A stretch of 64,000 nt of DNA, from NCBI GenBank assembly GCA_029268225.1, contig JAJUGJ010000002.1, forward strand, positions 1 to 64,000, written 5' to 3'. The number at the start of each line of letters is the position of its first letter. Within the stretch, counting starts at the first letter, position 1. The translations under genes were made by a program, and so were the position numbers. Shown in pieces: positions 1 through 64,000 of the stretch. The notes below the pieces were generated by a model, which ran no database searches, was not told where the DNA came from, and worked only from the letters and a program-made list of their open reading frames with translations. This DNA comes from Burkholderiales bacterium (lineage in GTDB: Bacteria; Pseudomonadota; Gammaproteobacteria; Burkholderiales; Burkholderiaceae_C).

Positions 1-58
<58 letters not shown>

Positions 59-175
59 ATCGACACAGGTCTGGACTGGGAACCAACCCAAACCTGTGCC
101 GACTTGGACACTTGCAACCTCCGCATCTGCGAAGACCGCTACTTTACCACGCCTAAATTGACAGAACCGTGACCG

Positions 176-249
176 TGGAGCGGGAGACGGGAATCGAACC
201 CGCGTCATTAGTTTGGAAGGTTAAGGTTTTATTATTGAATTATTTCTGT
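176..249 (-). tRNA. tRNA-Gly (TCC) with a degenerate 5' half, possibly a pseudogene
   Basis: The 3' half is canonical: anticodon TCC (plus-strand 215-217), a T arm GCGGG/CCCGT with a normal loop, acceptor strand CTCCCGC, discriminator T and encoded CCA. The 5' half is not. The acceptor strand that should read GCGGGAG reads ACAGAAA, which leaves three Watson-Crick pairs and four A.C mismatches. The anticodon stem reads TTAAC/ACTAA, with two more A.C mismatches. Most differences from an expected glycine tRNA are G-to-A or C-to-T changes. Position between tRNA-Tyr and tRNA-Thr matches the usual glycine gene. It may be a decayed copy or need an unusual maturation step; it cannot fold as a standard tRNA. 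Confidence 0.6.
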
Positions 250-279
250 TCGGGAGCGATTCCAGAAATTAGGTTTCCC

Positions 280-365
280 TGGTGGAGGAGGCTGGATTCG
301 AACCAGCGTAGGCGTAAGCCAACAGATTTACAGTCTGCCCCCTTTAGCCACTCGGGCACCCCTCC
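280..365 (-). tRNA. tRNA-Tyr (GTA)
   Basis: Complete class II tRNA of 86 bases including the encoded CCA. The acceptor strand GGAGGGG pairs with CTCCTCC through one G.T wobble. The anticodon loop carries GTA (plus-strand 329-331), a long variable arm follows, and the T arm is standard. It is the first gene of the minus-strand tRNA cluster and lies just downstream of a good promoter. Confidence 0.95.
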
Positions 366-378
366 AGGGAAGACCGCA

Positions 379-408
379 ACTATAGCAGAGCTTTTTTGCG
401 ACTCGCAA
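379..408 (-). promoter_or_regulatory. Promoter of the tRNA cluster
   Basis: Minus-strand -35 element TTGCGA (403-408) and -10 element TATAGT (379-384) are separated by 18 bases. The -10 lies 13 bases before the tRNA-Tyr 5' end, and a GC-rich discriminator typical of stable-RNA promoters follows it. The cluster and probably tuf would be transcribed from here. Confidence 0.65.
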
Positions 409-420
409 GCCCTGTGCAAA

Positions 421-1641
421 TTATTTTGTGGCGCGGCGTCCGCTGGACGCCACAACCTGTTGGAAAAAGCCGACGTAGCGGGCGCTCATCTGGGCCGCCG
501 CGCGGGCGCTCGCGCACTGCTGCGCCTGTTGCCCCCACGCGCGCAAGCCATCGGGCTCAGACAGCAGGTTCTGCAGAACAGGCACCAGTGTTGCCGCCTG
601 CCCCGCTGTGTAGGTGGCGCCCGCGGCCTGGTCGCTGAGGTCAAAGCCCCGTTTGTGACGAGCGACCAGCAGCGGGCGTCCGATGGACAATGCCAACTCG
701 CGCATGGCCTGCGGGGAAGTCGGTCCCGGCTCGGTGCCGTCCAGCCCCCAGGGTTGGTCGCGATCGGGCTGGATCAGCACGTGATGGGCCGCCACGAGGG
801 CCGGCAGGTCTTGCGGCTCGGGATCAAGCTGCCATGCGATGCGATCGCCTAGCGCACGCACACGGGGGTCGGCTTGCAGGCGGGAGAGTGGATCATGGCG
901 CGGGGCCTTGAAGCAGGAAGCAGCGGTGGGGCCGGCGAAGGTCAGCTGCCAGTCGGGCCGCTCGCCCTCGGCCCGATCCTGCAGGGCGGTCAACGCAGTG
1001 ACCAGATCCTGCAGGGGGCGCAACGCCTGACCGGGGCCGCTCATGCACAGCCACTTATGCGGCAAGGGAGGCAGGGGCCGAGCGGGCGCGTCATGTCGCC
1101 CGAGGGGCAGCACCGCAATGCGCTCACGGGGCAGGCCCAGCCGACGCGCGAGTTGCGCTACCCCGGCATCGCCGAGTTCATGCGCGCACAGCACACCCGA
1201 CAGGCGGCGTGCCAGGCGACGGTCGATGTAGCGCGTGATCGGCGCGGCCAACCCCGCACTGGCTTGACGCATCCAGTCGGGCAGCCACGATGCGTGGTAC
1301 AGGCCCGCCAGCGGTGCCACCAAAGGTTGGGCCAACAATCCGGGCGGGGCATGGACGGTGGCCGTGAGCGCAGGGCCACTGGGCAAGCTCGCCAGGGCCT
1401 GCATGACCCAGTACACGGTGTGCTGACCAGGGGCCAGTTCGGCGTGCACGACGTCCACGCCACGCCAGTCACGCTCGGCCACCCAGGCGCGCGCAGCTCT
1501 GAGGTTGTCGAGCGGGCGCTGCCCCACGAGCGGCGTGAGCACGTCGATGCCTCCGAGATTGAGCGCGCGACGGAACTGCGCGGCGTGGTGTGCCAGGGCG
1601 GAGGGATCGGGCGGCAGAGGGGACAGCAGCGCCAGGCGCAT
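421..1641 (-). CDS. Glycosyltransferase-like protein (GT-B type)
   Basis: 406-residue protein starting with the hydrophobic strand RLALLSPLPPDPS, typical of the N-terminal Rossmann domain of GT4-family glycosyltransferases. The C-terminal half has a sugar-nucleotide-binding style region (around GPGQALRPLQDLVTAL), but I see no complete EX7E signature, so donor and acceptor are unknown. The ATG at 1641 is preceded by AAGG nine bases upstream; a TTG nine bases further out is a less likely start. It is probably cytoplasmic and involved in surface glycan synthesis (inference). It stands between the tRNA cluster and ung on the same strand. Confidence 0.7.
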   Translation of the reverse strand: MRLALLSPLPPDPSALAHHAAQFRRALNLGGIDVLTPLVGQRPLDNLRAARAWVAERDWRGVDVVHAELAPGQHTVYWVMQALASLPSGPALTATVHAPPGLLAQPLVAPLAGLYHASWLPDWMRQASAGLAAPITRYIDRRLARRLSGVLCAHELGDAGVAQLARRLGLPRERIAVLPLGRHDAPARPLPPLPHKWLCMSGPGQALRPLQDLVTALTALQDRAEGERPDWQLTFAGPTAASCFKAPRHDPLSRLQADPRVRALGDRIAWQLDPEPQDLPALVAAHHVLIQPDRDQPWGLDGTEPGPTSPQAMRELALSIGRPLLVARHKRGFDLSDQAAGATYTAGQAATLVPVLQNLLSEPDGLRAWGQQAQQCASARAAAQMSARYVGFFQQVVASSGRRATK

Positions 1642-1725
1642 GGACAACAACCTTGAGGACAGCAGGCAGACGAAGAGCGTGGATTGTCCACGAGGCGGGG
1701 TACGGTGACGCCCCCTTGATGCAGG

Positions 1726-2586
1726 TCAGTTCAGCGACCAGTCGAGCCGATGGCCGCGCGCTGCCCAATAGGCTCGCGCCTGTCCAAAATGGCCGCAGCC
1801 GATGAAGGGCGCGGGGCCTCGCGTGGCCGACAGGGGCGAAGGGTGGTTGGCCTGCAGGATGAGGTGCTCACCGGCGCCCGGGTGCTGCAAGGCAGCCTGC
1901 TCGATCAGTGCCAGCTTGCGTTGGGCATGTGCCCCCCAGAGCAAAAAGACGGTGGGGTGCGAGGCGGCCGCCACGGCGGCGATCAAGGCATCGGTGAGCG
2001 CCTCCCAGCCCCAACCGGCGTGGCTGGCCGCCCGAGCGGCCTCGACCGTGAGCACGGTGTTGAGCAGCAACACGCCGCGCTCAGCCCAGGCTTGCAAGCA
2101 GCCGTGCGCGGGTGCCGGCAAACCGAGGTCGCGGGACAGTTCTTTGCGGATGTTGCGCAAACTGGGCGGGATCGCCTGCCCAGGGCGCACCGAGAAAGCC
2201 AGGCCGTGCGCTTGACCGGGTCCGTGATAGGGGTCCTGCCCGAGGATGACCACCTTGACCTGGTCACGCCGGGTGTGACGCAAGGCGGCGAAGACGTCGG
2301 CAGGGTAGATGGTGGCGCCTTGATGGCAAGCCGCATCGACGCGGGTGATCAGGGCCTGACCAAGCGGGCCCGCACGAAACGCTTCGGTGATCTCCCGCCA
2401 GTCGGCAGGCACGGTGTCGAACAGCCCGGAGAGGGGCTGTGCGAGGGCCTCGGAGGGCGGTGACGTCACACCAGGATGCGTCGGGGCGCAAGCCCCCTCG
2501 GCGCCGTGCGAGGACGGTTCGAACAGGTCACTTTGGTCGGGCGCGGGCGTCACGCGCGCGCCCGTGCTGCGGAGGGGCACCGGCAC
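1726..2586 (-). CDS. ung: Uracil-DNA glycosylase, family 1
   Basis: Removes uracil from DNA to start base excision repair. The water-activating loop GQDPYH (Asp118 from the start used), the strand VFLLWGAHA and the minor-groove loop HPSPLS are all present, followed by the usual C-terminal FIGCGHF segment. About 50 residues precede the conserved core, longer than the family norm. The start used is a GTG eight bases after the trpC stop, without a clear ribosome binding site, so the true start may lie further in. It is last in the trpD-trpC-ung direction and may be co-transcribed with trpC. Confidence 0.93.
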
Positions 2587-2594
2587 GACCCGAC

Positions 2595-3395
2595 TCAGGC
2601 GAACAGTGTGGCCAGGGCCACGCCAGGATCGGGCTGACGCATGAAGGCCTCACCGATGAGGAAAGCGTGGACGTTGGCCGCGCGCATGCGCTGCACGTCG
2701 GCGGCGCTGAGGATGCCGGACTCGGTGACCAGCAGGCGATCAGCGGGGACACGAGGCAGCAGGCCCAGCGTGGTGTCGAGCGTGACCTCGAAGGTGCGCA
2801 GGTTGCGGTTGTTGATGCCGACCAGGGGGGTGCGCAGCTTGAGCGCGCGATCGAGTTCGGCCCCGTCGTGGACTTCGACGAGGACGGCCATGCCGAGTTC
2901 GTGGGCACAGGCTTCGAGGTCGGCCATCTGGGCGTCGTCGAGGCAGCCGGCGATCAGCAGGATGCAGTCGGCGCCCATGGCACGGGCCTCGTAGACCTGG
3001 TAGGCGTCGACCATGAAGTCCTTGCGCAGCACGGGCAGCTCGCAGGCGGCGCGGGCTTCTTGCAGGTAGGCGGGGCTGCCCTGGAAGAACTGGGCGTCGG
3101 TGAGCACGCTCAGGCAGGCGGCACCATGACGCGCGTAGCTGGCAGCGATGTCAGCCGGCACGAAATGCTCGCGCAGCACGCCCTTGCTGGGGCTGGCCTT
3201 CTTGACCTCGGCGATGACGCCGGCCTGGCCCGCCTCGATCTTGCGGCGCAGGGCCCCGACGAAATCGCGCACATCGGCCAGGTCACGGTTGCGGGCCTCG
3301 GCTTCGGCCCGCACGGTGGCGAGGGGCCGGACGGGCAAGGCTGCGGCGATTTCCTGGTGTTTGACGGCGACGATTTTCTGAAGGATGTCGGACAT
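2595..3395 (-). CDS. trpC: Indole-3-glycerol phosphate synthase
   Basis: 266 residues, the normal length for a monofunctional TrpC. It converts CdRP to indole-3-glycerol phosphate in tryptophan synthesis. The TIM-barrel motifs [21 protein letters not shown] and INNRNL carry the catalytic lysines, glutamates and asparagine. It is not fused to TrpF. Upstream, where trpD would normally abut, an oppositely oriented diguanylate cyclase gene intervenes, so trpC must have its own promoter or depend on read-through antisense to that gene. Confidence 0.97.
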
Positions 3396-3534
3396 GAGTG
3401 GGCACTTTGCGAGGAGTTGTCGACATTATCGGGGTTTGCCTGCGCTGTGCAGGGCGCGGCGCAAAAGGGCTTTCACGGGCTGGCAAGGCTGTGACAGGCA
3501 GTGACAATGTCGGCACGGATGTGAGGAGGCCAAT

Positions 3535-5412
3535 TTGGGTCAGATCGGTCGGCGCAGGGGATGGCTGTGGGCGTGGTGGCTGTGCTGCCTGCTCTGCTGC
3601 GGCCTCGTGCGGGCCGAGCCACTGGTGCTGGACTCCGTGAATGCGGTGCACCCGCGCGGTGCACAGGTGGCCGTGCTGGAAGATGCCTCGGGCACACAGA
3701 CGCTGGCGCAGGTGCAAGCGGTGGGCAGCGGCGTGCATGGCGGCTGGCAAGCCCTGCAGGGCGAATCGCCCAGCTTTGGCTACAGCCGCTCGGTCTACTG
3801 GCTGCGGGTCACCTTGCTCAATCGGCACGCGACGCAGACGGCCTGGCAGTTTGGTGTGCAGTACCCCCTGCTCGATGAGGTAGACCTGTTTGTGGTGGAT
3901 GGGACGGGGCGTGTGCAGCAGCATCACGCGACCGGAGACCGCCGCCCCTTTGGCGCTCGGCCTGTGGCGCATCCTCACTTTTACGTGGACGTCCCCCTGC
4001 AGAACGGTACGCAAGCCACGGTGTATGTGCGCTTGCGCAGCGAAGGCTCGCTGCAAGCCCCGCTGGTGGTGACCACACCCACCACCAGGCTGGAACAGGC
4101 CCGACTGGAGCTCGGGTGGGCTGGGCTGTATGGCGGCGCCTTGCTGGCCATGCTGTTTTACAACCTGATGCTGTTCGTGTCGCTGCGGGATCGCAGCCAC
4201 CTGTACTACGTGGGCTATCTGGCGGTGTTTGGTGTGGCCCAGTTGACCCTCAACGGCGTGGCGTTTCAGTACCTCTGGCCCGAGAACCCCGACTGGGGTA
4301 ACTGGGCCTTGCCCGTGTGCATGAGCGCGGCCGGCCTGCTGCTGTCGCTGTTTGCACGTGATTTTCTGGATCTGGCGAGCCACTGGGCCACAGCGGATCG
4401 GGTCATGCAGGGACTGCAAGGTCTGTTTGTGCTGATCTTGCCCGTCATGTGGCTGGGGCACTATGCGCAGGCGGTCAAACTGGGCACGGTGCTGACGATG
4501 GTCGCCCCGGTGGTGCTGCTGGGTCTCACCACGGTGATGCTGCAGCGTGGGCATCAGCAGGCACGCTACTTCCTGGCGGCATTCGGTGGCCTCTTGATCG
4601 GGCTGATCGCCGCCTCCCTGAGCATGTTCGATCTGGTCAAACCCAACTGGTTGACGAACCACGGCCTGCAGATCGGATCGGTGCTGGAGTTCGTGCTGCT
4701 GTCCCTGGCCTTGGCGCATCGCCTGAAACTGGCCCAGGATGCCCACGTGCGCCTGCAGGCCGCGCATGCCACGGAGCTGGAAGCTCGCGTGCTGGCTCGC
4801 ACCCAGGATCTGGACAAGGCGCTCGGGGAGCTGACCGAAGCGAATGGGCGTTTGCAGGAATTGTCACAGCGGGATGCGCTGACGGGGCTGCACAACCGGC
4901 AGTTTCTGGCGGAACGGATGCCAGAGATCTGGGGGACGGCGGTGCGCTGGAAGCAAGCTCTGGCCTTGTTGATGATCGACATTGATCACTTCAAGCAAGT
5001 GAACGATGCACATGGCCACGCAGCGGGCGACGAGGCCTTGAAAGCGGTGGCCGAGGTCATTTCGCGCATCATGCGGCGCCCTGGCGACCATGCGGTACGT
5101 TACGGTGGAGAGGAGTTCCTGGTGGTGCTGCCGCAGACCCATGCCGCCGGCGCGGCACACATGGCCGAGCGCATCCGAGAGGAAGTGGCCGCCCTGACGG
5201 TGACACACGGTGGCCAGTTGCTGACCCTGACCGTGAGCATTGGGGTGGCGTGTGCGACGCCAGGACCCCGCACGTCCATGGCGCTCATGTTGCAACTGGC
5301 CGATCGGCTGCTGTATCAGGCCAAGGCCGAAGGGCGCAACCGCTGCGTGCTGCAACCGACGGCACTGGCGCAGATCAGGCCGCCAGAGACTGAGTCGTCT
5401 GCACAAACTTGA
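3535..5412 (+). CDS. Membrane diguanylate cyclase (7TMR-DISM, GGDEF)
   Basis: 625 residues. A signal peptide (about 1-27) is followed by a periplasmic 7TMR-DISM extracellular domain (about 28-185), seven transmembrane helices (about 190-395), a coiled coil (about 400-440) and a GGDEF domain. The active site reads GGEEF near residue 525, preceded by the RxxD inhibitory site RPGD, so product-inhibited c-di-GMP synthesis is expected. The TTG start at 3535 has AGGAGG about six bases upstream. The gene lies between trpC and trpD on the opposite strand and its 3' end overlaps the end of trpD by 38 bases. The periplasmic ligand is unknown. Confidence 0.92.
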
Positions 5413-6409
5413 GCAGGCGCTCGGCGGCACGGCCGCTGGCAAGGGCCTCGCGGGCGCGCTCGACGCCGTCGGCCAGAGAGTCGGCCACGTTGGCGGCATA
5501 GATGGCCGCCCCGGCGTTGAGCAAGACGATGTCGCGAGCAGGCCCGCTCTGGTTGTCAAGCACGGCACGCATGATCTCGATGGAGACCTCGCGGTTGCCG
5601 GCCTTGAGCAAGGTGCCGTCGTGCTCGGCCAGGCCGAACTGGGACGGGTGCACGGTGTACTCGCTGACCTGACCGTTCTTGAGCTCGGCCACCAGGGTCT
5701 CGCCGTTGAGGGTCATCTCGTCCAACCCATCGCGACCATGCACAACCAGCACGTGGTCCGATCCCAGGCGCTGGAGCACGCGGGCCATGATGCCCACCAG
5801 ATCGGGGTGGAACACGCCCATGAGCTGATTGGGGGCTGCCGCGGGGTTGGTCAGGGGGCCGAGGATGTTGAACAAGGTGCGCACCCCCAGTTCCTTGCGG
5901 ACCGGTGCGGCGTGTTTCATGGCGCCGTGGAAATTGGGGGCGAACATGAAGCCCACGCCGGTGTCGGCCAGGCATTGAGCGACCTGTTCGGCGTTGAGCA
6001 TGATGGCCGCACCCAAGGCTTCCAGCGCATCGGCACTGCCGGTGGACGAGGACACGCTGCGCCCGCCATGCTTGGCGATGCGGGCGCCCGCGGCCGCGGC
6101 CACGAACATGGCGGTGGTCGAGATGTTGAAGGTGTGCGCACCGTCGCCGCCGGTGCCGCACAGGTCGACGAGGTGGGCCGTGTCGGCGACTTTCACGGGG
6201 GTGGCGAACTCGCGCATGACCTGGGCGGCCGCGGTGATCTCGCCGACGGTTTCCTTCTTGACGCGCAGGCCGGTGATGAGGGCGGCCATGACGACAGGCG
6301 ACATCTCGCCGGTCATGATGCGGCGCATGAGGCCGAGCATCTCGTCGTGGAAGATCTCGCGGTGTTCGATGACGCGCTGCAGAGCCTGCTGGTCGGTGAT
6401 CTGGGTCAT
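5375..6409 (-). CDS. trpD: Anthranilate phosphoribosyltransferase
   Basis: 344 residues, full length. It transfers the phosphoribosyl group of PRPP to anthranilate. The PRPP loop DLCGTGGDG and the following [12 protein letters not shown] and [15 protein letters not shown] segments are intact. The ATG at 6409 lies 10 bases after the trpG stop, so trpG and trpD are one transcription unit. The 3' end overlaps the convergent diguanylate cyclase gene. Confidence 0.97.
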
Positions 6410-6419
6410 GTCCGGGTCC

Positions 6420-7004
6420 TCACATCTTCAGGAAGTTGGCCAGCATGGCGTGACCGTGCTCGCTCAGGATGGATTCGGGGTGGAACTGCACGCCCTCGAG
6501 CGGAGCGAAGTTCGGATCGGTCTGGGGGCCTTTGTGGCGCACGCCCATGATCTCGCCGTCGTCGGTCCAGGAGGTGATGGCCAAGCAGTCGGGCAGCGAG
6601 GCGCGCTCGATGGCCAGCGAGTGGTAGCGGATGACGGTGAACTGCTTGGGCAGGCCGGCGTAGACACCTTGCTCGTCGGTGGTGATGACGCTGGTCTTGC
6701 CGTGCATCTGCTCCTTGGCGCGCACGATGCGCCCGCCCATGGCGGCACCGATACTCTGGTGACCCAGGCAGACGCCGAGGATGGGCAGCTGGCCGGCAAA
6801 ACGCTTGAGCGCGGGCACGCAGACACCGGCTTCGTCGGGCGAGCAGGGGCCGGGAGAGAGCACGAGGCGATCGGCTTTGAAAGCGGCGATCTCGTCGAGG
6901 GTGACTTCGTCGTTGCGGACGACCTTGACCTCTTCACCCAGTTCGCAGAAGTACTGCACCAGGTTGAAGGTGAAACTGTCGTAGTTGTCAATCATGAGCA
7001 GCAT
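6420..7004 (-). CDS. trpG: Anthranilate synthase glutamine amidotransferase subunit
   Basis: 194 residues from the ATG at 7004, chosen because the family begins [14 protein letters not shown] and AGGA lies eight bases upstream. It is a class I glutamine amidotransferase supplying ammonia to TrpE. The nucleophile motif GVCLGHQ and the C-terminal catalytic FHPES are intact. It is followed closely by trpD. Upstream are 228 bases without a gene and then the EAL protein gene, rather than trpE directly. Confidence 0.96.
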
Positions 7005-7232
7005 GGCACGATCCTGTATCGGGATGTGGTTCATGGAATGGCGGTGCACCATCCCTCAGTGTGTCCCCCTCGGAGACCCTTTGGAGGCGTTAGCTGCGGT
7101 GGGGTGCCGCGCGCGCAGGGTCATGCAGTGTGTGGCTGGCGTCACCGCCACCAACGGGCATTCAGGCGAAAGAGATCCGAGGGTTGCTGCATGCAGACCA
7201 TTCTACATGGGCCCCACCCCGGCAGCCAGGGC

Positions 7233-9551
7233 TCAGCCGTGGGCCTGCAACCACTGTGTGGCTTCCGGGACATCGAGGGGGCGGGCAAAGTGGTAGCCCT
7301 GCAGTGCGTGACAACCCGCCGCCAGAGCGGCCAAGGCGTGGGACTCGGTTTCGACACCTTCGGCGACGACATCCAGGTCAAGCACGGTGGCCAGGTCGCA
7401 AATGGCCTTGACCACCGCCACGGCGTGGGACTCGGGCATGGGGTCGATGAGGCTGCGGTCGATCTTGACGGTGTGCAACGGCAGGCTGCGCAGCATGTTG
7501 AGCGATGAGAAGCCGGTGCCGAAGTCGTCGAGCGCCACGTCGACGCCTTGCTGGCGCAGCTGGCTGATCTGCTCACGGGCCTGGTCCATGTGAGCCACCG
7601 CGGCGGTTTCGGTGATTTCCAGCGTCAGCCATTGGGGGGACAACTGGAACTGCGCCAGGGTGTTCATGACAGCTGCGGGGAACTGGGCATCGAGCAGTTG
7701 CAGCGGGGAAACGTTGACGGCAACCGGCACCAACGGCAGCCCGGCGTCACGCCATTGCGCCAGTTGACGACAGGCCTGAGTGAGGATGATGGCCCCCAGC
7801 GGGACGATGAGGCCGTTGCGCTCGGCAGCAGGGATGAACTCCATCGGGCTGATGCGACCGATGCCGGGTCGGTCCCAGCGCACCAGCGCCTCGAAGCCGA
7901 CAAGGCGGTGCCCTGCTGCACCCACCTTGGGCTGATAGACCAGGGTGAACTCATCGTTTTCGAAGCCGGCCCGCAAGGCCTGTTCGGCATCGAAGAAGGC
8001 GGCCAGACCATTGCGCCCGGCCTCGGTGGCCCACTGCACCGAGGTGCCGGGCAGGCGCTTGGCAGCCAGCATGGCGGCATTGGCCGCCTGCAGCAAGGCG
8101 TAGGGGCTGGTGGCCACCCCAGGATGCAGGGCCACCCCCATGGAGACATCGAGGAAGAAGCGATGGGCGCTGAGGGTCAGGGGCTGGGTCAGCAGCGCCT
8201 GGATGTCCTGGGTGAGCTGATGCGCCACGGCCTGGGTGTCCGGGCTCACGAGCAGCAGGGCGAACTCATCCTCGCCCAGACGCATCAGTTCGGCGCGCTC
8301 GCCCAGGGTGTGCAGCAACTGGGTCGACAAAGCCTTGAGCACCTCGTCACCCACCGCCGGCCCGTGGGCATCGTTGAAAAGCTTGAAGCGATCAACGTCG
8401 AGGAGGATGAGCGCAAACGCTGGCTGCTCGGCGTTGTCGTAGAGCTCACGCAGACGCTGCAACAGCGCGCTGCGGTTGAGCAAACCGGTGAGCTCGTCGT
8501 GGGTGGCGTGCCAGATGAGGGCACGTGCGGCCTCGTGCTGGGCCGTGTCGTCGGAGACCACGACCTGCAGGGCGGGTTCGCCGTCCCACTCGACGTGCCA
8601 GGCCTTGAAGCGCAAGTACAGGTGACGACCATCGAGCGCGGTGCGGTCACCTTCCCACTCCGCCAGGGGCAAGGAGCCGTTGTTGACCTGGGCGAGCAAC
8701 TGGTGGATGGGCTTGCGTGCGGCCAGTGGGGTGGTGAGGTTCAACCATTCGGGCGAGAACACCCGGGGAGCCTGGTCGACCCGGTCCATGCCATAGATGC
8801 TGCGGAAGGCGGGATTGATGTAGACCGCGTGATCGTCGATGACCACGGCCACCCCTTGAGGAGAGCGATCGGTCAGCTGGAAGAAGCGATCGCGCACACG
8901 TTGCCCCGCTTCCGCCGAACGGGTCAGCGCGGCATACATCAAGGCCATGGCCAGCAACAAGCGCAACACGGTGGCCACGGCGGTCTGGGTCATGGCACCG
9001 GCATCACCCGGGTGGAAGACGAAGTTGAACTGGTTGATGCCCGCGAGCACCAGCAAGATGCCTGTGAAGCGCTCGCCTGGGCCTTGCTTGCGCAGCCAGT
9101 TGGCCACGATCAGGCTGATGGTGATGTTGATGGTGGCCGAGCCCGCCTGGGCCAGGCTCATGTCGCGCCCCATGAGGGCCCCGTGGGCCAGCAACAGGGC
9201 GACGAACAGGACCTGCAGGTGGCGCCGTGGCACGTGTCGGCCGGACAACGAGCCGATGCCTTTGACCATCAGGATCAGGCACAGGGACGGCACCAGGGAC
9301 AGGCCCATCAGACCGATGACCTGCCAAGCCTCTGAAGGCTGACGCGCAGCCAGGTAGGAGAGTGGATACGCCGTCCAGATCAGATGGGACAGGCCCAGCA
9401 GAGCGGTGAACGATTGCTTGCGGTCGTGACGCCACACCAGCAGCAAGGCCAAGCCGGTGGCCACGGTGACAGCGATGTAAATGGCAAAGACGTAAAGCAC
9501 GACCGACGCAGCGCGCCGCCCATGAGGCGGCAAAAGGGGATGTTTCCCCAT
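7233..9551 (-). CDS. Membrane PAS-GGDEF-EAL protein, probable c-di-GMP phosphodiesterase
   Basis: 772 residues. Several transmembrane helices span about 1-210, a PAS-like domain about 225-335, GGDEF about 350-510 and EAL about 520-772. The cyclase motif is changed to GEDEF and the RxxD inhibitory site is absent, so synthesis is unlikely. The EAL half keeps FEALVRW, ITETAA, DDFGTGFSSL, KIDRS and EGVETE, so hydrolysis of c-di-GMP is likely. It lies between trpE and trpG on the same strand and could be co-transcribed with them. No link between c-di-GMP and tryptophan synthesis is known to me; the placement may be accidental. Confidence 0.9.
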   Translation of the reverse strand: MGKHPLLPPHGRRAASVVLYVFAIYIAVTVATGLALLLVWRHDRKQSFTALLGLSHLIWTAYPLSYLAARQPSEAWQVIGLMGLSLVPSLCLILMVKGIGSLSGRHVPRRHLQVLFVALLLAHGALMGRDMSLAQAGSATINITISLIVANWLRKQGPGERFTGILLVLAGINQFNFVFHPGDAGAMTQTAVATVLRLLLAMALMYAALTRSAEAGQRVRDRFFQLTDRSPQGVAVVIDDHAVYINPAFRSIYGMDRVDQAPRVFSPEWLNLTTPLAARKPIHQLLAQVNNGSLPLAEWEGDRTALDGRHLYLRFKAWHVEWDGEPALQVVVSDDTAQHEAARALIWHATHDELTGLLNRSALLQRLRELYDNAEQPAFALILLDVDRFKLFNDAHGPAVGDEVLKALSTQLLHTLGERAELMRLGEDEFALLLVSPDTQAVAHQLTQDIQALLTQPLTLSAHRFFLDVSMGVALHPGVATSPYALLQAANAAMLAAKRLPGTSVQWATEAGRNGLAAFFDAEQALRAGFENDEFTLVYQPKVGAAGHRLVGFEALVRWDRPGIGRISPMEFIPAAERNGLIVPLGAIILTQACRQLAQWRDAGLPLVPVAVNVSPLQLLDAQFPAAVMNTLAQFQLSPQWLTLEITETAAVAHMDQAREQISQLRQQGVDVALDDFGTGFSSLNMLRSLPLHTVKIDRSLIDPMPESHAVAVVKAICDLATVLDLDVVAEGVETESHALAALAAGCHALQGYHFARPLDVPEATQWLQAHG

Positions 9552-9611
9552 CGTGCCAGATGTGCGGGAGGCGTCACCCCCCGACTTTCACTGAGATGAG
9601 GCGAGTTGAAC

Positions 9612-9630
9612 GCGCCCCATCTCGGGGCGC
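9612..9630 (-). terminator. Perfect hairpin just after trpE, weak terminator candidate
   Basis: GCGCCCC and GGGGCGC form a perfect 7-bp stem with a five-base loop, four bases beyond the trpE stop codon. No T-run follows on the minus strand, so it may only pause transcription or protect the trpE message end. If active it would partly separate trpE from the downstream EAL and trpGD genes. Confidence 0.4.
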
Positions 9631-9634
9631 TGCC

Positions 9635-11113
<1,479 letters not shown>

Positions 11114-11197
11114 GGATGTGATCTCGGTGAGGTCCCTGGCGCGGCGCGGGCATGGCAGCTCGGCGCAAGGAACAGGCAAACAGGGCGGGACACCTGC

Positions 11198-11267
11198 GGG
11201 AGCCCCGGTCAGGGGCGAGGTGCCGATTCAGGCGGGCGAGGCTCAGCCACGCCAGGGCCAGGCTCCC
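11198..11267 (-). promoter_or_regulatory. Putative trp attenuator, mutually exclusive hairpins
   Basis: Within the leader RNA, GCCCC/GGGGC (11202-11216) can form a stable hairpin. GGGAGCC (11261-11267, just before the Trp codons) can instead pair with GGCTCCC (11198-11204). Both pairings use 11202-11204, so they exclude each other. A further stem, GGCG and GGC pairing with GCC and CGCC, covers the second Trp codon and the leader stop. This resembles transcription attenuation, but no T-run follows the hairpin, so the mechanism could be translational or Rho-dependent. Confidence 0.5.
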
Positions 11268-11308
11268 CGGTCATGCGGACCTTTGGTCTGTTTGCGAGAG
11301 ATGAACAT
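11243..11308 (-). CDS. trpL: trp leader peptide
   Basis: A 21-codon reading frame beginning MFISRK and ending with the segment AWPWRG before TGA, about 130 bases upstream of trpE. Two Trp codons in three positions are very unlikely by chance at this place and are the hallmark of a tryptophan attenuator peptide. A -10-like TACACT lies only six bases before the ATG, so the leader message may be nearly leaderless. No clear ribosome binding site is visible. Confidence 0.7.
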   Translation of the reverse strand: MFISRKQTKGPHDRGAWPWRG

Positions 11309-11446
11309 CAGCCCAGTGTAGCAGCGAGGCACCGAAGTGAGGGGGGTGTGGGCCCCTCTGCCCGGGTGGTGACAAGGGCAAACCACCTCACGCCCTGAAC
11401 AGACTGCGGTCAACAATCGCCGTGTCCTGAACTCCGCTGTATCGCC

Positions 11447-12100
11447 ATGTCATTGTCTGCCTTCATGGGCCAACGCCCGGGATCTCCCTTGTTGCGATGG
11501 GCAGCGGGCACCTGCCTGGCGATGACCTTGCTGGCGACACCGGCCGTGCAGGCCCAGTCGGCCGACGTGTTCGGCGTGCACTATGTCCCCAGCCTGGAGG
11601 TGGAGGGGCAGACCTTGACGCTCAATGGCACCGGGGTGGCGTACCGGGCACTCGCCAAGCTGTACACGGTGGGGCTGTATCTGCCCGCCAAGGCACACCA
11701 GACCGCCGGCGTCCTGAGCCAGAACGGCCCCAAGCAGCTGCGCTTCGTGCTGTTGCGCAGCATGCGGGTGGACGAGCTGGGCAAGCTGATCACCCGGGGC
11801 ATTGAGCACAACTGCAGTCGACCGGAGTTTTTCAGCCTGATCCCGGCCATCCGCAAAATGGGCGAGCAGTTCTCGCACATGCGGCGCCTCAACGCACAGG
11901 ATGTATTCACGATCGCCTACGTGCCTCAACAAGGCACGGTGTTCCTGATCAACGATGCGCCCGTGGGCGCAGCGATTGCGGATCCGCAGTTTTTCCCGGC
12001 CATTCTGAAGGTGTGGCTGGGTGAGCAGCCCGCCACCACAGACCTGAAAAATGCCTTGCTCGACCACAAGGCGCAACCGGTGTTGAGCGCCCTGGAGTGA
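11447..12100 (+). CDS. Secreted chalcone isomerase-like protein
   Basis: 217 residues with an N-terminal signal peptide ending near VQAQS. The rest matches the bacterial chalcone isomerase-like family of periplasmic proteins: the segment GTGVAYRALAKLYTVGLYLP, then a helix with LITRGIEHNC and a strand with GTVFLINDAPVG. Bacterial members are not known to isomerise chalcones; fatty-acid binding or a scaffolding role has been proposed for the fold. It is transcribed divergently from trpL/trpE and converges on gph with a 21-base gap. Function in this organism is unknown. Confidence 0.8.
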   Translation: MSLSAFMGQRPGSPLLRWAAGTCLAMTLLATPAVQAQSADVFGVHYVPSLEVEGQTLTLNGTGVAYRALAKLYTVGLYLPAKAHQTAGVLSQNGPKQLRFVLLRSMRVDELGKLITRGIEHNCSRPEFFSLIPAIRKMGEQFSHMRRLNAQDVFTIAYVPQQGTVFLINDAPVGAAIADPQFFPAILKVWLGEQPATTDLKNALLDHKAQPVLSALE

Positions 12101-12121
12101 GGCCGCACGTGACCTGGGCGA

Positions 12122-12844
12122 TCAGGCCAACCAGCGGGACCAGGGCACGGCGTCCAGCCGGTCGACATGCGCGATGGCTGGCACCTCGTCGATGGGGTGA
12201 CCGTGGTTGTAGCCATAGGTGACCAGGATGATGGGACAGCCTGCGGCGCCCGCCGCCTGGGCATCGTTGCTGGAGTCTCCCACCATGACCGTGTGCGCTG
12301 GCGTGGTGCCCAGGGCTTCACAGGTCCTGAGCAGGGGAAGCGGGTCGGGCTTTTTGCGCTCGAACGCGTCGCCGCCAAACACATGCTGGAAATGCGCACG
12401 CAAGCCCTTGCGTTCGAGCAACTGCTCGGCAAAGGCGGTCGGCTTGTTGGTGAGGCAGGCCAGGGGCAGGCCCAAGGCGCGCAGTTGCGCCAAGCCTTCG
12501 GAAACGCCGGGGTACACGTCGGAGTGCAACCCGTTGAGGCGGGTGTAATGGCCCTGGTAGTGTTGCCAGGCCTCTGGCACGGCGGCCACGGCCTGCGGAT
12601 CGTCATCGGGCAATCCCCAAGCGTGCGCCAGGGTGCGGCGCAGCAGGTCTTCGGTCCCTTTGCCCACGGTGAGTTCGACGAAGGCACGGTCCACACGGGC
12701 GATTTCGATGGCGTGGCAGCCCAGGTCAGCCAGGGTGTGGTGCAACACCACGACGAAGTCCCCCAGGGTGTCCACCATGGTGCCATCAAGGTCGATGATG
12801 GCGGCATGAAAAGGGCCTTGGTTCAACAGGTTCTGGTTTGGCAT
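12122..12844 (-). CDS. gph: Phosphoglycolate phosphatase
   Basis: 240-residue HAD-superfamily phosphatase. The nucleophile motif DLDGT (Asp18 and Asp20), the motif II threonine in CLTNKP, and motif III/IV KPDPLPLL with MVGDSSNDAQAA are intact. It detoxifies 2-phosphoglycolate, for example from DNA end repair. The start at 12844 places the nucleophile at the usual distance; no good ribosome binding site is visible. In related genomes gph usually sits between rpe and trpE. Here trpE is still nearby but rpe is about 18 kb away. Confidence 0.92.
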   Translation of the reverse strand: MPNQNLLNQGPFHAAIIDLDGTMVDTLGDFVVVLHHTLADLGCHAIEIARVDRAFVELTVGKGTEDLLRRTLAHAWGLPDDDPQAVAAVPEAWQHYQGHYTRLNGLHSDVYPGVSEGLAQLRALGLPLACLTNKPTAFAEQLLERKGLRAHFQHVFGGDAFERKKPDPLPLLRTCEALGTTPAHTVMVGDSSNDAQAAGAAGCPIILVTYGYNHGHPIDEVPAIAHVDRLDAVPWSRWLA

Positions 12845-12964
12845 AAAGTCGAAAAAGACGGTCAGGTGGCGAGATCCACACAAGCGCACGCGACATTCTG
12901 ACGCGGTCGACGACCGGATGTGCCAGCCCGATGTGTTCCGTCCCTCTTCTGCCCAACCACGACC

Positions 12965-13822
12965 ATGTTCACCACCCTGATCACCTGTGCTCAGTTGCAA
13001 GCCTTGCAGCAAACCGGCGCCCCCCTGATGCTCATCGACTGCACCGCCGACCTGATGAATCCGGCCGTCGGAGCGCAGCAGTTTCTGCAGGCCCACCTGC
13101 CGGGTGCCCTCCACGCCGACCTGGATCATGACCTGAGCGCGCAAGGCGACAGCGAGAGCGCATCTGGCGGACGCCACCCTTTGCCGCGCCGCGAGGTGTT
13201 CGCGCAGTGGCTGCGTCAGATGGGTCTGCACGCCGACATGCAGGTGGTGGTGTATGACCGCAATGGCCAGAATTTCTGTGGCCGCCTGTGGTGGATGCTC
13301 AAGTGGGCGGGCCACGCGGCGGTGGCCGTGCTCGATGGCGGCTTCAGTGCCTGGACCCAGGCTGGTGGTGCTGTCGAGAGCGGTCCGGCCTCCCCACGCA
13401 CGCCCTCCGATTGGACGCTGCGGCCGGCCTTGCGCACCCTGGTGTCGGCCGACGAGGTCCTGGCCCGACTGGGGCAGCCTGATCAGACCCTCATCGACGC
13501 ACGTGCCACACCGCGCTACCGAGGTGAGGTGGAGCCTCTGGATCCCGTGGCCGGCCACATTCCGGGCGCCCTCAACCGACCCTTCGGCCTCAACCTCGAC
13601 GAACAGGGGCTGTTCAAGCCCGCCGCCACGCTGCGCGCCGAGTTCGAGGCCCTGCTCGCCGGTCGCGACCCGGCCAGCGTGGTGCACCAGTGCGGCAGCG
13701 GTGTCAGCGCCGTGCCCAATCTGCTGGCGATGGAGGTGGCGGGTTTTGCACCGACGCGTCTGTTCGCCGGGAGTTGGAGCGAGTGGTGCCGGGACCCCGC
13801 ACGGCCTGTGGCGCAAGGCTGA
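12965..13822 (+). CDS. sseA: Two-domain sulfurtransferase (rhodanese / 3-mercaptopyruvate type)
   Basis: 285 residues from the ATG at 12965; an in-frame GTG lies 45 bases upstream but has no family character. Two rhodanese domains are present. The N-terminal one holds DRNGQNFCGRLWWMLKW and DGGFSAW, and the catalytic C-terminal one holds VVHQCGSGVSA with the nucleophile at Cys243. The CGSGV loop favours 3-mercaptopyruvate as donor over thiosulfate. It probably acts in cytoplasmic sulfur relay or cyanide detoxification. It is divergent from gph. Confidence 0.9.
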   Translation: MFTTLITCAQLQALQQTGAPLMLIDCTADLMNPAVGAQQFLQAHLPGALHADLDHDLSAQGDSESASGGRHPLPRREVFAQWLRQMGLHADMQVVVYDRNGQNFCGRLWWMLKWAGHAAVAVLDGGFSAWTQAGGAVESGPASPRTPSDWTLRPALRTLVSADEVLARLGQPDQTLIDARATPRYRGEVEPLDPVAGHIPGALNRPFGLNLDEQGLFKPAATLRAEFEALLAGRDPASVVHQCGSGVSAVPNLLAMEVAGFAPTRLFAGSWSEWCRDPARPVAQG

Positions 13823-13856
13823 GCTTGCCTGCGGCCAGCGGCCCAAGAGGCGTGCT

Positions 13857-15092
13857 TCAGCGCCGCCAACGGTACTTCGATCCTTCCACGCGTTGCGCTT
13901 TGTAGATGCCCGCGTGTCCGGACGCCAGATAGGCCATCGCGCATGCCAGCGCCGCGTGGGTTCCGATGCCCACGCCGAAGACTTCCATGGCCATCAGGGT
14001 GCAGGCCAGCGGGGTGTTTGCGGCGCCCGCAAACACCGCCACAAAGCCGAGTGCGGCCAGCCATGGGAAGGGTTGCTGCAACAGCGGCGCCAGCGCATTG
14101 CCCAAGGTGGCGCCCATGTAAAACAGCGGCGTCACCTCCCCGCCCTTGAAACCGACGCCCAGTGAAAAAGTGGTGAACAGGCCTTTGAGGGCAAAGTCCC
14201 ACCACGGCAGCGGTTCGACAAAGGCCTGGGCCAGACCGGGCAGGCTCAAGCCCGCGTAGCGCCAGGCATCGGTCGCCCAGATCGCGCCGGCGAGGACCAT
14301 GCCGCCGAGCAAAGGCCGCAGCGGAGCATAGGGCACCCGCTGCCTCATGAAGGCCGACAGGCTGTGCGTGCCACGTGCGAAGGCCATGCCCACCAGACCG
14401 CAGGCCAGCCCCACCGCCATGGCTGCGCCCAGCGTGCCGATCGACCAGGCCGGCAGCACGCCCGCGCTGTAGAGCCCGTGGTGGACACCCCACAGCGCGC
14501 AGACCTGGTCAGCCACCACCGCCGCCACCAGGCACGGCCACAGCGCTTCGTGGCGCAAACGGCCAATGGCCAACACCTCCAGCCCGAACACCGCGCCAGC
14601 CAATGGCGTGCCAAAGACGGAGGCAAAACCAGCGCTGATGCCCGTCATCAACAGAATGCGCCGATCGTCCGACTTCAAACGCAAGAGGTGGGTGAACTGA
14701 TCGGCCAGAGCCCCGCCCATCTGCACCGCCGTTCCCTCACGCCCGACCGACGCGCCACACAGGTGCGACACCACCGTGCTCAAAAAAATCAGTGGCGCCA
14801 TGCGCACGGGCACCACCTGTCGCGGGTCATGCACCTCGTCGATCAGGAGGTTGTTGCCCGCCTCGACGGGCTGCCCCACTCGCAGGTACACCCACCCCAC
14901 CGCGAAGCCGGCCAATGGCAACAGCGCCAGCAACCAGCGGTGCGTCTCCCGAGTTTCGGTCGCCCAAGCCAGCGCCAACAGAAACCAGGCCGAGGCCGTG
15001 CCGGCGAGCAAAGCCACCCCGACCCCCAGCAACAGCCACTTCAGGGCATGACGCAGCATGCGTGCGGCATCGGAGCGCGGCCAGCGTTTCAT
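13857..15092 (-). CDS. CLC-family transporter, probably fluoride/proton antiporter (CLC-F type)
   Basis: 411 residues with about ten membrane helices. The usual filter GSGIP is replaced by GNNLL. The gating motif reads GREGT instead of GREGP, and a later motif reads GFKGGEVTPLF. These changes are those I associate with the fluoride-exporting CLC-F branch rather than chloride channels. No fluoride riboswitch is visible: the upstream gap to the GspE-like gene is only 27 bases. The glutamate of GREGT, needed for proton coupling, is kept. Membership in CLC is certain; fluoride specificity is an inference. Confidence 0.85.
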   Translation of the reverse strand: MKRWPRSDAARMLRHALKWLLLGVGVALLAGTASAWFLLALAWATETRETHRWLLALLPLAGFAVGWVYLRVGQPVEAGNNLLIDEVHDPRQVVPVRMAPLIFLSTVVSHLCGASVGREGTAVQMGGALADQFTHLLRLKSDDRRILLMTGISAGFASVFGTPLAGAVFGLEVLAIGRLRHEALWPCLVAAVVADQVCALWGVHHGLYSAGVLPAWSIGTLGAAMAVGLACGLVGMAFARGTHSLSAFMRQRVPYAPLRPLLGGMVLAGAIWATDAWRYAGLSLPGLAQAFVEPLPWWDFALKGLFTTFSLGVGFKGGEVTPLFYMGATLGNALAPLLQQPFPWLAALGFVAVFAGAANTPLACTLMAMEVFGVGIGTHAALACAMAYLASGHAGIYKAQRVEGSKYRWRR

Positions 15093-15119
15093 GCGAGCAC
15101 GGGTGACAGGGGTGCCATC

Positions 15120-17030
15120 TCAGTTGTTGCTGGCAGCCAGCACTTCCTTGACGTCCGTGTGGCCCTGCAACACCTTGTCGATGCCGTCCTGGCGCAGGGT
15201 GCGCATGCCGCCCTTCAAGCTGGTCTGCAAGATCTCCAACGCCGAGCTGCGCTGGCGAATGTGCACCCGGATGGCATCGTCGGACACCAGGAGTTCGTGG
15301 ATGCCCATGCGGCCTTTGTAGCCACGCTGGTTGCAGGCCGGGCAGCCGGGGCCGCGATGGCGCAGGTGGATGCGTCCCTGGGCATCGCCATACTGCTGGC
15401 GCCAACTGGCCAGCAGGGTCGCGCGGCTGCTCTCGCTCACGTCGCGTGCGCTGTGCAGGTACTCGTAGAGCATCACATCCAGCTCGGTCTGGGTCGCCTC
15501 GGCGGTGACGCCGCACGACGGACACACCCGGCGCACCAGCCGCTGCGCCAGGACCGCCAGCAGCGAATCCGAGAAGTTGAAGGGGTCGAGCCCGATTTCC
15601 AGCAAACGCGCAATGCTCTCCGCCGCGGAGTTGGTGTGCAGGGTCGAAAACACCAGGTGGCCCGTGAGCGAAGCCTCGATGGCGATGTTGGCCGTTTCAG
15701 AGTCCCGCATTTCGCCGATCATGATGACGTCGGGGTCGGCCCGCAGGAAGGTGCGCATGGCCGCCGCAAAGGTCCAGCCGATGCGTGCATTGACCTGCAC
15801 CTGACACAGCCCCTGCTGCGAGATTTCAATGGGGTCCTCGGCCGTCCAGATCTTGCGATCGCCCTGATTGAGCTCACGCAGCACGGAGTGCAAGGAGGTG
15901 GTTTTGCCGCAACCCGTGGGACCGCACACCAGCACCAGGCCGTAAGGCTTGGCAATGATCTTGCGCAATGCCTCCAGGTTGCTCTGGCTCAGGCCGATCT
16001 GTTCGATGGGCAAGGGTTTGGCGCCGCTGAGCAAACGCAGCACGACATCTTCAACCCCGTGCGTGGTGGGCACGGTCACGATGCGCAACTCGACCTTGGC
16101 ATCGCCAAAGCGTGAGAAGTCGATCTTGCCGTCCTGCGGCTTGCGACGCTCGGAGATGTCCAGGTCGGACATGATCTTCAGGCGCGCGACCAGGGCCGAG
16201 CGGTACTCCGAAGGCAGCTCCAGGTACACCGACAAGGCCCCGTCCACCCGAAACCGGATCAGCACCTTGCTGTGCGGCGAGCTGGCCTCAATGTGGATGT
16301 CGGACGCGTTGCGCTTGATGGCGTCTTCGATCATCGTGTTGACCAGGCGCACCAGGGTGCTGCTGGACTCGGTGATGACCTCCTTGACCGAATCATCGTG
16401 GTTCGGCCCCAGCTCCACGGCCAGCTCGGCGGCCAGCTCGTGCACATCGGTGCGCGCATGCAATTCGCGCACGCGCTCCTGCGCCGCCTCGTAGGCGTTG
16501 GCCTGAGCCTGGGCCAGGGTGCCCGGCAAGGCCATCACCGGCTCGATGTGCAGGTTGGTCAGGAAGCGCAATTCATCGAGCGTGGCGCGGTGCCAGGGGT
16601 CTTCCATCGCGACCACCAGGCTGCTGCCCTCACGCAGCAAGGGCAGGACACGAGCCCGTTCGGCCGTGGTTTGCGGCACCAGCATCAACGCGTCATCCTG
16701 AGGGGGGACCGCCATGCAGTCCACGACCGGCATGCCCGCCATCGCAGCCAGCGCGATCTTGAGGTCGTCTTCCACGACCATGCCTTCGTTGAGCAGAATC
16801 TGCCCCAAAGGACGAGGCTGCCCCTGATGCTGCAGGGTCAGGGCGCGCTCGATGTCAGCCGGCTCGCTGAGCCCATGCACGACCAAGGTTTCGCCCAGAC
16901 GGTGACGGGGCGCCATGGGGTGATCGCCGCGGATCGCATCCCACACGGCCGCGGGGGTGCGCAGCACCAACCCGTCCATGCGGGGTGGCGGGCAAGCATG
17001 CGGGGTAGACTGAACCGTGTTGTTTTCCAT
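15120..17030 (-). CDS. Type II secretion / type IV pilus assembly ATPase (GspE/PilB family)
   Basis: 636 residues from the ATG at 17030, which has GGAG seven bases upstream. An N-terminal MshEN-like region (about 60-200) is followed by the ATPase: Walker A GPTGCGKTTS near 372, Asp box, Walker B region ADPDVIMIGEMRD near 433, and His box TGHLVFSTLHTN. A zinc module has CPSC and CPAC pairs. It should drive pilus or pseudopilus assembly, but no other secretion or pilus genes are in the window, so it is an orphan ATPase. An N-terminal MshEN domain can bind c-di-GMP in relatives; I cannot confirm the binding residues here. Confidence 0.88.
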   Translation of the reverse strand: MENNTVQSTPHACPPPRMDGLVLRTPAAVWDAIRGDHPMAPRHRLGETLVVHGLSEPADIERALTLQHQGQPRPLGQILLNEGMVVEDDLKIALAAMAGMPVVDCMAVPPQDDALMLVPQTTAERARVLPLLREGSSLVVAMEDPWHRATLDELRFLTNLHIEPVMALPGTLAQAQANAYEAAQERVRELHARTDVHELAAELAVELGPNHDDSVKEVITESSSTLVRLVNTMIEDAIKRNASDIHIEASSPHSKVLIRFRVDGALSVYLELPSEYRSALVARLKIMSDLDISERRKPQDGKIDFSRFGDAKVELRIVTVPTTHGVEDVVLRLLSGAKPLPIEQIGLSQSNLEALRKIIAKPYGLVLVCGPTGCGKTTSLHSVLRELNQGDRKIWTAEDPIEISQQGLCQVQVNARIGWTFAAAMRTFLRADPDVIMIGEMRDSETANIAIEASLTGHLVFSTLHTNSAAESIARLLEIGLDPFNFSDSLLAVLAQRLVRRVCPSCGVTAEATQTELDVMLYEYLHSARDVSESSRATLLASWRQQYGDAQGRIHLRHRGPGCPACNQRGYKGRMGIHELLVSDDAIRVHIRQRSSALEILQTSLKGGMRTLRQDGIDKVLQGHTDVKEVLAASNN

Positions 17031-17141
17031 GGGCGACTCCATACACGGTCTATTGTGCGGAATCTCGCCCCCTGGTGAAGCCTGCCACCTCACAAAATTT
17101 GACACGCACCGTTACGAATTGGGCGTCTGGCCCGGGTGCGC

Positions 17142-18701
17142 TCAGCGTGCCAGCGGCGACGCCACTGCCTGCCCGCCAGGCAGGTGGGAGGCACCGGCAT
17201 CGGGCATCCCCACACACTTGACAAAGCGGTAGTCGGCCTCATTGACCTTGCGCGTGGCCAGCCAGTAACGCCAGGTGGACTTGGGCCAGATCGCGAAGTT
17301 GATGCCCTCGGCGGTCTGGTACCAGCTCTTGCAGCCCGAGTCCCACACCGTGCCCTTGAGGGCCTGGGTCATCTCGCCCAGGAAGCGGTTCTGCGCCTCT
17401 TCCTTGACGTCCAGGTAGCCGCCACCCTTGGCCTGCACCAGCTTCACGCAGTTGACGATGTAGTCGGCCTGCGCCTCGATCATGAAGATGATGGAGTTAT
17501 GGCCCAGCCCCGTGTGCGGCCCCACCAGCTGGTACATGTTCGGGTAGTTGGCCGCCGTGATGCCCAGGTAGGCGGTAGGGCTCACCTTCCAGTCTTCCTG
17601 GATGGTGTGGCCATTCAAGCCGCGCAACTCAAAGCTCTTCATGTACACGCGCGGGTCCACCACGAAGCCCGTGCCCAGGATCACGCAGTCCAGCGGGCGG
17701 GCCCGGCCGTCCTTGGTGATGATGCCGGTGGCCGTGAACTCGCGAATGTCGTCGGTCACCAGCTCCACGTTGGGACGGTTGAACGTGGGGAACCACTTGT
17801 TCGAGATCAGGACGCGCTTGCAACCCAGGGTGTAGTCGGGCGTGAGCTTCTTGACCAGCTCGGGGTCCTTCACCTGATAGGCAATGAACTTCTTGAGGAA
17901 GAACTCACCCACCCTGGCCAGCGAGGGGTGGAAGATGGGCCACACACGCGACTCGTTGGTCCAGTAGCAGCGCCAGCGGTGCAGGGTGCGCGTGAAAGGC
18001 AGGGCCGCGAACATCTTCTTGCTGAAGGCCGAGTACGAACGCTCATCGCGCGGGATCACCCAGGCGGCCGTGCGCTGGAACACATGCAGCTGCTTCACCT
18101 TGGGCGCGATCTCGGGCACGTACTGGATGGCCGAGCCGCCCGTGCCGATCGACGCCACCCGCTTGTCACGCAGGTCGTAGCCATGGTCCCACTGCGCCGA
18201 GTGCATCACCTTGCCCTGGAACTGGTCCAGACCCTTGATCTTCGGGATGGACGGCACATGCAGCGGCCCCGAGGCCAGAATCCAGTGACGGCAAATGTAG
18301 GTGTCGCCGCCCGCCGTCTTCACCGTCCAGCGGCCGGTGCCTTCGTTGAACACCGCGCTCACCACCTCCTGGTGGAAGCGCACCTTCGGGCGCAGGCGGT
18401 ATTGCTCGGTCACGTCCAGGATGTACTGCTGGATCTCGCTCCACGGCGCATAGCGCTTGGTCCACTTCGGGCTGGTCGCAAACGAGTACGAGTACATGTG
18501 CGACTGCACATCGCAGGCCGCGCCGGGGTACTGGTTGTCGCGCCAGGTGCCGCCCACCTCGTCGCCCTTTTCCAGGATCACGAGATCGGTGATGCCCGCC
18601 TCCTGCAGCTTGATGGCCATGCACAGGCCACCGAAACCGGCGCCCGCGATGGCCACCTCAACATGGTGAACGTTCTGGGTGGGGGTGATCGAGTCGGTCA
18701 T
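17142..18701 (-). CDS. Flavin-dependent Baeyer-Villiger-type monooxygenase
   Basis: 519 residues. FAD-binding GAGFGG lies near the N terminus and an NADPH-binding GTGGSA near 190. The Baeyer-Villiger fingerprint FxGxxxHxxxW is present as FQGKVMHSAQWD near 162. It should insert oxygen next to a ketone, or oxidise a heteroatom, using NADPH and O2. The substrate is unknown. It is transcribed divergently from an AraC-family regulator across 176 bases containing an inverted repeat, so the neighbour is the likely regulator. Confidence 0.9.
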   Translation of the reverse strand: MTDSITPTQNVHHVEVAIAGAGFGGLCMAIKLQEAGITDLVILEKGDEVGGTWRDNQYPGAACDVQSHMYSYSFATSPKWTKRYAPWSEIQQYILDVTEQYRLRPKVRFHQEVVSAVFNEGTGRWTVKTAGGDTYICRHWILASGPLHVPSIPKIKGLDQFQGKVMHSAQWDHGYDLRDKRVASIGTGGSAIQYVPEIAPKVKQLHVFQRTAAWVIPRDERSYSAFSKKMFAALPFTRTLHRWRCYWTNESRVWPIFHPSLARVGEFFLKKFIAYQVKDPELVKKLTPDYTLGCKRVLISNKWFPTFNRPNVELVTDDIREFTATGIITKDGRARPLDCVILGTGFVVDPRVYMKSFELRGLNGHTIQEDWKVSPTAYLGITAANYPNMYQLVGPHTGLGHNSIIFMIEAQADYIVNCVKLVQAKGGGYLDVKEEAQNRFLGEMTQALKGTVWDSGCKSWYQTAEGINFAIWPKSTWRYWLATRKVNEADYRFVKCVGMPDAGASHLPGGQAVASPLAR

Positions 18702-18763
18702 GCGGCACCTCGGTGGAATCTGTGAACAGAAATCGAAACAGGGAAAGTGCTGTCATGGTGCGA

Positions 18764-18780
18764 TCCAGACTTGATCTGGA
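18764..18780. promoter_or_regulatory. Inverted repeat between the monooxygenase and AraC genes, candidate operator
   Basis: TCCAGA and TCTGGA are perfect inverted arms separated by five bases, in the intergenic space between the divergent genes. It lies 63 bases from the monooxygenase start. AraC proteins usually bind direct repeats, so this could also serve another regulator. Confidence 0.4.
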
Positions 18781-18877
18781 CCATGCTAGATTCGACCAAT
18801 AATTGATCGTTTCGGCCAAAACCGGGCGGCCAAGCGGCCATTTACGGGTCAACCCTCCCCCCTGAATTGACAGTCTG

Positions 18878-19879
18878 ATGAGCACGCGATCCATCCTCGG
18901 CCTGATCTACATGGTGCAGGGCCTCAAGCAGATGGGCGAGGATCCCGAGCCCGTGCTTGCCCGCCACGGCCTGAGCCTGGCCCAGCTCGACCCCAGCACC
19001 CGCATCGAGCGCTCGCGTGAGATGCGCATCTACGCCGACCTCGCCGACACCATCCAAGACCCGCTGGTGGGGCTGCGTCTCGGGGGCTTTTACGGCCTGG
19101 CCGGCTACGGCCCGCTCATCATGCTGCTGATGACCTGCGCCACGGCCTACGAGGCCTTCCAGGTCGGCATCCGCTATCAGGACCTGACCTACCTGTTCGG
19201 GACCCTGCGCTTCGAGCCCGGCGACAAGCTCAGCGCCCTGGTTCTGAAACCCATGCCCATGACCCCGCGCGCCTTCCGCTTCCGGGTCGATGGCGAGGTC
19301 TCGGGCACCTACAAGCTGGTGCGCGACATGCAGGTCACCATGGGCGTGGACATCCATGCCGAGCGCATCGACATGCCCTACCCGCGCCCGCCCGAGGCCG
19401 CGGACTACGAGGCCTACTTCGGCTGCCCGGTGCGTTTTGGCGAGACCGAGGCGCGCTTCTGGCTGCGCAACGAGCACCTGCAACTGCGCCTGCCCTCGGC
19501 CGACCCCAACGCCCATGCCATGTACCGGGCCATGTGCGACCAGCAGCTCGTGGCCCAGGCCACCAGCACCGAGACCCTGGCCGAACGCGTGCTCACCCAC
19601 CTGGGTCTGTTCAGCGGCAGCTACCCCGGTGCCGAAGAGGTGGCTCGGGCCCTGGGTTTGTCCGAGCGCAGCCTGCGCCGTGCGCTGAGTGAAGAAGGCC
19701 AGAGCTTTCGCGACCTGCTGGCCCAGGCTCGCTACACCAAGGCCCAGCACCTGCTGCACCACACCACCCTGCCGGTGGAGGCCATCGCCCAGCAACTGGG
19801 CTACGCCGAATCGGCCGCCTTCATCCATGCGTTCCAGCGCTGGGCGGGCATGAGCCCCTCCGCATTCCGAGGGCGCTGA
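18878..19879 (+). CDS. AraC-family transcriptional regulator
   Basis: 333 residues, the usual length for AraC regulators with an N-terminal arabinose-binding-like ligand domain (OruR/ArgR-like subgroup). The C-terminal third (about 235-333) holds the two helix-turn-helix motifs: EVARALGLSERSLRRALSEEG, and IAQQLGYAESAAFIHAFQRW ending with MSPSAFR. It is divergent from the Baeyer-Villiger monooxygenase and probably activates it in response to a hydrophobic substrate (inference from context). Related regulators commonly control alkane, steroid or ketone oxidation genes. Confidence 0.9.
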   Translation: MSTRSILGLIYMVQGLKQMGEDPEPVLARHGLSLAQLDPSTRIERSREMRIYADLADTIQDPLVGLRLGGFYGLAGYGPLIMLLMTCATAYEAFQVGIRYQDLTYLFGTLRFEPGDKLSALVLKPMPMTPRAFRFRVDGEVSGTYKLVRDMQVTMGVDIHAERIDMPYPRPPEAADYEAYFGCPVRFGETEARFWLRNEHLQLRLPSADPNAHAMYRAMCDQQLVAQATSTETLAERVLTHLGLFSGSYPGAEEVARALGLSERSLRRALSEEGQSFRDLLAQARYTKAQHLLHHTTLPVEAIAQQLGYAESAAFIHAFQRWAGMSPSAFRGR

Positions 19880-20051
19880 ACGGGGCGGCGCAACGGAGGG
19901 CGAAACGGCGGCACGGAACCCGAGCAAAGCTGACAGTCATCAAGCGATCTCCACACCGTGCCGCGCTATCCTCACGCCTTTGGCCTGCGGGTCACCGCAC
20001 TCGCTGGGCCGACATTGAACCACCTTACCGCCTGACCAGGCCCTGTCACCC

Positions 20052-21260
20052 ATGAGCACGCCCACCTCCTTCGCCCCCATGCCCAACGCCGAAGGCTACT
20101 TTGGTCCCTACGGTGGCCAACTGGTGCCCCCGCACCTGAAGCAGGCCATGGACGACATCAACGTCGCCTACGAAGAAATCCGCCAGCGCGCCGACTTCCA
20201 GGAAGAGCTGGCCTCGCTGTTCGCCGACTACGTGGGCCGCCCCAGCCCCATCTTCCACGCCCGCCGCCTGTCCGAGCAACTGGGCGGCGCGCAGATCCAC
20301 CTCAAGCGCGAAGACCTCAACCACACCGGCGCCCACAAGATCAACCACTGCCTGGGCGAGGCCCTGCTGGCCAAGTTCATGGGCAAATCCAAGGTGATCG
20401 CCGAAACCGGCGCCGGCCAGCACGGCGTGGCCCTGGCCACCGCCTGCGCCCTGGTCGGCATCCCCTGTGAGATCCACATGGGTCAGGTCGATATCGAGAA
20501 AGAGCACCCCAACGTCACCAAGATGAAGATCCTGGGTTGCAAGCTGGTGCCCGTCACCCGCGGCGCCGCCACCCTGAAAGAAGCCGTGGACAGCGCCTTC
20601 GAGGAATACCTGAAGGACCCCACCAACTTCATCTACGCCATCGGCTCGGTCGTGGGCCCGCACCCCTTCCCGAAAATGGTGCGTGACTTCCAGTCCATCA
20701 TCGGCAAGGAAGCGCGCGAGCAGTTCCTGGCCAAGCACGGCCGCCTGCCCGATCACGTGGCTGCCTGCGTGGGCGGCGGCTCCAACGCCATGGGCATCTT
20801 CACCGCCTTCCTGGGCGACGAGGGCGTGCACCTGGTCGGCGTCGAGCCCTCAGGCGAAGGCCTGGACAAGCCCGGCCGCCACTCCGCCACGCTGAGCAAG
20901 GGCAAGCCCGGCGAGATCCACGGTATGGCTTGCTACGTGCTGGAAAACGAAGACGGCACGCCCTCGGCTGTGCACTCCATCGCCTCGGGTCTGGACTACC
21001 CCGGCGTCGGCCCGCAGCACAGCTACCTCAAGGACATCGGCCGCGTGGACTACCAGACCGCCACCGACGAAGAGTGCCTGAACGCCTTCATGACCCTGTC
21101 GCGTGTGGAAGGCATCATCCCTGCGCTGGAGAGCGCTCACGCCGTGGCCTGGGCCATGCGCGTGGCCCCCACGCTGCCCAAGGACCAGCACATCCTGATC
21201 AACCTCTCGGGCCGTGGCGACAAGGACGCCGACTACGTGGCGCAGAAGCTGGGCCTGTGA
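20052..21260 (+). CDS. trpB: Tryptophan synthase beta chain (not linked to trpA)
   Basis: 402 residues. It condenses indole with serine using PLP. The Schiff-base lysine is Lys96 in [14 protein letters not shown] binds the cofactor phosphate, and the C-terminal LSGRGDKD is intact. The communication region reads [16 protein letters not shown], diverged from the common MGAxDVxRQ form but with family spacing. Neither trpA nor trpF is adjacent: it stands alone between the AraC regulator and upp, with its own terminator. It may be the only TrpB or a second copy that uses free indole; the sequence cannot decide. Confidence 0.93.
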
Positions 21261-21329
21261 GCCCCACTGGCCGGTGACCGGCATGCGCGGTGAAGCGACG
21301 CGCCATCGGTGACCCGGCCACCCACCATG

Positions 21330-21362
21330 AGGCTGCGCCCTTCGCGGGGACGCAGCCTTTTT
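21330..21362 (+). terminator. Rho-independent terminator after trpB
   Basis: AGGCTGCG and CGCAGCCT form a perfect 8-bp stem (extended inside by CCC/GGG around a TTCG-type loop), followed at once by TTTTT and C. It starts 70 bases after the trpB stop and lies between convergent trpB and upp. Confidence 0.85.
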
Positions 21363-21382
21363 CTTTGGGTCGCGCGGGTGGC

Positions 21383-22012
<630 letters not shown>

Positions 22013-22186
22013 GAGGGGCTCATCGGGTTGCGGGGACCGGCGTCCATCGTAGGGGACGTGCCGGCGAGGTGCAACGAGATGAAGCAGGAGGCGTGCCGGG
22101 GGCGGAGTTACAGGCAGCGATGAACAAACGGGGGCGCTCCTACGCACCAAAGTTCGCGCTGGTGCGCGCTAGGTCTCCGTTAGGCA

Positions 22187-22678
22187 TTACCGCCGCTCAG
22201 CGATCACATGCATCAGGACATTGCCATCCATCTGGCACACCAATGCTGCTTCTTTCTTGGGTTCGGGACCTGATAAGAAGACTTCGAGGGTGTAGCACTT
22301 AGCATGTTCAGGCAGTACACCACCTTTGCCCAGTGTTTGCTGGATCAACGTCTGTGCCTTCGTGGACAACCAGGAGCGAGCAGAGTTGTAAAAGAAATCT
22401 GCACTGGTCGCTGACTTCAACTGATCTTTATTGAGATTGACGCCATCAAATTGAGCAACCAAGACTTGAAAATCTTCTGGTCCAGGCACCGAATCGCGTC
22501 CACCCTCAGGCACAGAAAAGACCTCCCAACTGACATGACGGAATGGAAACGGAGTCGCGATAACGGACTGCAGTCCAGCTGCATCCTCTCGATGAGTCAC
22601 AGAGGTCATGCCCATAAGTTGAATTCCTGAATAAATCCCTATACCCACGAGTGCAAGCACCCATGCACTTCGACGCAT
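22187..22678 (-). CDS. Small membrane-anchored or secreted protein, candidate immunity protein
   Basis: 163 residues starting at the ATG at 22678. An N-terminal hydrophobic segment (about 5-22, AWVLALVGIGIYSGIQLMG) looks like a signal anchor or uncleaved signal peptide; the rest is soluble and has two cysteines. I do not recognise the family. Its start overlaps the stop of the upstream gene as TGATG, so the two are translationally coupled. Being last in the order vgrG, unknown, small exported protein, it fits an immunity protein protecting the periplasm. GC content is lower than in its surroundings (30 of 60 bases from 22201). The assignment is positional, not from homology. Confidence 0.6.
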   Translation of the reverse strand: MRRSAWVLALVGIGIYSGIQLMGMTSVTHREDAAGLQSVIATPFPFRHVSWEVFSVPEGGRDSVPGPEDFQVLVAQFDGVNLNKDQLKSATSADFFYNSARSWLSTKAQTLIQQTLGKGGVLPEHAKCYTLEVFLSGPEPKKEAALVCQMDGNVLMHVIAERR

Positions 22679-23493
22679 CAACGTCTCCCTTCAGCAGGCA
22701 GAGATGTGACTTGACCCACATCAGCGCCACGAGCTTCAAGCTTTAGGGTGGTGGGCTTGCCCTTCAACCAGGACACTGAACGGGTTGCGCGGCCAAAATT
22801 CATGTACTGATGAGCCAAGCCGCATAGCTCAAAACGCCCATTGGCAGAGTCCGGAATACCCGTCGCGATATCTTTAGCTCCCGGGTTGAAGTTGTATCGG
22901 TCTTCGGCATGGATGGTGATGTCAGCACGCATCCGGATATCTTCACCACTCACTTCTGCGATCACCGATGCGCTCACCCAAAATACATGTTGTCCCAATG
23001 CCTTGGTCCAATTTTCAGTGACCGGGTGCGGAGCAAACTTGCCGGGGCCAACTCCGAAAGCTGTGCTGGTCACAGAGAATACCGTTCGGTTCTCTCCGAT
23101 TGCCTCAGCGTGGTGCACGAAGTCTTCCATGAGCAGCGCAATCAGTCGCTCACCTGCAGGGTCAGTCTTGAGGTACTTCTCATAGTCAACCAGGCGATCT
23201 TGACCCTTGCCGTAGAGAAAGTGCCGATAGGCCGCGTGAGCATCCAGCAGGTGTGGCCGGAGTGCCTCTGATCCCTCAAGCCCGACAATCCACCCTGCCA
23301 GTGCAGCACGGTCTTGCGCAGTTGCTTCTCGGAGAGCGTACTTATCCAGATGGCCATTGTCATGTTTGATAGGAGGCCGAACGGCTTCGCCGAGGCGGTA
23401 TCTGCCTGACTCAGTGACCATGCGCACCTGGACAGAGTGATCGGTTTTGCCACTCCCCTCGCTCATCAAAACTTTGAAAGGATTGTTCTTGCT
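22678..23493 (-). CDS. Unknown protein downstream of vgrG, candidate type VI secretion effector
   Basis: 271 residues starting at the ATG at 23493, four bases after the vgrG stop, with AAAGG seven bases upstream inside the vgrG end. There is no signal peptide or membrane segment, as expected for cargo loaded on VgrG. The most motif-like part is near the C terminus: RYNFNPGAKDIATG, then ANGRFELCGLAHQYMNFG. I cannot name the family or a catalytic site. It is followed, with overlapping stop and start codons, by a small exported protein. Its base composition (34 of 60 G+C from 22921) is below that of the vgrG core, suggesting transfer as a cargo module. It could instead be an adaptor. Confidence 0.6.
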   Translation of the reverse strand, partial: SKNNPFKVLMSEGSGKTDHSVQVRMVTESGRYRLGEAVRPPIKHDNGHLDKYALREATAQDRAALAGWIVGLEGSEALRPHLLDAHAAYRHFLYGKGQDRLVDYEKYLKTDPAGERLIALLMEDFVHHAEAIGENRTVFSVTSTAFGVGPGKFAPHPVTENWTKALGQHVFWVSASVIAEVSGEDIRMRADITIHAEDRYNFNPGAKDIATGIPDSANGRFELCGLAHQYMNFGRATRSVSWLKGKPTTLKLEARGADVGQVTSLPAEGRR

Positions 23494-23497
23494 CATC

Positions 23498-26482
23498 TCA
23501 AACCTTTGACCGCAGAACCAACGCTTGGTGCCCCAATGAAATTGATGCGTGCTGTTGAACATCGGCACTTGCAACGTCGGTGAATCCATCAGGGTCTGAA
23601 TCACCGTAGTAAACCACCCCGGAGTCAGTTCTGATGAAGTACGGCACGCCACAAAGAGGCTCACCTGTGGATTCATCTATCAAGCGAAACCGACGCTGAA
23701 AGAGCGATACAGCACCAGCAGGCAGTGGCTTGAAACTCGCGGCCCGACCCCCCCCTCCACTCCAATCATGACTCGCCCCCTTCACCGTCCACGTCCCCGG
23801 GCAGGTGAAGGTGATGTTGCCGCCCTCGATGACGATCTGGCTTTGCCCCGCTGTCAACGTGATGCTCTTGCTTGCCTGAATGCGGATCTCATCTGTGGTG
23901 CTTTGTACCGTCAGGTCCTTCTCGCTCCAGATCTGCTGGGCATCGGTGTGGGCGCGCAAGCTCAGGCCCGCATTGGCGGTGATGGCCTTGATGCCACCTG
24001 CGTGGGTGTACAGGCTGGTGGTCTGCCCGCTGACGGCGCTGAAACTGTGCGCGCTGGTGCTGTGCACATCGCCCTGGGCGCTCAACGACGTGTCTTCGCC
24101 GCTGAACAGATGAATGCTGGTGGGCGTTACGAAGCTGGCACTCACCGGGGTGTCCAGGTGCAGCAGGGGCTGGGCAAAACGCTCGACCGGGTCGGTGAGG
24201 GTGCGACCCTGGGCCTTCTTGGCCTCCTGTCCACCCACGCTGCCTTCATAGCGGCCTTGCGCCTGCGGGTCCATCTGCTCGGCATGGTGCTGCCAGGCTT
24301 GCGCGCCGTCGTGGCTGCTCAGGCCATGAGCTCCTTGCTGGCGGGCGCTCTGGCTCAGGGCCTCGCCCAGTTGGCGGGCGGCTTTGAGTTGCGCCGCGGC
24401 TTCGGCGGCGTCCATCTGGGTGCTGGCCACGCTGGCACCCATGGTTGGGCGGCTGCTGGTGGTCAGCAACAGTCCTTGGGCGGCGCGCACCACGGCCCAG
24501 CCATCGGTGGCGCCATAAAAGCCCGAGCCCAGCCATTGACCGCGCTGGGCGTGGCCCTGGCCGCCGTGTCCGCTGTGCTGGATCAGGTGACCCAGGCTCA
24601 GCTCACTCCAGCCGGTGGCGGCGCTGTGGCTGGCCAGGCGCATGCGCAACTGGCCGGTGGCATCGTCGATCAGCCATTGGTTGGCGCCTTGGCCGTCCAG
24701 GTGCGGGCTGTGCCAGCCTGAGACGGTGCCGGGGTGGTTGGCGGCCGCGTCCACGCCCGCAGGCCAAGGCAGGTCGTGCTGGCCGTTGTGCAACTGGCCG
24801 ACCACGATGGGACGGTCGATGTCGCCGTCCACAAAGTCCACCAGCACCTCGGTGCCGACACGCGGCGTGAACACCGCGCCCCAGTTGGGGCCGGCCACGC
24901 TTTGCGCCACGCGCACCCAGGTGCCGCTGCGCGCGTTGCCCGGTGCATGGCCGGTTTCGGCGCCGGTGGGCGTGGTGGGTGCATTCAATCCGCCGGGCAG
25001 GGGCGTGGCTCCGCGCTGCCAGCCAAACTGGATGCGGATGCGGCCGTCGCGGTCGGTGGTCAGCGGCTCGCCTTCGGCGGCCACCACGGTGGCGGTTTGC
25101 AGGCCGGGGGCGGTGGGGCGGTCCAGCAGTGGCGGGACCAGGCGGGCGGTGGCCGGCACCGCCTGGAAATGGTTGCGGTAGCTGCCCTGCTCGATGTCGG
25201 TGGCAAGCAGGATCTGGGCGGCTTGGCTGCCCAGGTTGTTGGCGGTCTCGTGGGTCACACGCAGCACCACAAAACGGTTGGCGCCCGATGCCAGCGCATC
25301 GGGGCCGTAGAGACTGTGCTCGGTCAGCGCGAAGTGCGCCCCTTCGTGCAGCGCGCGCACGGCACTGCGGCCTTCGGCAAAGCGGTGCTTCAGGGTATGG
25401 GCGGCCAGGCGAGTTTCGGCTCGCGCCTCGGCCACGCTGCGGCTGCCAGGCTGGGCGGTGTCCACGCGGCCATCGGCATGGCGGCGCTCGCCGTGGCCCC
25501 GGTAGTCCTCCAGCACGGGCACCTCACCGTGGTTGGCCATGCTGCGCGCATCGGCGGCCACACCGGCCAGTTGGCGTTCATCCCAGGCGGCCAGGGTCAC
25601 GGCGTTGGGCGTGAGCTGCTGACCCACCTGCCAGGCGGTCACGGTGTCTTGCGCCAGGGCTGTGTCGAACAGGCCCGTGCCCAGCACCCCGGCGCCGCGC
25701 ATGTCGGGGCGGCTGAAGCGCAGCGGGCCCAGGTCGGGCACTTCAGCCTGGGTGTCGAACACCACCAGGGTGTGACGGGCGGCGCGGGCACCGGTCACGG
25801 CGCCTTGCGAGGCACCGCTGTGCGACAGGCGCCAGCTCCAGCCTTCTTCGGCCATCAGGCGCTGCACAAAGTCCCAGTCGGTTTCCCGGTACTGGGTGGT
25901 GATGGCCCGCACCGGGCCGGGCGCGGCCACGTCGAGCTTGAAGTTCGCCTGCGGGTAGGCCGACAGCACGCTGCTCACGATGTCGGCGGCGGTCTGGTCC
26001 TGAAAGATACGGGTGTCGCGACGCAGCGTGAGCCAGTGCGTCCACGCCGCCAAGGTCAGGCGGTAGCGGGCCAGCCCGCCGTCGGCGCCCAGTTGTGCGG
26101 CCTTGACCACATAGCCGTGCCAGGCGCGCCAACTGCCATCGGCCCGCATCAGGCTCAGGGTGACCTGCTCGCCATTGAGGGCCTTGAGCTCCAGCAAGGC
26201 ATGGGTGCTGACGCAATCGACCTCGGCCCACAGGGGCTCGGCGGCGTGCACCGCCTCGGTGATGCGGCAGCGCTCGACCACCAGCGAGGCCGAGGGCAAG
26301 GCGGTTTCGATTTGCAGCAGGCGAGTGGATTGGCCCAGGGTGAGCGCGGCCTGCAGACGCGAGGTCAAGGACGCGCTCAGCTCAGCCGTCTGGGCCGATG
26401 CCGTGGCGGCCGCGGCCGACGCCAGCGACTGCAGGGACGCGCCAGTGCGCGCCCCCACCTCACCGAGGGACGGGAAACTCAT
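23498..26482 (-). CDS. vgrG: Type VI secretion tip protein VgrG with C-terminal extension
   Basis: 994 residues. The gp27/phage-D-like base spans about 60-480, followed by the gp5 OB-fold with VVAAEGEPLTTDRDGRIRIQFGW and WVRVAQSVAGPNWGAVFTPRVGTEVLVDF. A DUF2345 region and beta-helix follow (about 640-890). From about 907 a tail begins after GASHDWSGGGG: FRLIDESTGEPLCGVPYF with GYSDPDG-like turns, resembling the small beta-sandwich extensions that carry effectors. The tail is less GC-rich than the core. No other T6SS structural genes are in the window, so this is an orphan vgrG island whose apparatus must be encoded elsewhere. Confidence 0.92.
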   Translation of the reverse strand: MSFPSLGEVGARTGASLQSLASAAAATASAQTAELSASLTSRLQAALTLGQSTRLLQIETALPSASLVVERCRITEAVHAAEPLWAEVDCVSTHALLELKALNGEQVTLSLMRADGSWRAWHGYVVKAAQLGADGGLARYRLTLAAWTHWLTLRRDTRIFQDQTAADIVSSVLSAYPQANFKLDVAAPGPVRAITTQYRETDWDFVQRLMAEEGWSWRLSHSGASQGAVTGARAARHTLVVFDTQAEVPDLGPLRFSRPDMRGAGVLGTGLFDTALAQDTVTAWQVGQQLTPNAVTLAAWDERQLAGVAADARSMANHGEVPVLEDYRGHGERRHADGRVDTAQPGSRSVAEARAETRLAAHTLKHRFAEGRSAVRALHEGAHFALTEHSLYGPDALASGANRFVVLRVTHETANNLGSQAAQILLATDIEQGSYRNHFQAVPATARLVPPLLDRPTAPGLQTATVVAAEGEPLTTDRDGRIRIQFGWQRGATPLPGGLNAPTTPTGAETGHAPGNARSGTWVRVAQSVAGPNWGAVFTPRVGTEVLVDFVDGDIDRPIVVGQLHNGQHDLPWPAGVDAAANHPGTVSGWHSPHLDGQGANQWLIDDATGQLRMRLASHSAATGWSELSLGHLIQHSGHGGQGHAQRGQWLGSGFYGATDGWAVVRAAQGLLLTTSSRPTMGASVASTQMDAAEAAAQLKAARQLGEALSQSARQQGAHGLSSHDGAQAWQHHAEQMDPQAQGRYEGSVGGQEAKKAQGRTLTDPVERFAQPLLHLDTPVSASFVTPTSIHLFSGEDTSLSAQGDVHSTSAHSFSAVSGQTTSLYTHAGGIKAITANAGLSLRAHTDAQQIWSEKDLTVQSTTDEIRIQASKSITLTAGQSQIVIEGGNITFTCPGTWTVKGASHDWSGGGGRAASFKPLPAGAVSLFQRRFRLIDESTGEPLCGVPYFIRTDSGVVYYGDSDPDGFTDVASADVQQHASISLGHQALVLRSKV

Positions 26483-26494
26483 GGATCACTCACC

Positions 26495-26568
26495 TGCAAT
26501 TTGTCGTATCCGGACATTGTCCGAGGGGGGCTGAACCACCCCGCCCCCGCCTGCGGGGGGAAATTGCA
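26495..26568. promoter_or_regulatory. Structured intergenic region between vgrG and the Hsp70 gene
   Basis: TGCAATTT (26495-26502) and AAATTGCA (26561-26568) are inverted arms. Between them lie a perfect palindrome CGGACA-T-TGTCCG (26511-26523) and a GC-rich block that can fold on itself. The palindrome is a plausible operator for one or both divergent genes. Confidence 0.4.
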
Positions 26569-26674
26569 ATCAAGCGTTACGCACTGGGTCGTTTCCACCC
26601 TGCGGCACGCGCGCTGGGCGAGGGCGCCTACAATCGCCCGCCTTGCTGTTTCTTTGCCCCTGCGGGCCTGCACC

Positions 26675-28003
26675 ATGTCTTACTGCGCCATCGACTTCGG
26701 CACCTCCAACTCGGCCATCGCCATCCCGCGCGCGCCGACCGAGGGGCCGGGGATGCGCCTGGTGCCGCTGGAAGGTGAACACCTGACCATGCCGACGGCG
26801 GTGTTCTATTGCACCGACGCCGATGACCTGCCGCCTGGCACCTGGCGCGGCACCCACTTCGACGACAGCCTGCCGCGCACCTTCGGGCGTGCCGCCGTGC
26901 AGGCTTACATCGAGGGGTATGAAGGCCGCCTGATGCGCTCGATGAAGAGCATCCTGGGCACGGCCCTGGTGGACCAGACCACCGAGGTGGGCAACGGCCT
27001 GGGTGTGAAGTACCTCGACATCATCACGGGCTACCTGCGCCACCTGCGCAGCCTGGCCGAAAAGGCCGGCGGCCAGCCGCTCACCCAGGTGGTGATGGGG
27101 CGCCCGGTGTTTTTTGTGGACGACGATGCCGAGCGCGACGCAGCGGCACAGGCTTCGCTGGAAGCCGCCGCGCGGGCCGTGGGCTTCACCGACGTGGCGT
27201 TTCAGTTCGAGCCGATTGCGGCGGCGTTCGATTACGAGCAGCACGCACAAAAGGAAGAGTTGGTGCTGGTGGCCGACATCGGCGGCGGCACCTCGGACTT
27301 CTCAGTGGTGCGAGTGGGGCCGCAGCGGGCGAGCCGGCTGGAGCGTCGCGACGACATCCTGGCCAACCACGGTGTGCACATCGCCGGCACGGACTTCGAC
27401 CGTCGCGTGTCACTGGCCAGCGTGATGCCACCGCTGGGCTACGGCGCGTTCGGGCCCAACATCGGTGGGCAGCCGCCGCGGCCGGTACCCAGCCGCGTGT
27501 ACTTTGACCTGACGACCTGGCACCTGATCAACACGGTGTACCAGCCTCAGCGCATGGCCGAGTTGCGCAGCATGGTCGATTTTTACGGCAACCCCGTGCA
27601 TCATCAGCGCCTGATGAAGGTGGTGCGTGAGCGCCTGGGGCACGCTCTGGTGGGGCGTGCCGAAGCCGCCAAGATCGCGGTGGCCGAGGGCGGCGACACC
27701 GACATCGACCTGACCCTGATCGAGGCGGGCCTGCACAGCCCACTGAGCGGCGCGCAAGCCGAAGCCGCCCTGCACGACGACCTGGCTCGGATCGTGGCCT
27801 GTGCGCACGAAACCGTGGCCCAAGCAGGCATCCCGGCCAGCGACATCAGTGCGCTGTACTTCACCGGCGGCTCCACCGGCTTGAAGCTGCTGACCGATCA
27901 GCTGGAAGCCGCCTTCCCCGGCGCTCGGGCCGCCCGCGGCGACCGCATGGCCTCGGTGGCGACCGGCCTGGGCCTGCATGCGGCCCGACTGTTCCAGCGC
28001 TGA
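26675..28003 (+). CDS. Hsp70-family protein, YegD-like
   Basis: 442 residues, matching the short YegD type that has the actin-like ATPase domain but no full DnaK substrate-binding domain. Phosphate-binding motif 1 is AIDFGTSNSA, phosphate 2 is VADIGGGTSDFS, and the adenosine motif is YFTGGSTGLKLL. The start is the ATG at 26675; the long open frame upstream is antisense to vgrG and not coding. It diverges from vgrG and converges on a DUF2314 gene. Its client and function are unknown. Confidence 0.9.
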   Translation: MSYCAIDFGTSNSAIAIPRAPTEGPGMRLVPLEGEHLTMPTAVFYCTDADDLPPGTWRGTHFDDSLPRTFGRAAVQAYIEGYEGRLMRSMKSILGTALVDQTTEVGNGLGVKYLDIITGYLRHLRSLAEKAGGQPLTQVVMGRPVFFVDDDAERDAAAQASLEAAARAVGFTDVAFQFEPIAAAFDYEQHAQKEELVLVADIGGGTSDFSVVRVGPQRASRLERRDDILANHGVHIAGTDFDRRVSLASVMPPLGYGAFGPNIGGQPPRPVPSRVYFDLTTWHLINTVYQPQRMAELRSMVDFYGNPVHHQRLMKVVRERLGHALVGRAEAAKIAVAEGGDTDIDLTLIEAGLHSPLSGAQAEAALHDDLARIVACAHETVAQAGIPASDISALYFTGGSTGLKLLTDQLEAAFPGARAARGDRMASVATGLGLHAARLFQR

Positions 28004-28022
28004 AGCGGCCGGCACAGAGCCG

Positions 28023-28484
28023 TCAATCGCCGCAGATCAAACCCAGATAGTCGACCTGCTCTTCGTACTCAGCCTGCGGCAGGTCGCGCAACTCGGCGCA
28101 TTGCAGATGATTGCCGCGCAGTTTGCCCACGGCCTGGTCCTCGTAGCTCCAGTCAACGATGTCGGCTTCCGTGAAGGTGACCGTCTGACCGCTGCTCAAA
28201 CCCGGAAGGCCACGCGGCGTGGACTGCAAGACTGCGGAGAAAGCTGCCCCCGTCGCCTTGAAATCGTCCAACCAGATGCTCTCCACCTTCCCGCCCGCGC
28301 GCACCTGCACCAACACGCGATAACCCCCCAGGCCCGCGGGCTGGGCCTTCCAGGTTGACAGAAAGCCGGGCACCGAGGCGCGCGCCTGGGCACGCGCTGC
28401 TGTCAGATCGGCACCATGCGCAGGCAGGGTCGCGAGGGCTGCCACGCTGAGCGCGGTCCATAACAGGTGACGAAACATAGGCAT
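28023..28484 (-). CDS. Secreted DUF2314 protein (YegJ-like)
   Basis: 153 residues from the ATG at 28484, with a signal peptide ending near PAHGAD (another ATG lies two codons in). The mature part matches DUF2314: ESIWLDDFKATGAAFSAVL, then GQTVTFTEADIVDWSYED. These are small proteins of unknown function that may bind other proteins in the envelope. It converges on the YegD-like gene with a 19-base gap. In E. coli yegJ also lies close to yegD, so the neighbourhood is suggestive. Confidence 0.78.
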   Translation of the reverse strand: MPMFRHLLWTALSVAALATLPAHGADLTAARAQARASVPGFLSTWKAQPAGLGGYRVLVQVRAGGKVESIWLDDFKATGAAFSAVLQSTPRGLPGLSSGQTVTFTEADIVDWSYEDQAVGKLRGNHLQCAELRDLPQAEYEEQVDYLGLICGD

Positions 28485-28645
28485 GGCAGATTTCCGCAGA
28501 GGAAGAAGCAAAGCCTCGCATTCTTCTGTGCCGGAGCTCAACTGCCAAGGGTTAACCCGCGACAAGGTGTGAAGTTTGTCGCCGTCTGGGCAATGTGGTG
28601 CGTCCGCCGCCGCCCCTCACCCGTTGACCCGCACCAGCCCCGCTC

Positions 28646-29716
28646 TCAGCGCAAGCGGTACACCCGCTCGGCGTTGGCATGGCCCACCGCACGGGCCACC
28701 TCGGGCGGCAGCGCGTCCACCAGGGCGCGCAACCAGCGCAAACCGGTGTCCTGCCCCGGATCGCCGCTGCCACGCGCCACGCCCCCCACGTCATAGAAGG
28801 CATCGCTGCCAATCATGAAGCGGTCGGGAAATGCCTGGATCAGCTCCAGCCACGCAGGCTTGAGCGCGCCTTCGGGCGTCATGGCCGAGGCCGGGCTGGG
28901 ATGGCCTTTGTTGACGCGGAAGCTCATGTAGAGGTTGGGATAGGTTTGCAGCCATTGCTTCACGCGCTGGGGATGGCGGGTGAGCAGGGGCTCGAAGCCC
29001 ACATGCGACCAGACAAAACGGGCCTGGGGGTTGTGCGTGAGCAGGCGCTTGAACGCCTCGGCGTTCTCGGCCAGGGTGTCGGGGTTGAGCGGGTTGGGTC
29101 GCAGGGCAGCCGGCAAGGGCATGGCCTCGGGCACCAGGTCCATGTGCAGGTCGATGGGCAGGCCACGCTCGGCCGCCAGGTCGGCCAGCAAGAGGTACAG
29201 GGGGTGATCGGCGGGCACCGACTCGTAGGCGTGCTGGCTGCCCATGGCCGGGATGGACACATGGTGGATGCCCATCTCACCAATGCCCACGGCCCCTTGC
29301 GCCACGATGGCGTCAAAACGGGCCTTGAAGCGCGCCTTGACCGCATCGGTCACTTCGGCAGCCGGGGTGTTGTGAATCATGACGTTGAGCGAGCTGCCGC
29401 CCATGATGGCCACGCGTCCGGGGTGCTTGTCGGCCGCGAAGCGCAAGTGCTCGATGTCGTAGTAGTTGGGCGTTTCGCCCACCAGGGGCGGCGGCATCAG
29501 CACGGTCTTTCGGATGCCCAGTTCGTCCATCTTGCTGAGCGCCGTCTGCAAGGCCGCCGAGAAGTTCTGGTTGCGCCCACCGGACTGGAAGTGTGTGTGC
29601 ACGTCCACCATGGGCACGCGGCTGTCGGCGGATGCGCCGCTCTGCGCCCACGCACTGCCCAAGCCCAGCACCAGGCACGACACGGCCCATGCACGACGCC
29701 CAACAAACAGGTTCAT
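28646..29716 (-). CDS. Exported amidohydrolase-2 family protein
   Basis: 356 residues from the ATG at 29716, with GGAG eight bases upstream. A signal peptide ends near SAWAQ. The TIM-barrel metal-hydrolase motifs are VDVHTH near the mature N terminus, DLHMDLVPE, WSHVGFE and the C-terminal MIGSDAFYDV, as in the PF04909 amidohydrolases and decarboxylases. An exported member is less common. The substrate is unknown. It follows the aminotransferase gene by 19 bases on the same strand, so the two are probably co-transcribed. Confidence 0.83.
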   Translation of the reverse strand: MNLFVGRRAWAVSCLVLGLGSAWAQSGASADSRVPMVDVHTHFQSGGRNQNFSAALQTALSKMDELGIRKTVLMPPPLVGETPNYYDIEHLRFAADKHPGRVAIMGGSSLNVMIHNTPAAEVTDAVKARFKARFDAIVAQGAVGIGEMGIHHVSIPAMGSQHAYESVPADHPLYLLLADLAAERGLPIDLHMDLVPEAMPLPAALRPNPLNPDTLAENAEAFKRLLTHNPQARFVWSHVGFEPLLTRHPQRVKQWLQTYPNLYMSFRVNKGHPSPASAMTPEGALKPAWLELIQAFPDRFMIGSDAFYDVGGVARGSGDPGQDTGLRWLRALVDALPPEVARAVGHANAERVYRLR

Positions 29717-29735
29717 GGTGTCTTCTCCGAGTGGG

Positions 29736-30893
29736 TCACAGTTTGATGAGCCGCTCCAGCGCCTGCTCCAGCGTGGCGGCTGACTTGGCAAAACAGAAGC
29801 GGATGACGCCATGGTCGGCGCCATCGGGGTAGAAGGCGGACACCGGGATGGCGGCCACACCGTGCTCGCGCGTGAGGCGCTCGACGAAGACGCGGTCACC
29901 TTCGTCACTGATGGCGCCATATTTGACGCACTGGAAGTAGGTGCCCTGGCAGGGCAGCAGCTCAAAGCGTGAGCCGGCCAGCGCCTGCCGGAAGATGTCA
30001 CGTTTGCCCTGGTACAGGGCCTTGAGCTGCTCGTACCAACCTGGCTTTTTCATGAAGTCGGCCAGGGCGTACTGCGAAGGGGCGTGCACGGTGAACACGA
30101 TGAATTGGTGGGCCTTGCGGAACTCGGCCATCAGCTCGCGCGGGGCCAGGCAGTAGGCCACCTTCCAGCCGGTGATGTGATAGGTCTTGCCGAAGCTGGA
30201 GACGACGAAGGCGCGCTCGGCCAGGCCGGGGTAGCGCAGCACGCTTTCATGGCGGGCGCCGTCGAACACCATGTGTTCGTAGACCTCATCGCTCAGCAGC
30301 ACGATGCCGGTGTTCTTCACCAGGGCCTCCAGGCGGGCCATGTCCTCGGCCGTCCACACGGTGCCGGTGGGGTTGTGCGGGCTGTTGAGGATGATCAGGC
30401 GCGTGCGCGGCGTGATCAGGCGGGCCACCTCGTCCCAGTCGGGGCGGTAGTCGGGCAGGCTCAGGTGGGCGTAGACGACCTTGCCCCCCTGCAACTCAAC
30501 CGACGGCGCGTAACTGTCGTACACCGGGGTGAAGACGATGACCTCGTCACCCGGGTGCACCAGAGCCGCCACGGCCGTGAAGATCGCTTGCGTCGCCCCG
30601 GCGGTGACGGTGATTTCGGCGGCCACATCGTAAGATGCGCCATACAACGCATTCACCTTGGCGGCAATGGCCTCGCGCAGCACCGGCACACCGGTCATGG
30701 GGGCGTACTGGTTGTGACCGGCGCGGGCGTGCTGGTCGAGCAAGGCCAGAAGCTCGGCGGGCGCGTCGAAATCCGGAAAGCCTTGCGACAGGTTGAGCGC
30801 GCCGTGCTCGGCGGCCAAGGCCGACATCACCGAGAAGATGGTGGTGCCGACCTGGGGCAGTCGGGAGGTGAGGGGGCGGGGGTAGCTGGGCAT
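29736..30893 (-). CDS. PLP-dependent aminotransferase, methionine aminotransferase-like
   Basis: 385 residues from the ATG at 30893. Class I/II fold: NLSQGFPDFDAP near the N terminus, ILNSPHNPTGTVW, LSDEVYEHMVFDG, the PLP lysine in SSFGKTYHITGWK, and the C-terminal arginine in IRFCFAKS. The closest family I recognise is the YbdL/kynurenine aminotransferase-like group that prefers methionine or aromatic amino acids. It lies 40 bases after rpe and 19 bases before the amidohydrolase gene, so it probably belongs to the same unit. Confidence 0.9.
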   Translation of the reverse strand: MPSYPRPLTSRLPQVGTTIFSVMSALAAEHGALNLSQGFPDFDAPAELLALLDQHARAGHNQYAPMTGVPVLREAIAAKVNALYGASYDVAAEITVTAGATQAIFTAVAALVHPGDEVIVFTPVYDSYAPSVELQGGKVVYAHLSLPDYRPDWDEVARLITPRTRLIILNSPHNPTGTVWTAEDMARLEALVKNTGIVLLSDEVYEHMVFDGARHESVLRYPGLAERAFVVSSFGKTYHITGWKVAYCLAPRELMAEFRKAHQFIVFTVHAPSQYALADFMKKPGWYEQLKALYQGKRDIFRQALAGSRFELLPCQGTYFQCVKYGAISDEGDRVFVERLTREHGVAAIPVSAFYPDGADHGVIRFCFAKSAATLEQALERLIKL

Positions 30894-30933
30894 GGCGGCA
30901 AGGATAGCGTGAGCGCCCACCCCGACCGAAGGC

Positions 30934-31617
30934 TTACTTCGCCAGTTCAGCACGCATCGCGTCGATCACCGCCTTGTAGTCCGGCTTGCCAAAGATGGCG
31001 CTGCCGGCCACGAAGGTGTCGGCGCCCGCGTCGGCGATGCGGCGGATGTTGTCCACCTTCACGCCACCGTCGATCTCCAGGCGGATGTCACGGCCCGAGG
31101 CGTCGATGATCTTGCGCACCTTCTCGGCCTTGCGCAGCGTGCTGTCGATGAAGCTTTGGCCGCCAAAGCCGGGGTTGACGCTCATCAGCAGCACCACGTC
31201 CACCTTGTCGATGACGTACTCCAGCACCTCGACCGAGGCGGCGGGGTTGAACACCAGGCCGGCCTTGCAGCCTTCGGCCTTGATGAGCTGCAGGGTGCGG
31301 TCCACGTGGGTGGAGGCATCGGGGTGGAAGGTGATGATGTCGGCACCGGACTTGGCGAAGGCCTGGGCCAGGGCGTCCACGGGTTGCACCATCAGGTGCA
31401 CGTCGATGGGCACGGCGGTGCCGTCGGCCTTGACGGCGTGCTTGCGCAGCGCCTCGCAAACCATCGGTCCGAAAGTCAGGTTGGGCACGTAATGGTTGTC
31501 CATCACGTCAAAGTGGATCCAGTCGGCCCCGGCGTCGATGACGTTGCGCACCTCCTCGCCCAGGCGGGCGAAATCGGCAGACAGGATGCTGGGGGCGATG
31601 CGGAAGGTGCGCGACAT
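30934..31617 (-). CDS. rpe: Ribulose-phosphate 3-epimerase
   Basis: 227 residues. It interconverts ribulose 5-phosphate and xylulose 5-phosphate. [12 protein letters not shown], the metal-binding [14 protein letters not shown], the mobile loop [13 protein letters not shown] and LEIDGGV are intact. It is divergent from apaG across 107 bases. In many relatives rpe is followed by gph and trpE; here an aminotransferase follows and gph is about 18 kb away. Confidence 0.97.
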
Positions 31618-31724
31618 GGAAAGGGCCTTTCGGTGGATGGGTGCGCCATTGTAAAAAGACAGCCCCAGGGTTTGCCAGGGTATGTCACAGAGTCCATGAA
31701 AGGGGATTGCCTAGAATGGGCCGC

Positions 31725-32099
31725 ATGAGCAAAGCCCAATTCACCTGCGCCGTGGTCCCCCAGTACCTGGAAGACCAGAGCAATCCCGTGCGACACGAGT
31801 ACGCCTTTGCCTACACGGTGACCATCGTCAACAGTGGCGAGGTGCCCGCGCAGCTGATCGGCCGCCATTGGGTCATCACCGATGCCACGGGCCATGTCGA
31901 GGAGGTGCGCGGTCTGGGCGTGGTCGGGCACCAACCGCTGCTCAAACCGGGTGAGCGCTTCGAATACACCAGCTGGACGCGTCTGAACACGCCCCATGGC
32001 GTGATGCAGGGCACCTACTTCTGCATGACCGACGCGGCCGAAGCCTTTGAGGCGCCGATCCCGGCCTTCACCCTGGCGCGTCAACAATCCCTGCACTGA
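31725..32099 (+). CDS. apaG: ApaG-domain protein
   Basis: 124 residues from the ATG at 31725, the usual ApaG length. It has the immunoglobulin-like ApaG fold: FAYTVTIVNSGEVPAQLIGRHWVITDATG, then LKPGERFEYTSWTRLNTPHGVMQGTY. ApaG is linked to cobalt and magnesium tolerance and phosphate-containing ligands; its activity is unsettled. It is divergent from rpe and is followed four bases later by the PF10136 membrane protein gene, so they are probably co-transcribed. Confidence 0.95.
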   Translation: MSKAQFTCAVVPQYLEDQSNPVRHEYAFAYTVTIVNSGEVPAQLIGRHWVITDATGHVEEVRGLGVVGHQPLLKPGERFEYTSWTRLNTPHGVMQGTYFCMTDAAEAFEAPIPAFTLARQQSLH

Positions 32100-32103
32100 A
32101 TTG

Positions 32104-34227
32104 ATGAAGCGCTTGGCCTCTCTCAAGACGCTGTGGCAGCGGCGGCCCTGGTGGTCGCGGCCCGGTCAGGATGTGGAACTGCAAGCCTTGCTGGACGGGG
32201 CCGATCCACAAGCACCCCAGGCGGTGCGGCACCTGTGGCTGATTCGCCTGCTGGGCTGGGTGCGGCGCGCCGAGCCGCGGTATGGCACCCGCACGCTGGT
32301 GAGCACCTTGGCGCAAGACCCGGTGCGCCGCGCCCGCGTGGTCAGCATGCTGGCCAGCATCTGGCGCGATGGCGACGTGGCCGCCCTGCTGGCCGACTTC
32401 GGTTTTTCGCCACGCACCTCCTTTCTGAACGAACTGGGCGAGCGCCTGCGCCGCCGCGTGCTGCCCCTGAGCCCGGACACCGACGACCTGGGCACGCTGT
32501 TCAACCTGCTGTTCGACGATCCGGCCGATGCGCAATGGCTGGCCGATCTGGATGAGCCCACGCTCAATGCCATCGGCGAGCTGTGGGCGGACGCGATGCG
32601 CGAACTGGACCCGGAGCGCTGCAACGGCGCCGCCTGCCCGCTGGGCTGGCGCGAGCCCTTCCACGACGCCATGCTCTATCTGGCCACGCAGATCCGCGCG
32701 GCGGGCTTCTCGCCGGCGTTTCGCTCGCGCATGGGTGTGCGGGTGGACGTGGACTTCGACACCAAGATGGCGCGCGCCGAGGGTCGCTCCAACGAAGCCA
32801 GCGCGCGGCATGCCTTTCGCCACCTGTCGCAAACCACCGAGCGGGTGCACGAGCTGGCACTGGCCCACGCACAGGAAGCGGGCCCTGATGCCCCGCCTTC
32901 GGCCGCCCTGCTGCACGAAGCCCAGTACCTGCGAGCCCTGCTGGACACCTGTGCGAACGCCGCACGGGGCCTGCATGGCCACCTGGAAGAGCATGGCATC
33001 TCGATGGACCTGGTCTTTCAGATCGACCAGTTGTGCGAGCGCTGCCGACGCATGGAGCGCCTGCTGGAGGCTGTGCTGAGTCCCAAGCCCGGCCCGGTCT
33101 TGCGCCGCTTTTTGATCGAACTGCTGCAGGTGAGCGAAGAGCGCCGCAGCGTGCGCGCCCTGTTCACCCAGCATTACTCGATGCTGGCGCGCAAGGTGGC
33201 CGAGCGCAGCGCCGAAACCGGCGAGCACTACATCACCCGCACGCGCGCCGAGTACCGCCAGATGCTGCGCAGCGCCGCTGGCGGGGGCGCGGTGATGGCC
33301 GTGACCACCTTCATGAAGTTCGTGATGCTGGGCCTGGGCCTGTCGCCCTTCTGGAGCGGGATGGCCGCAGGCTTCAACTACGCCACCAGCTTCGTGGTGG
33401 TGCAGTGGCTGCACTTCACGGTGGCCACCAAGCAGCCCGCCATGACGGCCCCGGCCATGGCCGCCAAACTGGAGGACACGCGCAGCGAAGCCGGCGTGGA
33501 GAGCTTTGTGGACGAGGTGGCCCACCTGGTCCGCTCACAGGTCGCCGGCATCGTGGGCAACCTGATGGTGGTCACCCCCCTGGTGCTGCTGGCTCAATTG
33601 GCGGCGTGGTGGGCCCTGGGGGCGCCGCTGATCAGCGAGGCCGAGGCCCACTACGTGTTCAAGAGCATGACCCTGCTGGGCCCCTCACTCTGGTATGCCG
33701 CCTTCACGGGTGTGCTGCTGTTCTCGTCAAGCATCATCGCGGGCTGGGTGGAGAACTGGTTTGTGCTGCACCGCCTGGACAGCGCCTTGCGCTGGAACCC
33801 GCGCATCCGCGCGCGCCTGGGGGCGCACCGCGCGGCCCGCTGGGCGGTGTGGTGGCGCGAGAACATCTCGGGCCTGGCGGCCAACATCTCACTGGGCTTC
33901 ATGCTGGGCGTGGTGCCGGTGGTGGCCAGCTTCCTGGGCTTGCCGCTGGACATCCGTCACGTCACGCTGTCGGCCGGTCAGACGGCTGCCGCGGCCGCCA
34001 CCCTGGGTTGGGACGTCATCCACAACCCACAACTGTGGTGGTGCGTGGCCGCCGTGCCGTTGACGGGCATGCTCAATGTGGGCGTCAGTTTCGCGCTGGC
34101 GCTGCGGGTGGCGGTGCGTTCGCGCGGCGTGCGTCTGGTCGACCGGGCCCGCCTGTGGCAGGCCATCCGGCGGCGCATGTGGCGTCACCCCTTGAGCTTC
34201 TTGTTGCCGCCGCGGTCCTCGTCCTGA
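32104..34227 (+). CDS. PF10136-family membrane protein (named 'site-specific recombinase')
   Basis: 707 residues. The first 400 are soluble, with acidic and arginine-rich helices. The rest holds several membrane helices, including GGGAVMAVTTFMKFVMLGLGL, NLMVVTPLVLLAQLAAWWAL and MLNVGVSFALALRVAVRS. This matches the Gcr-type family annotated as site-specific recombinase from a gonococcal study. I see no serine- or tyrosine-recombinase catalytic motif, and membrane embedding argues against direct DNA recombination. It starts four bases after apaG. The real role is unknown. Confidence 0.85.
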   Translation: MKRLASLKTLWQRRPWWSRPGQDVELQALLDGADPQAPQAVRHLWLIRLLGWVRRAEPRYGTRTLVSTLAQDPVRRARVVSMLASIWRDGDVAALLADFGFSPRTSFLNELGERLRRRVLPLSPDTDDLGTLFNLLFDDPADAQWLADLDEPTLNAIGELWADAMRELDPERCNGAACPLGWREPFHDAMLYLATQIRAAGFSPAFRSRMGVRVDVDFDTKMARAEGRSNEASARHAFRHLSQTTERVHELALAHAQEAGPDAPPSAALLHEAQYLRALLDTCANAARGLHGHLEEHGISMDLVFQIDQLCERCRRMERLLEAVLSPKPGPVLRRFLIELLQVSEERRSVRALFTQHYSMLARKVAERSAETGEHYITRTRAEYRQMLRSAAGGGAVMAVTTFMKFVMLGLGLSPFWSGMAAGFNYATSFVVVQWLHFTVATKQPAMTAPAMAAKLEDTRSEAGVESFVDEVAHLVRSQVAGIVGNLMVVTPLVLLAQLAAWWALGAPLISEAEAHYVFKSMTLLGPSLWYAAFTGVLLFSSSIIAGWVENWFVLHRLDSALRWNPRIRARLGAHRAARWAVWWRENISGLAANISLGFMLGVVPVVASFLGLPLDIRHVTLSAGQTAAAAATLGWDVIHNPQLWWCVAAVPLTGMLNVGVSFALALRVAVRSRGVRLVDRARLWQAIRRRMWRHPLSFLLPPRSSS

Positions 34228-34353
34228 TCAACGATCCAAGTCGCGCTCATCCTGGGGCAACTCGCCTTGGCGGCGCCCCGAAAACATCGTCCACCAGACC
34301 AGCCCCACCAGCACAGCCAAGGCGGCAGCAGCTTCCAGCACAATCAACCACAT
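34228..34353 (-). CDS. Small single-pass membrane protein
   Basis: 41 residues: a hydrophobic helix (about 3-24, IVLEAAAALAVLVGLVWWTMF) then a charged tail ending in ERDLDR. The layout suggests a real small inner-membrane protein, but at this length chance is possible. Its stop adjoins the stop of the preceding gene, and its ATG shares the palindrome CATG with the start of mltA on the other strand. No ribosome binding site is obvious. Confidence 0.5.
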   Translation of the reverse strand: MWLIVLEAAAALAVLVGLVWWTMFSGRRQGELPQDERDLDR

Positions 34354-35578
34354 GATCGTTCGTCCGTTTTCGAAGTTGAGATGGGCCCTACCGGCTCTGA
34401 TTGTAGGCAGCCTGATGGGGTGCAGCCTGTTGCCCACCTCCACCCGGGAGACCCCGGCGCCGGTGACGACGCCGGAGGTGGCGGCCAGCGTCCCGGGCGC
34501 GGCGCCCCTGACTTGGCAGCGCGCCAAGTCCACCTGGACCGCGGCGAACTGGAACGAGCTGCCCGGCTGGGAGCAAGACCGCGTCCGGGAATGGTGGCCC
34601 GCCCTGTGGCAAGGCTGCGTGAAGCCGGCCGCCGCCTGGGCCCAGGTGTGCGCCGAGGTGCGCAAGCTGGGGCCGCAATGGGGCAAGCAGGTCGAGGACG
34701 GCTTCGTGCGCCAGTGGGTGCAAAGCCGTCTGCAACCCTGGCGGGTGAGCGCCCCCGATGGTCGCGCCACCGGCCTGCTGACCGGCTACTTCGAGCCACT
34801 GCTGGAAGGCCGACGGACCCCGGATGCGCGTTTTCGCCACCCGCTGCACCGGGCCCCACAGGGGCTGGGCACCCGCAAGCCCTTCCTCAGCCGCAACGAG
34901 TTGGAGCGCACGCCAGAGGGCCGCGCCGCACTGGCCGGACGCGAACTGGTCTACCTGGCCGACCCGCTGGACGTGCTGCTGATCCAGGTGCAGGGCTCCG
35001 GTCGCATCCGCCTGCAAGACGAACGCGACGCGCAGGGCCAGCCCAAGGTGGTGCGCCTGGCCTTTGGCGGCCACAACGACCAGCCCTATGTGTCGGTGGC
35101 GCGCTGGCTGGTGGACCAGGGTGCGTTCACGCTGGAGCAGGCCTCCTGGCCCGCCATCCGCAACTGGGCCACGGCCAACCCGGCCCGGGTGGACGAGATG
35201 ATGCACGCCAACCCGCGCGTGGTCTTCTTCCGTGAAGAGCCCTTGCCAGACCCAGCCGTGGGCCCGAGCGGCGCCCAAGGGGTGCCGCTGACGCCCGGTC
35301 GCTCGATTGCCGTCGACCGCGACAGCGTGCCGCTGGGCACACCCGTGTGGCTGGACAGCACGGTGCCCTCCACGTGGTCGGCCAACGGCAGCGCCAGCCC
35401 GGCTGCGCCCTTGCAGCGCCTGGTGATGGCACAGGACACCGGCGGCGCCATCCTGGGCGCCGTGCGCGCCGACTTCTTCTGGGGCTGGGGCGATGAGGCC
35501 CTGGCCCTGGCCGGTCGCACCAAACAGAATCTGGCCATGTGGGTGCTGTGGCCGCAGGGCGCCGGGCCCGTGCGCTGA
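34352..35578 (+). CDS. mltA: Membrane-bound lytic murein transglycosylase A
   Basis: 408 residues. A lipoprotein signal with lipobox LMGC (Cys24) anchors it in the outer membrane. The MltA domain contains GYFEPLLEGRR and the barrel DPLDVLLIQVQGSGRI. The C-terminal 3D domain has the catalytic region MAQDTGGAI followed by ADFFWGWG. It cleaves peptidoglycan to 1,6-anhydro products. The start at 34352 gives a complete signal peptide. The promoter must lie within the small divergent reading frame or the end of the PF10136 gene. Confidence 0.95.
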   Translation: MIVRPFSKLRWALPALIVGSLMGCSLLPTSTRETPAPVTTPEVAASVPGAAPLTWQRAKSTWTAANWNELPGWEQDRVREWWPALWQGCVKPAAAWAQVCAEVRKLGPQWGKQVEDGFVRQWVQSRLQPWRVSAPDGRATGLLTGYFEPLLEGRRTPDARFRHPLHRAPQGLGTRKPFLSRNELERTPEGRAALAGRELVYLADPLDVLLIQVQGSGRIRLQDERDAQGQPKVVRLAFGGHNDQPYVSVARWLVDQGAFTLEQASWPAIRNWATANPARVDEMMHANPRVVFFREEPLPDPAVGPSGAQGVPLTPGRSIAVDRDSVPLGTPVWLDSTVPSTWSANGSASPAAPLQRLVMAQDTGGAILGAVRADFFWGWGDEALALAGRTKQNLAMWVLWPQGAGPVR

Positions 35579-35590
35579 CTCAGCTGACGT

Positions 35591-36538
35591 TCAAGCGGCA
35601 AAGGCCCGCTTGAGCGCCTCGGCCAGGGCCGTGTGCGCCTGCGCGGCTTCCGGCAAGAAGCGGCCCATGTTGATGAAGTCGTGGATGACGCCGGGCCACA
35701 CGCGCAGCTCCACCGGCACGCCGGCCGCGCGCAGCTTGTCGGCGTACAGATAGCCGTCGTCGGTCAAGGGGTCGCACTGCGCCAGGCCGATCCAGGCCGG
35801 GGCCACGCCGCGGTGATCGGGCGCGTGCAGAGGCTCGCGGTGCCAGCGCTCGCTGAGGTGGCCGCCCTGCGCATGGCTTTCAAACCACTTCATCAACTCC
35901 GCGTTGAGGAAGGTAGCGCGCCCGTAGGTCATGAAGGAGTCGGTGCGCACGCCCACCTGCACCGAGGGATAGAACAGCGCCTGCAGTTTCAAGGGGATGT
36001 CGGCGTCGCGCGCCAGTACCGCCAGGATGGCCGCCAGCGTGCCGCCCGCGCTGTCACCGCCGACCGCCATGCGGCTGGCGTCCAGATGCTGGGTGTGACC
36101 GTGCTCGACCAGCCAGCGCAGGGCCGCCATGCAGTCTTCCAGCCCCGCGGGATATTTGTGTTCGGGGGCCAGGCGGTAGTCGATGGCCACCACGGCCGCG
36201 CCGCTCTGGTGGGCCACCTGGCTGCACATCGCCTCACAGGTGTCGATGCCGCCCACCACAAAGCCACCGCCATGCAGGTACAGGAACACCGGCAGGTCCT
36301 TGTCGTGCGTGCTGGCCCACAGGCGTGCCGGGATGTCACCGGCCGGGCCGGGAATGGCGAAGTGCTCGACACGGGGCAAGGGCACCGGTGGGTGTGCCAT
36401 CGCACCCACCCCCGCGGCATAGGCCTTGCGAGCCATCTCCACCGGTTGCTGGCTCAGCGGCGGAAAACCCGTGCGACGGATGCTGTCCATCAGGGCCTGG
36501 GTGTGGGGGGCAAAGGGCAAGGGCTTGTCGTCAGCCAT
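35591..36538 (-). CDS. Alpha/beta hydrolase, hormone-sensitive lipase family esterase
   Basis: 315 residues from the ATG at 36538, with AGGAG about nine bases upstream. The oxyanion motif HGGGFVVGG, the nucleophile elbow GDSAGG, the acidic residue in CDPLTDDG and the histidine in VIHDFINM mark the HSL (family IV) esterases. It probably hydrolyses short acyl esters in the cytoplasm. It converges on mltA with a 12-base gap and follows the unknown secreted protein on the same strand. Confidence 0.92.
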   Translation of the reverse strand: MADDKPLPFAPHTQALMDSIRRTGFPPLSQQPVEMARKAYAAGVGAMAHPPVPLPRVEHFAIPGPAGDIPARLWASTHDKDLPVFLYLHGGGFVVGGIDTCEAMCSQVAHQSGAAVVAIDYRLAPEHKYPAGLEDCMAALRWLVEHGHTQHLDASRMAVGGDSAGGTLAAILAVLARDADIPLKLQALFYPSVQVGVRTDSFMTYGRATFLNAELMKWFESHAQGGHLSERWHREPLHAPDHRGVAPAWIGLAQCDPLTDDGYLYADKLRAAGVPVELRVWPGVIHDFINMGRFLPEAAQAHTALAEALKRAFAA

Positions 36539-36609
36539 GTCGAAGGTCTCCTGCCGATGGGTTCGGCTCGTGTGGGACAGGAACGGGGGCCATGCGGGCG
36601 CAAGGCACC

Positions 36610-37347
36610 TCAAGGCGCGGTGATGCGGATTTCCAGCTGTTCGGACTGTGTGTCATCGATGGCCTCGGTCGACAGCGTGCCACTGCGCGCTTGCTGCGCA
36701 CGCCGACCACTGCGGGCCACCACGGCCCATTCTCCCAGAGGGACGGCCACCGTGCTGACCACCTCGCTGTACCGCACCTGGCCATCGGGTTCGTAGGCAG
36801 ACTGGGTGCTGGCGCGGGCATCGAGCTCCACCGTGACAGGCGCCTGGCCACCAGGCCACTGTGGGCGCACATTCAGCCCCTGCCCCAGATCAAGCCACTC
36901 GGTCTGGGCCCAGGCCTGTACCGCGCCGCCGCGGCCATCTCGCCCCGGGCGCTGCGTGGGCACATACGCCCATTGCCAGACCGTGTAGGGCTGGCTGCGT
37001 CCCACGAACAGACGCGCTCGACCGCCGTTGAGCACCTGCACCTGCTGCACCGACTGGGCCTGGGTCTCGGTCTGCCACCGACCCATCTGCACCTCGCCCT
37101 GGGCCACCACGCCGCGCTGGCTGTCGATGATCACCCGCCCCTGGCGCACACCGACACGGCTGTCTTGCACCTGTCCCTGCCCTGCAATCCGCCACTCCAC
37201 CACCAGATTGCGCAACGGCAGGCCGGCATCGCGGACCTGCGCAGCAACCCACCCTGGGGTGAGGCTCAGGCCGGCGCACAGGGCCCCCAGAGCACGAGCC
37301 CAGCGCCGACGAGGGCCACTTGTCTGAAAATGCGGGAAATCAAGCAT
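36610..37347 (-). CDS. Secreted protein of unknown function, possibly secretin-like
   Basis: 245 residues from the ATG at 37347, with GGAG nine bases upstream. A signal peptide ends near GWVAAQV. The mature protein is rich in short beta strands. The middle and end, LNVRPQW, VTVELDAR and VSTVAVPLGEWAVVA, recall the strand pattern of secretin C-terminal domains (for example GspD and PilQ), but it is much too short for a secretin. I do not recognise a named family. It lies 71 bases upstream of the esterase gene and is divergent from the HDOD gene. Confidence 0.6.
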   Translation of the reverse strand: MLDFPHFQTSGPRRRWARALGALCAGLSLTPGWVAAQVRDAGLPLRNLVVEWRIAGQGQVQDSRVGVRQGRVIIDSQRGVVAQGEVQMGRWQTETQAQSVQQVQVLNGGRARLFVGRSQPYTVWQWAYVPTQRPGRDGRGGAVQAWAQTEWLDLGQGLNVRPQWPGGQAPVTVELDARASTQSAYEPDGQVRYSEVVSTVAVPLGEWAVVARSGRRAQQARSGTLSTEAIDDTQSEQLEIRITAP

Positions 37348-37503
37348 GATCCTGTCTCCTTTCCGACGCGCCAGACCGCGAAGCTCGTGCTTCAATGTGA
37401 ACGCAGCAGAACCGATGTTCACGTAATCTGCCACAGACTGAAACGAACCGGGGCGGCCGCCCTCGACACCTTACTGCGCCCTGGCTCAAGGCGCCCTACC
37501 TCC

Positions 37504-38331
37504 ATGCAGCTCGACGAACTGTTCCAACAACCTCAGGCCCTGCCCGCTGTCCCCAAGATCGTTCACGAACTGATCGACAGCTTCAATGACCAGGATGTGT
37601 CGATCGAGGCGATTGCGCGCAAGCTCGCCGCCGACCCGGTGCTGTCCGCCCGCTTGCTGCGCCTGGCCAACTCAGCTTACTACCATGTGTCGCGCACCAT
37701 CGGCACGGTGCCGGAGTCCATCGCGATGCTGGGCTTCGTGACCGTGCGCACGCTGGTGATCAGCTCGGGCCTGACCGGTGGCTACAAGTCCATGCCCGGC
37801 CTGGACCTGAGCCAGTTCTGGCGCTACAGCATGCACGCGGCGGCCGTATCGGGCTGGGTCGCACAGCAGGTGCGCGTCAACCGTGACCAGGCGTTCACGG
37901 TCGGCCTGATGCACGCGATTGGCGAGTTGGTGATGCACGCAGGCATGCCCGCGGCCATGCTGCAACTGGACCAGCAATCGTCCCCGATGGACGATGACCG
38001 TCTGGCGCTCGAGGAGCGCACCTTCGGCTACCAGTTCGCATCCGTGGGATCCGAGTTGGCACGTCAGTGGCGCTTCCCGCTGTCGTTCGTCGAGGCGATC
38101 CGCCACTTCCCAGCGCCGCTGGCTCAGCCCAAGTTCGACCCGGTGGCCGGCGTGCTGCATCTGGCCGCCTGGCGCGCCCGCGCCGAGTTCCACCAGCTCG
38201 ATGCCGCGGCGATGGCCGCCCAGGTGCCTGCCGACGTGTGTGCGGCACTGGGCCTCTCGACGGACGTGCTGCTCAAGGAAATGCCACCGCTGGCAGAGCT
38301 GTGCGAAGGCCTGGAAGCGTTGATCAGCTGA
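37504..38331 (+). CDS. HDOD-domain signalling protein
   Basis: 275 residues, almost all one HDOD domain: PAVPKIVHELIDSF, then LAADPVLSARLLRLANSAYY, then VPESIAMLGFVTVRTLVISSGL. HDOD domains resemble HD phosphohydrolases but lack the catalytic histidine-aspartate pair, and act as scaffolds in c-di-GMP, chemotaxis and stress signalling. There is no attached EAL or GGDEF domain. With several c-di-GMP proteins elsewhere in the window a link is possible but unproven. It converges on priA with a 60-base gap. Confidence 0.9.
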   Translation: MQLDELFQQPQALPAVPKIVHELIDSFNDQDVSIEAIARKLAADPVLSARLLRLANSAYYHVSRTIGTVPESIAMLGFVTVRTLVISSGLTGGYKSMPGLDLSQFWRYSMHAAAVSGWVAQQVRVNRDQAFTVGLMHAIGELVMHAGMPAAMLQLDQQSSPMDDDRLALEERTFGYQFASVGSELARQWRFPLSFVEAIRHFPAPLAQPKFDPVAGVLHLAAWRARAEFHQLDAAAMAAQVPADVCAALGLSTDVLLKEMPPLAELCEGLEALIS

Positions 38332-38391
38332 TCCTGAACGCACCGGGACGCCCCCCGCTGCCGAGAACACGGGCGACGAACCGTTGCGGCA

Positions 38392-40629
38392 TCAGATGGA
38401 CAGCGGATCGACGTCCACCGCCCAGCGGATCAGCCCGCTGCGACGGTGCTGCTGAGCCAGGCTGAACCAGGTGGCCTGTGCCGCGGACAAGAAGCGCTGC
38501 AGCGGGACCCGCTGGGCGCTTTCGATCATCAACTGGGCCCGCTCGACATTGGCCACGCGCTGCACCGGCGTGGGCACGGCCGGATACAAGGTGATGCCCG
38601 CCGCCTGCGCCTCTGCCATCACGGCCTGCGCGGCGGCTTCCAGAAAGCCCTGCGCCGCCTCCTGCGTCTTGCCCTCGGCGCGCAGCATGGCCAGGTGAGC
38701 GTAGGGCGGCAGACCCGCCATCTCGCGTTCTTTGAGCTGCTGCGCGGCAAAGTCCGCGAAGTCGTACTTGCGCAGCGCCTGGTAGAGCGGATGCGTGGGG
38801 TGCCAGGTCTGCACCCACATCTCGCTGCGCCCGGCCACCTCGGCATCGCGACCGGCCCGGCCAGCTGCCTGCAGCAGCAGCGCAAACTGGCGCTCGGCGG
38901 CGCGGAAGTCACTGGCAAACAAGGCGGCATCGGGGTTGATGGCCGCCACCAGCGTGATACGGCGGAAGTCGTGTCCCTTGGCCACCATCTGCGTGCCCAC
39001 CAGCACGTCCACCTCCCCGGCATGCACGCTGGCCAGTTGCTCCTCCAGCGCCCCCTTGTGGCGGGTCACATCGGCGTCGATGCGGCCCACGCGGGCGCCG
39101 GGCAGGACCTCGGCCAGCTGCTCTTCCAGACGCTCGGTGCCGCGGCCCACGGGCGCGATGTCCTGGTTGCCGCAGTCCGGGCAGGCGCGCGGCACCCGTT
39201 CGGAAAAGCCGCAGTGGTGGCAGCGCAGGGTGCGGTCGGCCTTGTGGAACACGCGCCAGGCGCTGCAATGCGGGCAGCCGCTCTTCCAGCCGCAGTCGCT
39301 GCAATGGAGTACCGGCGCGTAGCCACGGCGGTTGAGCAGCACCAGGCTTTGCTCGCCCCGCTCGATGCGCTGGGTGATGGCCGCCAGCAGTTCGCGCGCA
39401 AACGGGGGCTGATCCTGGCCCATGGTGGGGCGCAGCAGACGGGACTGGTCGAGCAGGCGCACCTGCGGCATGTCGCCTGCACCAATGCGCGAAGGCATGG
39501 CCAGGCGCACGTAGCGGCCGGCGCCGCCTTCGGCCACCGGCAGCGCGTTGTACCAGCTCTCCAGGCTGGGCGTGGCCGAGCCGAGGATGATGGGCACCTG
39601 CTCCAGCTTGGCGCGGTAGATGGCCAGGTCGCGGGCCGAGTAGCGCGCACCGTCTTGCTGCTTGTAGCTGGGGTCGTGTTCTTCGTCGACGACGATGAGA
39701 CCCAGGCGGGGCAGCGGCGTGAACACCGACAGGCGCGTGCCCAGGATCAGGTCGGCATGACCGGTGTGCGCCATCAACCAGTGGCGCAGGCGTTGAGCTG
39801 GTGTCAGACCACTGTGCAACGACACGATGCGTCGGCCCGCGAAGCGCTCGGCCACGCGGGATTCGAGCTGCGGCGTCAGGTTGATCTCGGGCACCATCAT
39901 CAGCACCTGCTGGCCCGCGTCCAGCGCACGCTGGGCCTGGCGCAGGTAGACCTCGGTCTTGCCGCTGCCGGTGCTGCCCCACAGCAGATAGGGCTGGTCG
40001 CCGCCCTCGGCCAGTCGGTCGAGCACGGCCTGCTGCTCGGCCGTCAAGGTCGGCAAGACAGACACCTGCGGCGGGGCCGGGTCAGGCACGGTGCCTGGCG
40101 AGGGCGAAGTGGCCTCCTGCGGCACGTCCGATGAGGTCATCGACTCTGACAGACGAACTGCGGCCTTGGCCCGGGCGCGCTTGGGCTTGGCTGCCGGCGG
40201 CGACACCTCCTTGTCCAGGCGCTTGAGTCGGCGCCCCCACTGGGTGGCATCAAGCTGACGCAGCTCGGGCGGCAACACCATCAGCGCCATCTCTCCCAGA
40301 CTGCGCTGGTAATAGGCAGCGGCGAAACGCACCAGTTGGCGCCAGGCAGTCGGCAAGGGGGGCAGGCCATCGAGCACCTCGGCCACTTCCTTGAGCTGGG
40401 CAGGGTCGACCGTGGCATCCGGGGCCACCTCGTCTCCCCCCCACCAGACCACGCCGGTGACCACACGCCGCCCAAAGGGCACACGCACCAGGGTGCCTGC
40501 TGGCAAGGGCCGATCACACAGGTAATCCAGAGGCCCCCACAGGCCCGCATGCTGCGGCGCCTCGACCACGACGCCCAGGCGGTGCAACAAAGGGGTGTCA
40601 GGGGAGGCGGAGACAGGCATGAAGGGCAT
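38392..40629 (-). CDS. priA: Primosomal replication restart helicase PriA
   Basis: 745 residues from the ATG at 40629 (another ATG is three codons in; neither has a strong ribosome binding site). An N-terminal 3' DNA-binding domain is followed by a basic linker (KPKRARAK) and the helicase: Walker A WGSTGSGKTEVY, the DEEH box, LGSATPSLESW, then a zinc region with CSDCGWKSGCPHC and CHHCGFSERVPRACPDCG. The motif LQAAGRAGR is intact. It restarts stalled forks. It is the gene next to the candidate origin region. Confidence 0.96.
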   Translation of the reverse strand: MPFMPVSASPDTPLLHRLGVVVEAPQHAGLWGPLDYLCDRPLPAGTLVRVPFGRRVVTGVVWWGGDEVAPDATVDPAQLKEVAEVLDGLPPLPTAWRQLVRFAAAYYQRSLGEMALMVLPPELRQLDATQWGRRLKRLDKEVSPPAAKPKRARAKAAVRLSESMTSSDVPQEATSPSPGTVPDPAPPQVSVLPTLTAEQQAVLDRLAEGGDQPYLLWGSTGSGKTEVYLRQAQRALDAGQQVLMMVPEINLTPQLESRVAERFAGRRIVSLHSGLTPAQRLRHWLMAHTGHADLILGTRLSVFTPLPRLGLIVVDEEHDPSYKQQDGARYSARDLAIYRAKLEQVPIILGSATPSLESWYNALPVAEGGAGRYVRLAMPSRIGAGDMPQVRLLDQSRLLRPTMGQDQPPFARELLAAITQRIERGEQSLVLLNRRGYAPVLHCSDCGWKSGCPHCSAWRVFHKADRTLRCHHCGFSERVPRACPDCGNQDIAPVGRGTERLEEQLAEVLPGARVGRIDADVTRHKGALEEQLASVHAGEVDVLVGTQMVAKGHDFRRITLVAAINPDAALFASDFRAAERQFALLLQAAGRAGRDAEVAGRSEMWVQTWHPTHPLYQALRKYDFADFAAQQLKEREMAGLPPYAHLAMLRAEGKTQEAAQGFLEAAAQAVMAEAQAAGITLYPAVPTPVQRVANVERAQLMIESAQRVPLQRFLSAAQATWFSLAQQHRRSGLIRWAVDVDPLSI

Positions 40630-41470
40630 CAGAGTGGCTGAGATTTTGACAGATCCCTGAACTTGCGCCCGCAAGTGCTTGATTCGCAAAGGCCATTCAG
40701 GCCCCGCACCCAAGTTGTGGATAACTTTGTGGGGAATTCAGACATACCACAGTCTGGAATGCCTCAAGGTGGGGCTTGACGTGGAAGCACCCCCATCCAC
40801 AACACATGAAGCTCAACCCAGACAAATCAATGACTTAGATGAATTTGGCATTTTTTTCAAAGCATGGCGCCGCTCACGGCCCCGCCTGGCACACGCCCCC
40901 CTCAGGGTGGGGATAACTTTCCCCTCGCATGTGCAAAACCCGGGATTGCCCCAGTTGGCAGGCCACCCCCTCGCGGTTCTCACGCAGATCACCTCGGTCG
41001 CCTCGATTCGGGGAATCGGACACGTTGACGCGCACGCTTCCTCACTTGCCCACGGGTCCCAAAGTGGCACTCGACAAACAAGCCGTAAGTGCCTGATTCA
41101 TAAGCGCACCGCACTTACCCACAATTTCTGTGGATAACTTTGTGGGCAAACCATGCACAGTTGCGCTAAGTGCTTGTCGGGGCGTGGCTTACCCGGCCCT
41201 GCCCAGCTTTTCATCATGGCCACATAAGCCATGTGAATCAATCACTTACGACACAAACACGTGTTTGGCGCCAGACGTTGACGCGCATCAGAGACTGCGT
41301 CAGTCGCTCGCACTTTTGTGGGGATAACTGGGGGCTGCTAACACAGAATTCGCCCCGTTTCGGGGCAAAAGTGGCCGCGGATTTGTGTTAGCCCTGCCGC
41401 ATCCCCAGGCCGTGGCACCGCAATTCAGGGGAGGGTAAACCTTACCAATACGTCAAGACGCTTCCAGAGG
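40630..41470. other. Candidate chromosomal replication origin (DnaA-box cluster)
   Basis: About 930 gene-free bases lie between priA and the next gene. Perfect DnaA boxes TGTGGATAA are at 40716-40724 and 41129-41137. One-mismatch boxes are at 40908-40916, 41115-41123 and 41319-41327. An AT-rich stretch (about 40825-40865, with a T7 run) could be the unwinding element. Other short repeats with AAGTGC cores lie in both orientations, including an inverted pair GTAAGTGC/GCACTTAC at 41085-41118. A perfect inverted repeat GCCCCG/CGGGGC is at 41352-41366. No open frame here looks coding. dnaA is not in the window, so this may be an origin apart from dnaA or a DnaA-titrating site. Confidence 0.5.
40716..41146. 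repeat. Direct repeat carrying DnaA boxes (two 18-base copies)
   Basis: TGTGGATAACTTTGTGGG occurs at 40716-40733 and again, identically, at 41129-41146. A related form with TGGGGATAACTTT is at 40908. A second repeat, AAGTGCTTGATTC (40673-40685), recurs as AAGTGCCTGATTC (41087-41099). Confidence 0.8.
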
Positions 41471-41557
41471 ATGTATGCTTGTCAACGTGCCCGTTCTGGT
41501 CGCCTTTTGACCCTTGTGGGGCGCCTCTTCATTACCCTTTTCTTTGTGAGACACGCA

Positions 41558-41770
41558 ATGAGCTTCTCGATCGAATCCAAACTCGGCGACCTGCTGGACA
41601 ACGAAACCACCAAGGCCATCCTGGAAAAGCACATGCCCGGCATCTCCACCCACCCGCAAATCGGCATGGGCAAGGGTTTCGCCCTGTCGATGGTGGCCAA
41701 GTTCTCCGGTGGCCTGATCACCGAAGACATCCTGGCCAAGGTCAACGAAGAGCTGGCCGCTCTGGGCTGA
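41558..41770 (+). CDS. Small conserved protein of unknown function
   Basis: 70 residues from the ATG at 41558, beginning SFSIESKLGDLLDNETTKAI. It is helical and soluble, with a central HMPGISTHPQIGMGKG segment. I have the impression of a widespread small domain of this pattern, seen alone or attached to esterases, but cannot name it. It is followed by a good terminator and then by a secreted esterase gene. It is the first gene after the candidate origin and may be strongly expressed given its own terminator. Confidence 0.75.
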   Translation: MSFSIESKLGDLLDNETTKAILEKHMPGISTHPQIGMGKGFALSMVAKFSGGLITEDILAKVNEELAALG

Positions 41771-41814
41771 TCGATGACCGCTGCGTCGCCTCATGGCGTG
41801 CCGCCTGGATCTGG

Positions 41815-41839
41815 AAAGCCTCCTGCGGGAGGCTTTTTT
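41815..41839 (+). terminator. Rho-independent terminator after the 70-residue protein
   Basis: AAGCCTCC and GGAGGCTT form a perfect 8-bp stem with a four-base loop, followed by a run of T. It begins 45 bases after the stop codon and separates this gene from the esterase. Confidence 0.88.
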
Positions 41840-41887
41840 GTGCCCGCTTGCGGCACGTGAACCTGGGCGCCCCGAGCGCCACCTGTC

Positions 41888-42955
41888 ATGGTCCATTCGA
41901 TCGTCACGGCCGGCATGTCGCGTACCCCCTCCATCCGGAGGGCACGTGGCGCCGCCTCCATGCTCATCACCGGACTGATCGCACTGAGCGCCGGTCTGGC
42001 GTCGGCGCAGGCCGACACCCCCACGTGGCGGGAGCGGTTGAAGGCCGCCCGGGCCAGCGCTGTCCCGACCGTGCCCTGGACCACGCCTGGCACCCATCGC
42101 GTCACGCTGCCACATGGTGGTCTGGAGCGTCACGCGCTGGTGCATGTGCCCGCCGGCTTTCGCTCCAAGGCGCCCACGGCCCTGGTGTTCGCCTTCCACG
42201 GCGGCGGCGGCGATGCGGCCTACATGGCCGATGACGATCGCTACGGGCTGATCGCTTTGGCCGAACGAGAGCGCTTCGTGCTGGTCTTGCCCAGCGGCTA
42301 CAGCCGCTTCCCACGGGGCAAGCTGGCCACCTGGAACGCGGGCGACTGTTGCGGTGATGCCCGCGACCGCCAGGTCGACGACGTGGGTTTCGTGCGCGCG
42401 CTGCTGACACACCTCGGACAGCAACTCGTGATCGACCGTGGTCGGGTGTTCGCGATGGGCATGTCCAACGGGGCCATGATGAGCTACCGCCTGGCCTGCG
42501 AAATGTCGGACACCTTCCGCGCCATCGCGGCGGTGGCAGGCACCGAAGCCGTCGCCAGCTGTCAGCCCAGCCGTCCGGTCGGCATCCTGCACATCCATGC
42601 GCAAGACGACACCCACGTGTTGTTCAACGGTGGCGCCGGGCCCGATGCCTTCGGTGATGCCAGCAAGGTGATGGACTTCGTGTCGGTCCCGACCACCGTG
42701 TCACGCTGGGTGACGCGCCAGCAGTGCGCGCCCACGCCGCGACGCACGCTGGACGTGCCGGGCGCGTTCTGCGACACATACAGCGGGTGTGCGGACGGGG
42801 CCGAGGTGCGACTGTGCGTGACCGCCAGCGGGGGACATTCCTGGCCCGGGGCACCTGGCTCTCGACTGGGTCGCAAGCCACCGCCTTCGCAGGCGATCTC
42901 GGCTCACGAACAGGCTTGGTCGTTTTTCCAGTCTCAGGCAGCGCGCCCGAGGTGA
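41888..42955 (+). CDS. Secreted esterase, PHB-depolymerase / feruloyl-esterase type
   Basis: 355 residues with an N-terminal signal peptide ending near LASAQAD; internal ATG codons at 41915 and 41960 are alternative starts. Alpha/beta hydrolase of the LpqC-like family: FAFHGGGGDAAYM oxyanion region, nucleophile elbow GMSNGAMM near 194, an acidic residue in HAQDDTHV and the histidine in GGHSWPG. Paired cysteines (GDCCGD, FCDTYSGC) suggest disulfides in an extracytoplasmic enzyme. The substrate could be a polyester or a plant phenolic ester. It has a separate upstream terminator, so it should have its own promoter. Confidence 0.88.
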   Translation: MVHSIVTAGMSRTPSIRRARGAASMLITGLIALSAGLASAQADTPTWRERLKAARASAVPTVPWTTPGTHRVTLPHGGLERHALVHVPAGFRSKAPTALVFAFHGGGGDAAYMADDDRYGLIALAERERFVLVLPSGYSRFPRGKLATWNAGDCCGDARDRQVDDVGFVRALLTHLGQQLVIDRGRVFAMGMSNGAMMSYRLACEMSDTFRAIAAVAGTEAVASCQPSRPVGILHIHAQDDTHVLFNGGAGPDAFGDASKVMDFVSVPTTVSRWVTRQQCAPTPRRTLDVPGAFCDTYSGCADGAEVRLCVTASGGHSWPGAPGSRLGRKPPPSQAISAHEQAWSFFQSQAARPR

Positions 42956-43024
42956 AGACGGCAGCGAGGCGCCCAGGCGGTTGGCCTGCAGCGGGTCAGC
43001 GGACCTTGGGTGAGACGTGCCCGC

Positions 43025-43543
43025 TCAAAGACGGCCCTGGCAACCTGGCGCGCCGCAACGGCAGGTGAGCCGGCCGGCGTGGTGGGTTTCGCCGTAGCGC
43101 GCGGTCAACTCCTCGCCAGCCTCGATGTCTCGAATCGCATAAAAGGCCACGCGTCCTTGCTGCATCTTGAGCACCATATTGGGCGCACAGGAGTGGTTGG
43201 CATAGCGCAGCGGGTCGGTGGAGTGGGTGGCGTCCACCGCGCGCTTGTCGGAAATCGCCACCATGAAGATGCGGCCGGTGCTGCGCTCGGCCGCTTTGGC
43301 ACGGGCCCGCGCCTCGGTCATCGAGACGAACTCGCCCCGGATTTCACCAATCTTGGCCTTGGCAGGGATGGCCACTTCGGCAAAAGCGCCCAGACCATCG
43401 ATGGCACTGGGCCCAACCCGGACGGGGTACTTCTGTGGGTCAGCGGGCTGTCGAGCGCCCGCCTCGGACGCGACGACGGGCGTCGGGGTTGACGCCTCCG
43501 GTAGAGATTGAGACGAACGGGGAAGGGGACGCAGCGTGGGCAT
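43025..43543 (-). CDS. SET-domain protein, putative lysine methyltransferase
   Basis: 172 residues. A 40-residue variable N terminus precedes a compact SET domain: VRVGPSAIDGLGAFAEVAIPAKAKIGEIRGEF, the AdoMet-binding RYANHSCAPN, the tyrosine motif EELTARYGE, and a post-SET-like cysteine cluster CRCGAPGC. These are the catalytic parts of eukaryote-like protein lysine methyltransferases. Bacterial copies are scattered, and some modify ribosomal or nucleoid proteins. It lies alone between the esterase and pbpC. Confidence 0.9.
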   Translation of the reverse strand: MPTLRPLPRSSQSLPEASTPTPVVASEAGARQPADPQKYPVRVGPSAIDGLGAFAEVAIPAKAKIGEIRGEFVSMTEARARAKAAERSTGRIFMVAISDKRAVDATHSTDPLRYANHSCAPNMVLKMQQGRVAFYAIRDIEAGEELTARYGETHHAGRLTCRCGAPGCQGRL

Positions 43544-43594
43544 GCCCCCGAGTATGCCGCTTGCTCGCCTGCTGGGACACGCGGCACGACCCGA

Positions 43595-45937
43595 TCACGG
43601 GCTCAGTTCCACGTTCAACTCACGCGACTCGGCCCGACCTTGGTCATCGACCACGCGCAAGGTATAGCGCCGCGCCTGCGGCGGCATCCAGCTCACCGAC
43701 TCGCCCGGCGCAACCCGGGCAATCAAGGCATCGTCGGCAAACCAATACAGGGCTTGCACCCCAGCAGCCGCCTCGGCGCGCAAGGTCAGGGCCTGAGCGT
43801 GGCGCGTGCGCAGCACATAGCTCACCCCCCGCAAGGGTGCGGTGATGGTGGGTGCGCTGTCGGCACGGCCCTGGGCATCGGCCACCGGACCGACACCCGA
43901 TGCGCAGTCATCCGGTCCCGCGCTGCGCCGGGGCAATCCGGCTTGGCGAAACAGGCGCTGCATGTCGCTGCCCCATCGCTCCAGCACGATGCGCTTGGCA
44001 TGGGGGTGCGCTTGCGGATTCGGCCCACACAGACGCTGACCGGTACGCGCATCCACCCACACCGCCTGGTGCAAATTGCTGGTCTGGATGGGGGACTTGC
44101 CTGCAATGAACCAAGTCCGGGTGCGCACGGGACACAAGGCATCGGGCAGCCCCCCCGTGGCTGCGCAGACTTCGACCTCACGCAAGTTGGGGCTGATGCG
44201 TTGGGCCAGATCCCCGGGGTCCAGTCTTTCGGCTCGCAAGGCATCGACCATGCGCAAGAACAGCGGCGCAGCGGCCTGAATGCCGATGAAGGCCGGGTTG
44301 CTGGCCCCGTCAAACTGCCCCACCCACACCACCAGCACATGGCGCCCAAACACACCCGCCGTCCAGGCGTCGCGAAAGCCCCAGGATGTGCCCGTCTTCC
44401 AGGCCACGGCCGGCCGCGCCGGCATGCCGCTGTCGGGTCGGGGGGTCTGGCGCAGCATGTCCAGCGTGATGAAGGCGGCTTCTTCGCTGAGGATGGGCGT
44501 CGGCGGGTGGTCGCGCAAGGTCAGGTCGTTCTCCCGCGCTTGCTCGCGCGTGTAGGCTAGGGGGCGGATCAAACCGCCGTTGGGCAGCAGGCTGTACAGA
44601 CGGGCCAGCTCTTCCATCGTGACCTCACCCCCGCCCAGCACCAGGGCCAGACCATAGTGCGACTCGCTCTCGAGTTTGCTGATCTGGTTGAGCTGCAAGA
44701 AGCTGTATAGATTGGGGTGATTCAAGCGCGCTGCCACGGACACAGCAGGGATGTTGCGGCTGCGGATCAAGGCATCCTGCGCGGTCACGGGTCCGACGAA
44801 CTCGCCATCGAAGTTTTCCGGGGTGAAGGGGCCGAAGGACGTGGGCGCATCCTTGAGCACGGTCTTGGGATGGAGCAGTCCTTGATCCAGGGCCATCGCG
44901 TAAATGAAGGGCTTGAGGGTGGAGCCTGGCGAACGCTTGGCCAAGGTGCCATTGACCTGCCCCTCGATGCTCGCATCCCGGTAGTTGGCCGAGCCCACCA
45001 CCGCCCGCACTTCCATGCTGCCCGCATCCAGCAACAAGGCGCTGGCATTGCGGATGCCCACGTCGGCATGCGACTGGATGTAGCCACGGATGACCCGCTC
45101 CAGCGTGCGCTGCATGCGCACATCCACGGTGGTGTGGATCTCGTTGACACCGGCGCTGGATTGGGCCAGCAGCATGTCGGTCAGGTGCGGGGCCACAAAG
45201 GGCAGGTTGGCGCGCCCCTGCGCGGGCAAGGCCAACAGGGCGTCGGGCGCATGGGGCCGGGCGTCCTGCGGGTGCCGGCTCAACCAGATGCGCCACAGGC
45301 GGTCACGGGCCGCCTGCAGCTCGGGATTGCGCCCCCGGCTGGCAATGCGCTTGACCGGGTTCTGCGGGATCACGGCCAGCGTCAGGCTCTCGGCCATGGT
45401 CAAGGCCTGGGCCTGTTTGCGAAAGTAGATCAGGCTGGCCGCCTCGACACCCTCGATGTTGGCGCCATACGGTGCGGTATTGAGGTAGGCCTCCAGGATC
45501 TCGTTCTTGCTGTAGCGGGCCTCCAGCCACAGGGCGGCGCCGATCTGCAGCAATTTGCCCGACACCCGACGGGTGTCCAGGCGATACAGTCTGCGCGCCA
45601 ACTGCATCGTCACGGTCGAGCCGCCTTGACGCCGCCCCCCGCTGGCGGTGTGCCATGCGCTGCGCATCAGGGCCACTGGATTGACCCCCGGATGCCAGCG
45701 AAAACGGCGGTCTTCGTACAACAGCACGCTGTCGACCAAGCCAGGTGCCATTTGATCCAGCCGCACCCACAGGCGAAACTGCTGATCGGGCGCCAGGGTC
45801 AGGCGCATCAGACTGCCATCGCGCGCCAAGACCGCCACCGAGCCGCCCACCTGATCGGACAGGGGGGCGTGCGGCCAGAGGCGCAGCCCGGCCAGACAGG
45901 CCAGGCTGAGCACGCACAGCAAGAGCGGTCGATGCAC
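43595..45937 (-). CDS. pbpC: Penicillin-binding protein 1C
   Basis: 780 residues starting at a GTG directly after the stop of the macroglobulin gene. One N-terminal membrane anchor is followed by a GT51 glycosyltransferase with EDRRFRWHPGV and GGSTVTMQLARRLY, then a transpeptidase with SxxK in SPGSTLKP near 338, SRN, and KTGTS near 514. A C-terminal domain (about 690-780) is of the PBP1C type. It polymerises and crosslinks peptidoglycan. Pairing with an alpha-2-macroglobulin gene is a known arrangement (YfhM with PBP1C), thought to join protease trapping with cell-wall repair. Confidence 0.96.
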   Translation of the reverse strand: MHRPLLLCVLSLACLAGLRLWPHAPLSDQVGGSVAVLARDGSLMRLTLAPDQQFRLWVRLDQMAPGLVDSVLLYEDRRFRWHPGVNPVALMRSAWHTASGGRRQGGSTVTMQLARRLYRLDTRRVSGKLLQIGAALWLEARYSKNEILEAYLNTAPYGANIEGVEAASLIYFRKQAQALTMAESLTLAVIPQNPVKRIASRGRNPELQAARDRLWRIWLSRHPQDARPHAPDALLALPAQGRANLPFVAPHLTDMLLAQSSAGVNEIHTTVDVRMQRTLERVIRGYIQSHADVGIRNASALLLDAGSMEVRAVVGSANYRDASIEGQVNGTLAKRSPGSTLKPFIYAMALDQGLLHPKTVLKDAPTSFGPFTPENFDGEFVGPVTAQDALIRSRNIPAVSVAARLNHPNLYSFLQLNQISKLESESHYGLALVLGGGEVTMEELARLYSLLPNGGLIRPLAYTREQARENDLTLRDHPPTPILSEEAAFITLDMLRQTPRPDSGMPARPAVAWKTGTSWGFRDAWTAGVFGRHVLVVWVGQFDGASNPAFIGIQAAAPLFLRMVDALRAERLDPGDLAQRISPNLREVEVCAATGGLPDALCPVRTRTWFIAGKSPIQTSNLHQAVWVDARTGQRLCGPNPQAHPHAKRIVLERWGSDMQRLFRQAGLPRRSAGPDDCASGVGPVADAQGRADSAPTITAPLRGVSYVLRTRHAQALTLRAEAAAGVQALYWFADDALIARVAPGESVSWMPPQARRYTLRVVDDQGRAESRELNVELSP

Positions 45938-48900
45938 TTACTTCACCAGCGGCTTGACCGTGAAGCGCCCCCCAGCCGAGCGGGCAAAGATGCGACGCTC
46001 GTACATGGCCTCGCCATAGGCCGCAGGCATGGCGAACTCGCCCACATTGGTGGCGCGGGCCTTGTAGGTCACCTCCAGCAGGTTGCGGTTGACGGTGCCG
46101 AAGAACAGCACCCGGTCTTCGCGCACATCGGCAAAGTCGAGTGACCAGGTGCCCCCGCCGCCAATGCGACGCTTCCACAAGGGCTCGTCGGTTTCCTCGC
46201 TCAGGTCCACGGGTTGCTGAACGGGCTCCAGACCACCGGGCAGGATGTCGACCAGGGCCACTTGCGGGATGCTGGCGCGGTCCAGGCTGCGCACGCGCAC
46301 GCGCACCGTCACTTCGTCGCCCAGGCGGGCTTCGGTGATGGGCTGCCCTTTGTCATTGAGCACCTCATGCAGGATCTCCATGCCTTGACCCGAAGCCTTA
46401 TCCGGCAAGCCCCGCTCGTAACCCGACTCCGCCCACGCATAGAACAACGGCAGGCTGCCGCCACTGGCCAGGCGCACCTTGGCACTGCCTTGCGGCACCC
46501 GCGCACGCGCCATCGGGGCCAGCTCACCCAAAGCCAGGGCTTGCACCTGACCTTGTGGACTCACGGACGATGCCTTGACTTGCCCCTTGGCCGACTGTGC
46601 CGCTGCGCTCGCATAGGCGTCAACCGCCAAGATGGTGCTGGCTGACGACGAGGTGTTGTACCAGCCATCGCGGATCATGCGGGCCAGCACATCCCAGGTG
46701 TGGGTGGGCAAGGTGGCCAGCCTCTTGGGGAAGTGACGCGCCACCAGGTACAGCAAGGTCGAGTCATGCACCAGGGGATCGTAGTACGCGCCCCAGACAT
46801 TGCGCGGCTGTTGCTTGCTCATGCGCGCCAGCAAGTCCTGCCAGACCGGCTCCAGCAACTCATTGGCCGCGCTGTCTTGCTTGAGCAGTTGGTAACTGGC
46901 CGCCAGGTAAGCCGCGCCCAGGTCGGTGTGCAGGTTGCCCTCTTTGCCAGGTTTGCCGCGCAAGGTTTCGCGCAGATTGGCCAGTGCCGCAGGCACCAAA
47001 GTGCCCTGACGGGTCAGCAGGTAGGCGCTTTGCGCACGGGTGCGCCAGTCATTGACGTTGCCGGAGCCCGACCCCGATCCGGAGCCCAGTTGTCCCTGCA
47101 GGTAGTCCGTGGCCTTGGTGAGCACATCCCCAGGCACGTTGAGCTTGCGCTCGCGGGCCTCCAACAACAACTGCAAGGCATGGGCAGTGGCATACAGGTC
47201 TGAGCCGCTGCCAGGCCACAGACTCAGGCCACCATCCCCTGTCTGGCGTGTGCGCAGTTGCGTCACGTAGTTGGACCAGGTTTTGGCGGGATCCACCGCC
47301 GCCACTTCAGCGGCGGCGCGACCACGTGCCACCTCACGGGCCAGATCCGGCCGACTGGCCAGGATCACGGCAGGCACCGTGCGACTGGTGATCTGCTCGG
47401 TGCAGCCATAGGGGTACTGCTCCAGGTACTGCATCAGGCCGGAAGCAAAAGCCCATGGTGTGGCCGAAACGGCCAGTTCGCTGCGCGCCAGTTGCGGATA
47501 GACCTTGGCTTGCGACAGTAGTTCACCACTGCCCACCAGGGTGCCGCTTTGTACCAGGGTGACCAGGGCCGACGCCGGGCGCACGCTGATGTCGGTCGAC
47601 AAGCGCGCACTGCTGATGCCACGCTGGGCCGACAGGATCACGCTGGCTGAGCCCAGTTGCGCCCCCTCATCGGCACGCGCCCGGATGCGGAACACGGTCG
47701 CACCTTCATCGCGCTCGCTGATCTTGAGCACGCGGCGGGCGTCCCCCACCACTTCCAGCCCACCGGTCACCGCCAGGTTGAGCTGGATGGGCACATCCTT
47801 GCCCGAACCGGCGATGTTGTTGGCCAGGCCCACGCCCACCTCGACGGTGTCGCCCGGGCTGACCGCCAGCGGCACGTTGGGCAGCAAGACCAGGTCACCG
47901 CGCACGGTGGTCTTGGCCTCGGCCGCCGCCGTGGTCTCGTCGTTGACCACCACGGCCATCACGCGCAAGGACCCGTTGAAGGTGTCCGGGACGGTGTAGC
48001 TGAACTCACGGCTGCCTTGGACTTCGACCAGCCCCGACCAATAGGCCACGGGCTTGTCACGCTTGCGCTTGAAGGGGTTGAGGTGTTTACCCAAAGCGCC
48101 TTCGCCATCCCCGCCCGGAGCGGCTGCGCCTTGCATGAGTTTCTTGAACTCCGGCAGGATCAGGTCCAGGGTCTGCAAGGTCTTGACCTCCAGCGCCCGC
48201 TTCTGGAAGAAGTGCTTGAGCGGATCAGGCTTCTGATAGCGGGCCACCTGCAAGATGCCTTCGTCCACGGCAAACACCATCGCCTGGACCGGGGCATCGG
48301 ACTTGAGCGTCATCTTGACCGTCTGGCCCGGCTTGATCAACTCGCTGCTGCTCAGGCTGATCTTGGCCGTGCGCTTGAGCAGGCTGGTGGCGAAGGGCAC
48401 CACGCCATAGCTCATCGGGCTGGTGTAGATCTCGTCCGAGGCCGGATCACGGATGAACTGTACGCTGACATAGCCATTGCCCTCGAAATCCTTGGGCAGG
48501 GTGATCTTTTGCACCGAGGCGGTCTTGCCCGTCTTGAACCAGACATGGCTGTAGACCTTGTCGCGTTCAATGGTGATCAAGCCGGCGCCGATGTAAGGCG
48601 CCTGAATGCTCAATTCGATGTCGTCACCCGGGTTGTAATCTTTCCGGTTGAGCTTGATCTGCAGCTCGGCGTTGCGGTCCAGTGAGCGGCTCAGGTTGGC
48701 CGTGCCCGCCACGCTGTAATCCACCCGGTTGAGCACCATGCCATCGACATTGCGGATCAGGTAGACGAAGTTGCCGGGGGTCGAGGTGTTGAGCACCAGC
48801 TTGCTGCCCTTGGCCGCAATGCTCAAAGGCGTCTCGTCCAGGGTCACATCCTTGGCACGCGACTCGTAGCGGTAAAGGCCGTTGCTTTGCTTGACGAGCA

Positions 48901-51900
48901 CCGACAGCACCTTGCGCTCGAGGCGCACCAGTTTCAAGTCGCTGACGGCCAGCGGACGCACACGGGAGTCCACCGCCAACAGGTCCACCTCGCGGCGGGC
49001 GTTGCGGCTGATGTAACCCAGATCGCCACTGACTTTGGTGCCCACCAGATAGGGCCGGTCGCTGACCAGCGTCTGCACTTCGGCCGCGACACTGCGCCCC
49101 CCTTCGGGCTCAAAAGCCTTGACCAGCACATGGGCCTGGTAGGTGGCCGAGGCAAAGCGCTCCAGGCGCAGGTCAAACGTAGCCGCCCCTTGGGCATCGC
49201 TTTCTTGGTCGCCCAGTTCATCGACCTGCGTTTGACGCGTGGTTTGTGGGTCGTAGAAGCTGTAGTCGGGCAGGCTGCGGAAGGACGGGTAGGCCGGCCG
49301 CAAGGTCAAGGTGCCGCTGACACGGCGGTGCGGCGCGGGCGTGCCAAACAGGTTCTGCACCGAGACCTGCGCCTTCAGGTCATGGGGGCTGACCCACCCC
49401 TCCGGCACTTCACTGGACAAGCGCGCCGTGACCTTGGTGCGGTCGGGCAAGAACTCCTGCACCTTCACGGAGGTACTGCCCAACAACAAGGCCGGCACTT
49501 CGGGCGCCCCCGGACTGCTTTGGCGCGGCAGGCTCAGGTTGACGGTGTAGTTGCCCGTAGGTGCGCCGTCTTGCGTGGTGTGGGCCAACTCGGCCGCGCC
49601 GCCTGCGCCCAGCTTGATCAACTCCCGGCGCACCGACATGCCACGGGCGTCGATGATCTCGGCCTCCACCGGCATGTCCTTGAGCGAGGTGCCCCAGTTG
49701 CCGGCCTTGACGATCATGCCGATGTGCAGCGTGTCACCCGGCCGGTAGATGCCTCGATCGCTAAACAGATAGGCCGTCATCTGATTGGGCACCCCGGCGC
49801 TTTGCAGGCCACCCACATCAAATCGGGACAGGTCCAGATTGCGGTCGTAGCGGTTGAAAGGCAGGAAGCTCAGGTCACCATCCTTGCGCACCACCAGCAA
49901 GACGGGTTGCTTTTCACGCTGGAAGCCTGCCAGATTGGGCAGGCGGGCGTGGCCGGTGACATCGGTGCTCTGACTGGTCAGGATCAGACCGTTGCGGCCC
50001 CAGACCTCGACCGTGGCCTGCCCCACCGGCAAGCCGGTGCTGATGGACTGCACAAACACATCGCGTGAACCATCGATGGTGCGCTTGGCGATCAAACCCA
50101 GATCGGTGACCAGGACCAGTCGCTTGTCCTGCATCGTGCTGGGGTCGACTTGCTCCGTGGGTTCAGCGTACTCGCCATCCTCATATTCCCCGTCATAGCG
50201 GTCTTCGTGTCCCGTTTCGCCGCTGTCGCTGTGGTCCTGCGGCGTGGTGGGCTTGTCGGCCTTGGGGTCATAGCCTTGCACACTGAGCAGGAAGATACCG
50301 CGACGCTCGCCGTTGTCTGCCTTGAGATAGTCGCCAAAGTCCACGGTCTCGTAATGCGTCCGACCGGGCTTGACGCTCAAAGGGATCTTGCGTTCAAAGC
50401 GCTCGGCCAAATGATCGGGCGTGACGCCCTTGTAAAAGTCGGGTTTGCTGAAGTCCCCCTCCGACTGGCTGACCAGCATGTGCAACTGCTGGGGCAACAA
50501 GCGGGCGATCTCGACCTTCATGCCGGGCAGGTCGCGTACCAGCACGGGCAGCTTTTTCTCGCCCGACAAGGCCAGCAGCGAGCCTTTGCTCATGATGGTC
50601 AGCTCCGGTACAAAGGTCTTGAACTGCATGACCTCGGTGCGCTCGGCGCCCAGCAGGTAGCCGCCAGGGGTCTTGAGCCCCTTGCCGACCCGCACGAACA
50701 CAAAGCGCCCCCCTTCGGCTTGAGGAACGCGGAAAGACACACCATCGCCCACTTCCTTCTCGCCCGCAATGGCGTCCAGCTTCAACCTGGTGGCGCGTTG
50801 GAGCACCTCGGGTGTCACCTCGGACGGGTCACTCCAGGGATAGGGCTCACCACCGTCCTTGTCCGACACAGGCAGCATCCAGGCGGCCACCACACGGCCC
50901 AATTCACGCTCATGCACAGGCATGCTGGTGCCCACATGCAGCACGTGCTCAGGATCGCCCTCATCGTTGGACACCACGTTGGCGCTGACATCGTTGACGC
51001 TCAGGCTGTACAGGCCGGGCACATCCACGGAATGGACCAGATCGGCCTCGATGCCAGGGCCCCCACGTTGAGCGGTCACCCCAGCGGCCACCGTCAGGCG
51101 CATGGACTGGGTTTCAGCCGGAATCGGCAAGGGCTCGGACATCAGCGTGGCCTGGAGCTTGAGCGGGTCATAGCTGATGACCACCTTGCGACCCGGACCT
51201 TGCCCGATGCCCAGGAAGGTCTGGCCGGGATCGCCTTCATCCAGGCGCACGCTGGCCTCGAACTTCTTGGCATCCACCGGATGGCTGAACCGCAACTGAT
51301 AGACCACGCGACGCAGATTGACCTGCACTGGGTCTTGGTAGAACTCGGCACTGTCCACGCTGATCTTGAACGCGGGCGAGCTGAACTGAAAACGCTGCTC
51401 CGCCAGCTGCACATTGCTGGCCAGCGACTTGCGGCCCAAGCTCACCTCGTACTTTTGCCCAACAGGCCAGTCTTCCTTGGGCTGGAACACCAGCTTGTTG
51501 GCCGCAGCCCAGGTCCAAGTCCCCGCCGCAGGAGGGTCCATCGTGATGTCGGTGGCCTCTTTGCCCACCTTGACCAGGGGCGCGGCTTGCCCAGAAAACT
51601 CCACGATCAAGGGGTTGGGCGGCAGTTGCTCTTCGACCCGGGTGCGCTCAGGTTCCATGACACGCAGGGTCAACTCCACCTTGGGCGACCGATCTGGCAG
51701 CAGGCCGTGCCACCAGCGTTTGAGCCAGGCTGACTGGCTCCACAACGCGACGCTGAGGATCACGAACACCAACACCTGCACGCCATGCCAACGGCACCAG
51801 CTCAAGGCAGCTTGCAGGCCACGGCCGAACCAACGCATCCAGGCTGGGGCTTGCCACACACCCACCAAGGCCCGGATCAGCGGCATCAGCCACGCACCGA

Positions 51901-51967
51901 GCCAGCTCAGCAAGGCTTCAATGGGGGACAGGCTTGCGCCAAGCTTCTGGTTGATGCGGCGCAGCAT
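45938..51967 (-). CDS. Bacterial alpha-2-macroglobulin
   Basis: 2009 residues from the ATG at 51967. Repeated macroglobulin beta-sandwich domains are followed by a bait region and the thioester motif GCTEQ near residue 1520, then the alpha-solenoid and receptor-like C-terminal domain. It should trap attacking proteases covalently in the periplasm. Instead of a lipobox, the N terminus has a hydrophobic helix (about 70-95, VQVLVFVILSVALW) after a basic stretch, so it is probably anchored in the inner membrane. A serine/glycine repeat lies around plus-strand 47080. The gene is immediately followed by pbpC. Confidence 0.95.
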   Translation of the reverse strand: MLRRINQKLGASLSPIEALLSWLGAWLMPLIRALVGVWQAPAWMRWFGRGLQAALSWCRWHGVQVLVFVILSVALWSQSAWLKRWWHGLLPDRSPKVELTLRVMEPERTRVEEQLPPNPLIVEFSGQAAPLVKVGKEATDITMDPPAAGTWTWAAANKLVFQPKEDWPVGQKYEVSLGRKSLASNVQLAEQRFQFSSPAFKISVDSAEFYQDPVQVNLRRVVYQLRFSHPVDAKKFEASVRLDEGDPGQTFLGIGQGPGRKVVISYDPLKLQATLMSEPLPIPAETQSMRLTVAAGVTAQRGGPGIEADLVHSVDVPGLYSLSVNDVSANVVSNDEGDPEHVLHVGTSMPVHERELGRVVAAWMLPVSDKDGGEPYPWSDPSEVTPEVLQRATRLKLDAIAGEKEVGDGVSFRVPQAEGGRFVFVRVGKGLKTPGGYLLGAERTEVMQFKTFVPELTIMSKGSLLALSGEKKLPVLVRDLPGMKVEIARLLPQQLHMLVSQSEGDFSKPDFYKGVTPDHLAERFERKIPLSVKPGRTHYETVDFGDYLKADNGERRGIFLLSVQGYDPKADKPTTPQDHSDSGETGHEDRYDGEYEDGEYAEPTEQVDPSTMQDKRLVLVTDLGLIAKRTIDGSRDVFVQSISTGLPVGQATVEVWGRNGLILTSQSTDVTGHARLPNLAGFQREKQPVLLVVRKDGDLSFLPFNRYDRNLDLSRFDVGGLQSAGVPNQMTAYLFSDRGIYRPGDTLHIGMIVKAGNWGTSLKDMPVEAEIIDARGMSVRRELIKLGAGGAAELAHTTQDGAPTGNYTVNLSLPRQSSPGAPEVPALLLGSTSVKVQEFLPDRTKVTARLSSEVPEGWVSPHDLKAQVSVQNLFGTPAPHRRVSGTLTLRPAYPSFRSLPDYSFYDPQTTRQTQVDELGDQESDAQGAATFDLRLERFASATYQAHVLVKAFEPEGGRSVAAEVQTLVSDRPYLVGTKVSGDLGYISRNARREVDLLAVDSRVRPLAVSDLKLVRLERKVLSVLVKQSNGLYRYESRAKDVTLDETPLSIAAKGSKLVLNTSTPGNFVYLIRNVDGMVLNRVDYSVAGTANLSRSLDRNAELQIKLNRKDYNPGDDIELSIQAPYIGAGLITIERDKVYSHVWFKTGKTASVQKITLPKDFEGNGYVSVQFIRDPASDEIYTSPMSYGVVPFATSLLKRTAKISLSSSELIKPGQTVKMTLKSDAPVQAMVFAVDEGILQVARYQKPDPLKHFFQKRALEVKTLQTLDLILPEFKKLMQGAAAPGGDGEGALGKHLNPFKRKRDKPVAYWSGLVEVQGSREFSYTVPDTFNGSLRVMAVVVNDETTAAAEAKTTVRGDLVLLPNVPLAVSPGDTVEVGVGLANNIAGSGKDVPIQLNLAVTGGLEVVGDARRVLKISERDEGATVFRIRARADEGAQLGSASVILSAQRGISSARLSTDISVRPASALVTLVQSGTLVGSGELLSQAKVYPQLARSELAVSATPWAFASGLMQYLEQYPYGCTEQITSRTVPAVILASRPDLAREVARGRAAAEVAAVDPAKTWSNYVTQLRTRQTGDGGLSLWPGSGSDLYATAHALQLLLEARERKLNVPGDVLTKATDYLQGQLGSGSGSGSGNVNDWRTRAQSAYLLTRQGTLVPAALANLRETLRGKPGKEGNLHTDLGAAYLAASYQLLKQDSAANELLEPVWQDLLARMSKQQPRNVWGAYYDPLVHDSTLLYLVARHFPKRLATLPTHTWDVLARMIRDGWYNTSSSASTILAVDAYASAAAQSAKGQVKASSVSPQGQVQALALGELAPMARARVPQGSAKVRLASGGSLPLFYAWAESGYERGLPDKASGQGMEILHEVLNDKGQPITEARLGDEVTVRVRVRSLDRASIPQVALVDILPGGLEPVQQPVDLSEETDEPLWKRRIGGGGTWSLDFADVREDRVLFFGTVNRNLLEVTYKARATNVGEFAMPAAYGEAMYERRIFARSAGGRFTVKPLVK

Positions 51968-52070
51968 GACGCTCCCTGTGTGGCTTGTATTTCTTAGTCC
52001 GCCATCCTGCATCAATTTCAGACGGTGAGCACACAGAGACAGCCCCCCGAAAGGAGGACGGCAACGCCGC

Positions 52071-53408
52071 TCAGGCCGGCAGCAGACCGTCGGCCCGAAG
52101 CAACTGCTCCAGGCACTGTTCCTGGATACCGTAGAAAGCCTTGATGTCCTGGATCTGGCGCACGACCTCTTCCGACGAGGTGGCCTTGGCGCGCTTGACC
52201 GCCAGGATCATCTTGTTCTTGTTGGTGTGCTCCAGCGAGATGAACTCGAAGACCTGGGTGTCGTAGCCGGCCGCGTCCAGCAGCAGGGCGCGCAGGCCGT
52301 CGGTCAGCATCTCGGCCTCCTGGCCCAGGTGGATGCCATGTTGCAGGATGGGTCGCAGCGGGTGCGGGCTGAGCAGCTGTGGGCGGATCTGCTTGTGGCA
52401 GCAGGGCGAGCACATGATGATGTCCGCCCCGGAGCGGATGCCCAGGTGGATGGCGTAGTCGGTGGCCACGTCGCAGGCGTGCAGCGCGATCATGACGTTG
52501 AGCGCCGCCGGGTGGTAGTGCCGCACATCGCCCTGCTCGTAGTCCATGCCGTCGAGCTTGAGCTTGCCGATGACGCGCTGGCAGAGCTGGACCAGGTCGT
52601 CACGCAGCTCGACGCCGGTGACGCGGGCATCGCGGTGCAGGGTGTGGCGCAACCAGTCGTGGATGGCGAAGGTCAGGTAGCCCTTGCCCGAGCCGAAGTC
52701 CACCACGTGGATGGGCTGCTGGTCGCGCGGGGGCTGTCCCAGGGGCGAGCGCGCCAGGGCGGCGGCGAACACCTCGATGAACTTGTTGATCTGCTTCCAC
52801 TTGCGTGACATGGTGGGCAGCACATGCCCTTGCGCATCGGTCACACCCAGCTCGTGCAGGAAGGGGCGCGAGGGGTCGAGGAAGCGGTGCTTGTCGCGGT
52901 TGTGGCCCGTGGTCACAGCGGCCGGCGCGGACACGGCAGCAGGGGTGCCCGGGGCCGGCCTGGTCGCAGCCGATGCTGACGCCGACGCGCCCGCTGCAGG
53001 AACCTCGGCGTTCGAGGGCTTGCCCACGCGCACGCTCGCTTTGCCCTTCTTGCTGAAGGCCAGTTGCACTTCCTCGGTGGGCGTGTGCAGGTGCGCGTTG
53101 CGGAAGGCGCCACCCGCCAGCCAGTTGGCGATCAGCGCCAGCGCGTCCGCCACCGGCAGGTTCTTGGTGATGTCCTTGGTGGGAAAGCGCAGCAAAAAGC
53201 TCAGGTGCGGCTGCTCACGCAACAGCACCGGGCGCACGATGACGCGCTGCAAGGAGGCGCCCAGGTCGTCGATGTCGGCCACGCCACCCTGGTAGGCCAC
53301 CAGCACCAGCTTGAGCAGGCGCTGCTGAGCGTCGGCCTGGCGCAGCAGGTCGGCAAAGCGCGCCAGGTGCGGCGCGTTGAACTCGGTCAGTTCGCGGTCC
53401 GCAGCCAT
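52071..53408 (-). CDS. SAM-dependent methyltransferase (METTL25/GSTCD-like)
   Basis: 445 residues from the ATG at 53408, with GGAG five bases upstream; a GTG 15 bases further out overlaps the proQ stop. An N-terminal helical region precedes a low-complexity alanine linker (about 135-165). The class I methyltransferase has VVDFGSGKGYLTF near 235, VTGVELRDDLV, MIALHACDVATD and the cysteine motif CSPCCHK. These match the methyltransferase-32 family related to eukaryotic GSTCD and METTL25; the substrate is unknown. It follows proQ with overlapping ends. Confidence 0.85.
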   Translation of the reverse strand: MAADRELTEFNAPHLARFADLLRQADAQQRLLKLVLVAYQGGVADIDDLGASLQRVIVRPVLLREQPHLSFLLRFPTKDITKNLPVADALALIANWLAGGAFRNAHLHTPTEEVQLAFSKKGKASVRVGKPSNAEVPAAGASASASAATRPAPGTPAAVSAPAAVTTGHNRDKHRFLDPSRPFLHELGVTDAQGHVLPTMSRKWKQINKFIEVFAAALARSPLGQPPRDQQPIHVVDFGSGKGYLTFAIHDWLRHTLHRDARVTGVELRDDLVQLCQRVIGKLKLDGMDYEQGDVRHYHPAALNVMIALHACDVATDYAIHLGIRSGADIIMCSPCCHKQIRPQLLSPHPLRPILQHGIHLGQEAEMLTDGLRALLLDAAGYDTQVFEFISLEHTNKNKMILAVKRAKATSSEEVVRQIQDIKAFYGIQEQCLEQLLRADGLLPA

Positions 53409-53419
53409 GCGCGCTCCGC

Positions 53420-54409
53420 TCACGAGGTCTTGCGCGGCGGACGGTTGTCCGGGCGACCGCCTTCACGGCCCCCTTCGCGCCCACCTTCACGGCGGGGGCC
53501 GCGGCCTTCGCGCGGGGCCCCCTCGGCACCGGCGGGGCGCGGGCCACGGCCCGGCTGACCCTCACGCGGGCCACCGCGGCGCTCGCCACGCGGTGCATCG
53601 CGGTGATCGCGACGACCTTCCGGACGCGGACGCAGGGCGTCTTGTTTGGCTTCTTCGCGGGCCTGGGTCAGCAGGCCGTCGAGCGCCGCCGGGTCGATGC
53701 CCTTGAGGGCACAGAAGTTGGTGGCGGTCAGGCGGGTGCCTTCGAAGTCGCGCAGCAGCTGGGCGCGGTTGCGGCGTTCCTGCTGGGCTTGCTGGTTTTG
53801 CTGCTGGGCGGCGCGCTCTTGCTTGCGGGCTTCGCGGTGGGCCTCACGCTGGGCCTGGATGGCCTCTTCGCGGCGAGCCTTGGTGATGGCGCGGCGACGG
53901 GCCAGCTCTTCGGTGGCCACCTGGCGGTGCTCGTCGGTCAATTCGCCCGCGGGCTGGCCATCGAGGTCGAAACGCTGGGTGCCTTGCGACACGGCGATCA
54001 GGTAGGAGGTGGTGCCGGTGTGGCGACGGAAGAAGGCCGACAGGGCCTGCTTGCTGAACACGCCGGGGGCGCGCTCCTGGATGTCGACCTGAATGCGCAG
54101 CTTCAGGGGCTTGGCCGGGCCGGTGAACAGAGCCGGGAACAACTCGGCCAGGCGCGCGCCGGTGGCGGCGGGCGAGGTATCGGCCTTGGCTACGGCCGCG
54201 TCAGACGGGGCGCCTTCGGCTTGCTCGGCAGTGTCCGTCACCGCATCCGCAGCGGCATCGGCGGGCGTCGCTGCAACTTCAGAGGCTGACGCGACTGGCA
54301 CCACGGCCGCATCGGCCGAGGGGGTGGCAGGAGCTTGCGCTTCGGTGGCTGCCTGGGTGGCAGCGGCATCGGCGGCTGAGTCGGCAGGAGCCGCAGGAGT
54401 CGAGGACAT
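53420..54409 (-). CDS. ProQ/FinO-family RNA chaperone
   Basis: 329 residues. A long alanine-rich, probably disordered N terminus (about 1-85) precedes the ProQ/FinO domain (about 86-200), with LAELFPALFTGPAKPLKLRIQVDI, FFRRHTGTTSYL and AVSQGTQRFDLDG. A charged coiled region follows, then an RG/GG-rich tail (about 255-329) with repeated REGG units. ProQ proteins bind structured mRNA 3' ends and small RNAs; the flanking disordered parts may widen RNA binding. The stop codon lies just upstream of the methyltransferase start. Confidence 0.88.
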   Translation of the reverse strand: MSSTPAAPADSAADAAATQAATEAQAPATPSADAAVVPVASASEVAATPADAAADAVTDTAEQAEGAPSDAAVAKADTSPAATGARLAELFPALFTGPAKPLKLRIQVDIQERAPGVFSKQALSAFFRRHTGTTSYLIAVSQGTQRFDLDGQPAGELTDEHRQVATEELARRRAITKARREEAIQAQREAHREARKQERAAQQQNQQAQQERRNRAQLLRDFEGTRLTATNFCALKGIDPAALDGLLTQAREEAKQDALRPRPEGRRDHRDAPRGERRGGPREGQPGRGPRPAGAEGAPREGRGPRREGGREGGREGGRPDNRPPRKTS

Positions 54410-54523
54410 GGGTCGGACGCAGTGAGACGAAAGGGCCTATTGTCGCCGTTCTGGGCGATTTCAGCCAGCGGTGGCGGGAAGCTCCCAGTGGACGAGGCCC
54501 ATCCGGGGTGCGACCATGCCCAC

Positions 54524-55435
54524 ATGGCCTCGACCCTGCCCCTGCCTCTCGTGTTGCTGGCCTTGCGCCTGATGAACCGCCGTCGACGCTTCACCAGTGC
54601 CGAGGCCTTGAGCGCAGCGGTGGCCGCCGATCGCCGCCACAACCGGGTCGATCCACCTCACCGCGTGGCACGGCGCTTTCACGTGACCGAGCGCCGCCTG
54701 GGCCCCCACCGCAGCCTGACCCTGACGCCGCCCACCGTACGCCATCCGGCTCAGCTCACCTATGTGCATGGCGGCGGGCATGTGGCGCAGATCAGCCCTT
54801 ACCACTGGCGCCTGCTGGGACAACTGGCCGAGGCGGTGGGCTGCACGGTGCATGTGCCGCTCTACCCGCTGGCGCCCGAGCACGCCCATCCCGCCGCCTT
54901 CGCGATGCTGGATACGCTGTATGCCGAACAGGTGGCGCAGCATGGGGCCGAACACTGCGTCTGGATGGGGGACTCGTCGGGGGGTGGGCTGGCGTTGGTG
55001 ATCGCGCAGCGCGCCATGGCGCGCGGGCTGCCGGCGGTGCGCGACCTGATCCTGATTTCACCCTGGCTGGATCTGGCGTTGAGCGATCCGGAGCTGCCGC
55101 AACTGGCACCCCACGATCCGTGGCTGGATCTGCCGGGCATGGTGGCGGCAGCGGCGTGGTGGGCCGGCGGAGACGACCCGGCGGCGCCTCACCTGAGTCC
55201 GGTCAACGGGCCCTTGACGGGTTTGCAACGCCTCAACGTCTTCATGGGCACGCGCGACCTGCTGTGGCCGGCCAGCCGGCGTTTGCTGGCACGGGCGCAG
55301 GCCGAAGGGGTGGCGATGACGCTGCACGAGGCACGCGACATGATCCACGTCTGGCCCCTACTGCCGATTGCGCAGGCGCGGCCGGCCGTACAGGCCATGG
55401 CAGAGCTGATCCGCACGCCAGCCGCGGGGGGATGA
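54524..55435 (+). CDS. Alpha/beta hydrolase, HSL-type esterase
   Basis: 303 residues from the ATG at 54524. The oxyanion motif VHGGGHVAQ, the nucleophile elbow GDSSGGG, an acidic residue in MGTRDLLWPA and the histidine in ARDMIHVWPL identify the hormone-sensitive lipase family. There is no signal peptide, but the N terminus is hydrophobic (LPLPLVLLALRLM) and could associate with membrane. It is divergent from proQ and converges on the U32 gene with a 70-base gap. Confidence 0.9.
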   Translation: MASTLPLPLVLLALRLMNRRRRFTSAEALSAAVAADRRHNRVDPPHRVARRFHVTERRLGPHRSLTLTPPTVRHPAQLTYVHGGGHVAQISPYHWRLLGQLAEAVGCTVHVPLYPLAPEHAHPAAFAMLDTLYAEQVAQHGAEHCVWMGDSSGGGLALVIAQRAMARGLPAVRDLILISPWLDLALSDPELPQLAPHDPWLDLPGMVAAAAWWAGGDDPAAPHLSPVNGPLTGLQRLNVFMGTRDLLWPASRRLLARAQAEGVAMTLHEARDMIHVWPLLPIAQARPAVQAMAELIRTPAAGG

Positions 55436-55505
55436 GTCCCATCGGCCAGACCCGCGAACAGCCGTCGAGAGCTGCTCACCGGTCTTGCGCGTGGGGTGCC
55501 CGGCT

Positions 55506-56879
55506 TCAGGCGGCCTGGGGCAGGCGGCGTGCCAGCAAGGCGCCGCGGTAACGCTCGTCGAGCGGCACGCGCACGTGCAGGGGGCTGCCCGGGGCGGCGG
55601 TGATGGGCTCGCCATCGAGGTTGCGCATCTCGGCCAGCACCAGCTCGACGTTGCCCGAGGGGTGGATGACCTCCAGCGTGTCGCCCACGTCGAAGCGGTT
55701 TTTCACGACCACCTCGGCCCAGCCGGCCTCGATGCCCTTGACCTCGCCGACGAACTGGCTGCGCTGGAACTGCGAGTGGCCGGTGATGTAGTTCTGATAC
55801 TCCTGGGCCGGACGGCGCTCCAGCAGGCCGCCGGTGTAGCCGCGGTTGGCCATGCCTTCAAGCTGCAACAGCAGGTCGGGGTTGAAGGGGCGGCCGGCCT
55901 TCGCATCGTCGATGGCCTGGCGATAGACCTGGGCCACGCGCGCCACGTAGTACAGCGACTTGGTCCGGCCTTCGACCTTGAGCGAGTCGATGCCGATCTT
56001 GACCAGGCGCTCGACGTGCTCGACGGCGCGCAGGTCCTTGGAGTTCATGATGTAGGTGCCGTGCTCGTCTTCCATGATGGGCATCAGCTCGCCGGGGCGG
56101 GCCGACTCTTCCAGCAGGTAGACCTGGTCGGCCGCCGGGTGGCGCTGGCCGTCGCCGCAAGCAGAGAAGGCCTTTTCGGCGATTTCCTGCTCCTGGGCGA
56201 AGTTGAAGTCGCCTTCCAGCTTGATGGGGATGACCTCACCGGTGTCGCTGGCCTGGGTGCCTTCGTGAGTCTTGTACTCCCAGCGGCAGGCGTTGGTGCA
56301 GGTGCCCTGGTTGGGGTCGCGGCGGTTGAAGTAGCCCGACAGCAGGCAGCGGCCCGAGTAGGCGATGCACAGCGCGCCGTGCACGAACACCTCCAGCTCC
56401 ATGTCCGGGCATTCCTGGCGGATCTTCTCGATCTCGTCCAGGCTCAGCTCGCGCGACAGGATGATGCGCTGCACGCCCAGCTTCTGCCAGAACTTCACGG
56501 TGGCGTAGTTGGTGGTGTTGGCCTGCACCGAGAGGTGAATCGGCACCTCGGGCCACTTCTCGCGCACCATCATGATCAGGCCGGGGTCGGCCATGATGAT
56601 GCCGTCGGGCTTCATCTCGATGATGGGTTCGATGTCGCGCAGGTAGGTGCGGATCTTGTCGTTGTGGGCGATCAGGTTGCTCGTGACGTAGAGCTTCTTG
56701 CCGCGCTCGTGCGCCTCCTGGATGCCTTGCTGGAGCTGCTCCAGGCGGAATTCGTTGTTGCGCGCGCGCAGGCTGTAGCGCGGCTGGCCGGCGTAGACGG
56801 CATCGGCGCCAAAGTCGTAGGCGGCGCGCATCTTGTCGAGCGAGCCGGCGGGCAGGAGAAGTTCGGTGGAGGCGTGCAT
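55506..56879 (-). CDS. trhP: U32-family protein, tRNA 5-hydroxyuridine formation (TrhP)
   Basis: 457 residues from the ATG at 56879. Peptidase-U32 fold: LLLPAGSLDKMRAAYDFGADAVYAG near the N terminus and the signature ELEVFVHGALCIAYSGRCLLSGY in the middle, with further conserved cysteines (GTCTNACRWEY). The closest family I know is YegQ/TrhP, which uses prephenate to hydroxylate U34 of tRNAs. A C-terminal beta domain (about 375-457) is present. It is 61 bases from the end of the GGDEF-EAL gene on the same strand. Confidence 0.88.
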   Translation of the reverse strand: MHASTELLLPAGSLDKMRAAYDFGADAVYAGQPRYSLRARNNEFRLEQLQQGIQEAHERGKKLYVTSNLIAHNDKIRTYLRDIEPIIEMKPDGIIMADPGLIMMVREKWPEVPIHLSVQANTTNYATVKFWQKLGVQRIILSRELSLDEIEKIRQECPDMELEVFVHGALCIAYSGRCLLSGYFNRRDPNQGTCTNACRWEYKTHEGTQASDTGEVIPIKLEGDFNFAQEQEIAEKAFSACGDGQRHPAADQVYLLEESARPGELMPIMEDEHGTYIMNSKDLRAVEHVERLVKIGIDSLKVEGRTKSLYYVARVAQVYRQAIDDAKAGRPFNPDLLLQLEGMANRGYTGGLLERRPAQEYQNYITGHSQFQRSQFVGEVKGIEAGWAEVVVKNRFDVGDTLEVIHPSGNVELVLAEMRNLDGEPITAAPGSPLHVRVPLDERYRGALLARRLPQAA

Positions 56880-56939
56880 GGTGGGCGCTATTGTCCAACC
56901 AAGCGCGGCGGCGTGCCAGGGGCTCGTCAACAGCCCCAC

Positions 56940-59111
56940 TCAGGCATGGGTGCCAACACCGGGCAGGCCCGGGCGCGGGATCACGCCGCCACGGGCCAGC
57001 ATCGCGCTGAGCTGGGCCTCGCTGACGGGCCGCGAGATCAGGTAGCCCTGGAACTCGTCGCAGCCCTGGCAGCGCAGGAAGTCGAACTGGGCCTGGTTCT
57101 CCACGCCCTCGGCCACCACGCGCTTGCGCAGGCTCTGGCCCAGCGAGATGGCGGCTCGCGCGATCAGGGCGCCTTCTTCCTCACGCTCGATGTCGGTCAC
57201 CAGCGAGCGGTCGATCTTGATGATGTCGATGGGGAAGCTGCGCAGGTAGCTCAGGGAGGAGTAGCCGGTGCCGAAGTCGTCCATGGCCAGGCTGAAGCCG
57301 TGACGCTTGAAGGCGTGCAGGCTGTCGATGGCACCCTGGTTGGGATCGAGCAGGACGGTTTCGGTGATCTCCAGCTCGATCAGCTGCGGGGCGATGCCCG
57401 CCTCGCGCGCCAGGGCGAGCACGTGGCTGACGATGTCGGCACTCATGAACAGGCGTGCCGAGAGGTTGACGGCGATCCGCAGTTGGGGCTCACCCGGGGC
57501 ATTCCAGCGGTGGGCGGCGGCAAAGGCCTGACGCAAGATGGCGGTGGTCAGCGGGGCGATCAGGCCGGTTTCTTCGGCGATGGGGATGAAGCGGTCCGGT
57601 CCGATGGGGCCCAGGGTGGGGTGGTGCCAGCGCGCCAGGGCTTCAACACCGACGATGCGGCGGCGGTGGTCGACCTTGGGCTGGTAGTGCACGTCGAAGG
57701 CGTCGGCCTCCAGCGCCTCGCGCATGGCCGCCTCCAGGTGCAGGCGCTCCTCGGCCATGCGGTTGAGGTCGCGGGTGAAGAACTGGAAGTTGTGGCGGCC
57801 CCGGTCCTTGGCGGCGTACATGGCGATGTCGGCGTGGCGCAGCAGGCTGGCCACGTCCTCGCTGTCGTCCGGGTACAGGGCCACGCCCAGGCTGGCGCCC
57901 ACCTGCAGGCTGCGGCCACACAGGGAGATGGGCTGGTGGATCTGGTGCAGCACGCGCTCGAGCAGCGAGATGATGGTGCTGACGTGATAGTGGTCGTTGA
58001 GGACCAGCACGAACTCGTCGCCCCCTAAGCGCGCCACCGTGTCGGACTGGCGCAGGCAGGCGCTCAGACGACGTGCGACCTCTTGCAACAGGTGGTCACC
58101 GGCCGCGTGGCCCAGGCTGTCGTTGACGAACTTGAAGTTGTCCAGGTCGATGAAGACCACGGCCAGGTAGTAGCCCAGGCGCTGCGCGCGCGCCAGGCCT
58201 TGCGAGAGCCGGTCGCCCAGCAGCACGCGGTTGGGCAGGCCGGTGAGCAGGTCGTGGTTGGCCTGGCGCTCCAGCTGTTCCTGGTAGTGCTTGCGCTCGG
58301 AGATGTCCTGCACCGTGCCTTCGTAGCAGATGAACTCGCCTTGCGCGCCGCGCACGATGTGGGCGTTCTCGGAGATCCACATGCGCGAGCCGTCGTTGCG
58401 ATAGACCTCGGACTCGAAATTGCGCACCGAGCCGTGGGTTTCCATCATGCGGCGAAAGGCCTCACGGCGGCCCGGCAGCACGTACAGGCGCCGCCCGATG
58501 TCCGAGAGATCGGTGATGAGCTCCTGCGGGGTGGTGTAGCCGTACAGGCGCGCCAGCGCAGGGTTGGCGGCCAGGTAGTGGCCCTCACGGGTGGTCTGGA
58601 AGATGCCTTCGGAGGCGTGCTCGAAGATGCTGCGGTAGCGCAGCTCGGCCTGCTGCAAGGCCTCCAGGGTGGCGCGCTGCTCGGTGATGTCTTCGATGAA
58701 ACCTTCGATCACGATGCTGCCCTGCTCGTCGGCCACGGGCACGCCGCGCTCCTGGACCCATTTGGGCGCCCCGTCGCGCGGCAGGATGCGGTACTGCTGG
58801 GCAAACCGCCGGCCGGTGCGCACGGCCTCGTCGATGGCGGCACGCACGCGGTCCCGGTCATCCGGGTGGGTGAGGCGCTCCCAGGACATGCTGGCCGAGG
58901 CCACCAGCTCAGCCGGCGTGTACCCCGTCAAGCCGGTGCAGCCCTCGCTGACGAAGATCATGGTCCAGGCGGCATCGTGTCCGCAGCGGTAGGCCATGCC
59001 GTCCAGGTTGTTGACCAGGGTGTCGAGCACGCGGGCGCGGTCCAGCACTTCGCTGGACAGCAGACTGGGGACGCGAGAACGATCAGGAAAGGCAAGCAGA
59101 GACACGGTCAC
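56940..59111 (-). CDS. PAS-PAS-GGDEF-EAL protein, bifunctional c-di-GMP enzyme candidate
   Basis: 723 residues without membrane helices. PAS domains lie at about 25-145 and 150-275, GGDEF at about 285-445 and EAL at about 455-705. The cyclase motif GGDEF and its RxxD site (RQSD) are intact. The EAL side keeps VEALARW, ITETVL, DDFGTGYSSL, KIDRS and EGVEN. Either or both activities are possible; in such proteins one usually dominates. The start used is a GTG at 59111 without a strong ribosome binding site. It is divergent from a larger GGDEF-EAL gene 86 bases away, so the promoters probably overlap. Confidence 0.92.
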   Translation of the reverse strand: MTVSLLAFPDRSRVPSLLSSEVLDRARVLDTLVNNLDGMAYRCGHDAAWTMIFVSEGCTGLTGYTPAELVASASMSWERLTHPDDRDRVRAAIDEAVRTGRRFAQQYRILPRDGAPKWVQERGVPVADEQGSIVIEGFIEDITEQRATLEALQQAELRYRSIFEHASEGIFQTTREGHYLAANPALARLYGYTTPQELITDLSDIGRRLYVLPGRREAFRRMMETHGSVRNFESEVYRNDGSRMWISENAHIVRGAQGEFICYEGTVQDISERKHYQEQLERQANHDLLTGLPNRVLLGDRLSQGLARAQRLGYYLAVVFIDLDNFKFVNDSLGHAAGDHLLQEVARRLSACLRQSDTVARLGGDEFVLVLNDHYHVSTIISLLERVLHQIHQPISLCGRSLQVGASLGVALYPDDSEDVASLLRHADIAMYAAKDRGRHNFQFFTRDLNRMAEERLHLEAAMREALEADAFDVHYQPKVDHRRRIVGVEALARWHHPTLGPIGPDRFIPIAEETGLIAPLTTAILRQAFAAAHRWNAPGEPQLRIAVNLSARLFMSADIVSHVLALAREAGIAPQLIELEITETVLLDPNQGAIDSLHAFKRHGFSLAMDDFGTGYSSLSYLRSFPIDIIKIDRSLVTDIEREEEGALIARAAISLGQSLRKRVVAEGVENQAQFDFLRCQGCDEFQGYLISRPVSEAQLSAMLARGGVIPRPGLPGVGTHA

Positions 59112-59197
59112 AGACTCAAAGAGCTAGGTGAGCGAGCCTGTGCAAGCTGCGTGCCGCACCATCTTGGTGCGGATGAAATTCACCCAAATCATGGCCC

Positions 59198-62100
59198 ATG
59201 AATCAGAATGGTGACATGGTCACACCCCGCCCCCTCACCCCGGAGGACACACACTGGAAACGCGCAGCCGAAAGCGCTGGCGATGGCGTGTGGGACTGGT
59301 CGCTGGTGGACGACGCCATCGAGTTGAGCGAGGGCTTGAGCCAGATCTGGCAACAGGTGCTGGGGCATCCAGGAGCCTTGTCGGGTGCACGCAGCGAGAT
59401 CTGGTCACCGCACATTCACCCTGACGACCGACCTCGGGTGGAAGCGGCACTGCGCGCCCACCTGAACCAGGAAACGGCCCACTACCAGTGCGAATACCGC
59501 CTGAGTCGCCCCGATGGCCAGGCCCGCTGGGTGCTGAGCCGCGGGACGGTGGTCGAGCGTGGGCCCCAGGGGGAGCCCCTGCGCATGATCGGCACCCTCA
59601 CCGACATCCACTGGCGCAAGCACGCCGAGCAGTTCGAGCAGTTCCGCAGCCACATCCTTGAAATGCTGGCGGGCGGCGAAGACCTGCCGGTCATGCTGGA
59701 CGCCATCGTGCGCAGCGTCGAGCAACTGGTGCCGTCCACCCTGTGCAGCATCTTGTTGCTGGACCCCGATGGGGTGCACCTGCGGCATGGCGCGGCCCCC
59801 AGCCTGCCGGCCTTCTACAACGAGGCGATCAATGGGGTCGCCATCGGGCCGAGCACCGGCTCGTGCGGCACGGCGATGTACACCGGCCAACGGGTCATCG
59901 TCGAAGACATCCAGCGGCATCCTTACTGGGAACTGTACAAAGGCCTGGCGGCCCGCGCCGGGCTGGGTGCCTGCTGGTCTCAGCCCGTGCTGTCGGCGGC
60001 CGGCAAGGTGCTGGGCAGCTTTGCGATCTACCACCGCCAGCCGCAAACCCCGCAGGCGCCCGACATTCAGCTCATCGAGCAGACGGCCCGCCTGGTGAGC
60101 ATCGCCATCGAACGCAAGGAAAGCGAAGAGCGCCTGCACCTGGCCGCCAGCGTGTTCACCCATGCCCGTGAGGGCATCCTGATCACCGGCCCCGACGCCA
60201 CCATCATCGACGTCAACGAAGCCTTCACCCGCATCACCGGCTACACCCGTGAGGAGGCGATCGGGCGCAAGCCCAACTTGCTCAACTCCGGCCGTCAGGA
60301 CCGGTTGCTCTACACCGAGATGTGGCGCGCCCTGCTCGACCGAGGTCACTGGCAGGGTGAGCTGTGGAACCGCCGCAAGAGTGGCGAGCACTATGCCGAG
60401 ATGAAGACCATCAGCGCCGTGAAAGATGCGCAAGGGCAGGTGCGGCAGTATGTGGCGCTGTTTTCCGACATCACGGCGCTGAAAACCCACGAGGAGCAGC
60501 TGCGCTACAACGCCCAGCACGATGCCCTGACAGGCTTGCCCAATCGGGTGCTGCTGGGCACGCGGCTGGACGAGGCCATGGCACACGCGCGGCAACGTGA
60601 GCTGCGCCTGGCCGTGCTCTACCTTGACCTCGACGGTTTCAAGGAGGTGAACGACCGGCATGGGCACGAAGTGGGCGACCAGCTGCTCGTGGCCCTGGCG
60701 CTGCGCATGCGCGACGCCTTGCGCGAGGGCGACACCTTGGCGCGCCTGGGTGGGGATGAGTTCGTGGCCGTGCTGCACGACCACGGTGAGCTCAGCCACT
60801 GGCTGCCAGCGGTCAACCGCATCCTGGCCGCGGCAGCCCAACCTGTGCCGATCGGCCCGCTGAGCCTGCAGGTCTCGGCCAGCGTGGGGGTGACCACCTA
60901 CCCGCAGTCCGATGCGGTGGACGCCGACCAGCTGCTGCGCCAGGCCGATCAGGCCATGTACCAGGCCAAGCTGCTGGGCAAGAATCGCTGCCACGTCTTC
61001 GATGCCGAGCAAGATCGCCATGTGCGCGGCCACCATGAGAGTCTGGAGCGCATCCGCCAGGCCCTGGCCCAGGACGAGCTGGTGCTGCATTACCAGCCCA
61101 AGGTCAACCTGCGCACCGGCGAGGTGATCGGCGCCGAGGCACTGATCCGCTGGCAACACCCCGAGCACGGCCTGCTCTCACCCGCGGCATTCCTGCCGGT
61201 CATCGAAGACCACGCGCTGGCCATTGAGGTGGGCGAGTGGGTGATCCACACCGCGCTGGCGCAAATCACCACCTGGCGCGCGCAGGGTTTGCGGCTGCCG
61301 GTGAGCGTCAACCTGGCGGCACGCCAGTTGCAACAGAGCGACTTCGTGGACCGCCTGCGTCAGGTGCTGGCCGCCCACGCGAGCCAGCACAAAGGGAAGT
61401 TGGAGCTGGAGGTGCTGGAGACCAGTGCCCTGGGGGACCTGGCCCGCATCTCTCAAGTGATCGACACCTGCAAGGCCATGGGCGTGAGCTTCGCGCTCGA
61501 CGATTTCGGCACGGGCTACTCCTCGCTGACCTACCTCAAACGCTTGCCGGTGGACCTGCTCAAGATTGACCAGAGCTTCGTGCGCGACATGCTGGACGAC
61601 CCGGACGATCTCGCCATCCTGGAAGGCATCCTCGGCTTGTCGACGGCGTTCCACCGCCAGGTGATCGCCGAGGGCGTGGAGACCGTGGACCACGGCGAGA
61701 TGCTGCTCTATCTGGGATGCGAGCTGGCCCAAGGTTACGGCATTGCCCGCCCGATGCCCGCCGACGCCCTGCCAGGCTGGGTGCAATCATGGCGCCCCCA
61801 TCCACGCTGGCTACAAGCCGGTCAGGTGCGCCGCGACGATGTGCCACTGATGCTGGCCATCGTGAAGCACCGCGCCTGGGTACAGGGGATTGAGCGTTAC
61901 CTGCGTCAGGAGCGCGACGCGCCACCGCCGCTGAACGTGCACCACTGCGACCTGGGTCGCTGGATGGCGCAGGAGCTGTGGGAGACCCTGACCACCCCCG
62001 CGCAACGCCAGCGCATCGACGCCCTGCACCACGAAATCCATCGGCTGGCCGAGACCTTGTGTGCACTGCACGCCCAGACGCGCAGCGCCGAAGCCCTGGC

Positions 62101-62233
62101 CCGCCTGGGCGAGTTGCAGGCCCTGCGCGACGCCATGCTGGCGCAATTGCAGGCGCTGCACAGCGCGCCGCCTCAGCGACTGGCCACCAACGCCCCCTCC
62201 TGCCAGAGCGCCACCCCCGAGCGCACCAACTGA
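59198..62233 (+). CDS. PAS-GAF-PAS-GGDEF-EAL protein with C-terminal CZB zinc-binding domain
   Basis: 1011 residues, soluble. PAS spans about 20-140, GAF about 150-300, a second PAS about 310-430, GGDEF about 435-600 with intact GGDEF and RxxD (REGD), and EAL about 615-865 with AEALIRW, LEVLETS, DDFGTGYSSL, KIDQSF and EGVET. The C-terminal region has the pattern of a chemoreceptor zinc-binding domain: a histidine in VKHRAW near 889, HHCDLGRWM near 915, and HHEIHRLAE near 944. In the E. coli cyclase DgcZ such a domain makes activity zinc-dependent. The 3' end overlaps the convergent MBL gene by 61 bases. Confidence 0.9.
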   Translation: MNQNGDMVTPRPLTPEDTHWKRAAESAGDGVWDWSLVDDAIELSEGLSQIWQQVLGHPGALSGARSEIWSPHIHPDDRPRVEAALRAHLNQETAHYQCEYRLSRPDGQARWVLSRGTVVERGPQGEPLRMIGTLTDIHWRKHAEQFEQFRSHILEMLAGGEDLPVMLDAIVRSVEQLVPSTLCSILLLDPDGVHLRHGAAPSLPAFYNEAINGVAIGPSTGSCGTAMYTGQRVIVEDIQRHPYWELYKGLAARAGLGACWSQPVLSAAGKVLGSFAIYHRQPQTPQAPDIQLIEQTARLVSIAIERKESEERLHLAASVFTHAREGILITGPDATIIDVNEAFTRITGYTREEAIGRKPNLLNSGRQDRLLYTEMWRALLDRGHWQGELWNRRKSGEHYAEMKTISAVKDAQGQVRQYVALFSDITALKTHEEQLRYNAQHDALTGLPNRVLLGTRLDEAMAHARQRELRLAVLYLDLDGFKEVNDRHGHEVGDQLLVALALRMRDALREGDTLARLGGDEFVAVLHDHGELSHWLPAVNRILAAAAQPVPIGPLSLQVSASVGVTTYPQSDAVDADQLLRQADQAMYQAKLLGKNRCHVFDAEQDRHVRGHHESLERIRQALAQDELVLHYQPKVNLRTGEVIGAEALIRWQHPEHGLLSPAAFLPVIEDHALAIEVGEWVIHTALAQITTWRAQGLRLPVSVNLAARQLQQSDFVDRLRQVLAAHASQHKGKLELEVLETSALGDLARISQVIDTCKAMGVSFALDDFGTGYSSLTYLKRLPVDLLKIDQSFVRDMLDDPDDLAILEGILGLSTAFHRQVIAEGVETVDHGEMLLYLGCELAQGYGIARPMPADALPGWVQSWRPHPRWLQAGQVRRDDVPLMLAIVKHRAWVQGIERYLRQERDAPPPLNVHHCDLGRWMAQELWETLTTPAQRQRIDALHHEIHRLAETLCALHAQTRSAEALARLGELQALRDAMLAQLQALHSAPPQRLATNAPSCQSATPERTN

Positions 62234-63090
62234 TCGGCCAGACTGGCGCTCAAAGCGGCCACGTCATCGCCCAGGTGCGCCCGCACACCGGGCATGGCGG
62301 CATGTGAAGCCTGCACCACCGCCCTGAGGTCGTCGTGCGTCATGCGCCGCACCTCCAGGAGCTTGAAAGCCAGCAGCACCTTGAGTGCGTGGTCGGTGTG
62401 GCGCTGCGGCTCGTCCTGCAGCCACTGCAGGCGCGAGCGGGCGGCCGCCAGCGAGGGCGCCACGTCATCGAACGGGGCGCCATGGCCCGGAATGACCCAG
62501 GCGGGGTCAAGGCTGGCGATCAGGTCCAGCGTGGCCGCCTGTTCGGCAAAGCCCGAGACCCCGGCCAGCTCGGGAAAGATCACGCCAAAGCTCTTTTGCC
62601 ACAGCGCATCGGCCGAGGCCAGCACGCCCAGGCGATCGCACCACAGCATCACCATGGCATGGTCGTGCCCCTGAGCGGGCAGCGCGGTCCAGTCCTCGCC
62701 ACCGAGGTGCAGGGTGTCGTGCGGCTGGAAGACGTGGTCGGCATGAAAGCGCGGACACAACTGACTGGTGGCGCGGTAGCTGAGGCGGTCCTCATCCCAC
62801 GCGGCCACGGCCTCGTGCTCGCCCGGCGGGATCCAGATCGCGCAACCATGGTGCGCCTGCAGCAGGGCGTTGCCGCCCGCATGGTCGGAATGCAGGTGGG
62901 TGTTGACGATGCGGCGCAGAGGCCGCCCGTCCCGTGCCGCGTCGATCAGGCGCAAGGTCTCCGCGCCGTCGGTGACGTAGCCGGTGTCCACCACCGTTGC
63001 GCCCTCCTCGTCCAGGCACAGCAACTGGTTGGACGACAGCCAGCCACGCTCGATCACCCGCAACGCGGAACTGGGCCAAGGTCGGGACAT
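62173..63090 (-). CDS. MBL-fold metallo-hydrolase
   Basis: 305 residues from the ATG at 63090. The metal-binding motif THLHSDHAGG, a further histidine in QGHDHAMVML, an aspartate in ASADALW and the histidine in VIPGHGAPF give a complete two-metal site of the metallo-beta-lactamase fold. A C-terminal helical domain (about 215-305), as in glyoxalase II or lactonase relatives, may bind substrate, which is unknown. Its 3' end overlaps the preceding GGDEF-EAL gene tail to tail, and it is divergent from the MotA-like gene. Confidence 0.9.
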   Translation of the reverse strand: MSRPWPSSALRVIERGWLSSNQLLCLDEEGATVVDTGYVTDGAETLRLIDAARDGRPLRRIVNTHLHSDHAGGNALLQAHHGCAIWIPPGEHEAVAAWDEDRLSYRATSQLCPRFHADHVFQPHDTLHLGGEDWTALPAQGHDHAMVMLWCDRLGVLASADALWQKSFGVIFPELAGVSGFAEQAATLDLIASLDPAWVIPGHGAPFDDVAPSLAAARSRLQWLQDEPQRHTDHALKVLLAFKLLEVRRMTHDDLRAVVQASHAAMPGVRAHLGDDVAALSASLADQLVRSGVALWQEGALVASR

Positions 63091-63172
63091 CGTGGGGCTA
63101 CCTCCTGAGCAAACAGTCTGCCTCAAAGCACCGCGCGCTACACTCGGATTCGTCTCTATTCCCGCCCTGCCC

Positions 63173-63982
63173 ATGAACCCCTCTGGCTTGATCGGCATCC
63201 TCGCCACGGTGCTCTTCCTGGCGATCATCGTCGTGTTCGGCGCGGACAGCCCGATGCGCTTTGTCGACCCGGTGGGCTTCGCCGTGGTGATTGGCGGCAC
63301 GCTGGCGGCCACCTTCATGAGCTACCCGCCCGGCGAGGTGCTGCGCAGCTTCCGCCTGGCGTCCACCGCCTTGAAGCAGGAGCGGCTGCACAGCGCCCAG
63401 CACATCGAAGAGCTGGTGCAGATCTCGCGCCTGTGGATCCGCGGCGAGTTGCAGGCGGTGGAAAAGGCCCTCACCACCGTCACCAACCCCTTCCTGCGCA
63501 CCGGGGTGCAACTGGTCATCGACCGCACCCCCGACGAGTACATCCAGGACCTGCTGCACTGGCGCATGCTGCGTCTGCAGCAGCAAGAGGCCGCCGAGGC
63601 CCAGATTTTCAAGGTGATGGCCACCTATGCACCGGCTTTCGGCATGCTGGGCACCTTGCTGGGCCTGATCAATCTGATGGACCTGCTGGGCGCCGGTGAC
63701 GTCAAGGGCATCGGGGTGCAACTGGGCATCGCGCTGCTGACCACGCTGTACGGCGTGATCCTGTCGAACATGGTGTTCAAGCCGCTGGCGCTGCGCCTGG
63801 AGCGCCGCACCGAACGCCGCCTGGCGTTGATGAACATGATCCTCGAAGGCATCTCGATGATGAGCGCGGGCCACAGCCCAGGGCTGATGCGCGAGACGCT
63901 CAAGTCTTTCGTGGCCCAGATCGACGATGAACTGTCGGATGCGCACGTCGGTACCAAGCCAGCCGCGCCCCGCCAGCGCTGA
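63173..63982 (+). CDS. motA: MotA-family flagellar stator protein
   Basis: 269 residues with four membrane helices: near 5-22 and 33-50, then two after a cytoplasmic loop (LLQQQEAAEAQIFKVMATYAPAFGMLGTLLGLINL and LGIALLTTLYGVILSNMVFKPLALRLE-like segments). The shorter loop and overall pattern suit the PomA/MotA1 type of stator. It would couple ion flow to rotor torque. Which ion is used is not clear from sequence. It is probably co-transcribed with the gene that begins at 63995. Confidence 0.88.
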   Translation: MNPSGLIGILATVLFLAIIVVFGADSPMRFVDPVGFAVVIGGTLAATFMSYPPGEVLRSFRLASTALKQERLHSAQHIEELVQISRLWIRGELQAVEKALTTVTNPFLRTGVQLVIDRTPDEYIQDLLHWRMLRLQQQEAAEAQIFKVMATYAPAFGMLGTLLGLINLMDLLGAGDVKGIGVQLGIALLTTLYGVILSNMVFKPLALRLERRTERRLALMNMILEGISMMSAGHSPGLMRETLKSFVAQIDDELSDAHVGTKPAAPRQR

Positions 63983-63994
63983 GCCCGCCCCACG

Positions 63995-64000
63995 ATGGCC
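63995..64000 (+). CDS. Start of a downstream gene, probably motB (cut by the window edge)
   Basis: An ATG lies 12 bases after the MotA-like stop codon, and only two codons fit before the window ends. The tight spacing and the usual motA-motB order make motB the expectation. Nothing in the visible bases confirms it. Confidence 0.35.

Follow-up and report, generated by a model that had tools for sequence, protein, structure and literature searches.

Tandem putative DARS2-type DnaA-reactivating elements upstream of priA in a Burkholderiales bacterium

A dense cluster of DnaA boxes lying next to priA and far from dnaA raises the question of whether it marks a replication origin or another kind of site at which DnaA is controlled. 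The window analysed here is a whole stretch of 64,000 nucleotides (bases 1-64000 of contig C2, 237,529 bp) from a draft assembly of 3.54 Mb in 64 contigs. A first-pass annotation had described some 930 gene-free bases holding two perfect boxes in identical 18-base repeats, three one-mismatch boxes, an AT-rich stretch and AAGTGC repeats in both orientations, and all of these were recovered. The perfect boxes (TTATCCACA) were located at 40716-40724 and 41129-41137, both on the minus strand and both within an identical repeat, TGTGGATAACTTTGTGGG (repeat family D3); the one-mismatch boxes were found at 40908 (minus), 41115 (plus) and 41319 (minus). The 931 bases of the gap (40630-41560) displayed 55.5 % GC versus 66.4 % window-wide, with a 60-mer minimum of 35 % near 40800. 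AAGTGC occurred three times, twice within IHF-like sites, and GCACTT occurred twice. Five boxes with at most one mismatch, two of them perfect, compare with a shuffle mean of 0.16, and none of 3000 dinucleotide shuffles reached either five such boxes or two perfect ones.

The gene adjoining the gap was recognised as priA by NCBIfam NF004067 (above cut-off) and by the Pfam domains PriA_3primeBD and PriA_C. Its start on the minus strand lies near 40620-40629, and its closest relative found came from an Aquabacterium genome assembled from a metagenome, the best protein segment being 91 % identical. The next likely gene past the gap was a 69-aa frame at 41561, which matched no Pfam or NCBIfam family and is included in a 99-aa frame starting from 41471. 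Neither the latter nor a 152-aa frame at 40679-41137 matched Pfam or NCBIfam at E 0.1, and a search of the whole window with Rfam at gathering scores returned two tRNA matches and nothing else. Elsewhere in the window, GC content fell to 55.6 % at 22001-24000 versus ~66 % around it, a possible foreign segment.

The cluster proved to consist of two tandem copies of one module, unit A being farther from priA and unit B next to it. Each module starts with a distal DnaA-type box, followed after ~79 bp by an inverted IHF-like site and after another ~110 bp by a three-box core, with boxes at offsets -12, 0 and, inverted, +14. The two TTATCCCCA boxes previously listed as one-mismatch boxes are the left ends of the two modules and lie 190 and 192 bp from a perfect box, an arrangement which the first-pass annotation had overlooked. 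Features are listed below; box scores are given as matches out of nine, and IHF-like sites refer to the consensus WATCAANNNNTTR (PMC4585315).

38392..40620, minus: priA (primosomal protein N'), downstream of both units
40672..40684, minus: unit B second IHF-like site AATCAAGCACTTG, full consensus
40702..40710, plus: unit B place of core box I, degraded (3/9)
40716..40724, minus: unit B core box II TTATCCACA, perfect
40728..40736, minus: unit B core box III (7/9)
40825..40837, plus: unit B IHF-like site AATCAATGACTTA, full consensus, inverted, offset -113
40908..40916, minus: unit B distal DnaA-type box TTATCCCCA, 192 bp from the core box
41086..41098, minus: unit A second IHF-like site AATCAGGCACTTA, one mismatch, offset +39
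41115..41123, plus: unit A core box I TTACCCACA, inverted, offset +14 (8/9)
41129..41137, minus: unit A core box II TTATCCACA, perfect
41141..41149, minus: unit A core box III, offset -12 (7/9)
41236..41248, plus: unit A IHF-like site AATCAATCACTTA, full match to WATCAANNNNTTR, inverted relative to the unit, offset -111 from the core
41319..41327, minus: unit A distal DnaA-type box TTATCCCCA, 190 bp from the core box; relatives display TTATNCACA here

Two other repeats were noticed around unit A: a 9-bp perfect inverted repeat, GCTAACACA/TGTGTTAGC, with an inner GC-rich hairpin-like stretch at 41337-41392, just outside the unit, and a 13-base direct repeat, ACGTTGACGCGCA, at 41022-41034 and 41275-41287, inside or beside it.

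A chromosome origin, or that of a second replicon, had been suggested in view of the oriC-like parts, although dnaA was not nearby. The gene is indeed absent from the window; it is nevertheless carried by the same contig (C2:136154-137707, minus strand), ~95 kb from the cluster. Cumulative GC skew, computed in 5-kb steps over this one draft contig, was lowest at ~135 kb, adjoining dnaA and not at the cluster, in the vicinity of which only a small local dip appeared (45-50 kb). The 858-bp gap between dnaA and dnaN (C2:135296-136153) harbored IHF-like sites, five TTGTCCACA boxes and, beside CTCTAC(C/T)ACTACAAC, AT-rich tracts resembling DnaA-trios. This content was present in two tandem copies ~370 bp apart, a duplication affecting boxes and AT-rich tracts alike; G401, a relative from the same genus, displayed a single copy. 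The oriC-like region and the cluster share DnaA boxes, an IHF-like AATCAAGCACTTG site and tandem duplication, but the TTGTCCACA boxes, AT-rich tracts and DnaA-trio-like repeats appear to set the former apart. Among eight genomes compared, our own included, related dnaA-dnaN arrangements were encountered in G401, G459, G385, G424 and G428.

What speaks for the cluster as an origin is its content of DnaA boxes, IHF-like sites and one GC-poor patch, the local skew dip, and two relatives, G375 (L133) and G443 (L154), whose dnaA-dnaN gaps measure only ~100-144 bp and lack the oriC-like region of the other genomes, so that their origins may have moved. The sampled skew of G375, although weak, changed sign near dnaA (1.51-1.65 Mb) and not at the priA unit (2.07 Mb); that of G459 was too weak to decide a side. 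The element also turned out to be a conserved chromosomal feature upstream of priA, occurring in two to three copies in some genomes; a locus may have as many as three units, and a genome two such loci. The oriC and second-replicon readings were rejected on the basis of skew, the dnaA-dnaN region and this multiplicity: the cluster is probably not the chromosome origin, and a replication origin of either kind appears very improbable.

Conservation was examined in 80 priA loci from public genomes, 79 of which offered enough upstream sequence; relatives share ancestry, and counts of loci and genomes given here and below are not independent. All 79 testable loci displayed TTATCCCCA upstream of priA, followed 178-199 bp away by TTATCCACA or, in a few, TTTTCCACA or TTGTCCACA. 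Perfect boxes numbered 109 in 117,696 bp of priA-upstream DNA versus none in the remaining 912,262 bp of the same loci. Start-to-start spacings in 80 priA-proximal units (79 loci plus the window) were 178 bp (one unit), 187-192 bp (77 units) and 199 bp (two units). In an alignment of 113 units, bases were poorly conserved between four conserved blocks: TTATCCCCA, AAGTcaTTGATT (inverted IHF consensus), CCCACAAAGTTATCCACAG and AATCAagcACTT (IHF-like). Several units were found at 31 loci, with two in the window and in 28 public loci and three in L061 and L077. Box I reached 7/9 or more in all units of eight of these loci and in some units of the other 23; no locus was devoid of such a unit, a pattern suggestive of selection to retain one or more intact cores.

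The sequence of the distal box was less constant than its place. TTATCCCCA itself deviates from the DnaA consensus. Of 26 further genomes of the family without a match to the TTATCCCCA pattern, 15 displayed the true DnaA consensus boxes TTATGCACA or TTATTCACA at 179, 187-189 or 197-198 bp, one had a core box but no distal box, and ten had no box at all within 1.3 kb upstream of priA. The presence of true consensus boxes at this place indicates that the distal site behaves as a DnaA box. The module pattern was detected in 44 out of 120 genomes of the own family (control: none), and the unit stood directly upstream of priA in 20 of the 22 genomes checked among those 44 using dnaA and priA families. 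Order-wide, the TTATCCCCA pattern was restricted to two of 250 genomes, our own and one from another family (G597), and was absent from the six other own-family genomes of that sample. As judged from these distributions, TTATCCCCA seems largely confined to part of one family, the distal site elsewhere being TTATNCACA.

Scanning all offsets around the perfect box of the 80 priA-proximal units identified -12 on the same strand and +14 on the opposite strand as the top further positions, with mean box scores of 7.46/9 and 6.13/9, respectively, versus a background of 2.47 (sd 0.80). DARS are defined by three boxes at equal spacing, box I being opposed to boxes II and III and its head-to-head contact being essential, according to PMC5742627, PMC10380432 and PMC8682772. 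Three boxes at fixed spacing, with box I opposed to the others, are found in unit A (boxes III, II and I scoring 7, 9 and 8 of 9) and in the average of the 80 units, but not in unit B, where box I retains only 3/9. Like DARS, the cluster is intergenic and away from oriC, no gene being recognised in the gap and dnaA lying ~95 kb off.

Escherichia coli DARS1 reads TAATACACA-TGG-TTATCCACA-GGAAT-AGTGGATAA, a 9-3-9-5-9 layout identical to that of the module core. It differs by its position on the uvrB side and by the lack, in the scanned region, of any site matching the IHF consensus even with one mismatch. A same-strand TTATCCCCA is present 209 bp upstream of its core box (L174:2831, MG1655, upstream of uvrB); being outside the 180-201 bp of the 128 class matches described below, this may be either chance or a relic of a distal box, and it was not used as evidence. 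E. coli DARS2 resembles the module in its opposed boxes I and II with five bps between them, in a likewise oriented IHF-like site, AATCAGAGAATTG, at -109 (-110/-111 in the module), and in an extra same-strand box beyond that site, TTTTCCACA at -127, which by our mapping is probably the published DnaA box V. In contrast to the module, whose distal box lies at 186-193 bp, this far box lies at 127 bp and none is found at 190 bp. Moreover, the DARS2 9-mer at -12 is a poor box (TCTTACACC), although the +14 box is present, and DARS2 adjoins mutH rather than priA or minC.

The IHF-like site was similarly constrained. The best IHF offset in 79 Burkholderiales units was -111, inverted, with a mean of 7.11/9; offset +39, corresponding to the second site of unit A, also ranked high in units from this order. 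Both units of the window display a DARS2-type site at the level of sequence, in the form of the full consensus at -111 and -113. In 30 class units from other families, the best offset was -110, inverted (mean 6.27/9), setting aside a higher score at +1 which stems from overlap with the DnaA box. Outside Burkholderiales, where the IHF site amounts to a mean preference, the lack of a strict consensus near -110 in 12 loci described below indicates a site that is looser or of different sequence. The Fis consensus displayed no consistent offset in nine sequences, by a weak scan that found none in E. coli DARS2 either. In E. coli, DnaA on opposed boxes loses its ADP, IHF bending at a set distance is required for DARS2, and a 5-bp shift of the IHF site is reported to be harmful (PMC4245941).

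The distribution of the module was then considered across the class. With E. coli DARS1 DNA as a query, 19 out of 339 class genomes were matched, 17 of them over 29-38 bp of the core. Of 12 core matches that were fetched, seven, representing six families, displayed a perfect TTATNCACA 190-193 bp upstream on the same strand, and five had no distal box; the strict IHF consensus near -110 was absent from all 12. A first class-wide pattern, CTTATCCCCAN{160,185}ACAAAGTTATCCACA, found nothing in 369 genomes and missed even our own, whose units start with GTTATCCCCA; it was replaced by looser patterns. A free-spacing pattern (180-210 bp) gave 128 matches in 106 out of 369 class genomes (control: none). 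This pattern misses the units of the window, in which box I differs, and three other members of the order in the sample. Because it already demanded the +14 box and the final two bases of the -12 box, finding these in the matches is no new evidence. Spacings were concentrated at 186-193 bp (116 of 128), the others being 180 (three), 183 (one), 196 (one) and 198-201 bp (seven), with none at 202-210 bp. When one unit was retained per family and gene context, 71 out of 80 spacings were of 186-193 bp. The minor peaks are about one helical turn off, although a 13-bp period fits no worse than one of 10.5.

At least 56 of the 128 class units, from 35 of the 63 families, stood directly upstream of priA in the same direction, with a median of ~109 bp from the end of the core to the estimated priA start. 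This figure is a lower bound, obtained with three PriA queries (E 1e-8) on ~1.5 kb of flank at all 128 places. Sixteen units (12 families) were found beside the end of hemW, and 56 were elsewhere or unplaced. Among the latter, eight units from seven families lay near a gene for an L31-type ribosomal protein (one copy checked).

A second location was upstream of minC, on the opposite strand to that gene, in ten of 23 genomes with MinC found; the 28 genomes searched were chosen partly for having a second match, and this fraction is no rate. Six of the ten minC units measured 209 bp end to end instead of 196-199 bp. The minC locus of G445 (L155, 9743-10334) displayed two tandem units of different length, 209 and 196 bp, and in that of G375 (L209) a distal box was paired twice with a core box upstream of the gene, at distances of 188 and 200 bp. 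In our own genome, no box with up to one mismatch was found over the 1.5 kb preceding the MinC_C domain (L203).

Titration or reactivation of DnaA had been the remaining proposals of the first-pass annotation. Of these, reactivation is the best supported, because the core has DARS1 spacing and the IHF-like site sits as in DARS2. We consider it fairly probable that the cluster at 40.67-41.33 kb is a tandem pair of DARS2-type DnaA-reactivating elements, unit A being the intact one. By analogy with the E. coli elements, ADP-DnaA would bind box III and, head to head, boxes I and II, and IHF would bend the DNA at the inverted site ~110 bp upstream of the core. The bend could place DnaA bound to the distal box, at a distance of ~18 helical turns, against the core, and the resulting complex would release ADP, leaving apo-DnaA to take up ATP and to support initiation at oriC in the dnaA-dnaN gap. 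DnaA on the distal box, held against the core across the IHF bend, would be comparable to box V and the Fis sites of DARS2, and could either activate the element or shut it off. At E. coli DARS2, ATP-DnaA is reported to displace Fis and thereby to shut the element off (PMC8682772). Several observations count against a DARS: unit B no longer has an intact box I, described as essential in published work; the Fis sites needed by E. coli DARS2 had no consistent counterpart in the weak scan; and datA, which has the opposite effect, also displays a box-IHF-box order.

That last resemblance makes a datA-like site, where an IHF-bound segment flanked by DnaA boxes would stimulate DnaA-ATP hydrolysis once initiation has occurred, a rival to be weighed. 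E. coli datA resembles the module in that an inverted IHF site lies between two boxes of the same strand, the second of which is paired with an inverted box. It is rather near oriC, and the priA units were 61-562 kb from dnaA in G375, G443, G385, G459, G424 and G428, both being on one contig of at least 3.6 Mb. Its spacing, however, is 162 bp rather than ~190 bp, its inverted partner is at +12 and not at +14, and it acts by ATP hydrolysis and not by exchange; boxes 2 and 3 flanking IHF at datA spacing were not found in the cluster, and positions +14 and -12 match DARS1. A datA-like function is accordingly rated unlikely. A Bac_DnaA profile search of our own genome returned only DnaA and a transposase-helper-like protein; this weak second match (G000:C1:14148-14450, L003) lies next to a transposase-like frame and is presumably an IstB-type transposase helper, not Hda.

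The position of so many units, immediately preceding priA and pointing the same way, would also suit a DnaA- and IHF-controlled promoter region timing priA transcription with the DnaA cycle. The same module is nonetheless found upstream of minC on the opposite strand in ten genomes, as well as at hemW and at other or unassigned places, and simple repression needs neither a nearly fixed long spacing nor a DARS core; we regard this possibility as slightly more doubtful still. Passive titration of DnaA could make use of two perfect boxes and several weaker ones, and duplication would add capacity. The conserved spacing, orientation and IHF site of the module would be unnecessary for titration, which seems improbable.

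Within the open-access literature, no DARS was found described in Burkholderiales, beside priA or with a distal box at 190 bp, and neither the linkage to priA nor a layout in which the distal box lies near 190 bp appears to have been described. Sequences like DARS1 and DARS2 are reported to be conserved in many proteobacterial species (PMC10380432), the spacing of DARS2 core, IHF and Fis sites in beta- or gamma-proteobacteria close to E. coli (PMC5742627), and DARS2 box V in part of the E. coli relatives compared (PMC8682772); such publications may already include some of the present sites. Over and above reactivation at this locus, it is conceivable, though rather less than an even bet, that a DARS device with a distal box ~18 helical turns from its core dates far back in the Gammaproteobacteria (taken to comprise the beta-proteobacteria), its place being next to priA, with occasional copies at minC, hemW and elsewhere. 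Its distal box would close the IHF-bent loop, doing the job of Fis and box V in E. coli DARS2, and the two E. coli elements would have been derived from this general system and moved to other locations.

Reactivation of DnaA is known mainly from E. coli. A signature matching DARS-like sites in 63 families, many of them tied to priA and one group to minC, would make reactivation testable class-wide. It would also help to separate DARS-like sites from true origins in origin prediction, the cluster being an example of how a group of DnaA boxes can mimic oriC. Finally, the linkage to priA and minC raises the question of whether control of initiation is coupled to replication restart and division placement.
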